Shown piece by piece: positions 1-64,000 of a DNA stretch of 64,000 nucleotides. Each line of letters opens with the position of its first letter. Within the stretch, counting starts at the first letter, position 1. The translations under genes and the position numbers were made by a program. The notes beneath the pieces were generated by a model. The model had not been told where the DNA came from. It ran no database searches and was given only the letters and a program-made list of their open reading frames with translations. Where the stretch lies: assembly GCA_011947345.1 (NCBI GenBank), contig JAAVTG010000075.1:558001-622000 (forward strand), read 5' to 3'. The stretch comes from Phytophthora quininea. Its lineage: Eukaryota; Oomycota; Peronosporomycetes; Peronosporales; Peronosporaceae.

Positions 1-811
1 ACAGAGTCCTCAATCTCGGCCGTCTTGCTGAAACTCGTGTGCACTGGCCCTGGACACACACACGTCACCGTCACTCCCGTCGACCGCAGCTCGTAACTCA
101 GAGCCTGACTGAAACTGGTCAAAAACGACTTGCTGCTGCCGTAAATTGCCGCCGTGGGCACCGCGAAAACACCAGCGAGAGAGCTGATGTTGAGCACTCG
201 ACCGACCCTCTCTTGATCATCTGCGGGATGATGGCGTGGGTGACTTTCACCACCGCCGTCATGTCCAGCGTCATCATTTCGTCGATCTGTTTGGTGGTGA
301 GCTCGGTGAAGTCCTTGGTCAGACACATCCCTGCATTGTTGACCAGAATGTCGATCACCAGCTCCTTGTCGTGCACGAACTTGACCAGTTTGTCGATACC
401 TTCGGTGGTGGAAAGGTCGCAGGCACAGACCAGCACCTCGACTGGTCTGTTGACGAGCTCGATCTCAGCTCTCATCCGTTCCAAGACAGTCTCGGTCCTG
501 GCAGCTAAGACCAGAGAGTACTTTTGTTCAGACAAGATGTAGGCCATCTCCCGTCCCAGTCCTGCAGAGGCCCCAGTGACCAGAGCGTAGCGTTTGAGCT
601 CGGGATTGGTCGGCTCAAACTTCCAGAGATGGTAGCGCGTCAAGAGCAAGTCGAGACTGGCCAGGATGAAGTATAGGAACAGCAGCACGCGCAGCACCAG
701 CACCACTCTGGCGGCGTCCACGAACAGCAGCGCCAGCACCAGGACGCCCGCCAAATGCGCAGGCTTCCACACCACATTCACGCGTTCACGGCGGCGAGGA
801 GCTTCTGCCAT
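1..811 (-). CDS. Membrane-anchored short-chain dehydrogenase/reductase (3' end beyond the window)
   Basis: NAD(P)-dependent oxidoreductase of the SDR superfamily, resembling 17-beta-hydroxysteroid dehydrogenase/3-ketoacyl reductase types that sit in the ER membrane. The N-terminus (about residues 17-60) is strongly hydrophobic. The dinucleotide motif TGASAGLG follows near residue 80, and NNAG near residue 160. The catalytic YGSSK motif is at 129-143, but in another frame: one base is missing near 204-206, after the residues MIKRGS, and restoring it gives a continuous GRVLNISSLAG segment leading into YGSSK. I read this as a sequence error rather than decay, because everything after it is conserved. 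The reading frame is still open at position 1, so the C-terminus is missing. The substrate (fatty acyl, sterol or other lipid) cannot be told from the sequence. Confidence 0.85.
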
Positions 812-999
812 AGTAGTTGCTTGGAGACTCGGTCAACTGCCACGCACGAAAATTGGGAACTGACCGTTACCGGTATTCTACCGCGACATGGATACACGAG
901 ATGGGACCGATAGTGAAAGCAAATGTATTTGGCCATGCACGGCTAACTACCGTTGTGCATTGGGCCATGATGGCGCGACTTCTGAAGCTCCTGCATCAG

Positions 1000-1200
1000 C
1001 TAGAAGCGCTCTTCGTCGTGGAACGCCAAGTCCGCTGTCAGATGCTGCTGCGTGGGCGACTCGAGAATCTGGAGCTTGATGTCCTTGGTCTGATCGCGAA
1101 CGAGTTGCAGCAAGTTGAAGGCGTCGACCCTGGCTTGTCCTGTGCTTGCCATCGTATCGCCATCGCTGCGACTTTCTTCACGAACTGGACTCGCTAACAT
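1000..1200 (-). CDS. Small ORF paralogous to the C-terminal region of the next gene
   Basis: A 66-residue reading frame. Its middle, beginning VDAFNLLQLVRDQ, resembles the segment ADAFNLVHHVREQ near the C-terminus of the 297-residue protein encoded at 1229-2122. It lies 28 bp downstream of that gene on the same strand. It may be a partial tandem duplicate or a 3' remnant of an older copy. No domain is recognised. It could be a short expressed protein or a gene relic; the paralogy makes it more than a random open frame. Confidence 0.4.
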   Translation of the reverse strand: MLASPVREESRSDGDTMASTGQARVDAFNLLQLVRDQTKDIKLQILESPTQQHLTADLAFHDEERF

Positions 1201-1228
1201 TACCGTATTCCCAACAGTTCGCCGGCAC

Positions 1229-2122
1229 TTAGCGAAACCTCGTTCTCTCGAGATGACGCATCAGCGAACGACGCTCTGCCAGATAGAAGTCCAGGTCTTC
1301 GTTGAGTCGCTGCTTCTTCACCACGTACGAGTTCCCAGGTCGGCGGTTGATCGCGTGCACCGCCACGTCGTGCTCCAGTTTCTCGATCTGCTCGCGGACA
1401 TGGTGCACCAAGTTGAAAGCGTCCGCCCGTTCCTTCAAAGTCATAATCTCACGCTCACTGTCGCTGTTGTCTCCATCTTCCGACGCACTTTTGTGCCCTT
1501 CCTGCTCCGGCTCAGCATCAACTGCTGTCATCGCAGTAGTCGAACTCATCGGGTTGACCAAATGGGACAGATCTGCTCGGTTGTCCGAGTGCGAAGTGGC
1601 CAAAATGAAGGACGTCGGAGGCGGACTATCGGGCTGTTCTTGAACTAGACGAGCCTCTTGAACTGGACTACCAGTTTCATAAGTCGCTGGGTCTGTAGTA
1701 GAACCGTAGGTGACCGGACTACTCGGTTCTCGATACACTGGAGTAGCAGGTTGAACCGGACTACCTGGTATCTCTGTGTTGTTGGTGTCCTCTCTCCTTT
1801 GCTTCTTGGTATCGATGATGAAGGTCATTTCGTTCTGCAGCTCTCGCTTGGTGGGTAGTCTGTAGCTGTCGGGCACTCTACCGTTGATCTTCTTCTGCGC
1901 GATGAGCTCCGTCATCGTCTCCTTGTTGCGGTTCTTGTAGTAGCGCACGCCCAAGTGCACGCACACTCGCCGGAGGTCCTTGTACGAGATGCGCTTGGTC
2001 TCGACGCCCTGGATGGCCGCCGCATAGCTCACCACGCAGCGCTCTCCGTCCTCGACGAGGTCTCGCTGGCGGACGTCGATGTCGTCCACCGTCAGCGTCT
2101 CAAAGTCCAACAGCGACGCCAT
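1229..2122 (-). CDS. Uncharacterised protein, likely oomycete-specific
   Basis: An intact 297-residue frame that I do not recognise. Residues 1-100 look globular (segments such as ISYKDLRRVCVHLGVRYYKN and a KKINGRVPDSYRLPTKREL stretch), which may be a small helical DNA- or protein-binding fold. A low-complexity Pro/Ser/Thr linker follows (about 110-165), then an acidic patch (EDGDNSDSE), then a helical, probably coiled-coil C-terminus (ADAFNLVHHVREQIEKLEHD). There is no signal peptide or membrane segment. A short paralogous fragment of the C-terminal helix lies just downstream (1000-1200). The upstream gene, SRP receptor beta, is divergent and shares the 160-bp intergenic region. Confidence 0.6.
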   Translation of the reverse strand: MASLLDFETLTVDDIDVRQRDLVEDGERCVVSYAAAIQGVETKRISYKDLRRVCVHLGVRYYKNRNKETMTELIAQKKINGRVPDSYRLPTKRELQNEMTFIIDTKKQRREDTNNTEIPGSPVQPATPVYREPSSPVTYGSTTDPATYETGSPVQEARLVQEQPDSPPPTSFILATSHSDNRADLSHLVNPMSSTTAMTAVDAEPEQEGHKSASEDGDNSDSEREIMTLKERADAFNLVHHVREQIEKLEHDVAVHAINRRPGNSYVVKKQRLNEDLDFYLAERRSLMRHLERTRFR

Positions 2123-2284
2123 TCCCAGAGAGAAAACACGGAATGGTAGGGCGGTTCAACGTGTTCAATTGGCCAAAATTCGGTAGTATCGCTCTACCTT
2201 GGGTTTAGTATACACGACGCCCATCACAAAGGTCCATAGAGTGACGTGGTTGCCATTGTTCAAGTCCCTCCCCACTTCGCGAAC

Positions 2285-3054
2285 ATGCTGACGGAGCTGC
2301 TGAACTACAAGATCTACAATGCGCCGGCCTACATGGTCGTACCCTTCGTGGTGCTTGTGGTGGTCTACGTCGTGCTGGTCGTGCGCTTTTTCCTCCACAT
2401 GCGCGGACTCAACGTGAGCTTCACGGGCAAGAAGAAGAAGATGGCGCTACTGTTGGGCCCGCGTGGGGCCGGCAAGACCCAGTTCTTCCACCTCATTCGG
2501 GACGGAGAGCATGTGGATACGGTCAGCTCCATGAAGGAGCAGACGTTCCGCTTCACGGTGCACCACAAGTACAACCCGGACAAGTTCGACGCCGAGCTCA
2601 CGGTCGTGGACTACCCTGGCCACGAGCGACTCCGTTCACGTGTTGCGGAGTTTTACCCCGTGACTGGCTGCATCGCGTTCTTCGTGGACGCGAGCGACGT
2701 GCCGTCGTTCCGCAAGGCTGCAGAGTTCCTGTACGACATCTTTGCCAACAAAAAGGTGAACGACCTAACGCCGCAGATCCTGGTGGCCTGCAACAAGAGT
2801 GATAAGAAGGGGCGGCTAGTCCGCAGGCGGTGCGAGATGCGATGGAGAAGGAGCTGACGCAGCTCAAGACGACGCGCTCGTCGTTGGAGACCGAGGGAGA
2901 TGACGACGAACAGGATCTGTCCCAGGTGCCGGTGGGTCGTGACGGCGCTCCGTTCCAGTTCGATGTGGACTCGCCCTGCGAGATCACCTTTGCCAAGTGC
3001 AGCGTCCAGAACGGAGACATCCACGACGTCGTGAGCTTCATCCAGCAGCACTAA
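2285..3054 (+). CDS. SRPRB: Signal recognition particle receptor subunit beta
   Basis: Small Ras-like GTPase of the SRP receptor. It anchors SR-alpha at the ER membrane during co-translational targeting. I chose the ATG at 2285 (MLTELLNYK). A single membrane segment (about residues 17-37) is followed by a short basic stretch and the G domain: P-loop GPRGAGKT, G3 DYPGHERL and G4 CNKSD. After CNKSDKKG the frame breaks at the G-run 2810-2813. Adding one G restores the reading frame through QAVRDAMEKELTQL to the stop at 3052-3054, ending in the usual C-terminal helix. Corrected length is about 256 residues, normal for the family. The break is most simply a homopolymer undercall. Confidence 0.88.
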
Positions 3055-3188
3055 AGTATGAGAGCACTGGGGGTATCAACTGCCCATGCGACGCGATGTT
3101 GCAGCTAATACACAGTGCTTCTAGTGTCTGGTTTTGTTGGTGGTGCTATTTGCCCAAGTGTTCTCAACGCTCACCTTTTGTTGCTAGT

Positions 3189-4006
3189 CTATTGGCCAAG
3201 GCTGGCGCTGGCGTTGCCTAGTCCATACAGCTGCCCCGAGTACTTTGCTGCGTTGTCCACTTCGCCTTCGAAGAAGACCTCGACCATCTTGAAGAAGGTG
3301 GCGGCTGTGAGCAGAGCGTCCGAGCCAGCCTGGTGCATTGTGCCTATTCTCTCCACTTTCAAGTCCTCGGCCAGTCGACTGAGCCCTCCCACTTGTCAAA
3401 ATCCATGGCCACGTGCTTGAGGTCGTATGTGGCCGGGAAGTACGTATGCAGCAAGTCGAAGAACGTCTCTTCCTCCGCTGGCAGCGGGGCGCACGTCAAC
3501 ACCTTCAGCAGGTACCCAAAGTCCGACGAGCCGTGGAAGCTCACCCACTTGATATTGTCGCCCAGCACGAGGCCTGAGGGCACTAGCAGCTCGCCAAACT
3601 TTGCAACTTCAATGCCCTGCTCCTCGTGCTTGGCAAAGTCGATTCCTGCCTGCTTGAGGATCTCGATCGAGTCTTGGGCGTACATGTCCTCGCTTAAGCT
3701 AAACTTGAAGTTGAACTGCCACACGGGGAGGTCCTCCATGTACGATCCGTCCTCGTTGAAGAAGGCAACGCCCAGCTGGATGATGCGCAGCAAGTCTACG
3801 TTGCAGCGCAGCGTCTGGTACTGATAGTCGGACGACGTGGTGAACGAGCCGATGGGGCGCGCCACGACGCCCGGGTACTCGGTGTCCATGGCCACGTAAC
3901 AGCCGCGCGTCACCACCTCTCGGATCACCTTCATAGTTTCTTCCAAGTTGGTGGACCACACGTCTCGGATCTCCACCTCCGCGGGCATGGGGCGCGCCGT
4001 CAGCAT
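3189..4006 (-). CDS. CAF1: CCR4-NOT complex deadenylase CAF1/POP2
   Basis: DEDD-family poly(A)-specific 3' exoribonuclease that shortens mRNA tails as part of CCR4-NOT. The four acidic residues are visible: Asp and Glu in AMDTEYPG (about residue 40), Asp in [10 protein letters not shown], and the last Asp in AGSDALLT. Spacing and length (about 270 residues) fit the single-domain CAF1 family. The C-terminal 66 residues are in another frame. The break lies at the G-runs of the coding strand at about 3383-3390, and one extra G joins MDFDKW to [10 protein letters not shown]. Convergent with SRP receptor beta, with a 134-bp gap. No intron is seen. Confidence 0.88.
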
Positions 4007-4355
4007 GGCAACAGAGCGACTTGAGTCCGCTATGTCTCGACTCTTGGCTTTAGAAGCTTGGACCTCTGGTGTTACGCAGTGCGCGGAGGCCGGAGGCGGC
4101 TTGATCGAACTGCAAGAGAGTCGGTCAAGTGAAGCTGTAAGAGAGACGCCTACTGAAGAGGCACAAGCGACGTAAGAGGCTCCACAAGCAGCCGACTCGG
4201 CAAGAAGCTCGCGTTCCTCTTGAGACTTTGGGGAGCTGCAGGAGTGATCGCACTTAAGCGAGATGCATCGATTTGATTGGTGAATACATTGTCATTATTG
4301 TCATTGGTCGAAAAGATTTTAGGTTTATAGCGTCCACACATTGCGATCGAGGAGC

Positions 4356-5338
4356 ATGCTGGCGGCCAAAGTGTTGGTGCGTACGCGCGTGCTGCGCCGC
4401 TCCGCGACTGCAAAATGCGCGTCTATAGTGGCCAACACGGTGGCGGGCAATCTAGGCACGGTTTTCCCGCGTCAAACGGCCCAGAACTCGCCTATCTCGC
4501 GCTGTTTCTCTTCTGAGGATACACCGAAGCAAGATGACGATGGAAAGGAGCCGCTGGGGGCGATTTGGAGCCGGAAATGAAGCCTCTGAACGGGGAACTA
4601 AGTCCTCTGGAGAAGCTGATGCAGCACTCGCAGCAGTTCCGCATGGAGATGAACAACGACGACGACGAAGACGATGATGACGGGCATGGCGCTGATGATG
4701 ACGACGCAGTAGACCAAGACAATGACCAGCCAAGACCCAGCAAATTCAGGCCGGACAGCTCGGTCGGAGCAGGATTCAAGAGACGTGAGCGCCGTCGTGG
4801 CGATGCCTGGCAGTCCAAAGTTGCCAAGAGGGTCGAGCAACGACTCGCCCAAAAGAGCCTGGATGACCTGGACTTCTCGGAGCTCGAGAGCGTTTGGGGC
4901 AAACGCGAGCTAAAGGAACGCAAGTTCCACCAGGCGCTGCGTCGAGAACAGGACAAGGATCATGTGTGTCAGAACTGCGGCGAGATCGGACACCGTGCGA
5001 GGAACTGTCTGGTGCCGCGGATCTGCTCCAACTGCGGCAACCTCGGCCACTCGTCTGCTGCGTGCAGGCTCCCGAGACTGTCCGTGGACGAGTACTTGGA
5101 GAAGGAACAGCGTTTCCGATCGAAAAAGAAGACGCGACAAAAACTGCAGGAGGAACTGGACAAGAAGAAACAGGTAGCCCTGAACCCGCGCCCAGCTGAG
5201 GTGCCAGTAGCCGACTTCACCAAGCGCAATGAGCAACTGTACGCAGAGCTGGATGCGGAGATCGATGAGTATGTTGAAAGGTATGACCGCATGATGCAGA
5301 ACCGACAAGAGAAGAAAGACAGCGGGAACGACGCATAA
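4356..5338 (+). CDS. Mitochondrial-type zinc-knuckle (CCHC x2) protein
   Basis: Nucleic-acid-binding candidate with two CCHC zinc knuckles, CQNCGEIGHRARNC and CSNCGNLGHSSAAC. The ATG at 4356 opens an Arg/Ser/Ala-rich, acid-free N-terminus (MLAAKVLVRTRVLRRSATAK) typical of a mitochondrial presequence. An acidic Asp run, a basic helical region, the knuckles and a long charged helix with coiled-coil character follow. The two parts are joined across the G-run at 4556-4560 by adding one G (EPLGGDLEPEMKP). Residues after the knuckles are rich in Lys, Arg and Glu. The role could be mitochondrial RNA processing or ribosome assembly; the targeting and function are inference from composition only. Confidence 0.65.
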
Positions 5339-5422
5339 CTGGGTGCGTCCAAGACGAACAGATACCTGGTCAGCGCAATCAACTCGTGTACTTACTTGGA
5401 CGAACGTCTTACGACCTACCTT

Positions 5423-8400
5423 TCAAAAGATGCTAGCACTACTACCTTCCTTCTTTCGCGAGAGGCCCGTCAGAAAGCCATTGCGCCGCTTAATTGGAGG
5501 CTCCAAAGCCGCCGCCACCAGGGTGTACAGCGTCAACACTTCGCCGGGCAGAACGTCCACCGTGTTCTTGCCGCCGAGGTTGACGGTGCGACCACCCTGA
5601 CGTTTGAGCAGGTTGATGCCACGCGCACCGGGCTCCCCACCTTCCAGGCCATAGGGCTGGAAGGCACGACGTTCGGACAGAATGCTAACCGTCATGCCCT
5701 GCAGGAATTCAATCTGACGCACAACGCCGTCGCCGCCGCGGTATTGACCAGCACCTCCAGACCCTCCGCGAAGGTGGAAGGCGCGTAGCAACACAGGGAA
5801 GCGCTTTTCCAGGATTTCTGGGTCCGTGATGCGCGTGTTGGTCATGTGCGTGTGAATACCGCTACGGCCATTCCACGATGGGCCCGCACCAGCACCGCCA
5901 GCGATGGTCTCATAGTACCCACCAAGCGTGGCACTGCCAAAGGTAAGGTTGTTCATGCAACCCTGGGAAGCCGCACAAGCACCAAAGGCCTTGAGAATTA
6001 CATCGGTAATGCGTTGACTCGTGAGCACATTGCCACCGACAACGGCAGCGTTTGCACTGGGGTTCAAGATGCTGCCCTCGCTGGGAAAGCGCACTTCGAT
6101 AGGCGTCAGGCAGCCTTGGTTTAAAGGCAGATCCTCGCCAGGCAGTAGGCAGCGCAAGCAGTAGATGATCGCCGAGTACGTCACAGCAGGAGGCGTGTTG
6201 ACATTGCCAAAGACTTCAGGCCCAGTGCCAGCGAAGTCAAACACTGCAGAGTTCGATCGACGGTCGATCGAAATGCGCAGCGCAATTTTGGTGCCGTCGT
6301 CCATGAAGTCTTCCGCATACACGACACCAACTTCAGGTAGCTGCTTCTGAAGCGAGAACTCGTGCAGCATGTTACGCACAGCGATCTCAGCAGCTTGCTG
6401 GATGTAGTTCATGTAGGCAGTGACAACAGGCAAAGAGTACTCGGCGCACAGCTCGTGCATCAGTACCACACCACGACGATTAGCTGCCACCTGGGCACGC
6501 AGGTCGGACAGGTTGTCGCGCAAGTTGCGCGTTCCAATGCATGGTCTGCCCATGTCGTCCACGCGGTCTTTCTGAAGGAGGATGTCAGTGATCTCCTTCT
6601 CGCGGAACTCACCGACCTTGCTGTCGACCAATTTGAAGGCTACAATTGCGGCGCCTTCCTCAGACAGAGTTTTTGATAGAGGCGGCATTGACCCAGGCGA
6701 GATGCCGCCGATATCTGCGTGGTGGCCACGACTAGCAACAAAGAACTCGATTTTGCCGCTAGTCTGGTCAAAGACGGGCGTGATAACTGTGATGTCTGGG
6801 AGGTGCGAGCCACCTGCTAGTTGGGGATGGTTCGACACCAACACGTCTCCGTCGTGGAGATCATCGCCCCAGTGCTTGAGTTGGGCCCGCACAGCTTGCT
6901 GCATGGCTCCAAGATGAACTGGAAGGTGCGGAGCATTCGCGACAAGACCGCCGTCCGGTCCGAACAAAGCGCACGAAAAGTCGAGTCTCTCCTTGATATT
7001 CACCGACACGGAAGTACGCGCCAACGTACGGCCCATTTGCTCGGCGATACCCATAAAGCGATGGGAGAACACTGATAGTTGGATCGGGTCTAGCGGAACG
7101 TCTTCCGAGCGAGTAATTGCTGGCTCTTTATCGGGTTGTCGGGAGGATCCTGCACCAAATACCAAGAAGAGATCGCCACTAGGCATGACCTGCACTTGCC
7201 ACTCCGGCTCCACGACGACCGTCGCTGTGCCTTGCATAATAATCGCTGGACCTTGATATTTGGCACCACGCTTCTCCATCAGCTCCTCGTGAAGATACAC
7301 TGGGATTTCCTTCCACTTCCTCTCCTGTTCAAAGTAAAACTGGGTCATTGAGTGCGGTGCGCACGGGTCCACAATGTCAGTTGAAGTGCTTGCTGCCTTC
7401 AAGGCAGGATCTTTCAAATCTGGGGACACGGTAGCACGAACTCGGACGTCATCGATGAGGATCGACCGGTTCTGCAGTACGAAACCAAACTCGCGCTGAT
7501 ACTTCTCTACGAAGTTGGACTCGAAGTCAAACGCGGCCAGGGCACCCGCGCTAGTCGTAGGTGCTTCACCCTTAGCACCCACAGGACCGCGCGTCATAAC
7601 AGCGTTGTCAGTCCCCTCATAGCGCATGTTGAGGAAGTATTGCACTTGCACGTCCTCGTGCTGGAACCCGTCAGCAACCAGTTCGTCAATAACTTCTTGT
7701 GCGATCTTGGTTAGGCTGCTGACCAATGCCGGCTTACTGGAAGCGCTGTATTCTGCCGATGAAGGCAGTTGCTTATCCACGACACTATCCGCTACGCTCA
7801 AGCCATAGGCTGAGAGAATACCGCTGTAACGGTGGATGTATACGTTTCCCATGCCCAACGCCTTGGCGATGGAGCATGCGTGTTGTGGCCCTGCCCCTCC
7901 GAAGCAAGCCAGAATATGTGTGCTGATATCGTATCCCTTCATCTGCGTCAGGTTACGAATCGGACGGCACATTGCCTCATTAGCAACTCGCAGGAAACCC
8001 GAGGCCACTTCTTCCATCGTGTACTTGGCGCCATTCGCACCAGCGGAGGTGTTGATCTCTTTCGTAAGCGCTTCGAAAGCCTTACGAGACCCATCAACAT
8101 CCAGAGGCTCGTCCTCATTGGGGCCAAAGATCTTGGGGAAGAAATCGGGAAGAATACGCCCAGTCACGAGGTTGGCGTCGGTCACACTCAAGTGTCCATT
8201 CTTGCGGTAGCACACGGGTCCTGGGTGCGCGCGTACAGACTCTGGGCCAACGAGGAAGAGGCCGTTCTTGTAAAAGAGGCGCGAACCACCTCCCGCAGCG
8301 ACAGTTTGGATATCCAACTGCGGTGCACGTACCGTCACGTTGGCCGTCACGCTCTCGAGCACGTGCTCAAACTTGCCATCAAATCGAGACACATCCGTGG

Positions 8401-9544
8401 AAGTACCTCCCATGTCAAAGCCGATGACCGCAGGACGCTCACTCGTAGTGCTCGATGTCTCGGGCGGTCGCGTCGTGCGTGCGTAGCCCACGACACCGCC
8501 TGCTGGGCCCGACAGAATGGCACGATGACCGTGGAAGTGTTTCATCCTAGCCAAACCGCCATCGCTCTGCATGAAGCTAATGTTGACTTGGTCGAGGCCA
8601 TCATCGAAGCCGGCGCAGAACGAAGCCACGTACTTCTTGATCACTGGCGTCAGATACGCATCCGCACACGTCGTGAAGCCGCGAGGCACAGCCTTCACCA
8701 TGGGCATCACCTCCGACGACAGCGACACCTGCGTGAAGCCTAGCTTGGTCGCGATGTCACGAACCTGCTGCTCATGTCGAGGGAACGTGTACGAGTGAAG
8801 CAGCACAATGGCCACACTCTCAATTCCATCGTCGCGAGCCGCTTGCAGCTTGTTCGTAATGTCTCCACATCCAGCTCCTTGATGACACGGATGTAGTCTC
8901 CGCTGATACCCTTTGCATCAGTCGGCAGACGATCTTTCTCATCGTTCACGTGCTGCAGACGCTCGTCCACTTCAATCACTGAGTCATAGAGAGTCTGCAG
9001 AGAATAAGAAGGCACATAGCGCATCGTTAGTGCACTTGCTTCAAGCAAAATGTTCTGCAAATCGTGTCAAGTGCTTGCACATACATCGGGCATGTGGATC
9101 TCCAGGTCAAAGATCTTGGGGCGGCTCTGGTTGCCGATGTACAGTAGATCATGGAAGCCCTGGGTAGTCACGAGCACGGTGCGCTCTCCATTGCGCTCGA
9201 GCAGCGCGTTGGTGGCGACCGTCGTGCCCATCCGGATGCTTTGGATCTTGGACGTGTCGACCGATTGCTCTCTCGGGTGGGGGACGCCCGTCATGAGCTC
9301 CAGCACGCGGCGGATGCCCTCTCTGCAGGCATACGATATGTATTAGTATGTATTTTATAATATTATTATAAATAATTTGTTTGTACCGAGGGGCATCTGG
9401 GTAGTTGGCGGGATCCTCCGACAGGAGTTTGATGACCTTTGGCTGGACGTCTACGACGTCTCCCTGGGCGTCCAGCACGTCCATCTCGGCGTAGACGTCG
9501 GTGAAAGTGCCGCCGCGGTCGATGGCGAAGCGGAACACGCGCAT
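5423..9544 (-). CDS. OPLAH: 5-oxoprolinase (ATP-hydrolysing)
   Basis: Cytosolic enzyme of the gamma-glutamyl cycle that opens 5-oxo-L-proline to L-glutamate using ATP. It has the hydantoinase A/B architecture: the HyuA N-domain begins [15 protein letters not shown], the HyuA core has [15 protein letters not shown], and the HyuB half includes [16 protein letters not shown] and ends in a [14 protein letters not shown] segment. I read two introns: 9323-9386 (64 bp; joins DAPR to EGIRRVLEL) and 8995-9084 (90 bp; joins HMPD to [11 protein letters not shown]). One base is missing at 8849-8851, where an extra A restores [14 protein letters not shown]. Corrected length is about 1300 residues, as expected for the eukaryotic enzyme. 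Start chosen at the ATG at 9544, just before the conserved FAIDRGGTF. Confidence 0.92.
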
Positions 9545-9562
9545 GGCCGATGAAGTGGGCAA

Positions 9563-10289
9563 CTAACTTCCTGGTCTGGAAGCTCGAGGTCTTCTGCGTG
9601 GGCTGGCGATTTGAAGAATGACGGACAAGAGCGTCGCTCCCTGCTGCTAAATGACGGCGTCATTTTGAGATAGGAGCCCATCTCCGCCGAGTCCTGCAAG
9701 ACGGACTGGAGGAAACCTGCGCTGTATGTCGGTGCAAGCGCCGCAGCAATGGACAGGCTCGTGAACATTGCATCTGGTCTTGACCAGCGAATACTGTGCA
9801 GCTCGAGTGGCAACACCGTGTGGTGGGGAACTCGTTAGATCATCAATTGCCGCCGTAGGAGAACAATGGTGATTTGATGACTCGAGATTTGAGCGCTGCA
9901 GCAGCGTAACGTGCTCCGCAAGGCGGACGGACCTTGTGAACAGTGTGAGCAATCGAGGCTATTGACCTCGTTGAAAACGGAATGCAGCATCAAGACCCCT
10001 ACATTTTTCACCGGTGGTCCAAAGGCTACAACTTCAACGTCCCAGACCGGAGAAACCCCGCCCAAGCTCGACCAAACTGCAGTCTACGATCTATCCCCAT
10101 GGGACGTTCGTGTACGAGAGCAAGTCTCTTCCTCCCCTCGTCCCCAAACAGCTCGGTCGTGTTTTGCCTCGTCACCTTTTCACGGGAAATCTTGTTGAAC
10201 TTGAACAGGCGCGTATCTATCTCTGGCGGTCGCTCATTCCTGGTGTCAGATCAAGATTTCGCAGCTCCTACGTAAGTGCTCTGCCAGCC
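9563..10289. other. Intergenic between divergent 5-oxoprolinase and kinesin genes
   Basis: Divergent intergenic region. Several overlapping short open frames on both strands (for example 9911-10198 and 9982-10275, plus) share no consistent codon pattern and match nothing I recognise. It should hold both promoters and the 5' leaders. The segment 9982-10060 translates to a plausible globular stretch (QHQDPYIFHRWSKGYNFN), so a small exon cannot be excluded. Confidence 0.4.
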
Positions 10290-13200
10290 ATGAAGCGAGG
10301 CTCTCTGCGGCCGTCCGACGCCCAGGACGAGAAGCCCAGCGCCATCAAAGTGGTCGTGCGCGCGCGGCCCTCAACGACAAGGAGCGCAGCGCCCAGACTT
10401 CGGTGGTCGTGTCCGTCTCGCAGACCGCCGTGCAAGTGGTGAACCCGGTCATATTCGGCGACCCGACCTTCCAGGACGCCGTCTCTACAGCCAAAGAGGG
10501 GGACCTCTCGCTATGCTTGAGCCCTGCAGCCATCGCAGCAGCCAATTTGGCAGGGAATGCCGCTCCTTCCACTTCGATCGGTGCTTTGGGGCCGGAGACG
10601 GCGACGATGTTGATAGAGACAGCGAACGCCCCAACCAGGAGCTGATCTTCCAGGAAGTAGGGCAGAGCGTCATCGACGCAGCCTTCCAGGGCTTCAACTG
10701 CACGCTGTTCGCGTACGGACAGACGGGTAGCGGCAAGACCCACACGATGGTGGGGGACAAGACGGACAGCGGCAAAGGGGTCATCCCACGAGTCTGCGAG
10801 GCTCTTTTCCGGGAGATCGACGCTAGACGAGACAGAGAAGCCACGGAGGAAGAGAAAGAAGCCAAGAGGACCATCTTCAGTGCTCATGTGAGCTACTGCG
10901 AGATCTACAAGGAGAAAGTCAACGATCTACTGGATGAGGCAGTACCGGAGAAGAGAAGGCAGTCGATGTTGACGACTGGCGCTCAGAATTCAGGAGATGA
11001 AGCAACTCCGACGAGAAGGACGCTGAGAGTCCGAGAGCATCCTATAACAGGACCATTTGTCGAAGGCTTGGGCTCTCGCTCCGTGACGTCTTACGCTGAT
11101 ATTGCAGAAGAAATGCTCGCTGGGGAAAAGCTGAGAACAGTCGCGTCGACGCTGATGAACCCAGTGTCTTCTAGATCGCACGCTGTATTTACCATCACAC
11201 TCACACAGACGTCGTTCGATCCTGTTTCGCAGTGTGCTAACGACAAGGTGGGTTGTGGGTTGTCTACAGCTCTCTTGTGATTAATTCACTCACTGCTTTT
11301 TACCTGTAGACGTCCAAGATCAGCATGATCGATCTTGCGGGTTCCGAACGAGCCAATGTATCTGGCACTAGCGGCGATCGATTGAAAGAGGGCGCTATGA
11401 TTAACAAAAGTCTTACAACACTTGGACGAGTCATATCCGCACTAAGCAAGTACGTGGTTGTGAGCTGATCTGCAGTGGGGAATTGTAAGTGAGCTAACTG
11501 CGTTTGTGCTGATGAAGGCAAGCTACAGACCGGATACCTTACCGAGATAGCACTTTGACATGGTTACTAAAAGAAAGTCTTGGAGGAAATGCAAAGGTTA
11601 GTGCTAACCAATGCAACGTCGTTCAAGGTGGAAAGAGTGCTAACGTATCTTGCTGCTATGATAGACAACAATGTTCGCTATGATCAGCCCATCGTCTGAC
11701 GTGAGTAGTTTCTATCTTGTGGATTTTACTGTTCTCGTACTCTAACTACTGCTTCGTATTCGCGTTCCAGAATTACGACGAGACCATGAGCACACTGCGC
11801 TACGCTGAGTCTGCTAAAAGGTGATGAATCGAGCGGTGGTGAACGAAGACAAAAACGCGCGAATCATTCGCCAACTTCGCCAGGAAATTGAAGAGCTTCG
11901 AGAACAGCTCGCGAGAAAAGAGGGCAGTTCAGGAAGTCTCAATGCTGGATTGTCAGCGAGTTTGGAAGAGCGCGAGTCTTTCTACGCAGAGTTAAAGAAG
12001 GAGGTCGAGTTCTTCCGATCGCAGCAAAAGCTGCTAATTGCCACTGCTACTCCCCAAGCTATTCACTTGAACGCTGATCTTCCAAGTTTGGTCAATATGA
12101 ACACTAATATGGGGTCGTTTGAGGCGTTAGCCTACGTGCTTGTGGAAGGAACGACAATATTCGGGACCGAGCCAGGTCCAGATATGGACGAGTTTGAGAC
12201 TGTAGGCACCAATAGCGACACTCAAAACTCGGAGGAAGCCAAGAGTCCAAAAGAGAACGAAGACATCGATAAAGCCAAGCAGAAAAAGAGGCATGGTTCG
12301 TGGACTTCAACAATGCTGAGGCGACGTAAAAGTTCATCTAAAAGTGCTCCATCGACGCCAACGTTCAAGTCTCGAAAGGCTTCCACCAAATTGGATCCAT
12401 CGGCCGTGGCGTTGGCCCTTTCCACCGACAACAGTTCGGTCATGCAGATATGCAAGCTACAAGGTGGTGATGAAAGCTATGTCTTGCCCCGTCATGCGCA
12501 ATTTACTTGCTCGCGTACAGAGCAAGACAATTCGACCGATGGAGAGAGCGATACAAACAAATACACAGTAATGCTTGAGTCGCTGGATTCAACAGCGATG
12601 CTGATGATCAACGGCGAACCTCTGGAATACGGCGATGACCACAAGACGAAGCTTCATCACGGGGACCAGGTTCGCATCGGCAAAGTCTTCTGCTTCCGCC
12701 TCCATGGTAAGAGACTTGACAAAACATTCCTACATTCCTATGGGCTCAATGATATTAAACCTGTGGTATTTCCTGTTGGTTTTAGTTCCCGGATGCGCGA
12801 TAACAGTGCCAAGAATCGCAGAGGCTGTGGAACAACCAGTGGAGCTAGAACTTCCTAAGGACGATGGACTAGATCTTGACGCAATGGTGAGAGAGGCGAA
12901 CGCCATCTGTGAAAAGCTAGTTCTCAACACTGAATTCGCAGTGGAAAAGGATCCAGCAAATGGTGAGAACGGTGTGGTTGTAAAGAAGAAGCTGGAGGCT
13001 AATTGCTGTAGTACGATGCGCTGGGACCGAGCAATGCTGGAGATGAGGCTACAGGTATTACGAGAATTCTCTGCCTCGCTCGAAAATGTTGTTTCCTTCC
13101 CACCGATTGTCGTTGAAGAGGAAATCCTGATTGATGAAGAGATACCAGAGCAAGAACCAGTTTCTAAAGTTGTTTCGCCTCGTCAGCCCAGCATGTTGAC

Positions 13201-15504
13201 GGGAAAAGAACGCACTTCGTCGCATGCGACAGATAAACCAAATGCTGACAATGCGCTTGAGCCTTACACTAAGCCGAGAGCCACTCCATCGCTTCGACTG
13301 CTTGGCCACGGACGAATTTACCTTGCAGCCCAATCGGCAAGCACTGTGGTTCCTCTGTCTGTCGCAATCTACGACTTTTCCGGTGGATATATCGGTAAAC
13401 TGGGTGTGGAGCTCTGGGGGATATCAAGTATAACCCACAAGCAAGGAGTGCTTTCACCACGATCGGCAGTATCCACGCACCGCATCCGTGTTGGCCTTAA
13501 CAAGATGGAGTTTAGTGCTGGGAGCTCTTTTGATGCTTCTGGTATCTCTATTACTTTAAAGACAACGACTTGCAAGTCCAATGCGAACGTTGATGGTAAG
13601 AAGGCTGAGGGACAAGGCACAGTGGCTACGGATATCTTCTCTACTCCTAAAGTTCCGCCTGCGCCCACATCTGACAAGGATGAAAGTCATGCGGAGTTCG
13701 ATCTCACAAAAAGACGTTCATCATTGGGGAACACTTCGAGACGACAGTCACTACCAAGAAGGAAAAACTCTTCAGTCAACGTACTGCGGAGGAAGAGTCT
13801 CTACTTGTGGAGATCTGGGGGTATGACGTTACGCTAGTAGAATCGCAGCAAGCGAACGAGACTCAGCAAGTCGAGTTCTATGTGTCAGTCGATGTGGAAG
13901 AGCGTGAGGGCGATGGCTTGTATCATCCCGTTGCGGTCAAGCCGGACGGGGCGTTGCGACTTCATGCAAACAGATCGCGACGTGTCATGGTTCGAGTGAC
14001 GCAGTCGGATCAACAACCGTTTGCTCTCTCGGAGATCATGAACGTCCAAATAGCTGACCCAGACGCTCCTTCTGTTAACCGAACAGCGTCAATGTCGAGA
14101 CTAATGGGGAAAACGACGCAAAGGATGCTGCCATCCTCGTCTCGTATGCTACACGGCCATGATCTACCGTCTGGAGACTCCCAAACCGTGGGTTCTGCAC
14201 GATGGCAAGTGCTTGAATTTAGAGGCGATTGCGGAGTCGATGACTCAAGTCGCTCGCTCAATGCTACGCTGCGCTGGGACAGAGCCCCGGAAAGTGACCT
14301 CGAACCTATCAACGTACCTGGGGCTCGGTCCACATATCGCTTAGCTATCGCGTTTAAAACGCGTTGGTCTAATGTGCCAATCGTAGTCTCCAAGAGTCTT
14401 GTAGCTAAGGTATGTGGGAGCAACGTGTCGGCGTCTCAAAAGCTGACGCGCGGATTGGTGTCATCGCGCACAGTGTGGTGGGCAAAAGAGAGCTTTAGTC
14501 GGAGCTACCGTCTCGGAACATGGTACGTCGCTGATGTTGTTGCTGCTAATGGCGAAGCTACACCCATAGCGACACCAAACTCTGTGATTGAGTCCGCCAT
14601 TGCTCGTCATATCAGCGGATTGCATCGGCTGGAGGTGGCCATGCAGCTGGAGCGCGTCCGCCAAAAGGTTTGGATCTCCATGAACTTGCGGGATTCGAAC
14701 CAAAGCGAGGGTGGGTCTTCTCGTGTGTTAGCAGACCCGTTGACGACCCCGAAAGTCAACCTTTGCCTGGAAAATCTATTCGAAGCCACTGATGACGAAG
14801 TGCATGCGTTTGAGAGCGTGCAATTCGAATCGCCCGAGCTGTTCGTCCGTCATCTTAGACGTACAGATATGCTCATGAATCTCTCTACGGGAGAACTCGT
14901 TGAATTGAGCGCAGTAGCGGGGTCTTCAATTGACTCAACTGAAGACGATACTACTGATGAGGTACCACCAGCTAACACGCAGGAGCATGTTGTGCACTTT
15001 GTCTCGGAGCCGACTCAGCTTGTAGGCGGCAACCAACTTGGAGGTGAGATGAGTGGCTTCCTCATGCTTTCCGAAGCTTCCGATTTGGATGAAGAGACAG
15101 CAGCTGCGGTTGTTGCACCTTTAGGAAACAATGCAGCAACTGTATCTCCTCGTGGGAAAGCTGGCAACCAACGCACGACAAACCTACATTGGCAACGCCA
15201 ATGGTTCGTGTTGAAGAGACCTTTCTTGTATGCGTACGAAGACTTTACCCAGAAGCTCCAGACCGGTGTGATGGACCTCTCCATGTGCCAACTGATCGTG
15301 GCAGCCTCGCCAGAGATTCCATTCTCGTTCCGCTTGGTTTGTCTTGACGGTAGGAAACAGTCGGCTGTGTGGTGGCTGCAAGCATCTGCCTCGACCGAGA
15401 TGCGTGCTTGGATCGTTGCTATTGATCCAGTCAAGATTGACGCAAGGAAGGCGATCGTTTCGACAGTACCGACAGCAGTGCCACCGCCACCACTTACAGC
15501 ATGA
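10290..15504 (+). CDS. Kinesin-3 family motor with FHA and PH domains
   Basis: Microtubule plus-end motor of the kinesin-3 (Unc104/KIF1) type, carrying membrane cargo. Motor domain: [14 protein letters not shown]-loop GQTGSGKT, switch [12 protein letters not shown] and switch [15 protein letters not shown] neck coiled coil ([20 protein letters not shown]) leads to an FHA domain around 12550-12800, then a long tail with repeated [11 protein letters not shown] segments, then a C-terminal PH domain (about 15170-15440, [16 protein letters not shown]) for phosphoinositide binding. Introns: 11248-11309, 11450-11517, 11597-11664, 11701-11770 and 12707-12785. Missing single bases at 10368-10370 (C), 10498-10502 (G), 11819-11820 (G) and 13708-13712 (A) break the frame. 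Each repair gives continuous homology. Corrected length is about 1580 residues. Confidence 0.9.
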
Positions 15505-15561
15505 TGAGTATGAAAATATGAAGAGAACAAAAACTATGTATGGTAAACTTTTGTTGGTTCC

Positions 15562-16137
15562 TCAGATTGCTAGTCCGTAGACGTACAGGACTACCGTGAT
15601 GGTAGCATTTTCCCACGACACCGTGCACGAACCTGGTCAGATTTCGGTTAGAACGGATGAAGGAATGTCAATTGAGTCACTACGCACCATCAGACTTCTC
15701 GTCCCAATACGCTCCACTAGAAAACAACAAAGTTAGTAGAAGAAGCACAGGCACGAAATATGCTCGCACCTGCCGACTTCCAAGCCTCCATTCTTGCGTT
15801 GCCTCACGAAACAAGTCACGATATACTTGAAATTCTCCACGACACGATAAAAAGTGTTGGTACAACTCAATGGCAATATTTTCTAACAATCGTACTGGGC
15901 ACAGGCGCTTCAAGTCCTCGATGCAGGCGTTTGTCACCATGTTCACCCAGTCATTTGCCTGTTATCGATGAATTAGTCAGCTATTTTTTTGAACGGAAAA
16001 ACAAAGGTGTTCCAAGTTTTACCGACCTTGGAGTTGTCGTACACATTGCCCTCCAGCACGCTGAGCACAGCATCCTGTACGATAGCGCTCACTTCGTCCT
16101 TGAGCAGCGGGAAATCGTAGCAAGTCTCTGTTGGCAT
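15562..16137 (-). CDS. DYNLT: Tctex1-family dynein light chain
   Basis: Small dimeric light chain that binds dynein intermediate chain and cargo, cytoplasmic or axonemal. Five exons, all in frame when spliced by GT..AG: 16027-16137, 15896-15958, 15770-15834, 15688-15716 and 15562-15632. Introns are 68, 61, 53 and 55 bp. The spliced product (about 113 residues) begins MPTETCYDFPLLKDEV and contains the family hallmarks NDWVNMVTNACIEDL, FKYIVTCFVRQRKNGG, GAYWDEKSDGSCTVSWEN and the terminal VVLYVYGLAI. No frameshift is needed. Tail-to-tail with the kinesin gene, with only 57 bp between stop codons. Confidence 0.9.
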
Positions 16138-16187
16138 CTTTAGCTTTCGACAGGATCTTCACTGCGTCGGTTCGCTACAAGTTTGAA

Positions 16188-17780
16188 ATGGACGAAAATG
16201 CTGCTCAACATGAAGACAAACAGGGCAAGGCCAACGGCAAGAAGATCAAGCAGAAGCGAGAGAAAACAAAGCGACAGCGTGAACAAGGGCAACACCAAGC
16301 AGAGGAAATTCAACAGATCGATGAGCGCAAACCTCTACAATTTGAAAGCGCCGATAGTTTGTCGCCGACTGCGATATTGGAGATGTTTCATTCTGTAGAT
16401 GAAGATGCATCGTCGTCAAGCTTCGCAGAAACGACGGCGCGGTATTTGGTGGAGAACGAAGTCAGCGGAGACTTTTACCAAGTTCGATCGAGACAGCGCA
16501 AGCAACATCTGCAATTGCCCACCCATGCCAAACACCGACCGTCTCTAATATTCAAAGCACACAATACGATTCACAACGGGCACTCTAGAGTGGACAACGC
16601 AGCGTGTTGCTCCACATTGGAACGCGATGGAGAAAAAGCTGCTGTCATGGTTGTCCTGGGGATTGTAGCAGGAATGTGCTGGATGGACGCTGTGAATTTG
16701 CGTGCTTCACCTATAGCAAGTGAAGCCGACAGCTTTGCCTGTGTGTACAGCGCAGCGGCCGACCGAGCTCGACAGAGTTTTTCATCCTATTCAAATATCC
16801 TTTACCCGAGAAACCTGTCGATCTGGAATCCCAATGCTAACCTATGGTATCCTTACATCTGAATGTATCTTTGTCCACTGGAGTGTTGATAGGGCTACTA
16901 CGAAAGCTAAGTCGTACAAGTCCACATCAAGAATACAAACCGGTCGGAGATCTTCACACGGATATTTCTTCGTACAAAATGGTAGGAAGAGCTACAGCAT
17001 TTATTTTATATGCTAATGTTTTTTTATTAATAGCTCCAGGCTGCGACGGCTCTGATAGCCACTGCTCTGCTGGTTTTGTTGGTGGGATCTCCGTCAGCTC
17101 TTCGGCTTAGTCGCGAACAACAAGTCAACGCCAAGTGGTGCGATGCTTTTATTTAGCAAACGCGCATCTAAATTCTTGTTGCAGGTGCCAGGATACTGCA
17201 CCGACTTCGGAAGTTTTTGAGAAGAGTGTCAGGACTCTACAAGCCTGCGCAATCTTGAATACTCTATTGATTACAGCAGCATGGCTGCTAGTAGCGCTGG
17301 TAAGACGTACAGTTTGCATATTGCTGAACAAGCTACTAACAACGATGTCAAATCCCAGCAATATAGCATAACAGCTTCATCTTCATCGACTGCGCAGCAG
17401 CAGCTAATGGAGCTTCAAGGTGTTGTATCAGCTCGAGATAACAGGCACGCCCACCGTGTCAAGCAGAAAAATGCTAGCTACACTTAACTCTCTTATATTT
17501 ATTGCCGAACCAACAGGATCAGCGAGCTGCAGGGCTCTCATCTTGATGGTCTACCGGAGACCGAGCTGAAATCGCTAATCCAACTGCACCAGGCAAGCAT
17601 CGAGAGCGTAAAAGTGCTCTGTGTCCTAGAAGCTAACGTGAGCGAACCTTTATTTCTCCAGTGCGCGATCGAGTTGACCGAAAGCGCTCTCGTCGCCAAG
17701 CTGCAAGCGAAGCATCAAAGTTGAAGTTGACGACCGAAGATGGCTACACGTATCACACGTCACAGATTCTGAAGCAATGA
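16188..17780 (+). CDS. Multi-exon membrane protein with basic C-terminus, unrecognised
   Basis: Starts 50 bp from the divergent Tctex1 start. Exon 1 (from ATG 16188) gives a Lys/Gln-rich charged head, an acidic middle and a hydrophobic segment (AAVMVVLGIVAGMCWMDAV). The frame breaks at the GG at 16846-16847; one more G gives NLWVSLHLNVSLSTGVLIGLL. Likely introns are 16980-17033, about 17137-17184 and about 17302-17359. They connect further hydrophobic segments (AATALIATALLVLLVG and ILNTLLITAAWLLVAL), then a helical part (DGLPETELKSLIQLHQASIE) and an Arg/Lys-rich end (DRVDRKRSRRQ) that stops at 17778-17780. I could not place the last splice junctions with certainty. Three or four membrane spans are likely; the function is unknown. 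Confidence 0.45.
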
Positions 17781-20290
17781 ACGCCATCCACCTGGCTCGA
17801 CTCGCCAATGCGTCGAAGCCGAAGCCAGCCCTTGCGGTCTTTACAAGCATATCAATTGAGCTCTCCTACATCAGGTAAAACCGGCAGCAGCGAGACTGCC
17901 GTTACGGCTGCAGCGTTTGTTGTTCGCTTGTGCTCAGGAATGTTGCAGAAAGACATCCGAGCCCGAGCTGCGGCGGTGACGAAGGGCTACTCGACTGGCG
18001 AGGCCAAACTTCAGCCAAAGCGGGGAACGGACGCGATCTTCGTGATGCCGCGCGAGCCTTTCAGTCGCAGATAATCACGTGTTGAACGCTCGGAATGACG
18101 CGAGCGACACACGATCGAGGGCGGACGCGCTGCAAAGGACCGCGACGGGATGGCAGTGAGAGAGCGCTGCTTGCAGCTGCAGAAGCTGTAGAAGAGCTTG
18201 TAATGGCGTCTCAACAACGACGTTGCCAGAGAGTGCCAGCAGCTCGAGTGTCTCCGCTGCTTGCTGCGCTTGCGACGGTGGACGGTGGACGCTTTTCAAA
18301 TCCGAGGCCCACGGTCGACAAGTTTTTTGAGACCGCCAACCTGTCGACGAGGAAGGTTGAAGAGTCCCTCCGCGGCAACTTCAGCCACCCGACGATGCAA
18401 TCGGACGGCTCGTCAGGGGTGTCGAACAGATGAAGCACCGACCAGGATCCGCCTGTGCGGATGCCGCTGCATTAGCGGCAAGGCCGAGTGCTCTCCAGTC
18501 GCGCGTTGCGAGGTCCGGCGCGGATAGCCTCACGACGGATGTGCTTGCTGCGGGCAAGCCTCGCCCGATATGCTTCACTCCGCGTCTCTTGCCGAGCGAT
18601 GCCGTGAGAGGGAGCTGTCACTGACTTGCATACAGCTGAGACCGACAGCACCAGGCGGATGGCCACCAGCGTGGCGGAAGCGGGATCGCGTGACTGCAAC
18701 GAGCGTCCTGCAAATGTCGACGAGGCTCAAGGAATCGCGCCTGTTAAAGGTGGAATCACTACGCTTGATGGCGACGGACTTGCTGGACTCGCTGGACCCG
18801 CAGGCTGCAATGCTGCTGGCCAAGGCCCTTGACGTGTCCGTTTCACGGCGTCAGGTCTGTGGCACACGTAATCGCGCGCTGAGGATGGGAAGCCCGCGGA
18901 CCGCCAGCCAGCGCAGCCTCGTTCCGACTTGCATCGTCGTTGTCGAGATCGGCTCGGCGACGGCACCGTTTCACAGGGATCCCTGCTGTCGTTAGCTAGC
19001 GGCTCGACCAGACCAGATCACCGCTCAGCTCGAAAGCAGCCTCCAGCACCTCCCTTGCTCGCTCGCTCGAGCGCGGTTGTCCGTCGCCGCCATCGGTTTG
19101 GCGCGACACCCGTTTGTGCTTCGCGACACTCGTCCGGCATTGCAGACTCCGGACGTTCATCGTTCGTCGTCGTATCGGCTGCAGCGCGACCGCGGCCGGA
19201 TGTGGCGACCGTCCTTCATGTATGAGTGAGTCCACAGAGACGAAGCTGCAGACGTTGCCGCGGCCCCCGTATTGAGCTCGACTGCGCGCGAAACGCTGCA
19301 GCGCGGTGCCCCTGTCAGACCAGCAGCCTGCGACTAACGGTCGTGTCAAGCGGATCGCGCTCGCGAATCCCGGCGATGACAACCCGCCATCGGATTGCCG
19401 TCCGGACCCACAGGGGGAAAGCCAAGACACCGACGCCTTCCCGAGAAACAGCGCGCGGCAACACCCTGACCCGGACGCTGGCAGAAAACTCACGAGCGGT
19501 GTAGCGGCGGTTCGCGTCCGCATTGTCGACACAGTGAGGGGGCTGCTCAATAACTGCAACGTGTAGCTCGAGTAGTAGCTGTAGCTCTCTCATCCACGTC
19601 GGCGGTGCTGCATGGCGCCGGTTGGGGCGCCGAATTCGATGCCCCGAAGGATATCTGATACGTTTCGCGGCATCCGTTTCGAGTCCTTCGACGCATTTTC
19701 AAGGCTTCTTCAATTGCCCCCAACCGGGCCGGTGCCGCGCCGGCATCACCAACCAACGCCGCCTACGATACACATGCATGGCACGTCGAGCCCCACAATA
19801 TAATCCGACCGGTGGGGGCTTGCAGCTTGCAGCTACTAGTGGCGGCAGCTATCAGTCGACAGCGATAATCGCGCGCCAAGTTTGCGCCGGAAGTTGCAGT
19901 GCTTGCAGCGTGGATTTTCTCTGCGGGCCGCAAGTGACTGGGACGGCCGTTCTCTCTTCCATCAGCTGGTCACGGAGACGGTCTCCGTCGTCACCATCGC
20001 GCCGGCCCGAGCGTCGAGCGCTCGCCTCGGTGGGGATACGGCGTGTCCTTCAGTTTTGGTTTTCAGCGTTTGCCGTCAAGCAAGCGACATCGCAAGAAGC
20101 TCGCGAAACCGAGGAAGCCGACCCCAAAATTCTCTTAGTCATCCGCCTCCACTCAACCCACGCCGGCCAGCCAAGCGACGCCGAACGCACTTGACCCGAG
20201 CCAGCCCGCGAGTGTGACAAGCATCCAATCGCCACCACCAGCCTTTCCCAGCAACGCTCTGCAGTCCGCCGTCTTCCGCGCCAGTTCGCA
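17781..20290. other. 2.5-kb GC-rich stretch with fragmented coiled-coil-like frames, no confident gene
   Basis: No frame stays open for long on either strand. The plus strand has Leu/Arg/Glu-rich pieces that read like coiled coil in alternating frames: QLQKL near 18170, NNDVARECQQLECLRCLLRL near 18215-18280, and RLLKVESLRLMATDLLDSL near 18740-18800. These suggest one coding region split by indels, either a decayed gene or one with many sequence errors. From about 18900 to 20290 I see nothing supportable. Confidence 0.3.
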
Positions 20291-20310
20291 ATCGCCCCCG
20301 CACCAGAACG

Positions 20311-21057
20311 ATGGATATCCGACGGCTACTACACAATCCCGACGACGGTGGCTGGTACGTCATCGGCGAGACCAAGAGTGAGGCCGAGATGAACGACTTC
20401 CGGCGCTCGCTCAAGCGCAACGCCATCATCAACACGCACCTCGTCAACTGTACCATGAACCACGACCATCTCGGCGTTGACGTCGCCAACACCGAGCACA
20501 AGATGAAGGTGCAGTGGACTAAGTGCACGTCGGCGCTGTGCCACCCCAAGGGCAACAACCAAGCCGAACCAGCCGACGACGACGGCAGTCCGCGGGTGTG
20601 TCCCGTGCAGGTCCGCATGTCGACGTGTCAGCTCACGTTCGCCGGCATCATCTGCCAGGCCTACCAACATCTGAGCGACGAGCACGACTCGGCCGAGCCG
20701 CTGCAGACCTCGGTCACCGAGGAGATGAAAGCCCACATCGTGCGCATGCTGCAGCAGAACCCGGACGTCAAACCCATGGCCATCTACAAGGAGCTGACGG
20801 CGCTGCACGAGCAAGGAGCGTTCGGAGACGACCTCATGCCCACGAAAATTCAGCTGCGCAACGCCCTCACATATCTTCGGAGCCGGAAGCTCAAATTGTC
20901 GAGCAGCGGTAACAGCAGCGGCGGGTCGGTGGACGGCGCCAGAAGCGACGAGTCGACTCGTTCTCGGATGGAAGCGAGTCGCCACCGCTGGAGGAGCACC
21001 GCCTGCCAGAGTTCTGACCGCCAATCGCACGAACGCCCACCAGTTTTCTCTATCTAA
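20311..21057 (+). CDS. Zinc-finger protein, probably a transposon-derived DNA-binding N-domain
   Basis: Intact 248-residue frame. It has a Cys/His-rich module: HLVNCTMNHDHLG, KCTSALCHPKG, VCPVQVRMSTCQ and later a His. This arrangement recalls FLYWCH/WRKY-GCM1 fingers found at the head of Mutator-like transposases. A helical region follows (TEEMKAHIVRMLQQNPDVKP, AIYKELTALHEQG), then a Ser/Gly-rich basic tail. The same order, a Cys-rich module followed by a helical LTDAQKRRARKL segment, occurs in the two MULE proteins of this window, but no DDE or SWIM part follows here. It is therefore either a domesticated finger or a truncated element. A hAT element is inserted 265 bp downstream. Confidence 0.5.
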   Translation: MDIRRLLHNPDDGGWYVIGETKSEAEMNDFRRSLKRNAIINTHLVNCTMNHDHLGVDVANTEHKMKVQWTKCTSALCHPKGNNQAEPADDDGSPRVCPVQVRMSTCQLTFAGIICQAYQHLSDEHDSAEPLQTSVTEEMKAHIVRMLQQNPDVKPMAIYKELTALHEQGAFGDDLMPTKIQLRNALTYLRSRKLKLSSSGNSSGGSVDGARSDESTRSRMEASRHRWRSTACQSSDRQSHERPPVFSI

Positions 21058-21322
21058 CGCATCCAAGCGACGAACCCAGGACAAGCAATTTAGCGCCACG
21101 TAATATACAATAGACAGGAGCATTGCGCGTATTGGAAATCTTGCTACACATTCAGTAAAAACCGCCAAGAGGCACGTGTTGAAGGAAACAAGGATGGGTC
21201 GCTCGCAGCCAACAGTCCAGACGACAACGGTCTGCTGGCAGTGGGCGGTGGCAACCAACGCAAGCAAACGAGAGCGCGGTCGACGGCAATGCAGGGTTGA
21301 CAAAGAAATCAGACAGCAATGC

Positions 21323-21330
21323 ACGGCATT
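21323..21330. repeat. Left 8-bp target-site duplication (ACGGCATT) of the hAT element
   Basis: ACGGCATT immediately precedes the left terminal repeat and recurs exactly at 28925-28932, immediately after the right terminal repeat. An 8-bp duplication is the hallmark of hAT insertion. Confidence 0.93.
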
Positions 21331-21343
21331 TAGAGTTGGGTAA
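21331..21343 (+). repeat. Left terminal inverted repeat of the hAT element
   Basis: TAGAGTTGGGTAA, perfectly complementary to 28912-28924. Confidence 0.9.
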
Positions 21344-21349
21344 TCGACC

Positions 21350-21463
21350 AGATCGGATTGATCGATCTGTACCTTCTGACCGATTCGATTGGTCCATACC
21401 GATTATCGATTTTTATCGATTGAATCCGATCGGATCCGATTCGATCGGATCGACTCGATATAA
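21350..21463. repeat. Left subterminal GATCGGAT/GATCCGAT motif cluster
   Basis: AT-rich stretch packed with short palindromic variants of GATCGGATC and CCGATTCGATT in both orientations. Clustered short motifs inside the terminal repeats are the usual transposase-binding arrangement of hAT elements. A matching cluster lies at the right end. Confidence 0.7.
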
Positions 21464-21826
21464 AAAATCTAACTGATCCTGCAGAAACAGATCCAGTGTT
21501 GCATTTGAATACGAAGGATAACAGGTGTGAACTACAACGACAGCGAGTTCATCCTTCTATTTCTAATATAATTTTAAACGAGCTTCCGCATTCAAAACAA
21601 AAGGTTCTAGTCATCTGACTCGGACCTTCGACAAAGTTTCTGCCCACTGGGCAGGCAGTGTCGATGGACCCGGCAGCAAGCGTCGCTCGAGTGAGAGGGA
21701 GGGGAGGCACTTCAGGTGGCCCGAACGCGGGTGATGTGGAGTCTGGTGTGACGCTAGCGTCGCGCGGGCACGTCTGCTGCGGATGCGAATTAGCCTGGTG
21801 CGTCGGTCAACGGCGCGTCTGGCAGT

Positions 21827-24153
21827 GTGACGATGGGAAGCGGTGGCTCTGCAAGCAGCACGTCTGGGTCCGTGGCTGTGGTCGGCGGCTCCAGCGCTGC
21901 AGACAGCGGCGGCTCTGTGTCGGTGCATGGTGGCCACAGTGGCGGTGATTCTGTGGGCGGCTCTGTGACGTTGCAGAGTGGCTCGAGTGCCGCAGACGCT
22001 GCCAGTGGTTTTATCGATATTGGGAGCGGGGCTGCGGCAAGGTCAGGCGCTAGTGGCAACATCAGTGTTTGCAAGGGCAGCGCGGTGTACGGCGCGTCAG
22101 GGACACTGTCGGTGGTGTCTGGGGACAGCTCCAGCGCTTCAAGCGGCGACATACTCGTCGCGAGCGGTCTTTCGACATCGTGCATCCGCGGCGGCTCAAC
22201 CGGCCGCGCGAATGCACGCGGAGGCTTCATGTCATCCGGCCCGGATGGCGTGGTGAGCCTGGTGAGTGGTGTTCGTCGCAGTGCTGGCGGCGGGGTAGTG
22301 GACATAGCTGCCGGTGGCAGCACTAGAGAGTGTGGGTGGCGGCAACGGAACGTGCGCGGCGGGCCTTTGAGTGGATCCTCGGGCGAAGCTGGCGGCGTCT
22401 CTCTGTCTGGCGGCGTGGGTTCGTCTGGCCCGACCATCGGGGAGGTGTTTCTCTCGACGGCGGCATGAGTGGCGCTGGTGTGGGCGGCCGTGTGGCTATC
22501 TCTTCTAGCGCCGGTTTGCTCGGAAGTGGTTCCGTGCGTGTTGCGACCGGTGTGAGTTTGACGGGGGATAGTCCGAGCGGCGCCGTGTCGGTCAGTAGCG
22601 GTGAGTCCGCGGACGCGGCTTCGGGCGACGTGAGTGTGTCGTCGGGGCCTTCTTCGTCGAGCTTCAGTGGAAATGTGTCTGTGGCGTCTGGCTCTGCAGG
22701 CGGAACGGCCGGCAACGTGTCGGTGTCGGGAGGCTCTAGCAGCTCGTCGACGGGAGGTGTCGTGTCCGTGGTGAGCGGCGGCGTCTCGAGCGGCGGCGTC
22801 TCGAGCGGCGCTGTGTCTGTTGGTAGCGCTGCATCGAGTGGCGCGTCGGTTTCTGGCGCGGTGTCGTTGGTGTCTGGGGAAACTGTGGCTGGCGCGTCCG
22901 GCGCTGTGAGTGTGGCGAGCGGGTCTAGCGCCAGCTCGAACGGCGGCGCGCTGGATGTGGTCGGCGGGTCTAGTGGTGGTGCTGGGGATGGAGGCACCAT
23001 CACAGTGGCCGGTGGCAACACGTTGACGGGAGATGCCGGCTCCGTTAAGGTGAGCGGCGGATTATCTTAGTCAAGCGGCTTGGGAGGCTCGGTCAGTGTG
23101 TCTGGCGGGTCGTCGACGGACGGCTCCGGAGGTGACGTGACAATCGCTAGTGGTGCTTCCGGGAGTGGTGTTGCCGGAAGCAGTGTGGCCGTCCGTAGCG
23201 GCTCCGGCGGTGGCCTGCGCATCATCCAAGGCGACAGCGTCGCGGTTGGCAGCGATGTGGAGCTGCGCGGCGGCGCTGTGAGGAGCTCGTCTCCTGCACA
23301 GAAAGTGAAGATCGTGGGGTCTCCGAACGCGCTAGGCGACGGAGGCGATGTGTCGGTTGAGGCCGGGTCGTCTGATGCGAGTGCCGGTGGGTCTGTGTCT
23401 GTGACCAGCGGCGTCGGCGCCTCGACTAGTGGCAACGTGATCGTGTCGACCGGCGTGGTGTCGGGTGGATCGAGTGGCGATGTCGCTGTGAGCACGAGTG
23501 CTAGTAGTGTCTCGAGTGGGTCTGTCGGAATCGCGAGCGGGTCCGGCGAGACTCGTGCTGGGTCCATCGACGTATCCAGGGGTTCGTCTGGAAGCGGAGA
23601 AGGCTCTGGCATTTCTGTGGTTGGCGGCGCGTCCAACGCGTCGACCGGTGGCAATGTGACGATCGTCAGCGGCGAGGGCGTATCGACCGAGAGCGGCACG
23701 GTGGTAGTGCGTTCTCACGCCGGCACAGGCAGCGCCGTCAGTGGGTCCGTGTCGCTGTCGAGCGGTCCGACGGATGACGGTTCGTCTGGCTTGGTCTCGA
23801 TCACGTCTGGCTCATCGATGAGAGGACCCAGTGGACCGTTGCGCGTCGGCGGTGGCGACGCTGGCGACTCTGGCGGGTCTGTGAGCGTGTCTGGAGGCAG
23901 CAGCTCCGGCGCGTCTGGGTCCGGCGGTGTGACCGGTTTGAGTGGAGGTGCTAGTGCAACGGGCGGCACCGTGACGGTGGCTGCTGGTTTGAGCTCGGCT
24001 GGCGACTGGGCTTCGCTATCTCTGACGAGTGGAGAAGGGTCCGCCGGCAGGACTGGACCCGTGGCTGCAGACAGCGGTGGCTCTGTGTCGGTGCACACGC
24101 GACTGCACGCGGAGGCTCCGTGTCTGTGTCATCCGGCCCGGATGGCGTGGTGA
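21827..24153 (+). CDS. Ser/Gly-rich beta-repeat protein carried inside the hAT element
   Basis: Tandem imperfect repeats of about 14-20 residues with consensus near SGxVSVxSGxSSxGx (for example GDVSVSSGPSSSSFSGNVSV), encoded by three overlapping plus-strand frames: 21827-22468, 22330-23070 and 23080-24153. Alternating Val/Ile strands and Ser/Gly turns suggest a beta-roll or beta-solenoid surface protein. A non-repeat insert (LRIIQGDSVAVGSDVELRGG) near 23215 breaks the array. No start with a signal peptide is visible, and the segment ends without a domain of its own, so it looks like an internal piece of a larger host gene. The antisense Pro/Thr-rich frames are shadows. A segment at 22205-22375 recurs near 24105-24275. 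Confidence 0.55.
22205..22375 (+). repeat. Direct repeat copy 1 within the cargo gene (partner near 24105-24275)
   Basis: About 170 bp nearly matching the segment near 24105-24275; both contain CATCCGGCCCGGATGGCGTG and GCGGCGGGGTAGTGGACATA. The copies differ by point changes and small indels. They bracket almost the whole repeat-protein segment. Confidence 0.75.
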
Positions 24154-24275
24154 GCCTGGTGAGTGGTGTCCGTCGAAGTGCCGGCGGCGGGGTAGTGGAC
24201 ATAGGCCGGTGGCAGCACTAGAGAGTGTGGGTGCGGCAACGTGAACGTGCGCGGCGTCTGGAAAGGTGACCGGCA
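24105..24275 (+). repeat. Direct repeat copy 2 within the cargo gene
   Basis: Partner of the copy at 22205-22375. Here the reading frame is lost just before the repeat, so this copy is probably non-coding. Confidence 0.7.
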
Positions 24276-24483
24276 GCGCTGGTGGTACGGCTTGTGCAGT
24301 CGTAAGGTGGTTTGAGAGATGGAATCGTAACATTCGTGGTGCGGTGACGTCTACTGGCCGCTGATACGACGTTATTGGTGGTGAAAGGAGGAAGCAGAGC
24401 ACACTTTTGATCGGCGTCAGCGAGTTGTCTGTCGTTTGGCCTTTCATACGTTTAACGGAGCCCAGCGACGAGATGAAATACGG

Positions 24484-24521
24484 CGCATCCAATCGGATCC
24501 GATCCGATCCGATCCGATCAG
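24484..24521. repeat. Internal cluster of the hAT subterminal motif
   Basis: Tandem GGATCC/GATCCGATCC motifs (AATCGGATCCGATCCGATCC and onward), the same family as at both ends of the element, placed just upstream of the transposase gene. It may mark the old left subterminal region of a shorter ancestral element. I searched the flanks for a second TAGAGTTGGG terminus and saw none. Confidence 0.65.
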
Positions 24522-24635
24522 ACTCGGGCTTCATATTCCCGCTGGCGGCGATCAAAATCATTTTCGCATTTGCGAGCTAGTGCGAAGCCGTTCACCCCCC
24601 TCTCTCTACCTCTCCTGGAGCTATCACTTCACAAC

Positions 24636-26681
24636 ATGGAGGAGCAAGAGAACTCAAGCACAAACATGTCTTCTAGCACCTCGCAGGGATCGCAAACACA
24701 AAAAGATCTGACGTCTGGACATATATCCACGAAAACAACAAGGGATCATATGCCTGTCTACTCTGTTCTGCTGACTCAGGGCCTCACTGGAGTACTTGCG
24801 CGCACTCTACATTTCGTCGCCATCTCAGACAGAAGCACCCAGAAGTTTATGGCGGCGTCAATAAGAAATCCCGACAGCCTGACTTACTGGACTTTGGCTT
24901 CGAGCGCTTCGTGAAGCAGCGAACTTTGGACAAGGATGCTGTCGATGCTGAGTTGGTAGCTTTAATCGTGAAATCTTCACTCCCACTAAACTTGGTTGAG
25001 AAGGATGAGTTTCGCTCCTTCTGCGAGTCACTCAATCCGGACTACACGCCACCGACGCGCAAGACTGTGCGTAAAAAGATTATGGAGCGTTGGGCGTGTG
25101 AGAAGGCACTCGTGAGACGTGAATTACTGCAAGGAGTTGCAAACTGCCGTGCTGCACTTACCACCGATATGTGGACTTCGGCGGCTAACAAAGGGTACAT
25201 GGTTATCACCATGCATTTTATTGACGACGACTGGAATATCCGATCTGTTATGGTCGGCTTTACGAGAGTGGAATACCCTCACTCCGGCAATAGGCTCGCG
25301 CAGCACCTGCTCGACACCGTCCGTGCGATGGATCAGTCCCTCGTTACAAAATTGTGGACAATCACAACGGACAACGCTAGCAACAATGGCACAATGGTTA
25401 CCGCAATTAACAAGGAACTGGAAGGCGAAGTTGCTAGCAATGAAGGTTTGAGGATTTCTGATCCGCCATCAGGGCCTGGACAGACCCCTACGCATCCTTT
25501 AAAGGTCGTTCAAGTGCGCTGCCTGGCTCATGTGTTTCAACTGGCAGTCAAAGAAGGTCTCAAACAATGTCCAATAATGGACGACGGCGTGGGTATAATC
25601 CGTGACATCCTGAAGAAGATATCGGACTCGCCGTCACTTCTAGAGGCGCTACAAAAGTGTGCACATCTATAGATGTAGCGTTTGTAGCACCAGCACTAGA
25701 CTGTGTGACGCGATGGAACAGCACGCTAACGATGCTAGCTTCAGCACGCTCTTTAAAGGAGGCAATTCAAGAGCTTCAACGCAGAATTCGGGGAAACACG
25801 AAGGCTACAAAGAATTCATCATTGGGCCAAGCGATCGGCTCGCTGAGTCGATACCAGAGGCAACATGGGGGTACTTGGCGGAGCTCGCAAGGTTCCTCAG
25901 ACCAATTAAGGCTGCAACTACAATGATGTCTGGCAAAAACTACCCCACCTTTGGCGTCGCGTTATTGGTTTTTGACCTCGTCTCGAAACACGCGGCCAAG
26001 ACGAAAGATACTGCTGCCTCTTGGTATACGAAAGACTTTGCGCGCGCCTTCAAACAGAAGCTTGACGAGTACATACCGCACGTCAAGACTAGAGAGGCAC
26101 AGATTGCTGCCGTCCTTGATCCACGGGTTAAGTCCCACCTAGTCAAGATTGGCATTGAAATCGCCGACGCGAAACGTATCGTCGAAGCAGAGTTCGAATC
26201 CCAGTATCGGTATGAGCACGAGAGAAGAGAAGCAAGCGCTAGAGCGATGATGCAAACGCAAGAACAAGAAGAAGAAGTCGAAGACGAGGAAGCTTTGGGC
26301 TCACTTATGGATGAACACCTCGGCTTGGTTACGCCTGAACGCGATATTGGTGAATCTTTCGCAAGTGAGTTAAGTAGGTGGCTTGACCATAAAGACACGA
26401 CTATGGCCATGAAAACACCAAGCAGAAACGTATGCCGATGGATGAGAGATGAAGCGTCGTCGTTCCCGCGTGTACAGATGATGGCACGAGATTATCTTGC
26501 TGTAATGGCAACCTCAGTGCCTAGCGAACAAGCATTTTCTGCATCAGGAACTACAATCACCAAACGACGCGCTCGACTTAAGGACGATGCCATCTCAGCC
26601 ATGTTGGAGTTGCAAGCATTTCTTGGATTCAATGCAACCTCCGGTGATGTCCATGCTGATCCTGTCGACCTTCGCTGGTAA
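24636..26681 (+). CDS. hAT transposase with BED zinc finger
   Basis: Cut-and-paste transposase acting on the surrounding terminal repeats. An N-terminal BED finger (SYACLLCSADSGPHW, then HLRQKHPE) is followed by the RNase H-like core with LTTDMWTS and TITTDNASNNG (acidic residues), the CLAHVFQLAVKEGL motif, the TRWNSTL tryptophan, and the C-terminal dimerisation region SVPSEQAFSASGTTITKRR. Three single-base breaks, at 24700-24704 (A-run), 25657 (G) and 25790-25793 (G-run), are each repaired by one added base and leave no internal stop. The corrected protein is about 680 residues and looks complete, so the element may encode a working enzyme. Start chosen at ATG 24636. Confidence 0.88.
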
Positions 26682-26759
26682 TACAGAAGCAGAAGCTCCT
26701 TCCATCATTCATTTTTTCAATTACTAGCAGCGGTTCACTTCATTATGATGCTGTTTAGC

Positions 26760-28690
26760 TAGTCATTGGTCCAGTAGCAGATGTGCCGTTTTCGCGGCCG
26801 TCGGCGATCTTCGCCCGTCAGCATCTTGATCATCGTAGACTTACTGGCACCGTTCGGGCCGAGCACGGCGATACGGCTCGTCATAGCGCACGTCACAGAG
26901 ATGTTGCTGATCGACGGCTTGTCCGTGCTAGGGTACTTGTACAAGCAGTTCGTCAGACGAACGATGGGCGTACCCTCGTTCTTGATGTCGGCAAGGAAAC
27001 TCGGCTCTGGGAACGTGAACTTGAACGTCGCAGCGTCCAGCTCGTAGTACGCCTTGGCCTCCGGCTTCACCTCCACGAACTTCGACAGGTTGCCCTTGTA
27101 GATCTTCAGCTTGCGCGTCTCGTAGTGAATGATGTTCGTGCACACCGTGTCCAGGAAACCAGAGTCGTGCGACACCATGATGCTCGTCACGTTCGGCAGT
27201 TCAACAGGTAGTTCTCCAGCCACGCAACGTTTTTCACGTCCAAGTGGTTCGTCGGCTCATCAAGCAGCAGGATGTCGGCCTTCTGTAGCATAGTGAAGGT
27301 AGCTCCAGTTTCATCTTGCAACCACCCGACAGCGTGGCCACGGCCTGGGCCTGCATCTCCGGCGTGAAGCCGACGCTCGACAGCGAGTTCATGACCTCCT
27401 GGCGCGGGGTCACCTTCAGGTCCTCATCCGCAAGGATGAAGTCCACTACCGACAGCTCGACCTCCGACTCCTGCACGTTGTGCTCCACGAACACTGCCTT
27501 CAGCTCGTCCTTCGCAGGGAAGCCGTCAAGCTGGCCGTTCGCGATGGCGCGCATTAGCGTAGACTTACCGCAACCGTTAGGGCCGCACAAACCGTAGCGG
27601 TGGCCGCGCTTCAGGCGGAGACGGGCGTTGTTGAGCAGGTCATACCACCGTAGGCGAGCAAGAACTCGCAGATGCACAGGCACGGGATGCCCTCGTCGCA
27701 GTCCACGTCCTCGATGAAGATGCTCTTGTTCTCCTTGAAGCACCGGTCGCGGATCTCGTTGACCAGCGGCTTGATGTCGTCCGCCTTCATGACCGCCTTG
27801 AAGTAGCCGTCATCTGCTTCTCGAAGATCGTCTTGTTAAAGTTGCGAGCAGCCACCAGGAAGAAGCAGACGCGGGTCACGAAGTCCACCGCGAACGAGTC
27901 GATGCCAGCCCTCACGGCGGCGGGGGCGGCCGCGATCGACTCCACCACCACCTTGTGGACGTTGGCGTAGTCCACCTTCAGCTCGTCCTCCGACACCTCC
28001 ATGGAACCACCAGTCACGAACAGCGTCTCGTGGGCGCGAGTGGCGATCTCACAGCACTCCAGGTCGGCCTGGGTCTCGATCACCTTCTTCAGGCCCGGCA
28101 GCAGCTTCGGGATGAACAGCTGCGCCTCGGCCGGGTCGTCCATCAGCTTGCACATGTTGTCGATGATGACGGCGGCCTGGCGCTTCACGGCCGTCTTGCC
28201 CTCCTTCAGCGCGCGCTGCAGCAGCGGCTCCATGATGGCAAGGGCGGGCGCTTCCACCGTCTTGACGAACGTCGTCGACGCCAGCTTGTGCGTGCACTCG
28301 GGCACCTCCGTCGGGTTCGCCAGGCAGCTCACCAGCGCCGGGATGCAGGACTCAATGTCCTGGTTGCCCACCACGTTGCAAACCTTGGTCATCGTCTCCT
28401 TGGCGGCCTCCTTGATCTCCTTGCAGGTGTCCCACATGCAGTCCGTTACCTGAGGGACGATGTCCGGCAGGCATGGTTCGGGCACTCGACGATCAGGTCC
28501 AGCGCACCCTTCTTCATCTGCCACTTCTTGGAGCGGTCCAGGCCGTCGAACAGGATCGGCAGCACGTGGGTCGTGTAGTTCTTGTGGGCGGCGTGCACAG
28601 CCGTCGGCACCACGGGGCTCACCGTCGTCTTCTAGTCGGCCAACAGGTAGCAGCAGATGCTCCCCGCGTTGTACGATAGGGGTATCGCTC
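26760..28690 (-). pseudogene. Truncated eEF3 (translation elongation factor 3, ABC-F) copy inside the hAT element
   Basis: eEF3 is a ribosome-bound ABC ATPase of fungi and some other eukaryotes. Reading minus strand: HEAT-repeat region (HVLPILFDGLDRSKKWQMKK, DIVPQVTDCMWDTCKE, ALVSCLANPTEVPECTHKL, AVIIDNMCKLMDDP), then ABC1 with Walker A GPNGCGKST, signature [11 protein letters not shown] and Walker [16 protein letters not shown], then the start of ABC2 with GPNGASKST. The second Walker A has Ser in place of the invariant Gly before Lys. The copy ends about 10 residues later in unrelated sequence (ICYWTND). The N-terminal HEAT start, ABC2 signature/Walker B and chromodomain are missing. Several single-base shifts also occur. 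It cannot make a functional factor as it stands, though HEAT or ABC1 peptides could be expressed. Confidence 0.85.
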
Positions 28691-28794
28691 AAGACAGAAT
28701 ATCATCGAGATCGAGTCCTCTAGCGGCCCCGGAGACATTTTAACTGGTAGAAATTTTGCTATGTTTTACCCAATAGCTTTCTATCGCCCTCCAA

Positions 28795-28905
28795 TCCGAT
28801 CGGATCGGTTTGGATCGGATCGGATCGATTTTTGACCCGATTCAAACACAATCCGACTAGAAACGACTGTGATCGGATCAGATCCGATAGATAAATCGAT
28901 TGGAT
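28795..28905. repeat. Right subterminal GATCGGAT motif cluster of the hAT element
   Basis: Dense ATCCGATCGGATC-type motifs (for example GATCGGATCGGATCG near 28815), mirroring the left subterminal region. Confidence 0.7.
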
Positions 28906-28911
28906 TATTTG

Positions 28912-28924
28912 TTACCCAACTCTA
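28912..28924 (-). repeat. Right terminal inverted repeat of the hAT element
   Basis: TTACCCAACTCTA, the exact complement of the left terminus. Confidence 0.9.
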
Positions 28925-28932
28925 ACGGCATT
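28925..28932. repeat. Right 8-bp target-site duplication (ACGGCATT)
   Basis: Identical to 21323-21330. Confidence 0.93.
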
Positions 28933-29039
28933 CAACTTGGAGCTATTTATTTAGCGTATTGGCATTTTCTTTATATATTATGTACGCCACATCAATTTTA
29001 TGTAAAGGGGAATTTTTACCGAAATCCAATATCCAAAAC

Positions 29040-30478
29040 ATGAGCGAGGAGATCGGCAAGAAGGCGGACGTGGGGCCCGAGTACCAGCGCGTGCTTCCGG
29101 AGGCGCAGGCGGTGGCAGCCAGCGGCGACGTGGAGCGCGCATGCGAGCTGCTGCTTGCGGTGGAGAAGCAGGCGCGACTGGCGAACGACGTGGCCACGCT
29201 CAAGGAGGCGGTAGGCGCCATCCTGACACTGTGCGCGAGCCACAAGCGCTGGGAGCTGCTGAAGGACCACGTGGCGCTGCTGGCCAAGCGTCGAGCCCAA
29301 AAGTCCGGCGCCATCACAGTAGTGGTGCAGAAATCCATGGAGTTCCTCGGGAGACACCGTCGGACGCCGTCAAGATGGAGCTGATCAATGCGCTGCGAAC
29401 TGTAGCCGAAGGAAAGATCTTCCTGGAGAAGGAGCGCGCTGCTCTGACCCAAATGCTGTCCAGGATGAAGGAGGCCAAGGGAGAGATCGACGAGGCCGCC
29501 ACCATCCTGCAGGAGGTTCACGTGGAAACCTACGGCGCCATGACCAAGCTCGAGAAGACCGAGTATATCTTGGAACAGGTACGACTCACGCTGGCCAAAA
29601 GGACTATGTGCGAGCCAATATCCTTGCCAAAAAGATCTTGAGACGCACGCTGGAGGAGAAGGACTTCCAGGAGTGCAAACTCAAGTTCTATCACTTGATG
29701 ATTGAGTACGATACCCACGAGAACAATACGCTGGAGCTGTGTCGCCACTGGATGGCTATCTTTAATACGGAGATGGTGAAAGAGAAGGAGGACATGTGGA
29801 AGAAGGCGCTGGAGCACGCCACTGTCTTTGTGGTGCTGTCCGCCTACTCGAACTTGCAGAACGACCTGCTGCACAAGCTGGCGGTCGAGAAACTCACCGA
29901 GAAAGTGCCCGATTTTGCGGCTGTGCTCAAAAAGTTCACGACCAAGGAGATCATCGCCTTCCCCATGGAACAGGACGCGGTGCTGAAGAAACACCCCATC
30001 TTCAACCACGTGGAGCGAGGCGCCGAGTGGTGGAAGACGCTGCACAACCGCGTCATTGAACACAACATCCGCATCGTGGCAGAGCACTACGACCGCATCC
30101 GCCTGCCGCATCTGGCCAACATGATCGGTCTTTCGGAAGATGTATGTTTTACTAGCTCTGTATTGGATGTGTGGAGTGGAAACTAACGGTTGGTATTTGC
30201 ATGACAGCTGACGGAAGGCAGTATCTCGACGCTCGTGAGCGACGGCTCCATTTTCGCAAAGATCGACCGCCCTGCCAAGCTTGTTTCGTTCCACAGACCG
30301 CTCTCACCAGAGGAACAGCTCTCCAACTGGTCGGGTACGTCCAGCATGAGCGTTCTCTTCGTCATCGATCATGTACTTATGGATATCTGTTTGTGCAGCG
30401 GACATCTCCGAGCTGCTTCGCCTGGTGGAGACCACGTGCCACTTAGTCAACAAGGAAAACATGATCCACAAGATCTAA
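29040..30478 (+). CDS. RPN5: 26S proteasome regulatory subunit RPN5 (PSMD12)
   Basis: Non-ATPase scaffold subunit of the proteasome lid. The ATG at 29040 gives MSEEIGKKADVGPEYQ. A helical solenoid (ACELLLAVEKQARLANDVA, KMELINALRTVAEGKIFLEK, ILAKKILRRTLEEKDFQ, CRHWMAIFNTEMVKEKE) leads to a C-terminal PCI domain (GLSEDLTEGSISTLVSDGSI, IFAKIDRPA) ending ENMIHKI. Introns: 30142-30207 and 30335-30398. Two frames are rejoined by adding G at 29349-29351 and A at 29597-29600. Corrected length is about 436 residues, normal for the family. Its start lies only 108 bp from the right end of the hAT insertion, so the transposon sits in or near its promoter. Confidence 0.9.
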
Positions 30479-30645
30479 GAACGTACTCCTGTCTACTGCT
30501 ATCTGCCAGATAGGACCAACCTGACTAATACAGTTGCCATCGACGTGCGTTCAATACCGTAGCATCTCAAAGCAATGTTGTCGTTCTGGTGTCATCGTCG
30601 CAGTAAGGCAAGACCGATCCTATCACTACTCTCAGCGCTGCTTGT

Positions 30646-31378
30646 TCACAGCAAGCTGTCTTCGTCGGCGTCGTCAAACTGACCTGCCTCTGGTGTGTTC
30701 TCGAACGCCGGCGAAACATGGAGCACCGAGTCCAAATGTGCTGCAAGCTGCGCTGCTCTGGCGCCGTCCATGACCTCGTCCTGGTCACAAATCCACCCGT
30801 CATCATCACCGTCGTCGTCGTCGGGATTCATCTCTGCCGACTTGGAGAAGGCGGCAAACACTTCTTGCACTGCAACAACAATAAAAAAGACTCAGTACTT
30901 CGCTTCATATTTGTAGGGCAACTACTCCACAGACAGGTCTTTTCATTAGCCGGCACGAATCTCACTTCCGAGACGTCTTCATTGCTGATCTGGCAGTACA
31001 AACAGGGCCTGGGGAAAGCTGCAGGGTCCCTCGAAATGGCGTGCAGAGTCACGGAGCTCATCTCCCAGCCATAGCCCAATTGCTGGCTTACTGGCGCGCC
31101 CACCCACAGCACACGCCTGCAAGAAATAATTTAATTAATGTCTTTTAGGATGTAAATATAATAATGTTTTACCTGGTTGTGACGAAGAGTGCTCCGGCCG
31201 AACCATTGTGTGGCAGCGACTGCGGCTCCCCGTTGTCGTCCTCGCCAGTATCGTTTCCAGCTGCGTAGAGCTCTACACCTGGGAAGCTGGCCAGCAGGAA
31301 CTCTTCGTCGTCACCCAGTCCTGTCCGCAGCGTCGGCGCGCCGTCAGCGCTCAAGTCTGCCGCAGTCAACACGTTCAT
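30646..31378 (-). CDS. CLNS1A: Methylosome subunit pICln
   Basis: PH-like chaperone that delivers Sm proteins to the PRMT5 methylosome for snRNP assembly. Three exons: 31173-31378, 30926-31116 and 30646-30869, with introns of 56 bp each. The protein starts MNVLTAADLSADGAP. Family features are the ALFVTTRRVLWVG strand pair, GYGWEMSSVTLHAISRDP (the SLHAISRD hallmark), CLYCQI and VRFVPANEKTC. A very acidic C-terminus follows (NPDDDDGDDDGW and a terminal DDADEDSLL). Convergent with RPN5, with 167 bp between stops. Confidence 0.85.
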
Positions 31379-32060
31379 TTTTTCCTTATTGGAGACAAAC
31401 TAGAAACCATTAAAAATCTACACTTTTGGTAGAAATACGGTTTTCTGCATTAGATAATTGTATACCTCAAGTTGAAGTGCAAAGGCAACTTGCGTTGAAG
31501 GACGGCAGAGACGATTTCATTAATCAGTTCTTCCTGAATGAACGTCTAGGTCTTGATAGCTGCTCACCTTCATCGCAGCAAGCGTCTAGCGTTGTGAATT
31601 TCGTCGACTCGAACGCCACTGCTGCGGAGAAATGGCGCACGGTGCATGCCATCTTGGCGGTCACTCATTTATTGTTAACTTTCTGTCCCGAATGTTGCAG
31701 TGGCTGGCAACGACAAGGCGAGATTTTGCGACGCAAATCTAGGTCAGGCTGGTGAGGGACTCTGTCGTCGACCGGCGAATCGGACAAAATGATCACTAAT
31801 GACGACATCGGCGTTGAGGAATTCAGCGATTGCTGTCGGTACGAACACTCGACTAAGTAGGTTGCCACTGACTCAAGCAAAGTCTCGCCGCTGTACTGGT
31901 ATATACGCAATTTAGCGGAGGAAAAGCACTCCGTGTATTTAATTGTTAGGCCAATACGAAAATCACGGCTCAAAACTACAACCTCCGCTGATGTTGTACA
32001 GTTGGGAGTTCGCCGAGCAAAATTGGAGTTGAACGCATAAACCGTACGCTTTGACATCGC
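31379..32060. other. Intergenic; one weak plus-strand frame
   Basis: Upstream of pICln and downstream of the GH17 gene. A plus-strand frame at 31426-31755 lacks an ATG near its start (segment VQRQLALKDGRDDFINQFF looks protein-like). It may be an exon of an unrecognised small gene. Nothing else is supportable. Confidence 0.3.
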
Positions 32061-33472
32061 TTAGCAACTTGTGTGCAGGGCCGTCGTCGGCTCTGTGGTA
32101 GTCGTAGACGTAGTTGCAGTCGTGGGGAACTCGTGGTTGTAACCAGCGTCGAAGTTGATGGTGCACTCGTGGTCGATACCGGTGACGACGTAGCTGGTGC
32201 ACTCGTGGTAGTAGTCGAAGTCACAGTAACGGTGGCCGTACTAGCTGTAGGCGAGCTAGTTGAAGATACGGTTGAAGTCGTGGTAGTTGTAGCTGTCGTC
32301 GCCGAAGGAGAGCTCGTGGTTTGCGATGCAGCTGAAGTCACCGTCGGGGTTGACGTGGTGGTGGCGGGGGCAGCCGTTGAGGTCGTGGTCGCGGTTGACG
32401 TGGTGCTAGTAGTCGTTGAGCTCGAACTTGTTGTTGTTTGTTGCACGGTCTGTGTGGTAGTAGAGCTCGAACTAGACGACACAGCAGAGGCACCGTTCAG
32501 GCAAGTCAAATAGTCCTCGCTCTTGAGTTGGCTGTCGTACGTGTAGATGCCAAAATGCCTTTCAAGCTCCACATCCACCGACGTGTCATCCGATCGGCGG
32601 TCGAAAATGTCAAACCAGAACTTGAGCGACGTCTCCGATCCCGTGGGGACCCACGAAGCGACCGCCTCAAAGTACTGGATGGATGAATCTAACGAAGGCG
32701 TCACGTCCGGTGACAGCGAGGATGGATCGCCGGCGGTGGGGAAACCGGTCTCGCACAGCAGCATCTTGGAGACCGAGTACTTGGCTGCGATGGCATCCCA
32801 TACCGAGTCCAACAGAGCGGTGGGCTGGCTGGAATCATAGCTGTTGTCGAAGAACGGGTAGATATTGACGCCGAGGATGTCGAGGCTCTCCGACAACTGC
32901 GTGATCTGGGAGTCGTAGCTGGTGTCGAGGTACTCGGTCGACCGCTGCACCGTCCCGAACAGAATGTCGTCGGCGGCGCTACCCAGCGAACTCTTAATGG
33001 ATTCCGCGATGGCGATAATCTCCGAGGCGGTGGTGCCGGTGTACATGTTCTCGTTGCCGATCAGGATGGCTTCGACCGTGCCAGGGTAGTCCTGAACGGC
33101 GGCCACAGCACTGTCGATCTGGTCCTGCTGCCACGACTCGTCCGTCATGTACACGCCGAGGTGTAGTTTGATGCCGTGGGCGGAGGCGTACTGCGCGACA
33201 CCCACTCCGTAGAATTGCGAGTAGAACGTTCGCACGTGTGTGAATGTCTGCGCGATCAGCTCCATGTCGGCATCGATGGCCTCCTCCAGCGCGGTGGAGT
33301 CGAGGGTCTCGCTGTCGGTCAACGGGTAGGCGGTGGAGTGCATGGCGCTGTAGGTGGTGGCCATGTACGACGCCGCACTGGTCGAGGTGAGATTGCGCGA
33401 GACGGCAGCGTCCGATCCGATGGCGCTGGCCGCCAGACCTACGGCCAACATCACTTGAATAGCACCAAACAT
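32061..33472 (-). CDS. Secreted GH17 endo-beta-1,3-glucanase with Ser/Thr-rich tail
   Basis: Glycoside hydrolase family 17, cutting beta-1,3-glucan either in the oomycete's own wall or in host callose. The ATG at 33472 opens a signal peptide (MFGAIQVMLAVGLAASA). The (beta/alpha)8 barrel shows HVRTFYSQFYG, the acid/base Glu in ILIGNENMYTG, LGVNIYPFFDNS and the nucleophile Glu in MLLCETGFPTAG. After about residue 340 comes a 100-residue Thr/Ser-rich, probably O-glycosylated, tail. The frame breaks at a C-run (coding strand) at 32124-32127; one extra C continues the Thr-rich tail (TTEPTTALHTSC) to the stop at 32061-32063. The tail could be a wall tether. Confidence 0.87.
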
Positions 33473-34493
33473 CTCGAACGGGGAAGCTCCAGGTTGCGAT
33501 CGAGGTCTCGAGTTTGGAAATGAGCAGTGTCGACGGCTTGGCGAAAGCGAGCCCAGCTCGGTCATCTCACGCCATCCCGTCCAGCACGGCACGGCGTACG
33601 TGTATCATACGTCAGGTCAGTTTCTCGTCTTATTTTGCAGAGATGGCGGGAAGTTTGAGTCGACTGCATCTTGTCCGTGCTTAACCTTTAACAGATGAGC
33701 GCCCCAAGCAGCACGAGCCGACACGACTGCCAGTCGTCGACTGGTTCGAATCCCTCCAGTCGAGGCACAAACGCTTGGTTGTGAGCTCTGGGCACGTCAG
33801 GAGCGTTGCACTGTGAGCTTCCTTTAGGCTCCGATTTGCTTTTAGGGGCACGAACATCTTGGTCGGGATGACCAGAATCAGCTTATATTCCGCTCTACGC
33901 GTGTCGTTCAGGATGTCTACGTACATTTAACGAGTGCCCGGCACGCACGCCGCGAGCAGAGTGCTGCCACAATAGTTTTGGCTGGCAAGCTACAGATTCA
34001 CGATACCACTACGCACGAGCTCCATAGCAGTGAGAGAGCTATCCTCGATGTCGCTGGTGCTGCCAGAAAGGGGCGAGTAGGCAATCTAGTCGCCGGTTCC
34101 TTCCATGGGGGCCCCGACAAGTCTTTTACATTGTGGGGTTCCCAATTATATGAGCAATGAGTCAATAGTCCAACCCCTTCTGGTCGGTGATCCGCAATCG
34201 GTTGCCAAGCGACAATCGATTGATATTCAACTAAACATGCTTGGCCGCTTGGTGACTTTTAGTCGTGCTAACGAAGCGGAGGGCGTCATGCTTTTTGTCC
34301 TTCCCGCTGCAAAACTCCTGCAGAAGTGATCAAGAAAACGAGCCTTTGCATACCAGCAACAATCACTGCACCAGTAAAACAATATTTGCAAATTTTATTT
34401 TTCTTTAAATCTGATCCAAAGAAAACGTTTTTCTCAAAGGCCTTTTAACAGCGCTGCGCGCGCTACATAATGTCTGGCTCAACACTTCTCGAT
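33473..34493. other. Intergenic, no supported gene
   Basis: GH17 upstream region followed by increasingly AT-rich sequence. Short frames at 33681-33926 (minus) and 33978-34160 (plus) have no recognisable content. It may contain remains of old insertions. Confidence 0.4.
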
Positions 34494-35807
34494 TCATGCA
34501 GGGTACGGATGTGTCCTTCGAAGATACACGACCGAGAAAACCCGCTTGTTCTTGAGCCGTTTCCGCCGTTGCTGATCCTCAAAATCGGCTTCATCGTCAT
34601 GAAAATGAGGATGGAATTTTTCGTGCTGGATCCAATCGTACTTAAACGTCAACTCCATCCCCAGAGAATACCCATCCAATTCGAGCGTAGCAAGAAAAGC
34701 AGGCTTAGCGTTAGCAAATATTTCTTCTGGGAAAAGCGTCTGAAAATTTCTGCGGCAGTGATCTTCGGACTTGAACGAGCAATTGGGGAAGCCACTTCCT
34801 TGCGCCCGAGATGAAATTCATGCATTTCATTTGTGCGAATTGTCGACCTCGCAAATCCACTTCGCTACCTTTTGACAGCCACGCGAAAAATATCCATGGA
34901 TAAATCTTTTCGCCCCACTCCTTTCAAGGTGCGGGTGCATGGTGGACAACGTGTTGCACAAGTGAGGACAAACACGTCTACCAGAGCGAAACAGACAACC
35001 CTGAGCATGTCCATCGGTCCTTGTTCTGTCGCTAATAACCATTTGGAAATTGTGGGGATGACCCTTGTCATTGCAGACCCACCACACCTTTTCTCTCAAA
35101 TGCAGAGTATACTTCTGCGTGCTCTTGTTCTTGGACTTGTCTCATTGCTCCTTCTGTTCCTCGTCGGCAGTCATGAAAAACGAGTTGCAGTGATCGACTG
35201 CGCTTTTTTCGGAACAAATTGGACAATTAGAGACGATTTCACCACGTCAAATTCTGTCATTAGGAGCAACCTTCCAAAGATGGTCGTGTCCTTCCTTCGC
35301 TCGGCAAATCCAATCCACGGGCGTCTTGCTGTGGGCGAAAACAGTCTTCATGTTATTGTTGTCTGGTTGCCATTGCTCACGAAGTGACGAAAACTCTCCT
35401 CACAACGTGTTAGAACCGTCGGCCATCAACTTTCTGTGACTACAATACGGACATCCACTAATGTCCTTCTTCTCGCAGCAGCGATGTTTCACGCAAGATT
35501 TCCACCCGTGAACCGGTTTTCGCGAGCAAACCCAGCTAATCTTGGCGTTGGCGTTGGCGGCAACAGTCTTAGGCTCTCCGTTTAGTTTGGTATTTCATTC
35601 TCCACCGATACGTAGCAAATCTTTCATCGCAGCCGCCGCAGACTTGCATCCACAAGGGCATTGCCTATATCCATCACAAATCGAGCACTTTTCACCAGCT
35701 GTGACACGGCTGTAAATCTTCACGGTCCACCGATGAATATTCCCACACTTGCCCTTGTTGCATACCCAGCTGACGATTGCATGACTACCTGAAGTGTAGT
35801 GCTGCAT
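34494..35807 (-). pseudogene. Decayed zinc-ribbon (DUF4379-like)/endonuclease-like gene
   Basis: The minus strand carries at least three modules of the pattern W-x-C...GH-x-H/W...I-x-x-R...C-x-x-C: IVSWVCNKGKCGNIHRWTVK, VDWICRAKEGHDHLWKVAPN and VWWVCNDKGHPHNFQMVISD. They are followed by a C-terminal block (LDGYSLGMELTFKYDWIQHE, FHDDEADFEDQQRRK) that resembles Vsr/homing-endonuclease-like nuclease domains often fused to such ribbons. Stops and frame changes interrupt the frame several times, including stops within otherwise conserved modules, so it is probably decayed. Family naming is from motif memory and should be treated as tentative. Confidence 0.5.
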
Positions 35808-35873
35808 GATTTTTGTTCGCTGCTTAGACCCTTAGCCATTACGTTTGGATAGACTGCGGCGCACCAAATGATA

Positions 35874-38638
35874 CTAATCAACCATTTTGAGTTTTCGAGA
35901 TAAACGGCTTTGAAGTTGACCGACCAAAAATCGTACGTAAGTGAATTACCGAGCTAGAGGCCATTTTCCATTTTCAAAAATTTGATCGAAGTGTTTTGCC
36001 AGCAGCAGCCATGGAAGAACTTGCAGCTTACGCGTCTGGAGCGGCCGCCGTTGACGGGGAAAGCAGCAAATTGGCGCGACTCGACCAGAGCTACGACCAT
36101 CGCCCTCACAAGCCTGTCGCCAGTGGACCTGACAAGGCGGATGGTGCGGCTACGTGCACGGCAGTGAGTGAGGAGGACAATCACGAAAACGAAGACGAAG
36201 ACGAAGGTGACGGCGCCAGCAGTGAAGCCGGCGATAGTGACGAGTTGGACGACAGTGCGGACGAGGACTTCACCCCGATTCTCAAGCGTCCAGCGAGGAC
36301 GAAGAGCCTCTTACAGCAGAGAGCGCCGAGAGTGACAACGGTGCAGGTGAGGATGAGGACATTAGTATCTATCTGATGGACCACGATCTGCAGCAGGAAG
36401 TTAGCTCGATTATTCAGGCCGATGAGTGCGAGGACCGCTGCGTAGAGGGCAAGGCGAAGGAGCTGGAGTCGTTCGTGTGTTCCCTGTCCACGATGAGCAG
36501 AGACGAAAGGACAATTAGCCTAAACACGCTGCTGGGGACATTGATTCAGATTCCTGTCGATCGAGCACGTGGTTATGAACTCCGCGCCAAGTTCAACTAC
36601 TACCTTCCGTTTGTTGGCAAGGTTTGCCGACCTACGTTTGCTCGCTGCTATGGAATAACTCCGCTTACTGTGCAGCGTTACAAAAGCACATTCGTGATGG
36701 AAATATCGGGGCCAAGGCCCATGGCAACAAGATGAACAAGAATGCAGCCGCAGTGGATTTGGTGTGGCTGGTCAAGTGGTTTAAGGAGTTCGCGGAAGAA
36801 GTGGGCGAGGTGGTGCCTGTGCGAGTGCGGATGCAGAAAACCAAGGAAGGTATTGTGAAGAGGTACTACAGCAGTGAGATGTATACGCTGCTGCCTGCAC
36901 ACTTTACGTGGGACGTGATCTACGACGAGATGCACACCTATGTAGAGCAGATCCGCCTCCGGGTGCGCGAGCCGGCCCGTTCGACGCTGAGAAAGCTGCT
37001 GGCCCTCCACTGCCCGACGATTCGCATTCGGTCGCCGAGGAGCAATGTGTGCGACGTCTGCTCGATCTATCAGGCCAGCATGCGAAGCGGTGCTACTGCT
37101 GACAAACCGGAAGCACTGGGAAGACACACAGAGTCTGCACGCAGAATGCGGTAAGGGAGATTGGTATCACGATGATTTACTGGTAACTTTTGACAGCGGA
37201 TATTGGTATCATTTTGTTATGTCTCTAGCCAGGAGTACAAGACCGACAAGGCAGCAGTCTCGGATGACCATGCAGTCATCGTCATGGACTACTCGCAAAA
37301 TTTGACAGTGCCCAGCACCGCAAATACCCCGTCGCAGTGGTACTTCTGTTCGCTACTGTCTGTGAGTTGCTTCGGCATTTTCTACGAGAATGACGGTGTG
37401 CAGACGAACTACTTGTACGACGAAACGACAAGTGGCAAAGGCAGTGATCAGATCAACTCGATGCTGGAGCATTTCCTGCGAACCAAGATCTTGGATGAGG
37501 GCAAGACACGCTTGACTATTTACGCGGACAACTATTCAGGTCAAAACAAAAACAACTACGTGATCAAGTTCTTGCTGGCGCAGGTTGACATGGGGATGCT
37601 GAAGCATGTTGATTACAACTTTTTGTGAAAGGCCACACAAAAATTCCTGCGACCGCGGATTCGGTCACATTCGCAAGCATTTTGCTTCTGGCGAGTGCTA
37701 CACTGTGGCGCATGTTGTGGATATAGTGAAAGAAGCAGCCGTGAACTCGGTCACGGTCCACATTCCCGTGGAAGCGAGCAATTTAAAACCTACAAAGAAG
37801 TGCTGACGGAGCTGTACAAGCGTTTGGAAGGGATTCAGCAGTTCCAGATTTTTCGATGGATGAGTCCAGCCCGGGTGTTGTCTCCTGCCGAAAGGGTCCT
37901 GACGATGAACCGGTGATCAAGAATCTGCGCCGTAAGATTGACGGCCGTCTCACGACAAAGGCGAAGTTGACGACAATGATGACCGAACACGTGGAAGTAC
38001 TCCCGCCGCCGCCGCCAAATGTGGAAAAGCGGGAGAGCATGTATTATAATATCCGTCCGTACGTGCCGGAGGAATTTCGAAGCGATCCTATCTACGCAAA
38101 ACCCACCGAGCAGGAAGGAGTGGACGCAAAAGCTGCGAAGCAGGCGCGTCTGGCGCACCGTGCAGCTATGGCAAAAGCTGCGAAGGCAAATCAGGATTGT
38201 CGCGGACGAGAGGAGGTGGAGAAGGACACTGACGGAGCTCCAGCAAAGAAGCGCAAGACACCGCGCAAGAAGTAGTTGAAATTTAGTTGCAGATGTTGAT
38301 GGTAAATCGAAAAGATACTTACCTCCTCGCTGTATATGATTTCGAAATTTGTAAAAAAATCAAACATTACACTTGGCTACATCGTTTAAAGGACGATTTG
38401 GAGCTATTAGAGTTCGATTTATCTAAAATGGAGACCATCATGCGATTTCTTGGACGATTTTACCCCTAATTCGCCAATAAAAAAATCGACTTTACACCTC
38501 GGAGCCGAGATATTTTTCCGTCGACCGATTCCTCGAAAACGGCTTAATAGGTTTCTTCGTTTGGGGCCTCAACGGAAAGAGGAGACGCTCCGCTTTACAA
38601 TGGTGTGCTCAAATCGCGCTTCGTACCTTGGTTGATTA
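35874..38638 (+). mobile_element. Candidate TIR transposon with a DUF7869-like transposase
   Basis: CTAATCAACCA at 35874-35884 is matched by its complement at 38628-38638, and both ends are bordered by TA (35872-35873 and 38639-38640), as for an element duplicating TA. The enclosed gene occupies most of the interval. The match does not extend beyond 11 bp (13 bp with the TA), so boundaries are provisional. Confidence 0.45.
36011..38275 (+). CDS. DUF7869-like putative DDE transposase
   Basis: ATG at 36011. An acidic N-terminus (HENEDEDEGDGASS) leads to a helical DNA-binding-like region (CYGITPLTVQRYKKHIRDGN), a CDVC motif, then an RNase H-like core: VIVMDYSQNLTVP (first Asp), CFGIFYENDG, TSGKGSDQINSMLEHFL, LTIYADNYSGQNKNNYV (second Asp) and GHTKNSCDRGFGHIRKHF. 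A basic tail ends KKRKTPRKK. One intron, 37151-37228, joins ARRMR to QEYKTDKAAV. Frames are rejoined by single bases at 36273-36276 (C-run), 37620-37624 (T-run) and 37639-37643 (A-run), with further shifts near 36690 and 37790. The domain name is my recognition of the QNKN and GHT motifs. Confidence 0.6.
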
Positions 38639-38640
38639 GT

Positions 38641-38952
38641 AAGATTTTGTTTGACGCAGTCTCAAATAAAGTTAGTCTTCTCAGTCTCCTTCATCTTCGT
38701 CATCTTCACCGGCTCAAATGGGGGTGGGGGCACAAATAAACTTGTAGAATGGTTAAGATGGTTAGATTGGCTGAGGGAAGCGCCCTGCTACCGTGTCTAG
38801 CATGTGCACAGCTACAGACGTGGCAAAGCAAAAGTTTTACTGGAAAAGTGATATAAAATGTTTTTAGAAATTAAAATTGTTTTCTCGTGAGTGAAGGTGG
38901 GTACAATTGATTTTATACTTTTTCGGATCCGGCATTCAACGATCTAAGCTCC
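38641..38952. other. Intergenic upstream of DIS3L2
   Basis: AT-rich, no coding potential seen. It should contain the DIS3L2 promoter. Confidence 0.5.
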
Positions 38953-41900
38953 ATGGCGCAGCGAGTGAAGATGCCGTGGCCCGAGGCGCAGGGCGCAGAC
39001 GCTGAGCAGGAGCAGAAACCACCAGGCCCCAATGCCAAGAAGCAGAAGAAACCTAGAAAGCACAGGAGGCCCAGACGCCACCCGAACGACGTGCGCACGG
39101 AGCAGGACATGGACGCGATCGCGGGTTTCGACGATGACAGCTCTGAAGACGAGCTGGACTCGTTCGGGGTGCCGGTTTCGTCATGGTGGACCTGGAGAGC
39201 GAGCTAGAGGAGCTGGCGCTCGTAGCCACGGAGGAGGGCTACCACAGCGTCCGGAGGAAGAGTCCGGCAGCCAAAGAGGCCAAACAACTGGCCAAAAAGA
39301 TGCGGCAGGGGAAAAAGTTGATAGAGAGTACCGAGAGCGTTGAAAAGAGTAAGAAGAAGAAGTACAAGAATAAGAGAAGTGACGGTGGAAGTGCTAACCA
39401 GGCTGAAGGAGGCAATAAAGAGGCGAAAACCAAGAAAAAGAAGAAGGTGGAGACCACTGCAGCGGTGGATGTTGCAACTGAGGAAGCAGTCACTAGTAAA
39501 CAAAAGAAAAAGATTAAGAAAGCGGTCAAAGAGGAGGTGAAAGCAGCTCCCGAAAGGGCTGAGACAGCTGGCAGCAATAAGAAGAAGGCAAAGAAGGTTG
39601 AGAAGAGTGAAGCAAAGATCGGCAAGAATGAGCAAAAGAGTGGCAAGAAAAAGGAGAAGAAGAAGATAAATCAACCGCCTCAGTTGGAAGAGAAGGCTGC
39701 TCCAGTACTTACAAACGATGCGGCTAAGGATACGAAGAAACCAGCAGCAGCACATCAACCATCGAGGAGAGGTGGCCGTGAGAACGGGAAGGTGACGTAT
39801 GCTGAATACTTGGATCACAATGTCGTAATGAAAGGACTGGAGGTGGGAGGACTCTTGCAAGGTAAGCTGCGTGTTAACAGCATGTATCGCATGGACGGCT
39901 ATATTTCTGTGGATGGATTAGCGATGGATGTGCTCGTCAAAGGAATGGAAGATCGCAATCGTGCATTCGATGGCGATCTTGTAGTCATCCGGCTCTACCC
40001 TGAGTCCAAGTGGAAGCCTCTCAACGACGAAACCGAGAGAAAGAATTTCGCTGCCGCCGCTGCTACCCCAATATCATCGACCGCCGGAGTTGACCTGAAC
40101 GCTCTTCACTCGCTATGGCTCCCCAGTGTGGCCGCTGAGAAATGCTTTTTCGACCGTCCTTCTGACGACGAGGGCTCAGTGGACATGCTGAAACAGCACA
40201 TGGCTCGTCTCAATGAACGCATTCGAGAGTCGCATAAGCGACCGACTGCCACAGTTGTGTTTGTGCTTGCTCAAGGCAACGCCAATGGCTTTATCGGGTC
40301 CCTCGAACCAAAAACCAAACTGAAAGACATGAAGACGCCACTCTCCGGCGACGACGCGTTCGCATACTTCAACGCTCATGACCAGCGTCTTCCCCGACGG
40401 ATCCAAATCCCACGACTCCAATTGCCGGACGAGTTCATAAGCCGACCACTTCTCTATTCCAAGACGATGCTCTGCTTCTGTCGCATCAAGACATGGTCGA
40501 CGCAGCACCAGAGTCCCATGGGTGAATTCATCAAGACAGTCGGCGAGTACACTGGCATTGAAACCGGCATCTCCGCCATTTTGTCCAAGCATGGGCTCCA
40601 AGCGCACACGTTAGACTTTGACAGCGCAATTTTAAATGAGCTTGATGAAAAGTACGGCACGAGCGGCGAGAAGTGGGAGGTGCCTGCCGAAGAACTCCAA
40701 AAGAGAAAAGACTTCCGCAATGCCCAGATCTTTAGTATTGACCCGTACAATGCTCGCGATTTGGACGATGCGTTGCATATCCGAGCTCTCAACGACACAC
40801 GGACGAAATTTGAGGTGGGTGTTCACATTGCTGATGTGACGCATTTCATGGAACACAACTCTTTGTTAGACAAGGAGGCGCGGTCGCGAGCGACCAGTGT
40901 TTATCTTGCGAACCGCGTGCTACCGATGCTACCTCGCATTTTGTGTGAGAAGCTGTGCTCGCTGCAACCACAGGTCGACCGTTTGGCTTTCTCAGTCGTG
41001 TGGCAGATGAACGTAGATGGAACGTTGGTAGATGGAGTGGAGCCTTGGTTCGGAAAGTCGATCATTCGATCTTGTTGCAAACTGGACTACGGCTCGGCAC
41101 AGAAGATGCTGGATGGCGTCATTAGTGATAGCAATGTGGACGAGTGGGAAGAAGATAGACGTCCCATTCCTGACGAAAATCCAAACATCACCAACGCGAC
41201 GGTGATACAAGCTGTAAAAGATCTATGGAGCGTCGGAGAGAACCGCCGTGCCATGCGGTTCGAGACTGGTGCAGTGAGTCTGAACGACATCAAACTTGTG
41301 TTCAATTTGGACGCAAAGGTAACCCCACTCGATATGGCTCCTACGAGTTGAAGGACAGCAATCGTTTAGTGGAGGAGTACATGTTGTTGGCGAACTTCTT
41401 AGTTGCTCAACAGCTACTTCGTGCGCATGGCCCACTTGCTTTCCTGCGTCATCATCCGCCTCCTGTGCCGCGGGCAATGGATCTGACGCTTGAGCAATTA
41501 GACAAGAGTGACATCTCCGTCGATGGGAGATCTACCAAGCGACTGACGGAATCGCTAGAGCAGCTTCGGCAGACTCGTGGAGAGGTAACATACGCCATCG
41601 TGCAGGCGTTGATCATCAAGCCGATGAAACCTGCTGAGTACATGGTCGCAGGGAACGGAGCGTCGTCTGAATCCTGGCGCCACTACGCGTTGAATATCCC
41701 TTACTACACGCACTTTACTTCGCCTATTAGACGATACGCTGATGTTGTAGTGCATCGGTTACTCCAAGAGAGTGTGACGGAGGTGCCTGAAGTCTCAGAC
41801 GATGCACCATCGGAGGTGAGACTCGTAGAGTTTACGTCAGTAGCACAAAACTGCAACGAGAAAAGATGACGTCCAAGAACGCGGAGAAGGAGTGCGACCA

Positions 41901-42261
41901 GGTGTTCCTCTGCGCGTACGTACAGCACCACGGCGATGTCGAGGTCACCGGCGTTGTACTGAGCATGGGACAGAAGAGCTTCACGGTGTACATCCTAGAG
42001 CTGGGGTTAGAGCAGCGTTTGTTCGTACACGACTTGCACATGACTGGCTCCTGGAACGAGAAAACGTCACAACTTTCGATTCGACTGCCGAAGAAAACGA
42101 AGAAAACCGACGACGATAAAGAAGAGAAAGTTGACGATGCTGTCGATGCTCCGCCAGAGCTGATCAAGTTGTCGTTCATGAAGCAACTTCGAATGCGCAT
42201 GTCGGCAACGAAAAAGATGCCTCTGGTACTAACGTTCAGCGTTATCGGCGAGAAGAATTGA
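38953..42261 (+). CDS. DIS3L2: DIS3-like 3'-5' exoribonuclease (DIS3L2 type)
   Basis: RNase II/R-family exonuclease degrading RNAs, typically oligouridylated ones, outside the exosome. A Lys/Glu-rich low-complexity N-terminus (about 270 residues) precedes cold-shock domains (TYAEYLDHNVVMKGLEVGG) and the RNB catalytic domain with SIDPYNARDLDDALHI (metal-binding Asp cluster), VGVHIADVTHFM and HFTSPIRRYADVVVHRLL. The end is an S1-like barrel (VEVTGVVLSMGQKSFTVYIL). No PIN domain is seen, which favours DIS3L2 over DIS3. Frames are rejoined near 39180, at 41315-41317 (A) and at 41861-41864 (A), each by one base. Corrected length is about 1100 residues, with the extended basic N-terminus unusual in size. 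No intron is evident. Confidence 0.88.
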
Positions 42262-42381
42262 ACCAGTTTGTGTATTGAGTGGGATATGTATGTGTAAGAA
42301 CGAAAAGGAAAAGAAAAAATGCATGTTGTGGAGTAACTAGGCCCTGGTGGTGATTTTGCTATCTTGAGTTGCTTGTGGTGC

Positions 42382-43802
42382 TTAACGGAACTGGGACTTG
42401 AGCACAAGCAGCCGGCCGTCAATTGCATCCACCTCTACGTCACAAATGGTACGCAAGATGTCCTTCAGCAGCGCCTTGTCATCGTCCGTCACGATCAGTT
42501 TCTTCAGCTTTCTCAGCAGATCGCGGGTGCGCATACGTCCGCCGTAGCGAATGAGTTCTTGTTGCACACCAGCTTCAGTGAGCTTCGACGCTGTCGACGT
42601 CTTGGCCGCCTTCGTAGGCGTAGGTTCCTCCTTGCCGCCTTCGGGGCCTTGCGCTTGCCATTAGCAGCTTCCGTACCAGCAGTCGTACTTTTTGCCTTCC
42701 CGTTAGTATCAGTGGCCGCGTTGTCTGCAGTCCCAGCCTTGGGGTCTCCAGCACTAGCGTTCTCAGTGGCGACAGTACGTTCACGGATGATATTGCCACC
42801 CAAATCTCGCTTAGGGTTAATGACGTCCATGTCCTTGGCCGTGTAGTTGTCGTCCTCTTCTTCGTCGTCGTCATCGTCGTCCTTCTTCTTGTCTTCCATC
42901 ATCTCTCCGTTCTGGGCGCGCTTCAGCAGGTCCTTCATGGCCTGACCAGTCTCAGTCAGCTTCCCCGTTCCTTCGGGGTCCACCTCGAACTCGTCTTCAT
43001 CCGAGTCGGACTCAACTCCTGGCTGGTCGTCGTTATGGATCTCGGCGTCACTTTCGTCATCGTCGAACTTCTCTTCAAAGTCGCCTCCGTCTTCCCCGTG
43101 GCTCCCCGGCGGCGCGTTTGGGGCGCACCACTCGACGGGGTTTGCTCTCCGACACGCCAAAGATGTCGTCGCCTTCTTTGGCTGTTTTAGGAGCTCCTCC
43201 TATAGCTCCCGTGCGTACACGTGGCGCACTGACGGTATCCCCGAGCCTTCCGTCTTATCTTCGCCCGCCAGCTTGTGCTTCATAAGCCAACGCTCTACGG
43301 CGCGTTTCTTCTCGTTGTTCATCTCCTCGGCCTCCTCCAGTGTCAGCGTACGGTAGTTTAGTGGCTTCTTGAAGCGGAACCACTGCTCTACAGGCATGAC
43401 ACTGAACTCGTCGTTGTGGCGGTTCTTGACCAGCAACATGTACGTGGACGCCTGGCCACCTTCGAACGTGCCGTTAAACTTGTTCTTGCCCTCGCTGTCC
43501 TCGATGACCCACCCGGCGGTGCGGGTGTCTTTGCGGCGTCGACGTCGGCGCTTACGTAGCGCCGGATTGTAGCCCACAGGCTCCTCCTCCTTCTCCTCGT
43601 CCTCGTCCGGGACCCTCTGGGGCTCGCGGTACATCACGACGGGCTGGGCGCAGCTGCTCAGACGCGGCAGCTCCGGCAGGTCGAAGCGCGCGATGTTGTA
43701 GCGCTTGATGGAGGGCGTGGCGCGGAGCACGAGCGTCTCGCTCTCCGGCGCCGAAGGGGACACGACAAGCCGAGCATTCGGACGGGCAGCGCGACGACTC
43801 AT
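42382..43802 (-). CDS. GTF2F1: TFIIF alpha subunit (RAP74)
   Basis: General transcription factor that binds RNA polymerase II. The N-terminal triple-barrel dimerisation domain includes GWVIEDSEGKNKFNGTFEGG, ASTYMLLVKN, MPVEQWFRFKKP and LTLEEAEEMNNEKK. A long acidic/basic linker (IHNDDQPGVESDSDEDEFEV, KKKDDDDDDEEEDD) joins it to a C-terminal winged helix (LIRYGGRMRTRDLLRKLKKL and onward to ILRTICDVEV). Frames change near 43200, 43110 and 42590, each by about one base, in a low-complexity coding region. Corrected length is about 470 residues. The ATG at 43802 follows an Inr-like sequence. Confidence 0.85.
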
Positions 43803-43916
43803 TTTGCAGAATGAAGGGGGAAACATTTCATGTATCCGTTCCATACAAAATCCAAGATAAACTCTATTATAATAGTACTTACGATGTATACTAAAATAAG
43901 ATTCGCGATCAAGAAG
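43803..43916. promoter_or_regulatory. Shared divergent promoter between TFIIF-alpha and the SAP-domain gene
   Basis: Only 114 bp separate two divergent ATGs. On the minus strand, TCATTCTGCAAA at about 43803-43814, directly before the TFIIF-alpha ATG, resembles the oomycete initiator element. The placement implies a very short leader. Inferred from motif and spacing only. Confidence 0.4.
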
Positions 43917-44560
43917 ATGGTTAGCAGCAAGTGGACGGTGCGTGAGAAACCTGGCAGCATTGCGAAGCGGAGGATCCTCCGCCGAACTCCGAGGACTATG
44001 CAGAGTGGACACTCGAGCAGCTCAAGGTCGAGTGCACTGCGCGCAACCTCCAGGTCGTTAAGAACACGGTCAAGTCCAAGCGGGTCGCCATATTGAACAA
44101 CTACGACCGTCGAAAAGCCATTGTAGAAGCCGGAGGAGACCCTAACGAGGAAGGCGAAGACGACGTTGAGCTGCAAGAGCTAGAACCACAAACAAGTCAC
44201 AAGAGGCTGCGCACTTTGGCACCTGCCGAGCCGTCGATCCGTCGGGTTGACATCGACTCAGAGACGCCTGTTATTAGTACCGACTCCTTGTCGGAAGATG
44301 CCGCCATTATCTCGCGCTTAAGGCGCGAGAAGCTGCAACGTACGGCGGCCATCGAGAAGCTAATTGCTTTCGATGACATCTTTTCCCGCCAGTGTCAGAA
44401 CCTACGCATGCTTGACATGCAGATCCAGGAGTACAACGCCAAGGGCATGCACGCAGAGCACTTGGAACGGCAGCGAGAGATCGTCCTCCGCCGCATGCAA
44501 TCGGCACAGCAGAAAGCCGAGGGTCTGCAAGACAAAATCATGAACGACAACGTTGCTTAA
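43917..44560 (+). CDS. SAP-domain protein with C-terminal coiled coil
   Basis: A SAP motif, a DNA/RNA-binding helix-turn-helix, reads WTLEQLKVECTARNLQVVKN, then KSKRVAILNNYDRRKA. An acidic linker and a long helix (AIEKLIAFDDIFSRQCQNLR, HLERQREIVLRRMQ) with coiled-coil character follow. The ATG at 43917 starts MVSSKWTVREKPG; one base is needed near 43970 to join this to EDPPPNSEDYAEW. About 214 residues. A nuclear chromatin or RNA-processing role is plausible but unproven. Confidence 0.65.
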
Positions 44561-44858
44561 CAGTTTGTTGTACATGTGACCCGATGGCCGCTCATTTCAC
44601 GACGACCGGTCCGGATACAGGACACAACGATAAGATTTGCTTCGTCGGTAAAGCCGGCTGCTGGCAGCAACGAGTTTGCAGGTGGTCTCGACCCCATAAT
44701 CGCCATTGACCCGATGTTCGCACAGAACGATCGGGGTGCCGTCGTGACGAAAGTTTATGCCCTGTGCTGTTCGCGATTCGCTGTTGTTAGTTGTCGTTAC
44801 TTGGCCGGTGCGGCGATTTCATTTAATAATTTCCATTGCACCAACAACGTCCGTCCCG

Positions 44859-46486
44859 ATGGTCCGCGTCTTCTCTTCTGTGTTGGCTGCGCTTTCCTGT
44901 CTGGGCGTGGCTGTTTCTGCCGCGACGGACTTCGGATACACCACGGGCTCCGACACGTACTTGATCAATACCGGCGCCGGACTGACGATCACCATGCAGC
45001 AATCCACGTGCGATATCAAGCACATCAACTACAATGGCAAGGAGCTGCAGTACAAGTCCATGGGCACGCACGTGAACTCGGGTCTGGGCAAATCCGGGGT
45101 GGACTCGACTATCGAGACGTTAAACGACGACAAGAAGACCATCCAGGTCACCTGCAAGATCACTGGCATCGAGCAGACGTATCTGTTCCGACCCAATGAG
45201 AACGTCATCTACATGGGCACCTACCATACCAACGACCTTGTTCTTCCAGAGCTGCGCTTCCTAGCCCGTCTGGACAAGACGGTGGTGAATGCCGGTATCA
45301 CGGAAGCTACGATTGAGTCCGGTATGACGGCTATTGAGGCTGAGGATGTCATGGTCAACAGCGACGGGATCACGCGGTCTAAATTCTACTCTGGGGTTCC
45401 GTTCATCGACGACGACGTCCACGGTGTCAAGAGCGACGCTGCCGGTGTGTACTTTGTGATCTCGGATCGCGGGTACGAGACGTCGAGTGGCGGTCCGTTC
45501 TTCCGGGACATCAACAACAAGTTTGACGTCTCCAACGAGCTCACATTCTACATGAACTCGGACCACACGCGGATCGAAGACTACCGGTATGGTTTCCACG
45601 GTCCGTACGCTCTTGCGTTCACTAGCGGCGATGCCCCTGCGGCGTCGGATCTGGACTTTAGCTTCTTCCAGGACCTGAAGCTGAACGGGTTTGTTGCGGA
45701 CGCGAACCGTGGCAAGATAGAGGGCACCATTACCGACGCGAACGATGTCCTCGGTAACTCGAACGTTGTGGTAGGCTTTTCCAACTCGGATGCTCAGTAC
45801 TGGACCAAAGTGGCGGCTGGAGGCAAGACTTTACTTCGCCTATGATGAAGCCTGGCCAGTACACGGCTACGGTCTACAAGAAACAATTGGCGGTGGGCTC
45901 AGCTTCTGTCCAAATTGAGGCTGGTGGTAGCAACACCGACGGCATCTCGGTCTCGTACAATGTCACATCGACTCCGATCTGGCGCATTGGCGAGTGGGAC
46001 GGCACACCCGACGGGTTCCTGAACGCCGACAAGATCCACAAGATGCACCCGAGCGACACCCGCATGTCGGCCTGGGAGGCTCTCACGTTTAAAGCTGGAT
46101 CTGACGATGACAGCACGTTCCCGATGGCCCAGTTCCGCGGCGTGAACGACCCGATCACGATCACCTTCTCATTATCAGCTTCACAGGCCAAGTCCCCACG
46201 GACGCTCAAGATTGGACTGACGCTCGCTCAGAGCAGCGCTCGATCCAGTGTCCAGGTGAACGGCAAATGGACAGCTGCAGTGCCAGCATCAGTCGCAGTG
46301 AAGACTCGTGGCGTCACCCGTGGTGTGACTGTGGGAAACTACAAGCTATACGAGTACGCCATCCCGGCGTCGGCTCTTGTTTCGGGCTCCAACAAGATCA
46401 CGCTTACAGTTGCTAGCGGTGCCAGTGACCCCGCTCAGAAGTTTTTGGCGGCGTCTGTGGTGTTTGATGCACTCGAGTTGGTGTAG
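44859..46486 (+). CDS. Secreted rhamnogalacturonan lyase, PL4 family (copy 1)
   Basis: Cleaves the rhamnose-galacturonate backbone of pectic rhamnogalacturonan I by beta-elimination. The signal peptide MVRVFSSVLAALSCLGVAVSA is cut before the beta-sandwich catalytic domain (FGYTTGSDTYLINTGAGLTI, EQTYLFRPNENVIYMGTYHT). The presumed catalytic Lys is in RSKFYSGVPFIDDDVHGV and His in YMNSDHTRIEDYR. Next come the fibronectin-like domain with WRIGEWDGTPDGFLNADKIH and the C-terminal carbohydrate-binding-like domain (TRGVTRGVTVGNYKLYEYAI, FDALELV). One base is missing at the T-run 45830-45832; an extra T gives GKTFTSPMMKPGQY. Corrected length is about 543 residues. Two long blocks match copy 4 almost perfectly. 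Confidence 0.88.
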
Positions 46487-46566
46487 ATAGAGATCATTGT
46501 AAACATTCGTCGTTAAACCTCGTGAACTCCGTCTCATTTTTACGGATTGGCGCGTTGAGTATCGGG

Positions 46567-48430
46567 TTACTGTACTGTGTCTTGCTTCCGCTTCTTACTG
46601 GTGGTACTTCGGTTGAACAGTGTGCGCTTTTGCGGGCGATCGGAGCCTGGTCGCACGTCCAACGCGAACAGCACGTGCACGCACTGACCGTACTTGTAGA
46701 AGTACGTGCAGGGGCATGTCATCCTTTTCAGATCCACCGCCCAGCCGGCTTTAGGTTGCTCGTGACGCTCCATTCGTGCGTCGTTCTCTCCAAACTGGGC
46801 AGCTACCTCCTTGAGGTCTGCCGTTTGTCCTTTGCTGCCATTTCCATTGGCGGTGCTTCGCGTGACAGCACCAGCATAAAGTCCTCGTTGATTTCCCCAC
46901 CAGACTCGAGAGGAGGTATCTCAATCACAATATTGCTGCGCCTCAACTCAGCAGCTCTAGATCGTAACTCGGACGAAGCAACGGCTCGGCTTTGAAAGGC
47001 TCTGCAATTGAGACTCTCGTTCCGACAGCATTCCTCTAAGCAACGCAGCAAAACCCCAACCTTCATGCGACTATGCAGCGCTAACGACAATGCTCCAACG
47101 AATTTCTCCACAGGTTCGCTGGTGGTCGTACAGCCCATTGGTGTGTGGAAACATTGCCATTTCGTGGAGCTGCCCTTTAGCCACTGCCTGAAGAAATAAA
47201 GGGCGAACCCCTCCACGTCTGGGTCCGCCAGCCACCGCCGCACTGTCGCTGTCTTCTTGCTGTAGAATTCAGGCGCCGATCTCGTGCACTGCAGGTCGAA
47301 GACCTCGGCTACAACGCTGCTCTTCCTTTCAGAAGAAATTCGTTTGGTGTGTTCGTGGACTTGACTAACGACGTGGTGGAAACACGTCAGCATGTCCAGT
47401 TGCCAGTCTTGAAACACCGACGCAATGGCATTATTCAGTGCGACGTCACCGGTTCCCATGACATACCGAAGCGCCAGTGGCTTGGACATGACGCTCATGT
47501 AGATCGCTCGCAGAGCTTTCAAAGCTGCGGCGTAGTGAGCTTCTTCCTTCTCTGACGAAACAAACATCGCTACCAAGTGAAATGCCCGAGTGGGGTCTGA
47601 AATGCCACACACGACAATCGGGTACGAGACTTCGTTGAGCGTGCACGTTCCATCCATGTGGAACACAAACGACGCCGGGTCTCGGTCCAGTCGCTTCAAG
47701 AGCGTCTTTGTGGTGTAGCCCACGAGGAACGGGTCGGCGTCGGTGCCTTCCCCCACCGCAGGAGTCCCATCCGTCTGCCGCTTGTTCGAGAACGAGAACG
47801 GCTCTGCGTCGTCTTCGTAGCCACTGAAAGCTCTCGTCTTGATCAGTTTCTCGATCACATCGAGTTCGTCCGCGTCCTTGCTGTCGACCACTGCGTTATC
47901 CTCCGTGTTGTCCTCCGTGTTGTCCTCCGTCGTGGCGTTCGTGGTGTAGAGCTTTGACTTCTTGTAGTGAGTCACAAAGTTCTGCAGTTTTGGAGATTGG
48001 GGACCTGATCCGCCGGCGTGTCTTGGGCGATGGCCCTCAAGATCCGCTGCGGCTTGAAGCCTTCGCTCGCGAGCTTCCGAGCCCGTCGCTTCTGTGCGTC
48101 GGTCAGACTTCCGTCGTATTGGTCCGCCTCTTTGGTCAAGTGCTCCCCAACCTCGTAGATGCTGATGAGGCCGCTCTCAGCGCAGGTCAATACCTTCCCT
48201 CTCCACTTGCACTTGACTGACGCTGTGGCAGCCTCCTCGCAAGTTTGCGAGGCACACTTGAGCAGTTGGTACTGCATCTTGTGGGGCCTGGCGCTCATGC
48301 AGACCGTGCAGGAGTCTGCTTCTTGGCTACGCTCTATCGTCCGGGGCTTCTGGTTTTGGAAGACGACGTCCGCTTGCTCCTGCGTCAAGCAGCAGCCCAG
48401 CTCCACCCATGGGATGGTATTACGGACCAT
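46567..48430 (-). CDS. Mutator-like (MULE) transposase, copy A
   Basis: Almost the same gene as copy B (57384-59269), in opposite orientation. The N-terminal Cys-rich module (DSCTVCMSARPHKMQYQLLK, CASQTCEEAATASVKCKW) is FLYWCH/WRKY-GCM1-like. The MULE core has HMDGTCTLNEVSYPIVV (Asp), VMGTGDVALNNAIASVFQDW (Asp) and LTCFHHV. The C-terminal SWIM finger reads CPCTYFYKYGQCVHVL. The frame breaks at the T-run 47988-47991 (four bases here, five in copy B), and again at 46829-46830 before the SWIM part, a break shared with copy B. The extreme C-terminus (KKRKQDTVQ) differs from copy B. Terminal inverted repeats and target duplication were not found. Confidence 0.8.
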
Positions 48431-48593
48431 CGGTTCCTCAGAGGCTGCTACGTCAGTGTTAAAACGCTGTCGAGGAGCAGGAAGACCTGACAGTCAACGC
48501 ACCCCCACCGCTGGGTGTTCCTAAGGGAAAATGCAGTAAAAACACAAAATTAGTTGTGAAAAGTGTGCTTCATTTTCACAATAAACACAAACA

Positions 48594-50545
48594 TCACGGG
48601 CAGCAGCTCTCCGGCTTCTCCTTCCCGTTTGGGTCTTCGGGGACGTCGAGGGTTGGATTGCGGTCGAAAAAGCCTTCCGGACGGAGAGTGAACCTAGCCA
48701 CGTCAACCGGCATGATCGGCCAGTCCTCGGGGCATGGGAAGTGCGTCAGCCCGAACGTGTGCCAAACTACGATATCGTCACCGTCGACCGAGCGGTTGGC
48801 CTTCACGTACGTCGGCAACCCAGCAAACCCGGGGTTTTGGTTGGGGGTAGCCGGCAACCCACAGTTCGTCTCGGGAGTATTGGGTGACCCAGAGGTGTTT
48901 CGACGCGAAGATCGCCCGCTTCGCCACCGAGCTACTGCTTGCAGCGAGGAGAAGCGGTTCGCCTTCAGGTAGAAGCGTATACGCCGTTGGGTTTCCCAAA
49001 CGGTTGGTGGTCTCGCTCGAAGAGATTCGCCACATTCGCCCCTTGTAGTTGTCGGCCAGTCGTTGGGCATCGCTTTCGCGTTCCAGGCGGATGATGACCC
49101 GCTTGAAAGCGTTGCCGATCGGGTTGTCAGGACTGACCTCGACCGGTTGCGCCTCCAGCTCGTCGACGTAGCATTTGTTACCATCGACTGCGACATCAAG
49201 ACGTGCCGAGAAGAGATGCTGGTGGGTCGGGGCTCCAAGTCGCGGGACCATTTCCGTCGCGAAGTCATACTCGCCTTCTGGACGACCGGAGGTGAAGACG
49301 ATTCCGGTGGCTTTGCACTCGAGCTCGATTCTACCGTCAAGGTAGAAGTACTAGTAGAAACCGTAGTCGCAGTTCACGACCGTGACGAAAAAGGACAAGA
49401 CAAGACGCCGCTGGCGACGCACCGTGCCGGTCGATGTATACACGTCGCTATGCTTCCACAGAGTTCCAAAGTCCTCTTCGTGGATGCAAACGACGTTCTT
49501 AAGCAGCGCAGGCTCACCAAAGTCGTCGACTACAGTGGCGTCCAAGTACTGGATCTTACCGAGGCATTCTCACCCGAGTACCAAGGAGTTCGCAAGTCGT
49601 CCAAACTGGTATTCACCAACGTCAAAGTAGTTCTGCCAGTGGTGGGTCAGTTCAGGTTTGCCGTAGGGCACCACCATCTCCGATATGGAAGCACGGTTGA
49701 GAATGGAACGCTTATGACCGCGGTCGTTGAAGGAGACATCGTGCAGCGTGAGTCCTTCACGGCCGTTGAAGCCGACGCGGATCTCCCAGTTTTCCCAGCT
49801 CAATACGTGGTTGTCAATGGTGAAGCTCGCACCTTCCGGCTGCGTGATACGTAGAGGTTTCATGCTCGTACGCATCGACCCAGCGACTTTGAGGTCCAAG
49901 TAATCCCCGACTCCATCGGCACGTGGCTGTACCCGTATCGATTAGTCGAGCCACTCGACGGTTTGTTAGGTCGACGTGAGCCATGATCCCGTCGATCGGG
50001 TGGGCGAACATCGAGTGCGTATTCTCAGCGGCCAAGAAGCTCAGCACTCGGATCATGCGGCAGTCCACCTCGTCTTCGTAGCCGTACACGCCCGCCGATA
50101 AGGGCAAGCAGCGGCCCTGACTGATGTCAGATAATCCTCGCTTCTTGAGTGCATCGAGGTAGTCCGGGTAGGCTTTGAGAACCTTTTCCGCGGCCACGTA
50201 ATCCTCGTCCATGGTCGGAGTCCAGCCATCCACGGCGGGATCCAACTGCCGCTGTAGGACGACCTTACGAGCGGGGATGTCGACGACCATCTCACGAGCG
50301 ACGTTGTCGGTCAAGTTGAGAATCAGCGTACCGATCTCTCGTGGAATGTCGTTGCCGCTCTTGAACCTAGCCAGCGTGGCGTGGTCGGGCTCGCGCAGCA
50401 TCACGTACGAGTAGCGGATGTTGGGACCGGTGTATCCCGCCTTGGCAATCACTTGCTTGAGCGTTTGGACTTCTTCGGCGGTGATCGGATCCAGCTGGTG
50501 GTGAACGACATCGCTTAGAATTGGCTCGGAGGCGTGCGAGCACAT
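48594..50545 (-). pseudogene. Copper amine oxidase pseudogene
   Basis: Copper/topaquinone amine oxidases convert primary amines to aldehydes, hydrogen peroxide and ammonia. The N2/N3-like region (HHQLDPITAEEVQTLKQVI, YVMLREPDHATLARFKSGND) and the catalytic domain ([68 protein letters not shown] and [20 protein letters not shown]) are clear, including a THQHLF copper-ligand motif. It is dead by substitution: the cofactor motif reads [10 protein letters not shown], with Cys (codon 49369-49371) in place of the Tyr that becomes topaquinone. A TAG at 49351-49353 sits where the family has Trp, and a TGA at 49570-49572 follows NSLVLG. One extra C near 48838 and two missing bases also occur. Confidence 0.85.
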
Positions 50546-50936
50546 CGTGAAGGACAGTTGGAGGAGGCTTGGCAACTAGGAGGTAAAACCAAAAGTGAGC
50601 TCTGGTACAAACGACGGCGTTTCCGCGTATCGTGTGCTCGAGTCTCCTTGGCAAGTAGCACGTGGCCTCATTTAAGAGCTTTGAGGCTAGTGTTTGCCAC
50701 GCTTCAACGTCGAAGTTGCTGTGGGGAATGTCATAGGCCGGCGGCTACGTGATGCAGACGCCGTCAAGCGGAGACTGAGGCTCATTTAACAGCAAGAGTT
50801 GCAGTGAATCCCCGATGGCGTTAGCAAGACCGCGGGTATCATGACTAAGCACCATTCATGAGTTGGAGGGGTCTACACGGGGTCGACATGGTTTGCAATT
50901 CACATCTACGACAACAACTTGCTTGTTCTACTGCGC
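50546..50936. other. Intergenic between amine-oxidase pseudogene and PL4 copy 2
   Basis: No gene or repeat seen. Confidence 0.45.
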
Positions 50937-52558
50937 TTACACCAACTCAAGAGCATCAAAAACCACCGAGGCAGACAACCACTTCTCGTCTGGGTCGGTG
51001 GAACCGCTGGCGATCGACAGCTCGATCGTGTTGGTGCCCGAGGTCAATGCGGAGCTTGGGATGGTGTACTCGTACAGCTTGTAGTTGCCGTGCGTCACCC
51101 CACGGGTAACACCGCGGGTCTTCACCGCCACCGATGCAGGCACGTCAGGAGTGTAGTCGCTGTTCACCGAGACACTGCAGCGGCCACTGCTCTGCGCGAG
51201 CGTCAGTCCAATCTTGAGCGTGCGCTCGGCAGCAGCCTGATCGCTCGTCAGCGTGAAACTCAGCGTAATAGGGTCGTTCACTGCACGGAACATCGCCATG
51301 GGGAAGCTGCTGTCATCGTCGGTTCCGGGTATGAAGGTCAGCGACTCCCACGTGCTCATACGCGAATCGCTCGGGTGCATCGTGTGGATATTGCCGGCAT
51401 TGAGGAAGCCCGTGGGGGTGCCATCCCATTCACCGATGCGCCAAATTGGACTCGACTCCAGCTCGTAGGTCACGCCAAGTGTCTGCGCCTTCGTGGAGCC
51501 AGCGGTGATCAGAACCGAGTCGGAGCTGACCGCGAGCTGCTCCTTGTAAATGGTGGTGTTGTATCGACCGGCGCGCATCAATGGAGAGTTGAACGTCGTC
51601 GCACCCGAGTCCACCGACGCCCAGTATTGCACCTGGTCGTTGGAGAAGCCCACGGTCACATTGGAGCTGCCTAGCACGTCGTTGTCGTCGGTGATGGTAC
51701 CCGAGAGCGTGCCGCGCTTCGCCTCGGTGATGAAACCGGTAAGCCCCAAGTCTTGGAAAAGTCAAAGTCGACATCAGACGTCGACGGCGCCGTGCCGTCC
51801 GTGAACACCAGCGCGTACGGACCGTGGAAGCCGTAGCGGTAGTCCTCGGTACGTGTGTGGTCCGAGAACATGTAGAACGTCAACTCGTTCGCCTCCGTGC
51901 ACTGGTTGTTGATGTCGCGGAAGAACGGACCGCCCACCGAAGCTTCGTACGCGTAGTCCGACATGACAAAGTAGACGCCACCGGCGTCACCCGTGACGCC
52001 GTGAACCTTGTCGTCGATGAATTGGATCCCCGAGTAAAACTTGGAGGCCGTGACCCCGTCGTCGTCGGCGTAGACGTCGGTGGACTCGATCGCGGACATG
52101 CCGTCAATCTCGGAGGCCGACGACATTCCGTTGTTGAGAGCTGTACGATCCAGACGCGCGAGGAAGCGCAGCTCTGCAAGATCCAGGTCGGTCGTGTGGT
52201 ACGTGCCCATGTAGATGGCGTTCTCGTTGGGTCGGAAGAGATACGTCTGCTCGAGCCCCGTGGTCTTGCAAATGATGCGGATTGTCGAGTCGTCCAGTGT
52301 CTTGATGGAGCTCGTGACGCTGCCCAGTCCCGAGTTGACGTGCGTGTTCTTGGCCGAGTACTGCAGCTCGACGTCGTTCCAGAGCATGGACGTGATATCG
52401 CATGTGTCCTGGTCCATGGTGACCGTGAGTCCTTCACCGGAGCTGATCACCCACGACCCATCGCTCGATGTGTAGCCGAAACTCGTTGCCGCCTGGGTGC
52501 TGGCCAGGAAGCTGCTTGCAACCAGTAGTGTAGCAGATACCAGTCGTCCAGCCAACAT
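50937..52558 (-). CDS. Secreted rhamnogalacturonan lyase, PL4 family (copy 2)
   Basis: Same three-domain layout as the other copies. The ATG at 52558 starts the signal peptide MLAGRLVSATLLVASSFLAS, then FGYTSSDGSWVISSGEGLTV, VTASKFYSGIQFIDDKVHGV (Lys), YMFSDHTRTEDYRYGFHG (His), WRIGEWDGTPTGFLNAGNIH and TRGVTRGVTHGNYKLYEYTI, ending FDALELV. One base is missing at the A-run 51757-51760 (plus strand); restoring it gives DFFQDLGLTGFITEAKRG. Corrected length is about 540 residues. It belongs with copy 3 to one subfamily (DVYADDDG and NNQCTEANEL), distinct from copies 1 and 4. Confidence 0.88.
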
Positions 52559-52877
52559 TATTGAGTCGTTCGTCCAAAGAGGCAAGAACGCAAATGCCTG
52601 TCACCCTTGACAGGGATCGAGAGCGGACGGGTGTGCAAAATGGAGCATGGAGACGTCCAGTCGCGAGCAGCAGCTTCCGCCAGCTGAAATCGATTCTTGT
52701 GCCTGCCCGCGCGCCGCGAAGTGTTTGGCGAGATCGTTGTAGAGGAGAAGGTCACTGGCGGCGACTTCTTGGTGGTCGTGATCTCCGACCCGATCGTCAT
52801 CTGGTCGACGGGAGTGCGCACTCAAAACAGCAACAAGAACAAAGCTCTGTCTCAACTATATGTCAATTGGTCGCAGC

Positions 52878-54559
52878 TTAGACGAGCTCGAGGGCGTCAA
52901 ACACTACTGAAGCGGACAGCCACTCGCCCAGAGTATCCTTGTTACCGCTAACGATCGACAGCTTGATGGAGTTGGTGCCTTCCACCAACGCCGTCTTCGG
53001 GATGGCGTAGTCGTAGAATTTGTAGATACCCGTCGTAACGCCACGCGTGACACCGCGCGTCTTGACGGCTGCACTGTTGGGCACCTTGGCGTCGAACTTG
53101 CCGTTCACAGCCACACTGCAACGTCCATTGTTCTGCGAGAGCGGCACGCCAAGCTTCAGCGTGCGGTCGGCAACTTGATCACCCCTCAGTTCAAAATTAA
53201 TCGTAATGGGGTCGTTCACGGCGCGGAACATGGCCAGCGGGAAGACCTCATCCTTGTCGGTGCCGATAGTGAAGTTGAGTGGCGCCCACTTCTCCATACG
53301 CGAGTCGCTCGGGTGCATGGTGTGGATCTTGTCGGCGTTGAGGAACCCGGCGGAGGTGCCGTCCCAGACACCGATGCGCCAAATAGGCTTGGCCACGATC
53401 TCCCGAGTTACCGTCAAGCTCTGGCCCCCTTCTTCTGCTCCGTGCCAGCGGTGATTGTAATCGGCTCGGAGCTGACGGGGAGCTGGTTCTTGTAAATGGT
53501 GGCGTTGTAGCTGCCCGGGATCATCAATGGTGTCGTGAACGGGTCCTTCGCGTTAGCAGACACCCAGTACTGCGCGTCCGCGTTGGAAAAGCCGACGGTG
53601 ATGTTGGAATCGGCGAGTACTCCAGCCTTGTCAACGATGCCACCGGTCCATGACCCGCGGTCTACACTGGCGACGAAACCCGTGAGATCCACTAGGTCCT
53701 GGAAGAAATTAAAGTCCACGTCCTTGACGGCCGGCGGGGTGCCGTCCGTGAACACCAGCGCGTACGGACCGTGGAAACCGTAGCGGTAGTCCTCCGTGCG
53801 CGTGTGGTCCGAGAACAAGTAAAGCGACAACTCGTTCGCCTCCGTGCACTGGTTGTTGATGTCGCGGAAGAACGGACCGCCCACAGACTTCTCGTACGCG
53901 TGGTCGGATGTGACGAAGAAGACGCCGCCGGCGTCGCCCGTAACGCCGTGCACGCGGTCCTCGATGAACGGGATACCCGAGTAAAACTTGGAGGCCGACA
54001 CCTTCTTGGAGTCAGCGTAGACGTCGTGCGCTTCAATGGGCTTCATGCCGTCGATCGTCGAGGCTGCACTCATGCCGTTCTTGAGCGGCTTACGGTCCAA
54101 GCGGGCGAGGAAACGGAGCTCACCGAGCGCCATCTCCGTCGAGTGGTAGGTGCCCATGTAGACGGCGTTCTCATCCGGACGGAACAGGTACGTGTGCTCC
54201 AGTCCCTTGGTCTTGCAGTTGATGCGGATCGTCGCGTCCTTGAGCGACTCGATGGAGCTCGTGACGCTGCCCAGGCCCGAGTTGATTTGCGTCTTCTTGG
54301 CCTTGATCTGCAGCTCTGTGCCGTTCCACAGCATCGATGTGATATCGCAGGAGCCTTGGTTGACGGTGACGACGAGCCCCTTGCCCGAGTCGATTACCCA
54401 CGAGCCACTGCTCTCCTTGTAGCCGAAGCTCGACGCCGCTCGCTCTTCCGCGGACTGGAAGTTGAGGTTGGTCGTTGAGGGGTCCGTGTCGGCTTGGGCC
54501 GTGGCCAAAATGCCACCGACCAGCACTAGGGCAGCGCTCACCAAGCGCCCAGCCAACAT
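52878..54559 (-). CDS. Secreted rhamnogalacturonan lyase, PL4 family (copy 3)
   Basis: The ATG at 54559 starts MLAGRLVSAALVLVGGILAT. After the signal peptide it has an extra segment of about 20 residues (DTDPSTTNLNFQSAEERAAS) missing from the other copies. The catalytic domain has VSASKFYSGIPFIEDRVHGV and LFSDHTRTEDYRYGFHG, then WRIGVWDGTSAGFLNADKIH and TRGVTRGVTTGIYKFYDYAI. One base is missing at the C-run 53425-53429 (plus strand); repair joins TAGTEQKKGGQSLTVTREIV. It shares the same strand and signal-peptide sequence type with copy 2, so the two look like a tandem duplication. Corrected length is about 560 residues. Confidence 0.88.
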
Positions 54560-55172
54560 AACGTTTAGAGTTCTGAAGTCGCGGTCACCGCTTGCTGGCA
54601 AAAGCTGAAGTGTTGACTACGTTGGAAGCACCACCGTACAAACATTGTGGAAGCATAGAGACAGCTTTGTACGGACAGCAACAAGGCACAAACACGAGCT
54701 TGCGCCGATCCTGGGGATTCGGAAGAGATCGATTTGGGCTGGGCTGCCAAAGCCGTTGAGCTGTGACTCACACACGGTGAGCCTTTTCGATGCCGTCTTG
54801 AAGCGCTTGTTTCTTCGACTCTTGCCACGGTCGCTCTACCTGTAGGTGGTTTCAGTGCTTATATGCGTCGAGCTGAGGTAAAGCGCCACCGAAAGGTGAG
54901 GGCGGGCAAAACAACACCTAGTGCCCGCCGTGTGCTAAAGCAGTGCGTGCGAAAGCAGATGCCAATCGAGAACGTTTCAATTTGACAAACATCCTTGACT
55001 GCGAGTCGCGCGCAAACCTTTGGATCTGCGCTCGTGAAGAAATGCATCGCGTTGGGGAAGCGTTCGCACGTCGACCGCTGCAAAACGTGACAGTAAAGGT
55101 TCCAGGCACTTCCGAATCTATGAGACCGAGCAAACAGCACTCTAAAGAAACTACACATCCGTCTGGTGCCTT
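54560..55172. other. Intergenic between PL4 copies 3 and 4
   Basis: Presumed promoter of copy 3 and 3' region of copy 4. Short frames only, none convincing. Confidence 0.45.
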
Positions 55173-56807
55173 CTAGACCAACTCGAGTGCATCAAACACC
55201 ACAGACGCCGCCAAAAACTTCTGAGCGGGGTCACTGGCACCGCTAGCAACTGTAAGCGTGATCTTGTTGGAGCCCGAAACAAGAGCCGACGCCGGGATGG
55301 CGTACTCGTATAGCTTGTAGTTTCCCACAGTCACACCACGGGTGACGCCACGAGTCTTCACTGCGACTGATGCTGGCACTGCAGCTGTCCATTTGCCGTT
55401 CACCTGGACACTGGATCGAGCGCTGCTCTGAGCGAGCGTCAGTCCAATCTTGAGCGTCCGTGGGGACTTGGCCTGTGAAGCTGATAATGAGAAGGTGATC
55501 GTGATCGGGTCGTTCACGCCGCGGAACTGGGCCATCGGGAACGTGCTGTCATCGTCAGATCCAGCTTTAAACGTGAGAGCCTCCCAGGCCGACATGCGGG
55601 TGTCGCTCGGGTGCATCTTGTGGATCTTGTCGGCGTTCAGGAACCCGTCGGGTGTGCCGTCCCACTCACCAATACGCCAGATCGGACTCGCTGTGGCATT
55701 GTACGAGACCGAGATGCCGTCGGTGTTGCTACCACCAGCCTCAATCAAGACGGAGGCTGTGCCGACTGCCAACTGCTTCTTGTAGATAGTGGCTGTGTAC
55801 CGTCCAGCTTTCATCATCGGCGACGTGAACGACTTTGAACCAGCAGCTACCTTTGTCCAGTACTGAGCGTTCGCATTCGAAAAGCCGACGACCACATCAG
55901 ACCTGCCCAAGACGTTCTTCGAGTCGGTGATTATGCCAGCCACTTTCCCTCGCTTCGAGTCCGGCACAAATCCTGTCAATCCAAAGCCCTGGAAGAAGGT
56001 GAAGTCCAAAGATGAAGCCGACGGCGCAGCACCGCTGGTGAACGCAAGAGCATACGGACCGTGGAAACCGTAGCGATAGTCTTCGATCCGCGTGTGGTCC
56101 GAGTTCATGTAGAACGTGAGCTCGTTGGAGACGTCCAACTTGTTGTTGATGTCCCGGAAGAACGGACCGCCACTCGACGTCTCGTACCCGCGATCCGAGA
56201 TCACAAAGTACACACCGGCAGCGTCGCTCTTGACACCGTGGACGTCGTCGTCGATGAACGGAACCCCAGAGTAGAATTTAGACCGCGTGATCCCGTCGCT
56301 GTTGACCATGACATCCTCAGCCTCAATAGCCGTCATACCGGACTCAATCGTAGCTTCCGTGATACCGGCATTCACCACCGTCTTGTCCAGACGGGCTAGG
56401 AAGCGCAGCTCTGGAAGAACAAGGTCGTTGGTATGGTAGGTGCCCATGTAGATGACGTTCTCATTGGGTCGGAACAGATACGTCTGTTCGATACCCGTCG
56501 TCTTGCAGATCACTCGAATGGTCTTCTTGACGTCGCTAAGCGTCTTGATTGACGACGTCACCGACTTGCCCAGCCCCGAGTTCACGTGGGTACCTTTAGC
56601 CTTGTACTGCAGTTCCTTCCCGTTGTAGTTGATGGACGCGATATCGCACGTGGACTGCTTCATGGTGACGGTTAAGCCCTTGCCGGTACTGAACACGTAC
56701 GTGTCGGATCCCGTAGTGAATCCGAAGCCTGTGGCAGCCATGACTGAAGGAGTCGCTGCCAACAGCCCGCAGACGACCATCAAAGCCGTAGAGAAGAGCC
56801 GAACCAT
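55173..56807 (-). CDS. Secreted rhamnogalacturonan lyase, PL4 family (copy 4)
   Basis: The only PL4 copy here with an uninterrupted frame, about 544 residues from the ATG at 56807 (MVRLFSTALMVVCGLLAATP). It has FGFTTGSDTYVFSTGKGLTV, RSKFYSGVPFIDDDVHGV (presumed catalytic Lys), MNSDHTRIEDYRYGFHG (presumed catalytic His), WRIGEWDGTPDGFLNADKIH and the C-terminal carbohydrate-binding-like domain ending FDALELV. The reference for repairing the other copies. Residues in the middle and at the C-terminus match copy 1 nearly base for base, although the signal peptide, first 100 residues and the linker differ. Confidence 0.92.
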   Translation of the reverse strand: MVRLFSTALMVVCGLLAATPSVMAATGFGFTTGSDTYVFSTGKGLTVTMKQSTCDIASINYNGKELQYKAKGTHVNSGLGKSVTSSIKTLSDVKKTIRVICKTTGIEQTYLFRPNENVIYMGTYHTNDLVLPELRFLARLDKTVVNAGITEATIESGMTAIEAEDVMVNSDGITRSKFYSGVPFIDDDVHGVKSDAAGVYFVISDRGYETSSGGPFFRDINNKLDVSNELTFYMNSDHTRIEDYRYGFHGPYALAFTSGAAPSASSLDFTFFQGFGLTGFVPDSKRGKVAGIITDSKNVLGRSDVVVGFSNANAQYWTKVAAGSKSFTSPMMKAGRYTATIYKKQLAVGTASVLIEAGGSNTDGISVSYNATASPIWRIGEWDGTPDGFLNADKIHKMHPSDTRMSAWEALTFKAGSDDDSTFPMAQFRGVNDPITITFSLSASQAKSPRTLKIGLTLAQSSARSSVQVNGKWTAAVPASVAVKTRGVTRGVTVGNYKLYEYAIPASALVSGSNKITLTVASGASDPAQKFLAASVVFDALELV

Positions 56808-57383
56808 GGCGACGTAGTGGGTATGTCTGCAGCACGGGTGATTGACGAATGAACTCGAATGGACCCGTGCTCCATCCCCGTAAAGGAGCCCGAGACCACA
56901 GACGATGTCAACTGTTAGAGTTCGCGAGTCGCAGCGCGAACAGCGCAAAAGGATGCAGAGTACACTGTATCACCGCATCAAGTCGTTCCTTGTGGTGGCC
57001 CACCCGGAGACCGAATTGCTTCGGGAGAGAGGACTTGATCGTGTGTGTGCGTGTCAAAAACGACCTTCCATCTGGAGGATGTTACCGGCACTGCAACAAC
57101 GGCTGCGCAAGAAGACCGTCTCTTGATTCTGGAGAAGACACGCGATCAAGGAATGCTAGCTGTGTTAGAGTGCTTGCCGATAACTACCAAATGGCTAACG
57201 AATGTGCGCTAATCGTCGATGACTGTCGACAACCAATGGTGTTATTATGGTAATTTTAGACACTTTTCGTGTGTACAACCAATCTTCCCTTAGGAACACC
57301 CAGCGGTGGGGGTGCGTTGACTGTCAGGTCTTCCTGCTCCTCGACAGCGTTCTAACACTGACGTAGCAGCCTCTGAGGAACCG
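56808..57383. other. Intergenic between PL4 copy 4 and MULE copy B
   Basis: Divergent region with the copy 4 promoter. Similarity to the other MULE copy begins at a TTCCCTTAGGAACACCC segment near 57284-57300, about 90 bp before the transposase ATG. No terminal repeat recognised. Confidence 0.45.
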
Positions 57384-59269
57384 ATGGTCCGTAATACCAT
57401 CCCATGGGTGGAGCTGGGCTGCTGCTTGACGCAGGAGCAAGCAGACGTCGTCTTCCAAAACCAGAAGCCCCGGACGATAGAGCGTAGCCAAGAAGCAGAC
57501 TCCTGCACGGTCTGCATGAGCGCCAGGCCCCACAAGATGCAGTACCAACTGCTCAAGTGTGCCTCGCAAACTTGCGAGGAGGCTGCCACAGCGTCAGTCA
57601 AGTGCAAGTGGAGAGGGAAGGTATTGACCTGCGCTGAGAGCGGCCTCATCAGCATCTACGAGGTTGGGGAGCACTTGACCAAAGAGGCGGACCAATACGA
57701 CGGAAGTCTGACCGACGCACAGAAGCGACGGGCTCGGAAGCTCGCGAGCGAAGGCTTCAAGCCGCAGCGGATCTTGAGGGCCATCGCCCAAGACACGCCG
57801 GCGGATCAGGTCCCCAATCTCCAAAAACTGCAGAACTTTGTGACTCACTACAAGAAGTCAAAGCTCTACACCACGAACGCCACGACGGAGGACAACACGG
57901 AGGACAACACGGAGGACAACGCAGTGGTCGACAGCAAGGACGCGGACGAACTCGATGTGATCGAGAAACTGATCAAGACGAGAGCTTTCAGTGGCTACGA
58001 AGACGACGCAGAGCCGTTCTCGTTCTCGAACAAGCGGCAGACGGATGGGACTCCTGCGGTGGGGGAAGGCACCGACGCCGACCCGTTCCTCGTGGGCTAC
58101 ACCACAAAGACGCTCTTGAAGCGACTGGACCGAGACCCGGCGTCGTTTGTGTTCCACATGGATGGAACGTGCACGCTCAACGAAGTCTCGTACCCGATTG
58201 TCGTGTGTGGCATTTCAGACCCCACTCGGGCATTTCACTTGGTAGCGATGTTTGTTTCGTCAGAGAAGGAAGAAGCTCACTACGCCGCAGCTTTGAAAGC
58301 TCTGCGAGCGATCTACATGAGCGTCATGTCCAAGCCACTGGCGCTTCGGTATGTCATGGGAACCGGTGACGTCGCACTGAATAATGCCATTGCGTCGGTG
58401 TTTCAAGACTGGCAACTGGACATGCTGACGTGTTTCCACCACGTCGTTAGTCAAGTCCACGAACACACCAAACGAATTTCTTCTGAAAGGAAGAGCAGCG
58501 TTGTAGCCGAGGTCTTCGACCTGCAGTGCACGAGATCGGCGTCTGAATTCTACAGCAAGAAGACAGCGACAGTGCGGCGGTGGCTGGCGGACCCAGACGT
58601 GGAGGGGTTCGCCCTTTATTTCTTCAGGCAGTGGCTAAAGGGCAGCTCCACGAAATGGCAATGTTTCCACACACCAATGGGCTGTACGACCACCAGCGAA
58701 CCTGTGGAGAAATTCGTTGGAGCATTGTCGTTAGCGCTGCATAGTCGCATGAAGGTTGGGGTTTTGCTGCGTTGCTTAGAGGAATGCTGTCGGAACGAGA
58801 GTCTCAATTGCAGAGCCTTTCAAAGCCGAGCCGTTGCTTCGTCCGAGTTACGATCTAGAGCTGCTGAGTTGAGGCGCAGCAATATTGTGATTGAGATACC
58901 TTCTCTCGAGTCTGGTGGGGAAATCAACGAGGACTTTATGCTGGTGCTGTCACGCGAAGCACCGCCAATGGAAATGGCAGCAAAGGACAAACGGCAGACC
59001 TCAAGGAGGTAGCTGCCCAGTTTGGAGAGAACGACGCACGAATGGAGCGTCACGAGCAACCTAAAGCCGGCTGGGCGGTGGATCTGAAAAGGATGACATG
59101 CCCCTGCACGTACTTCTACAAGTACGGTCAGTGCGTGCACGTGCTGTTCGCGTTGGACGTGCGACCAGGCTCCGATCGCCCGCAAAAGCGCACACTGTTC
59201 AACCGAAGTATTACCAGTAAGAAGCGGAAGCAAAACCCAACACAGAAAGCTCAACGCGTCAGTCCATAA
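57384..59269 (+). CDS. Mutator-like (MULE) transposase, copy B
   Basis: Open from ATG 57384 to 59012 (542 residues), with the Cys-rich N-module, helical linker and MULE core (HMDGTCTLNEVSYPIVV, TGDVALNNAIASVF, LTCFHHV). The SWIM finger (CPCTYFYKYGQCVHVL) continues in another frame to 59269. The break lies at GG 58985-58986: one added G gives AAKGQTADLKEVAAQFGEND. Copy A has exactly the same break. Nearly identical to copy A apart from a few substitutions and a divergent last 15 residues (NPTQKAQRVSP), so the duplication is recent or the copies are being homogenised. Confidence 0.82.
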
Positions 59270-59431
59270 TGCGTTCTACTGGAAAATGAAGAGCTCGTGC
59301 TCTGTTTTGCGTGCGAATGAAACAACGGTCAACTTTTCGGAACGCTCAGCAGCTGGACATTCAACAATTTGCTGGTCACTGGACTCGCTGCTACGTCAAA
59401 CTACAAGTAGTTGCACTTGTACACGGTCCTT

Positions 59432-59970
59432 TTAGTACGGGTCGCTGTTAGAGCGTGGCGAGTTCCTGATGAGCAGCCAGGCCAGCTCCTTCATGTCGGT
59501 CGGCACCGCAGGCTTGCGGTCGACATCGTCGTCGCCTTTGAACAGCGGTCGGATGGTCTGCGAAACCGCGTAGGGCTCGTACTGACTGTAGAGCTCGTCC
59601 AACGCTTCGTTGGGATGGAGTTCCTGGATGACCGACTCCAGGTACTGCACCCGCTTCCAGAGCTCCCGAACCATGTCTTCCAAGTCTCGAGTACGCTGTT
59701 CCTTATGGTCCCGAGCGCGTTGCGCTGCAATGGCGTTCTTGCGCTTCCGAATCTCATCATTGCTCAGTGAATGCATCTCCTCATCGGTGAGCTTGATGGC
59801 CTCTCTGGGTCGTCGCGAACGAGGTGTCTGCGGACATTTGCCGATCTGAACTTGCTCAAAGTTGACGGCTCGAGGAGTGCCCCACTCAACAAGAGCGACA
59901 CGTCGTTAGCGCTGATGGTGGGGGCCAGCACCGGCCTCTTGATCGCGATCTTGTCGGGGTCGTAGTTCAT
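59432..59970 (-). CDS. bZIP transcription factor (tandem copy 1)
   Basis: DNA-binding basic region RKRKNAIAAQRARDHKEQR followed after nine residues by a heptad leucine zipper (LEDMVRELWKRVQYLESVI). The family pattern N-x2-A-A-x2-[S/C]-R carries Ala at the Ser/Cys position. The N-terminus MNYDPDKIAIKRPVLAPTIS resembles copy 3 (PIVAPTISSTDVSGLLA). One base missing at the C-run 59880-59883 (plus strand) separates the halves; repair gives LLSGGTPRAVNFEQVQIGK. About 179 residues. Same strand and spacing as two further copies. Confidence 0.85.
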
Positions 59971-60322
59971 CGCAGTCGGCGAATTTCGTTGTGAACATCC
60001 GAACGACCAAACTCGGTGGTCCTTCCAGCAAGAACGAGAACCAGAAAATGGCGCTCTCTGACCGTGTCCGACAGGCGCTTTGCTGGGTACAACATGCATC
60101 ATCCAATGCGCTACGGAGGACTTCACCCACAAGACACTCACACTGATAGAAATTGGATTCTCACGGAGCATAGAGGTAACTTGGTAGCCATTGAAGCTCG
60201 GTCGGGGTCTGCTTGCTGAGCGAAGGTGCTACATAACTTTTTCCCTCTTAGCAATATCAAAGCTATCGAAATATTTATCTGCCTTAGCATGAAATGGCAG
60301 TGCATGTACATCGTGAACCTCC

Positions 60323-60810
60323 TCACGCCATGTCGACATCGTCGCAGCCGGTTGTGCTGCTGAGGAGCCATTCAAAGTCGCGCATGTCGAGCGGGATGGT
60401 GGCGCTCTCCGAGTTGGTCAGCGGCTCGAGGTTGGGCGAGTCGGCGTACATGACGTATTTGCTGTAGAGGAAGTCCATGGGCTCGCTGGGGTGCAGCACT
60501 TGGATGACCCGCTCGAGGTACTGAACCCGCTTCCAGAGCTCGCGCACCGTGTTCTCGAGGTCGACCACGCGCTGCTGCGACCGACGGCGAGCGCGCTTGG
60601 CCGCCACTCGGTTCTTGAGCTTTTGATCTCGTCCGGGCTGAGGTTGCCTTGCTCTTCCTCGGTCAGCTCGAGCTCGATGGCTTCTCGCGGCCGACGGCTG
60701 CGCACCGCAGGATACTTGCCGACTTGGACGGGGCCGGCTTCGACTCTCACAGAGGAGGTCCCGGGCGCGAACAACGCCGCGATCGTGTTGGCGTTCACGT
60801 TCATCGGCAT
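60323..60810 (-). CDS. bZIP transcription factor (tandem copy 2)
   Basis: The ATG at 60810 gives MPMNVNANTIAALFAPGTS. The linker RSRRPREAIELELTEEEQG matches copy 1. Basic region KNRVAAKRARRRSQQR, then the zipper LENTVRELWKRVQYLERVI; Ala at the Ser/Cys position. One base missing at the T-run 60621-60624 (plus strand) splits it; repair joins SPDEIKKLKNRVAAK. The C-terminus LDMRDFEWLLSSTT matches the LAWLL ends of copies 1 and 3, a possible activation or interaction motif. About 162 residues. Confidence 0.85.
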
Positions 60811-61395
60811 GTGGAGAGATGGCAATTGTTGCTGCACGAGGCAAGTCGACTAATGATCTTCCCATGTCGAGCTCTTGTCGGCATACGGACCCCCAGCACA
60901 CCATTTAGGTTCCTTGCTGCGCTTGGGTGGAAATGGCAGGCGCAGGGGTTGAAAGCCTCGGGAGCGCTCAATTGATATACGGAGTCCGTGATATCGCACG
61001 CATCTGCCAACGTATCTCCAGCAGCGACGGTCACAGATATTATATTTGCTTCTTCCAGCTTGGATACAAACGCACTTCGCGACAGTGCTTCACCATGGGA
61101 AATGTGTGCTCCACAAGAAGGTGTTGTGCAGAATGAATTCGAGAGTGATGGTGGCCAACGTGGCGTGGAGAATGGTCCACCCCAAACGCGTGGCTTTGAA
61201 ATGGTATCTTGTGGTATGCGTATAGCTTTACTCGAAACGTGATAGGTAGCGGATACCACCGAAATGCAGCAACTACGGCATGTCAATCGCCACGTACTAC
61301 AAGTGTTCAAGGCAAAATTCATTCGTGCTTATAATTTCGGGCAGTAGCTTTAAAAATTGAGAGTTGTTGCCTCTTTCAGGCCTTGAGTTGGTCGA
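60811..61395. other. Intergenic between bZIP copies 2 and 3
   Basis: Presumed promoter of copy 2. No gene seen; plus-strand frames here are short and unsupported. Confidence 0.45.
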
Positions 61396-61899
61396 TCATG
61401 GGTCTATCGGCATGGAGTCCAGCAGCCACGCGAGTTCGGTCATGTCGACCTCGGTCAGCTCGCGGTCGCTGCCTGGAGCCGAGCCCGTCAGCGGCTCCAG
61501 CGTGCGCGACACTGCGAACGGTTGGTAGCAGCGATAGAGTCCGTTGAGGTCCTCGTTCGGGTGCAGCGAGGAGATGACGCCCTCGAGGTACTGCACCCGT
61601 TTCCAGAGCTCGCACACCATGTCCTCGAGGTCCTGCACGTGCTGCTTCTTGCGGTCACGGTCGCGCTGGGCCGACACGCGGTTCTTCTTCTTCCTGATCT
61701 CGTCCGGGCTGAGTGTGCGCAGCTCTTCCTCCGAGAGCTCGATCGGCGTCCTGGGGCGGCGCGTCCTTGGCGGCGGGCATTTGCCTATCCTGACGGCGTC
61801 GAAGTTCCGTGTCGGGGACGAACCTCGAGCGAGTAGCCCGGACACATCGGTGGAGCTGATGGTCGGTGCTACGATCGGTATCACGTTCTGTTGGGCCAT
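61396..61899 (-). CDS. bZIP transcription factor (tandem copy 3)
   Basis: Uninterrupted frame of 167 residues from ATG 61899 (MAQQNVIPIVAPTISSTDVS). Basic region KKKNRVSAQRDRDRKKQ, then the zipper LEDMVCELWKRVQYLEGVI. It differs from the canonical N-x2-A-A-x2-[S/C]-R by Ser in the first Ala position and Asp in the Ser/Cys position. An acidic residue facing DNA should alter base recognition. The C-terminus ends MTELAWLLDSMPIDP. The cleanest of the three copies. Confidence 0.9.
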   Translation of the reverse strand: MAQQNVIPIVAPTISSTDVSGLLARGSSPTRNFDAVRIGKCPPPRTRRPRTPIELSEEELRTLSPDEIRKKKNRVSAQRDRDRKKQHVQDLEDMVCELWKRVQYLEGVISSLHPNEDLNGLYRCYQPFAVSRTLEPLTGSAPGSDRELTEVDMTELAWLLDSMPIDP

Positions 61900-62382
61900 T
61901 ACTATTTGGTGGTAGGTGTCGACTGCGATGCAAATTGACAACTGCGCCCGACGATGCTTGTCAGAGCTTCAGTGCCAACACGCACCAGCACTCACAGAGG
62001 GCGGGAAGTGCTCTGGACGCAGACCAAAAGCTTCAAAATAGGGTCGTGCATTTGATAATCATGGCTTGAAACTATCGGGAGATGAAGCTAGCTCTTGGCA
62101 ATGTATCACACACTGTACCCAAGACTAGCCCGCGGTGGATTTTGTGTAGCTAGTTGCTCGGCCCATGCAGCAAATGCCAGTTCACTCCAAGCAGCAATGA
62201 CCTCGACAAGTTGTAGACGAACAGCTCAATCCGTGAAAAGACCATGGAGATGGCTACAAGTATCCTTCGACTCATTTCGCCAGACGTACACCAACATCCA
62301 TTCCGAGCGTCGCGGTATCGGATATGATTGTGACCACTGCTCCAAGACAATGCAGTTGCTGCACCGCGCTACTAGTACAGGA
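61900..62382. other. Intergenic between bZIP copy 3 and the PUB/jacalin gene
   Basis: Plus-strand frame 62095-62457 overlaps the next gene antisense and has no recognisable content. Nothing else seen. Confidence 0.45.
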
Positions 62383-64000
62383 TTACTGTGCACCGAGTTG
62401 CTTGAGAAAGTGGATCCGCTTAAAGGCTTCAGCAACAAGTCGCTGTGGCGATGGTGAAGCTACAGACATCCGGAAACAAAAGAATTGTTCGCCGTCCTCC
62501 CGACTCGCTTCAAAGCCGCACCAGTTCATGAACGTCTTGGCTGCTTCGGGTCCTAACACACCCACGTTGGAAGCGAAGAACTTGTTGCTGGCTCGAATGC
62601 GCTGGAATTTCGCTTCCTCTGGCTGCTGGGCAATGTTGTTCAAGTAGCGCACCGCTAAGAGCCACAAAGTTACGTTTAACACACCACCGGAATGTATGAC
62701 ACATTGACTACAAAACGTACCAGCAGAAACTGCTTTCTGGCGAGATGGAGAATCGCACGATGATAACGCTTTCTGCAGTGTTTGCATGGTAACACCTAAC
62801 ACACGAGATTGTCAGTCTCGAACTGGTCGTTGGTTGAGCTAACACAACGTACTTTCATGGAGGATGGTCGGAGAAGACTCCAGTACGAATACGGCGATGT
62901 CGGCCAGGTGGTCGCCGGTCTTGAAGGAAACGGAGCGGACCTCACTTTTGCTGGTGTAGGCACGGAGAAGTCACCACCTCCTTTCCCTCCACAGGTGATA
63001 CTGCGACCGAAATTCGTGTCCAAACGAATACAATCGGTCCAAGCCCCTTTACGCCCGGCAACCCGAGTGATCACTTCGTCTGGGAGCAGTTCTAGGGTGG
63101 TTGTAGGCGAGGAAGCTCTCTGTTTTGCGTTAGTATTACCGATCAAGTCGCCATGAACTGTTGTAGCGGCGCTATTGATCTTCTCATAAACAAACTGAAG
63201 ACCGTCGAAAAAGTCCCCACCCCACACTAAAACAGAACAACAACGTCAGATACAGGAGTAAAGTATGAGTGAGCAACATCCAACGTACTCAAAACCCGAG
63301 CCACTCTGTATCCTGACTGTGCGCCTGCTGCCATTGTAGTGCAGCGCTCACTGCTCAGCTCCCCGCCTGGACCAAACGCTTTAAGAGGTGGAGCAGATAC
63401 AAATTCATTCGCCATGATATTGCAGAACTCCTCCAGCGATTGGAGCGATTGGCCAGGGATGATCGCTATTTGACTGACTACCACAGCAAAACTCGAAAGA
63501 TCTTCAGCTGGCCCCTTAATACTGGCAGTTTGAACACTAGTAGCGGCGGTGGTGGGTAATTGGCATGCAGCCACCCCGTTAATATACACGACGACAGCTT
63601 CGCTGGATTTCCCAACGGCGATATGAGCATAGTGCCCAAAAGCTAGAGTTGATACAACCACTGTAGTGGTTCGGTCTTGGGTGCACAAGTCAGCAATGAA
63701 GTGTTTCTCCGAGGCGTCCCAGGATAAGCACAATGCTACGGAATCCGACGGATCTGAAACACCTATTTCAGCGTTGAGAACGCTGCAAACCTTCGCGTTA
63801 TCATCTCCGGCGATTTTGTCCAGACGGACAAGAAACGAGAAAGCGTACCCCGTCGAGGCCGAGGCAGTACTCGTTGGAATCGTTAACTCTTGTCCAGCCA
63901 ATAGTTCCATCCCGAAAGCTTCATTATCGTCGCCACTAAGCCCCGGGTTGGGAATCTTGAAAGGCTTGCGCAGGGCACACCACTTGCTATTCTTTGCATG
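62383..64000 (-). CDS. LamG-like/jacalin/PUB-domain protein (5' end beyond the window)
   Basis: Minus-strand gene open at the right edge. Domains in order: a concanavalin-like/LamG sandwich (YAFSFLVRLDKIAGDDNAKV, HYAHIAVGKSSEAVVVYINGVAAC), a jacalin-like lectin (KAFGPGGELSS, MWGGDFFDGLQFVYEK, LELLPDEVITRVAGRKG) and a C-terminal PUB domain (AVRYLNNIAQQPEEAKFQRI, SNVGVLGPEAAKTFMNW) that in other proteins binds p97/CDC48. Introns: 63227-63288, 62796-62852 and 62655-62720. One base is missing near 62960; repair gives SVAYTSKSEVRSVSFKTGDH. The PUB domain suggests a link to ubiquitin/p97; the lectin-like parts may bind glycans or act as folds only. Confidence 0.72.

Follow-up and report, generated by a model that had tools for sequence, protein, structure and literature searches.

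Two fungal systems come closest to the element reported here. In Pseudocercospora fijiensis and its relatives, a complete hAT transposon carries histone H3 (PMC6710886). As far as the available text of that paper describes it, the resemblance is extensive: terminal inverted repeats (TIRs), 8-bp duplications, and a piece of a housekeeping gene that was captured and amplified while the parent gene was kept. That element, however, exists in hundreds of copies damaged by RIP, carries a single gene and has been proposed to have a transcript origin, whereas ours occupies about 19 sites, carries pieces of two genes, is free of substitutions in most of its young copies and shows parent-like tracts in its cargo. 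In Pyrenophora tritici-repentis, a hAT element of about 5.6 kb carrying histone H3L (PMC3538342) resembles ours in that it combines transposase with cargo ORFs, is present in 10 nearly identical copies and also occurs as a shorter recombinant variant; in the portion of that report available to us, full-length H3L variants are described and ESTs align to the element, whereas the cargo here is broken. The term gene conversion is absent from the main texts of both papers. In maize, filler DNA is described in Ds2 and Ds-l4 elements, in a study that calls gene capture rare among hAT elements (PMC3260210). According to the sections of that study at hand, elements of the Ac/Ds family occasionally contain gene fragments matching genes on other chromosomes, a point of resemblance to our element, but Ds elements are non-autonomous whereas the present element holds cargo together with a transposase gene. 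The Pack-TYPE elements of plants are likewise DNA transposons that capture coding DNA, and are described, in the parts consulted, as non-autonomous (PMC8903248); they are defined by having no transposase gene, whereas the present element carries one, working or not, and transposase sequence is found in 22 of 22 copies. The literature searched, largely at abstract level and with partial coverage, yielded no hAT gene capture in an oomycete and no parent-templated conversion of transposon cargo, and the review PMC13317346 does not mention "gene conversion", "hAT", "oomycete", "fungi" or "gap repair". As far as these sources go, hAT transduplication is known from fungi and maize, and what is unusual here is cargo that appears to have been re-copied from its parents.

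We analysed a 64,000-nucleotide stretch of the Phytophthora quininea genome (hereafter the window), which contains one such element (Table 1). We favour, with a probability of about 0.82, the reading that a recently active Ac-type hAT element copied in pieces of two host genes, was amplified, and had its passengers occasionally re-copied by ectopic gene conversion. The initial annotation had proposed that an oomycete hAT element had captured segments of two host genes; this proposal stands, with the amendment that the cargo consists of broken fragments. Transduplication of housekeeping genes by hAT elements is thereby extended from fungi and plants to an oomycete, in a case that offers two captured genes, both parents, a relic with one common capture junction, and an empty site. 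With parents and copies in one genome, one can ask directly whether exchange of sequence with the source genes continues after capture or whether the pieces simply decay.

Table 1. Features of the hAT element and its insertion site, in window coordinates.
Feature	Position	Strand	Evidence or remark
Left target duplication copy ACGGCATT	21323..21330		single copy at C824 empty site
Complete hAT element, 7,594 bp	21331..28924	+	at least 22 assembled genome copies
Left terminal inverted repeat TAGAGTTGGGTAA	21331..21343	+	exact match
Left subterminal cluster, GATCCGATC-type motifs	21352..21459		motif search
Old edge, Ser/Gly cargo	21641..21795	+	72% to parent array, 82% to C578 relic
Ser/Gly cargo	21796..24050	+	94% to C691 tandem array; parent identity jumps at 21796
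Second short Ser/Gly piece	24098..24256	+	direct repeat of ~22207-22361
Internal cluster, GATCCGATC-type motifs	24487..24519		upstream of transposase gene
hAT transposase gene	24636..26681	+	three frame breaks near homopolymer runs
eEF3 cargo, ~codons 100-730 of 1038	26811..28656	-	92% to intact C3 gene; frame-breaking indels
Right subterminal cluster, GATCCGATC-type motifs	28794..28888		motif search
Right terminal inverted repeat	28912..28924	-	exact match
Right target duplication copy ACGGCATT	28925..28932		sequence

The element has the 8-bp duplication, the short terminal inverted repeats and the dimerisation and RNase-H-like domains of a hAT transposon. Within the window, TAGAGTTGGGTAA is matched twice with up to two mismatches, against 0.53 matches expected, and 9 of 100 shuffles also gave two; taken by itself, this count is weak evidence for the ends. 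The case for the 13-bp inverted termini, which had been recognised from the sequence, is made instead by the genome-wide counts: of 44 exact copies of the 13-mer in the 87.2-Mb assembly, 23 are forward and 21 reverse, whereas the reversed control has 0 in each direction. The subterminal motif clusters described at the outset are also real. The element contains 10 of the 11 window occurrences of GATCCGATC; these lie close to its two ends and also form an internal cluster (24496-24511) that had gone unmentioned. The perfect 8-bp duplication is borne out by contig C824, where a lone ACGGCATT stands without an element in a region of 96.7% identity (753 bp); when the two window flanks are fused around a single target copy, the product aligns over its whole length to this contig at 97%. 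The window element is therefore one insertion, absent from the matching contig, and its two ends belong together rather than to different insertions. A PSMD12/CSN4-type gene apparently begins about 110 bp downstream of the insertion. The search for empty sites, proposed earlier as a check and carried out in this one assembly, succeeded for two of the three insertions tested, and gave none for the C781 insertion. That of the C435 insertion (97%) is on its own contig and in inverted orientation, and so may reflect duplication of the region or palindromic assembly instead of allelic variation; a further match of 79% is on C347.

Among the 19 elements with both ends exact, 12 have identical 8-bp flanks (including C825 and C826, which are the same site). 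In the other seven, five have flanks that match those of another copy, one has an added palindrome and one is unmatched. The target preference of Ac-type hAT elements is nTnnnnAn. The T and A of this motif are here the commonest bases at positions 2 and 7 of the duplication without being strict (14 of 32 readings, from 16 target sequences on both strands, four of them inferred from exchanged flanks).

Genome searches, whose counts are lower bounds, identified at least 22 assembled copies at about 19 sites, after merging of contigs with the same flanks (C825/C826/C780, C552b/C553). The comparison of copies with and without cargo, suggested by the initial annotation, gave a uniform answer: the transposase and both cargos are present in 22 of 22, with 99-100% identity for the transposase sequence, 96-100% for the eEF3 cargo, and the Ser/Gly cargo found in all. 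The sites divide into 13 young and 6 older ones. Over six segments compared (which omit 26691-26758), 11 of the 12 other young sites have no substitution relative to the window copy, and C435 has one. Short indels are more numerous, with 73 in 11 copies, 45 of them in runs of at least three (this count covers 11 of the 12 young sites and leaves out C552b). C553, C825 and C780, which lie at the sites of other young copies and were not counted as sites, have 5, 7 and 5 substitutions relative to the window copy in the segment count, and 0, 3 and 4 BLAST mismatches. In the older copies, divergence from the window copy amounts to about 1-4% for the cargo and 0.4-1% for the transposase gene. The copies without substitutions, together with the empty site, indicate very recent activity of the element. 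Seventeen of the 19 exact-ended elements measure 7,571-7,598 bp; the others are C558 (5,676 bp) and C610a (6,586 bp). Both have lost one and the same central stretch of the Ser/Gly cargo, which lies between direct repeats at element positions 877-1031 and 2768-2926, which correspond to ~22207-22361 and the 24098..24256 piece of the window, and C610a has an additional insert of about 0.9 kb within the transposase gene. A further copy, C199, is cut by the contig end and has the same left flank as C963.

The assignment of the minus-strand cargo to eEF3 was confirmed by a Pfam profile search (HEAT_EF3_GNC1, 2.5e-33, and ABC_tran). Its parent is an intact, intronless reading frame of 1038 codons on C3, the protein of which matches PDB elongation factor 3A (7b7d) over residues 34-1038 of 1038; the closest named relatives (Nothophytophthora sp., 91%, and a Peronospora-named cluster, 90%) are oomycete. 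Alignment of the cargo to its parents, which had also been suggested, gave 92% for eEF3 and 94% for the Ser/Gly segment. Both parents are found elsewhere without the element, and the same cargo is found at several sites, as in transduplication. On C3 (606959-616164) there are two eEF3 matches of equal score and opposite orientation, 5.4 kb apart, one of which served as the parent sequence. At 62 sites of the eEF3 core, the window copy and all six older copies differ from the parent, and the eEF3 cargo copies examined have indels in common (a 10-bp deletion and frame-breaking single-base ones). These common sites and indels argue for one eEF3 capture behind the compared copies and, as some of the indels break the frame, for a cargo that is, to judge from its sequence, a broken gene fragment and no working gene. 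An early alignment of the whole coding sequence gave 150 differences, 72 of them common to 16 copies, but these figures include forced end matches, and the counts for tracts given below are restricted to CDS 300-2190. The arrangement raises the question of what effect many mobile near-copies may have on a core translation gene.

The other cargo, taken in the initial annotation for a Ser/Gly repeat segment, has its counterpart in a tandem array of 903-codon units on C691. The two units read, on which the array comparison rests, are 2,709 bp each and 99.6% identical. C691 holds at least 15 matches to the Ser/Gly query, 11 of them over query positions 1-2251, and the tandem units extend over about 36 kb (206229-242564), possibly encoding one giant protein. 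Pfam searches gave no match for the cargo, nor for the piece of the C691 array that was tried; the best database relative of the array is an uncharacterised protein of Phytophthora ramorum (53% over 28% of the query).

A relic on C578 allows the history of this cargo to be followed further back. It has the same left terminal repeat, its left end is 81% identical to the window copy, and it has the same Ser/Gly junction with a common gap of about 70 bp; within the 9.2 kb read, neither an eEF3 match nor an exact copy of the right terminal repeat was found. At the old edge of the cargo, 19 sites join the window copy and the relic, 4 the window copy and the parent, and 16 the relic and the parent (window copy private). 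From 21796 to 23159 the corresponding numbers are 19, 250 and 28, and in the overwrite comparison the relic is 74-79% identical to the array and the window copy 94-96%. The capture of the Ser/Gly segment thus looks old, and much of its sequence looks to have been replaced later from the array, after the split from the C578 lineage. The replacement would have preceded the spread of the present copies, because the six older copies show the same drop in array divergence after 21796 where they have kept the segment. Both conversion and a second capture fit this older overwrite. Near the relic (7155-8234 of the sequence read) there is also a Tc1/mariner-like transposase frame (HTH_Tnp_Tc3_2, E 0.0005, below the curated cut-off).

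More recent replacements are apparent in three older copies. We used 100 diagnostic eEF3 sites, at which the parent is distinguished from four cargo copies (those of the window, C216, C206 and C639). In C636, 37 parent states follow in a row (CDS 935-1586), with 1 difference in 652 positions from the parent and 43 in 650 from the window copy. C558 has a run of 13 (CDS 1185-1419; 0/235 versus 14/233) and C610a a run of 6 (CDS 1470-1529; 0/60 versus 6/60). Each of these runs was reached in 0 of 20,000 shuffles. C610a has in addition a Ser/Gly tract (window 22006-22123) in which 12 consecutive sites, out of 28, have the parent state, a run reached in 1 of 20,000 shuffles; all the shuffle tests were done after the tracts had been seen. 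Outside the tracts the three copies resemble the others, except for lone, unexplained parent-like sites (C636 1971, C558 732, C610a Ser/Gly 22317). The transfer would run from parent to element, because each tract is identical or nearly identical to the parent while the other copies differ there as much as elsewhere. These tracts, like the rearrangements described below, come from one assembly with many small indels. They suggest that the cargo apparently still exchanges sequence with its source genes, which affects the dating of captures, as identity to the parent is then not a measure of age.

One may thus propose that pieces of two host genes were copied into a hAT element by transduplication, that the element was amplified with these pieces as passengers, and that ectopic gene conversion from the parent genes occasionally renews these passengers. 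On the best reading, capture and re-copying would both be outcomes of homology-directed repair templated by a host gene. The lesion repaired would plausibly be the double-strand break that excision leaves behind, and the switch of the repairing strand to the parent gene is suggested by the general behaviour of Ac/Ds-type elements. Any link of the conversion to transposition itself would be hypothetical. A bolder version, in which re-copying is part of the transposon life cycle, excision-break repair re-capturing eEF3 and Ser/Gly sequence time after time so that cargo and core host gene undergo concerted evolution where otherwise the cargo would merely decay, seems to us unlikely.

The data could also be read as ordinary transduplication only, that is, capture followed by neutral decay, the parent-like tracts being chimeras of assembly or consensus. 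The assembly is indeed imperfect, as small indels break frames even in the neighbouring PSMD12/CSN4-type gene, and 11 young copies are set apart from the window copy by the 73 short indels, but the errors seen are of this small kind, whereas the tracts are runs of parent-matching substitutions, occur in three copies with three different boundaries, and are accompanied by the low array divergence after 21796 common to the window copy and the six older ones where these keep the segment; we regard this reading as improbable. Still less probable is a cargo that is expressed and useful, as a chimeric protein or in antisense control of eEF3. The eEF3 piece does lie antisense, downstream of the transposase gene, and is similar to a host gene, but the copies have frame-breaking indels in common, including the 10-bp deletion, and frame changes are present in the Ser/Gly cargo (part of which may be assembly error). 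In a mutation-type-matched test, moreover, 51 of 82 changes in the eEF3 cargo were nonsynonymous against a null mean of 57.0 (P = 0.07), no significant departure from random. The internal motif cluster might recall a nested or composite insertion, made of two elements or of a host segment only resembling one; with 17 of 19 exact-ended elements of nearly the same length, and none of the element present at the empty site, we give this practically no credence.

A family that is no longer autonomous, its transposase dead and its elements mobilised in trans by a related hAT, is a more serious contender, although on the whole we doubt it. The initial annotation spoke of a near-intact transposase. 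The hAT identity stands, as the C-terminal piece matches Dimer_Tnp_hAT (PF05699, 4e-14) and hAT-like_RNase-H (PF14372, 5e-6; 27.2 bits, just above the cut-off of 27), its best relatives being an unnamed protein (68%) and a "putative AC transposase" of Phytophthora citrophthora (53%); the N-terminal piece matched no Pfam family. Near-intactness is unproven, since the frame of the window copy is broken at three places and every copy, as assembled, has at least one break. The 21 other copies are all free of indels relative to the window copy at the first break, as are C216, C636 and five young ones throughout the gene. Other hAT C-terminal pieces in the genome, with 53-61% protein identity, include five in stop-free open frames of 358-431 aa, which could supply the activity. 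A mutation-type-matched test gave no sign of selection either (30 of 47 changes nonsynonymous, null mean 32.3, P = 0.29), and purifying selection on the transposase was dropped as a candidate on this result; a first pN/pS of 0.27-0.59 in six copies was discounted, the first piece having been one base out of register and mutation type not controlled for. Against a dead transposase, the breaks are near homopolymer runs, some copies differ in length at the second and third, and the C578 relic is in a single frame across the first. The PSMD12/CSN4-type gene (window 29040-30186) is likewise spread over three frames, whose profile matches follow one another without a gap (2-73, 72-156, 155-217), which points to assembly indels as the probable cause. 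Because the assembly also breaks this ordinary gene, the transposase can be called neither near-intact nor dead on its evidence. Under the favoured reading of a recently active element with re-copied passengers, a working transposase, its own or that of a relative, would have acted recently, because substitution-free copies occupy many sites. Between C636 and the window copy there are 9 differences in 2054 positions of the transposase and 70 in 1935 of the cargo; the higher divergence of the cargo between subfamilies may stem from the conversion tracts.

Several copies have unusual flanks. Those at C23:274994-282589 and C461:6370-13956 have exchanged target copies (GTCACTAG..GATGTATG versus GATGTATG..GTCACTAG, in element orientation), as expected either if the two insertions had exchanged sequence with each other or if the assembly was misjoined within the repeat. 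At C552:232396-252179 there are two inverted copies with 4.6 kb between them and flanks ACTGCTGC..GGTCTGGT and GCAGCAGT..ACCAGACC, a pattern that fits an inversion of the stretch between the two copies; the second of these is repeated on C553. At C27:57598-65188 the left target copy is ATGAGGCT, and the right flank opens with its reverse complement, AGCCTCAT, and continues with TGAGGCT; we take this palindromic addition to be like the hairpin footprints of hAT cleavage. Finally, at C206:348188-348265, 68 bp of the right end stand inverted ahead of a full left end; the flanking 8 bases are those beside the C639 end (contig orientation), which suggests that the two are a broken or rearranged pair.
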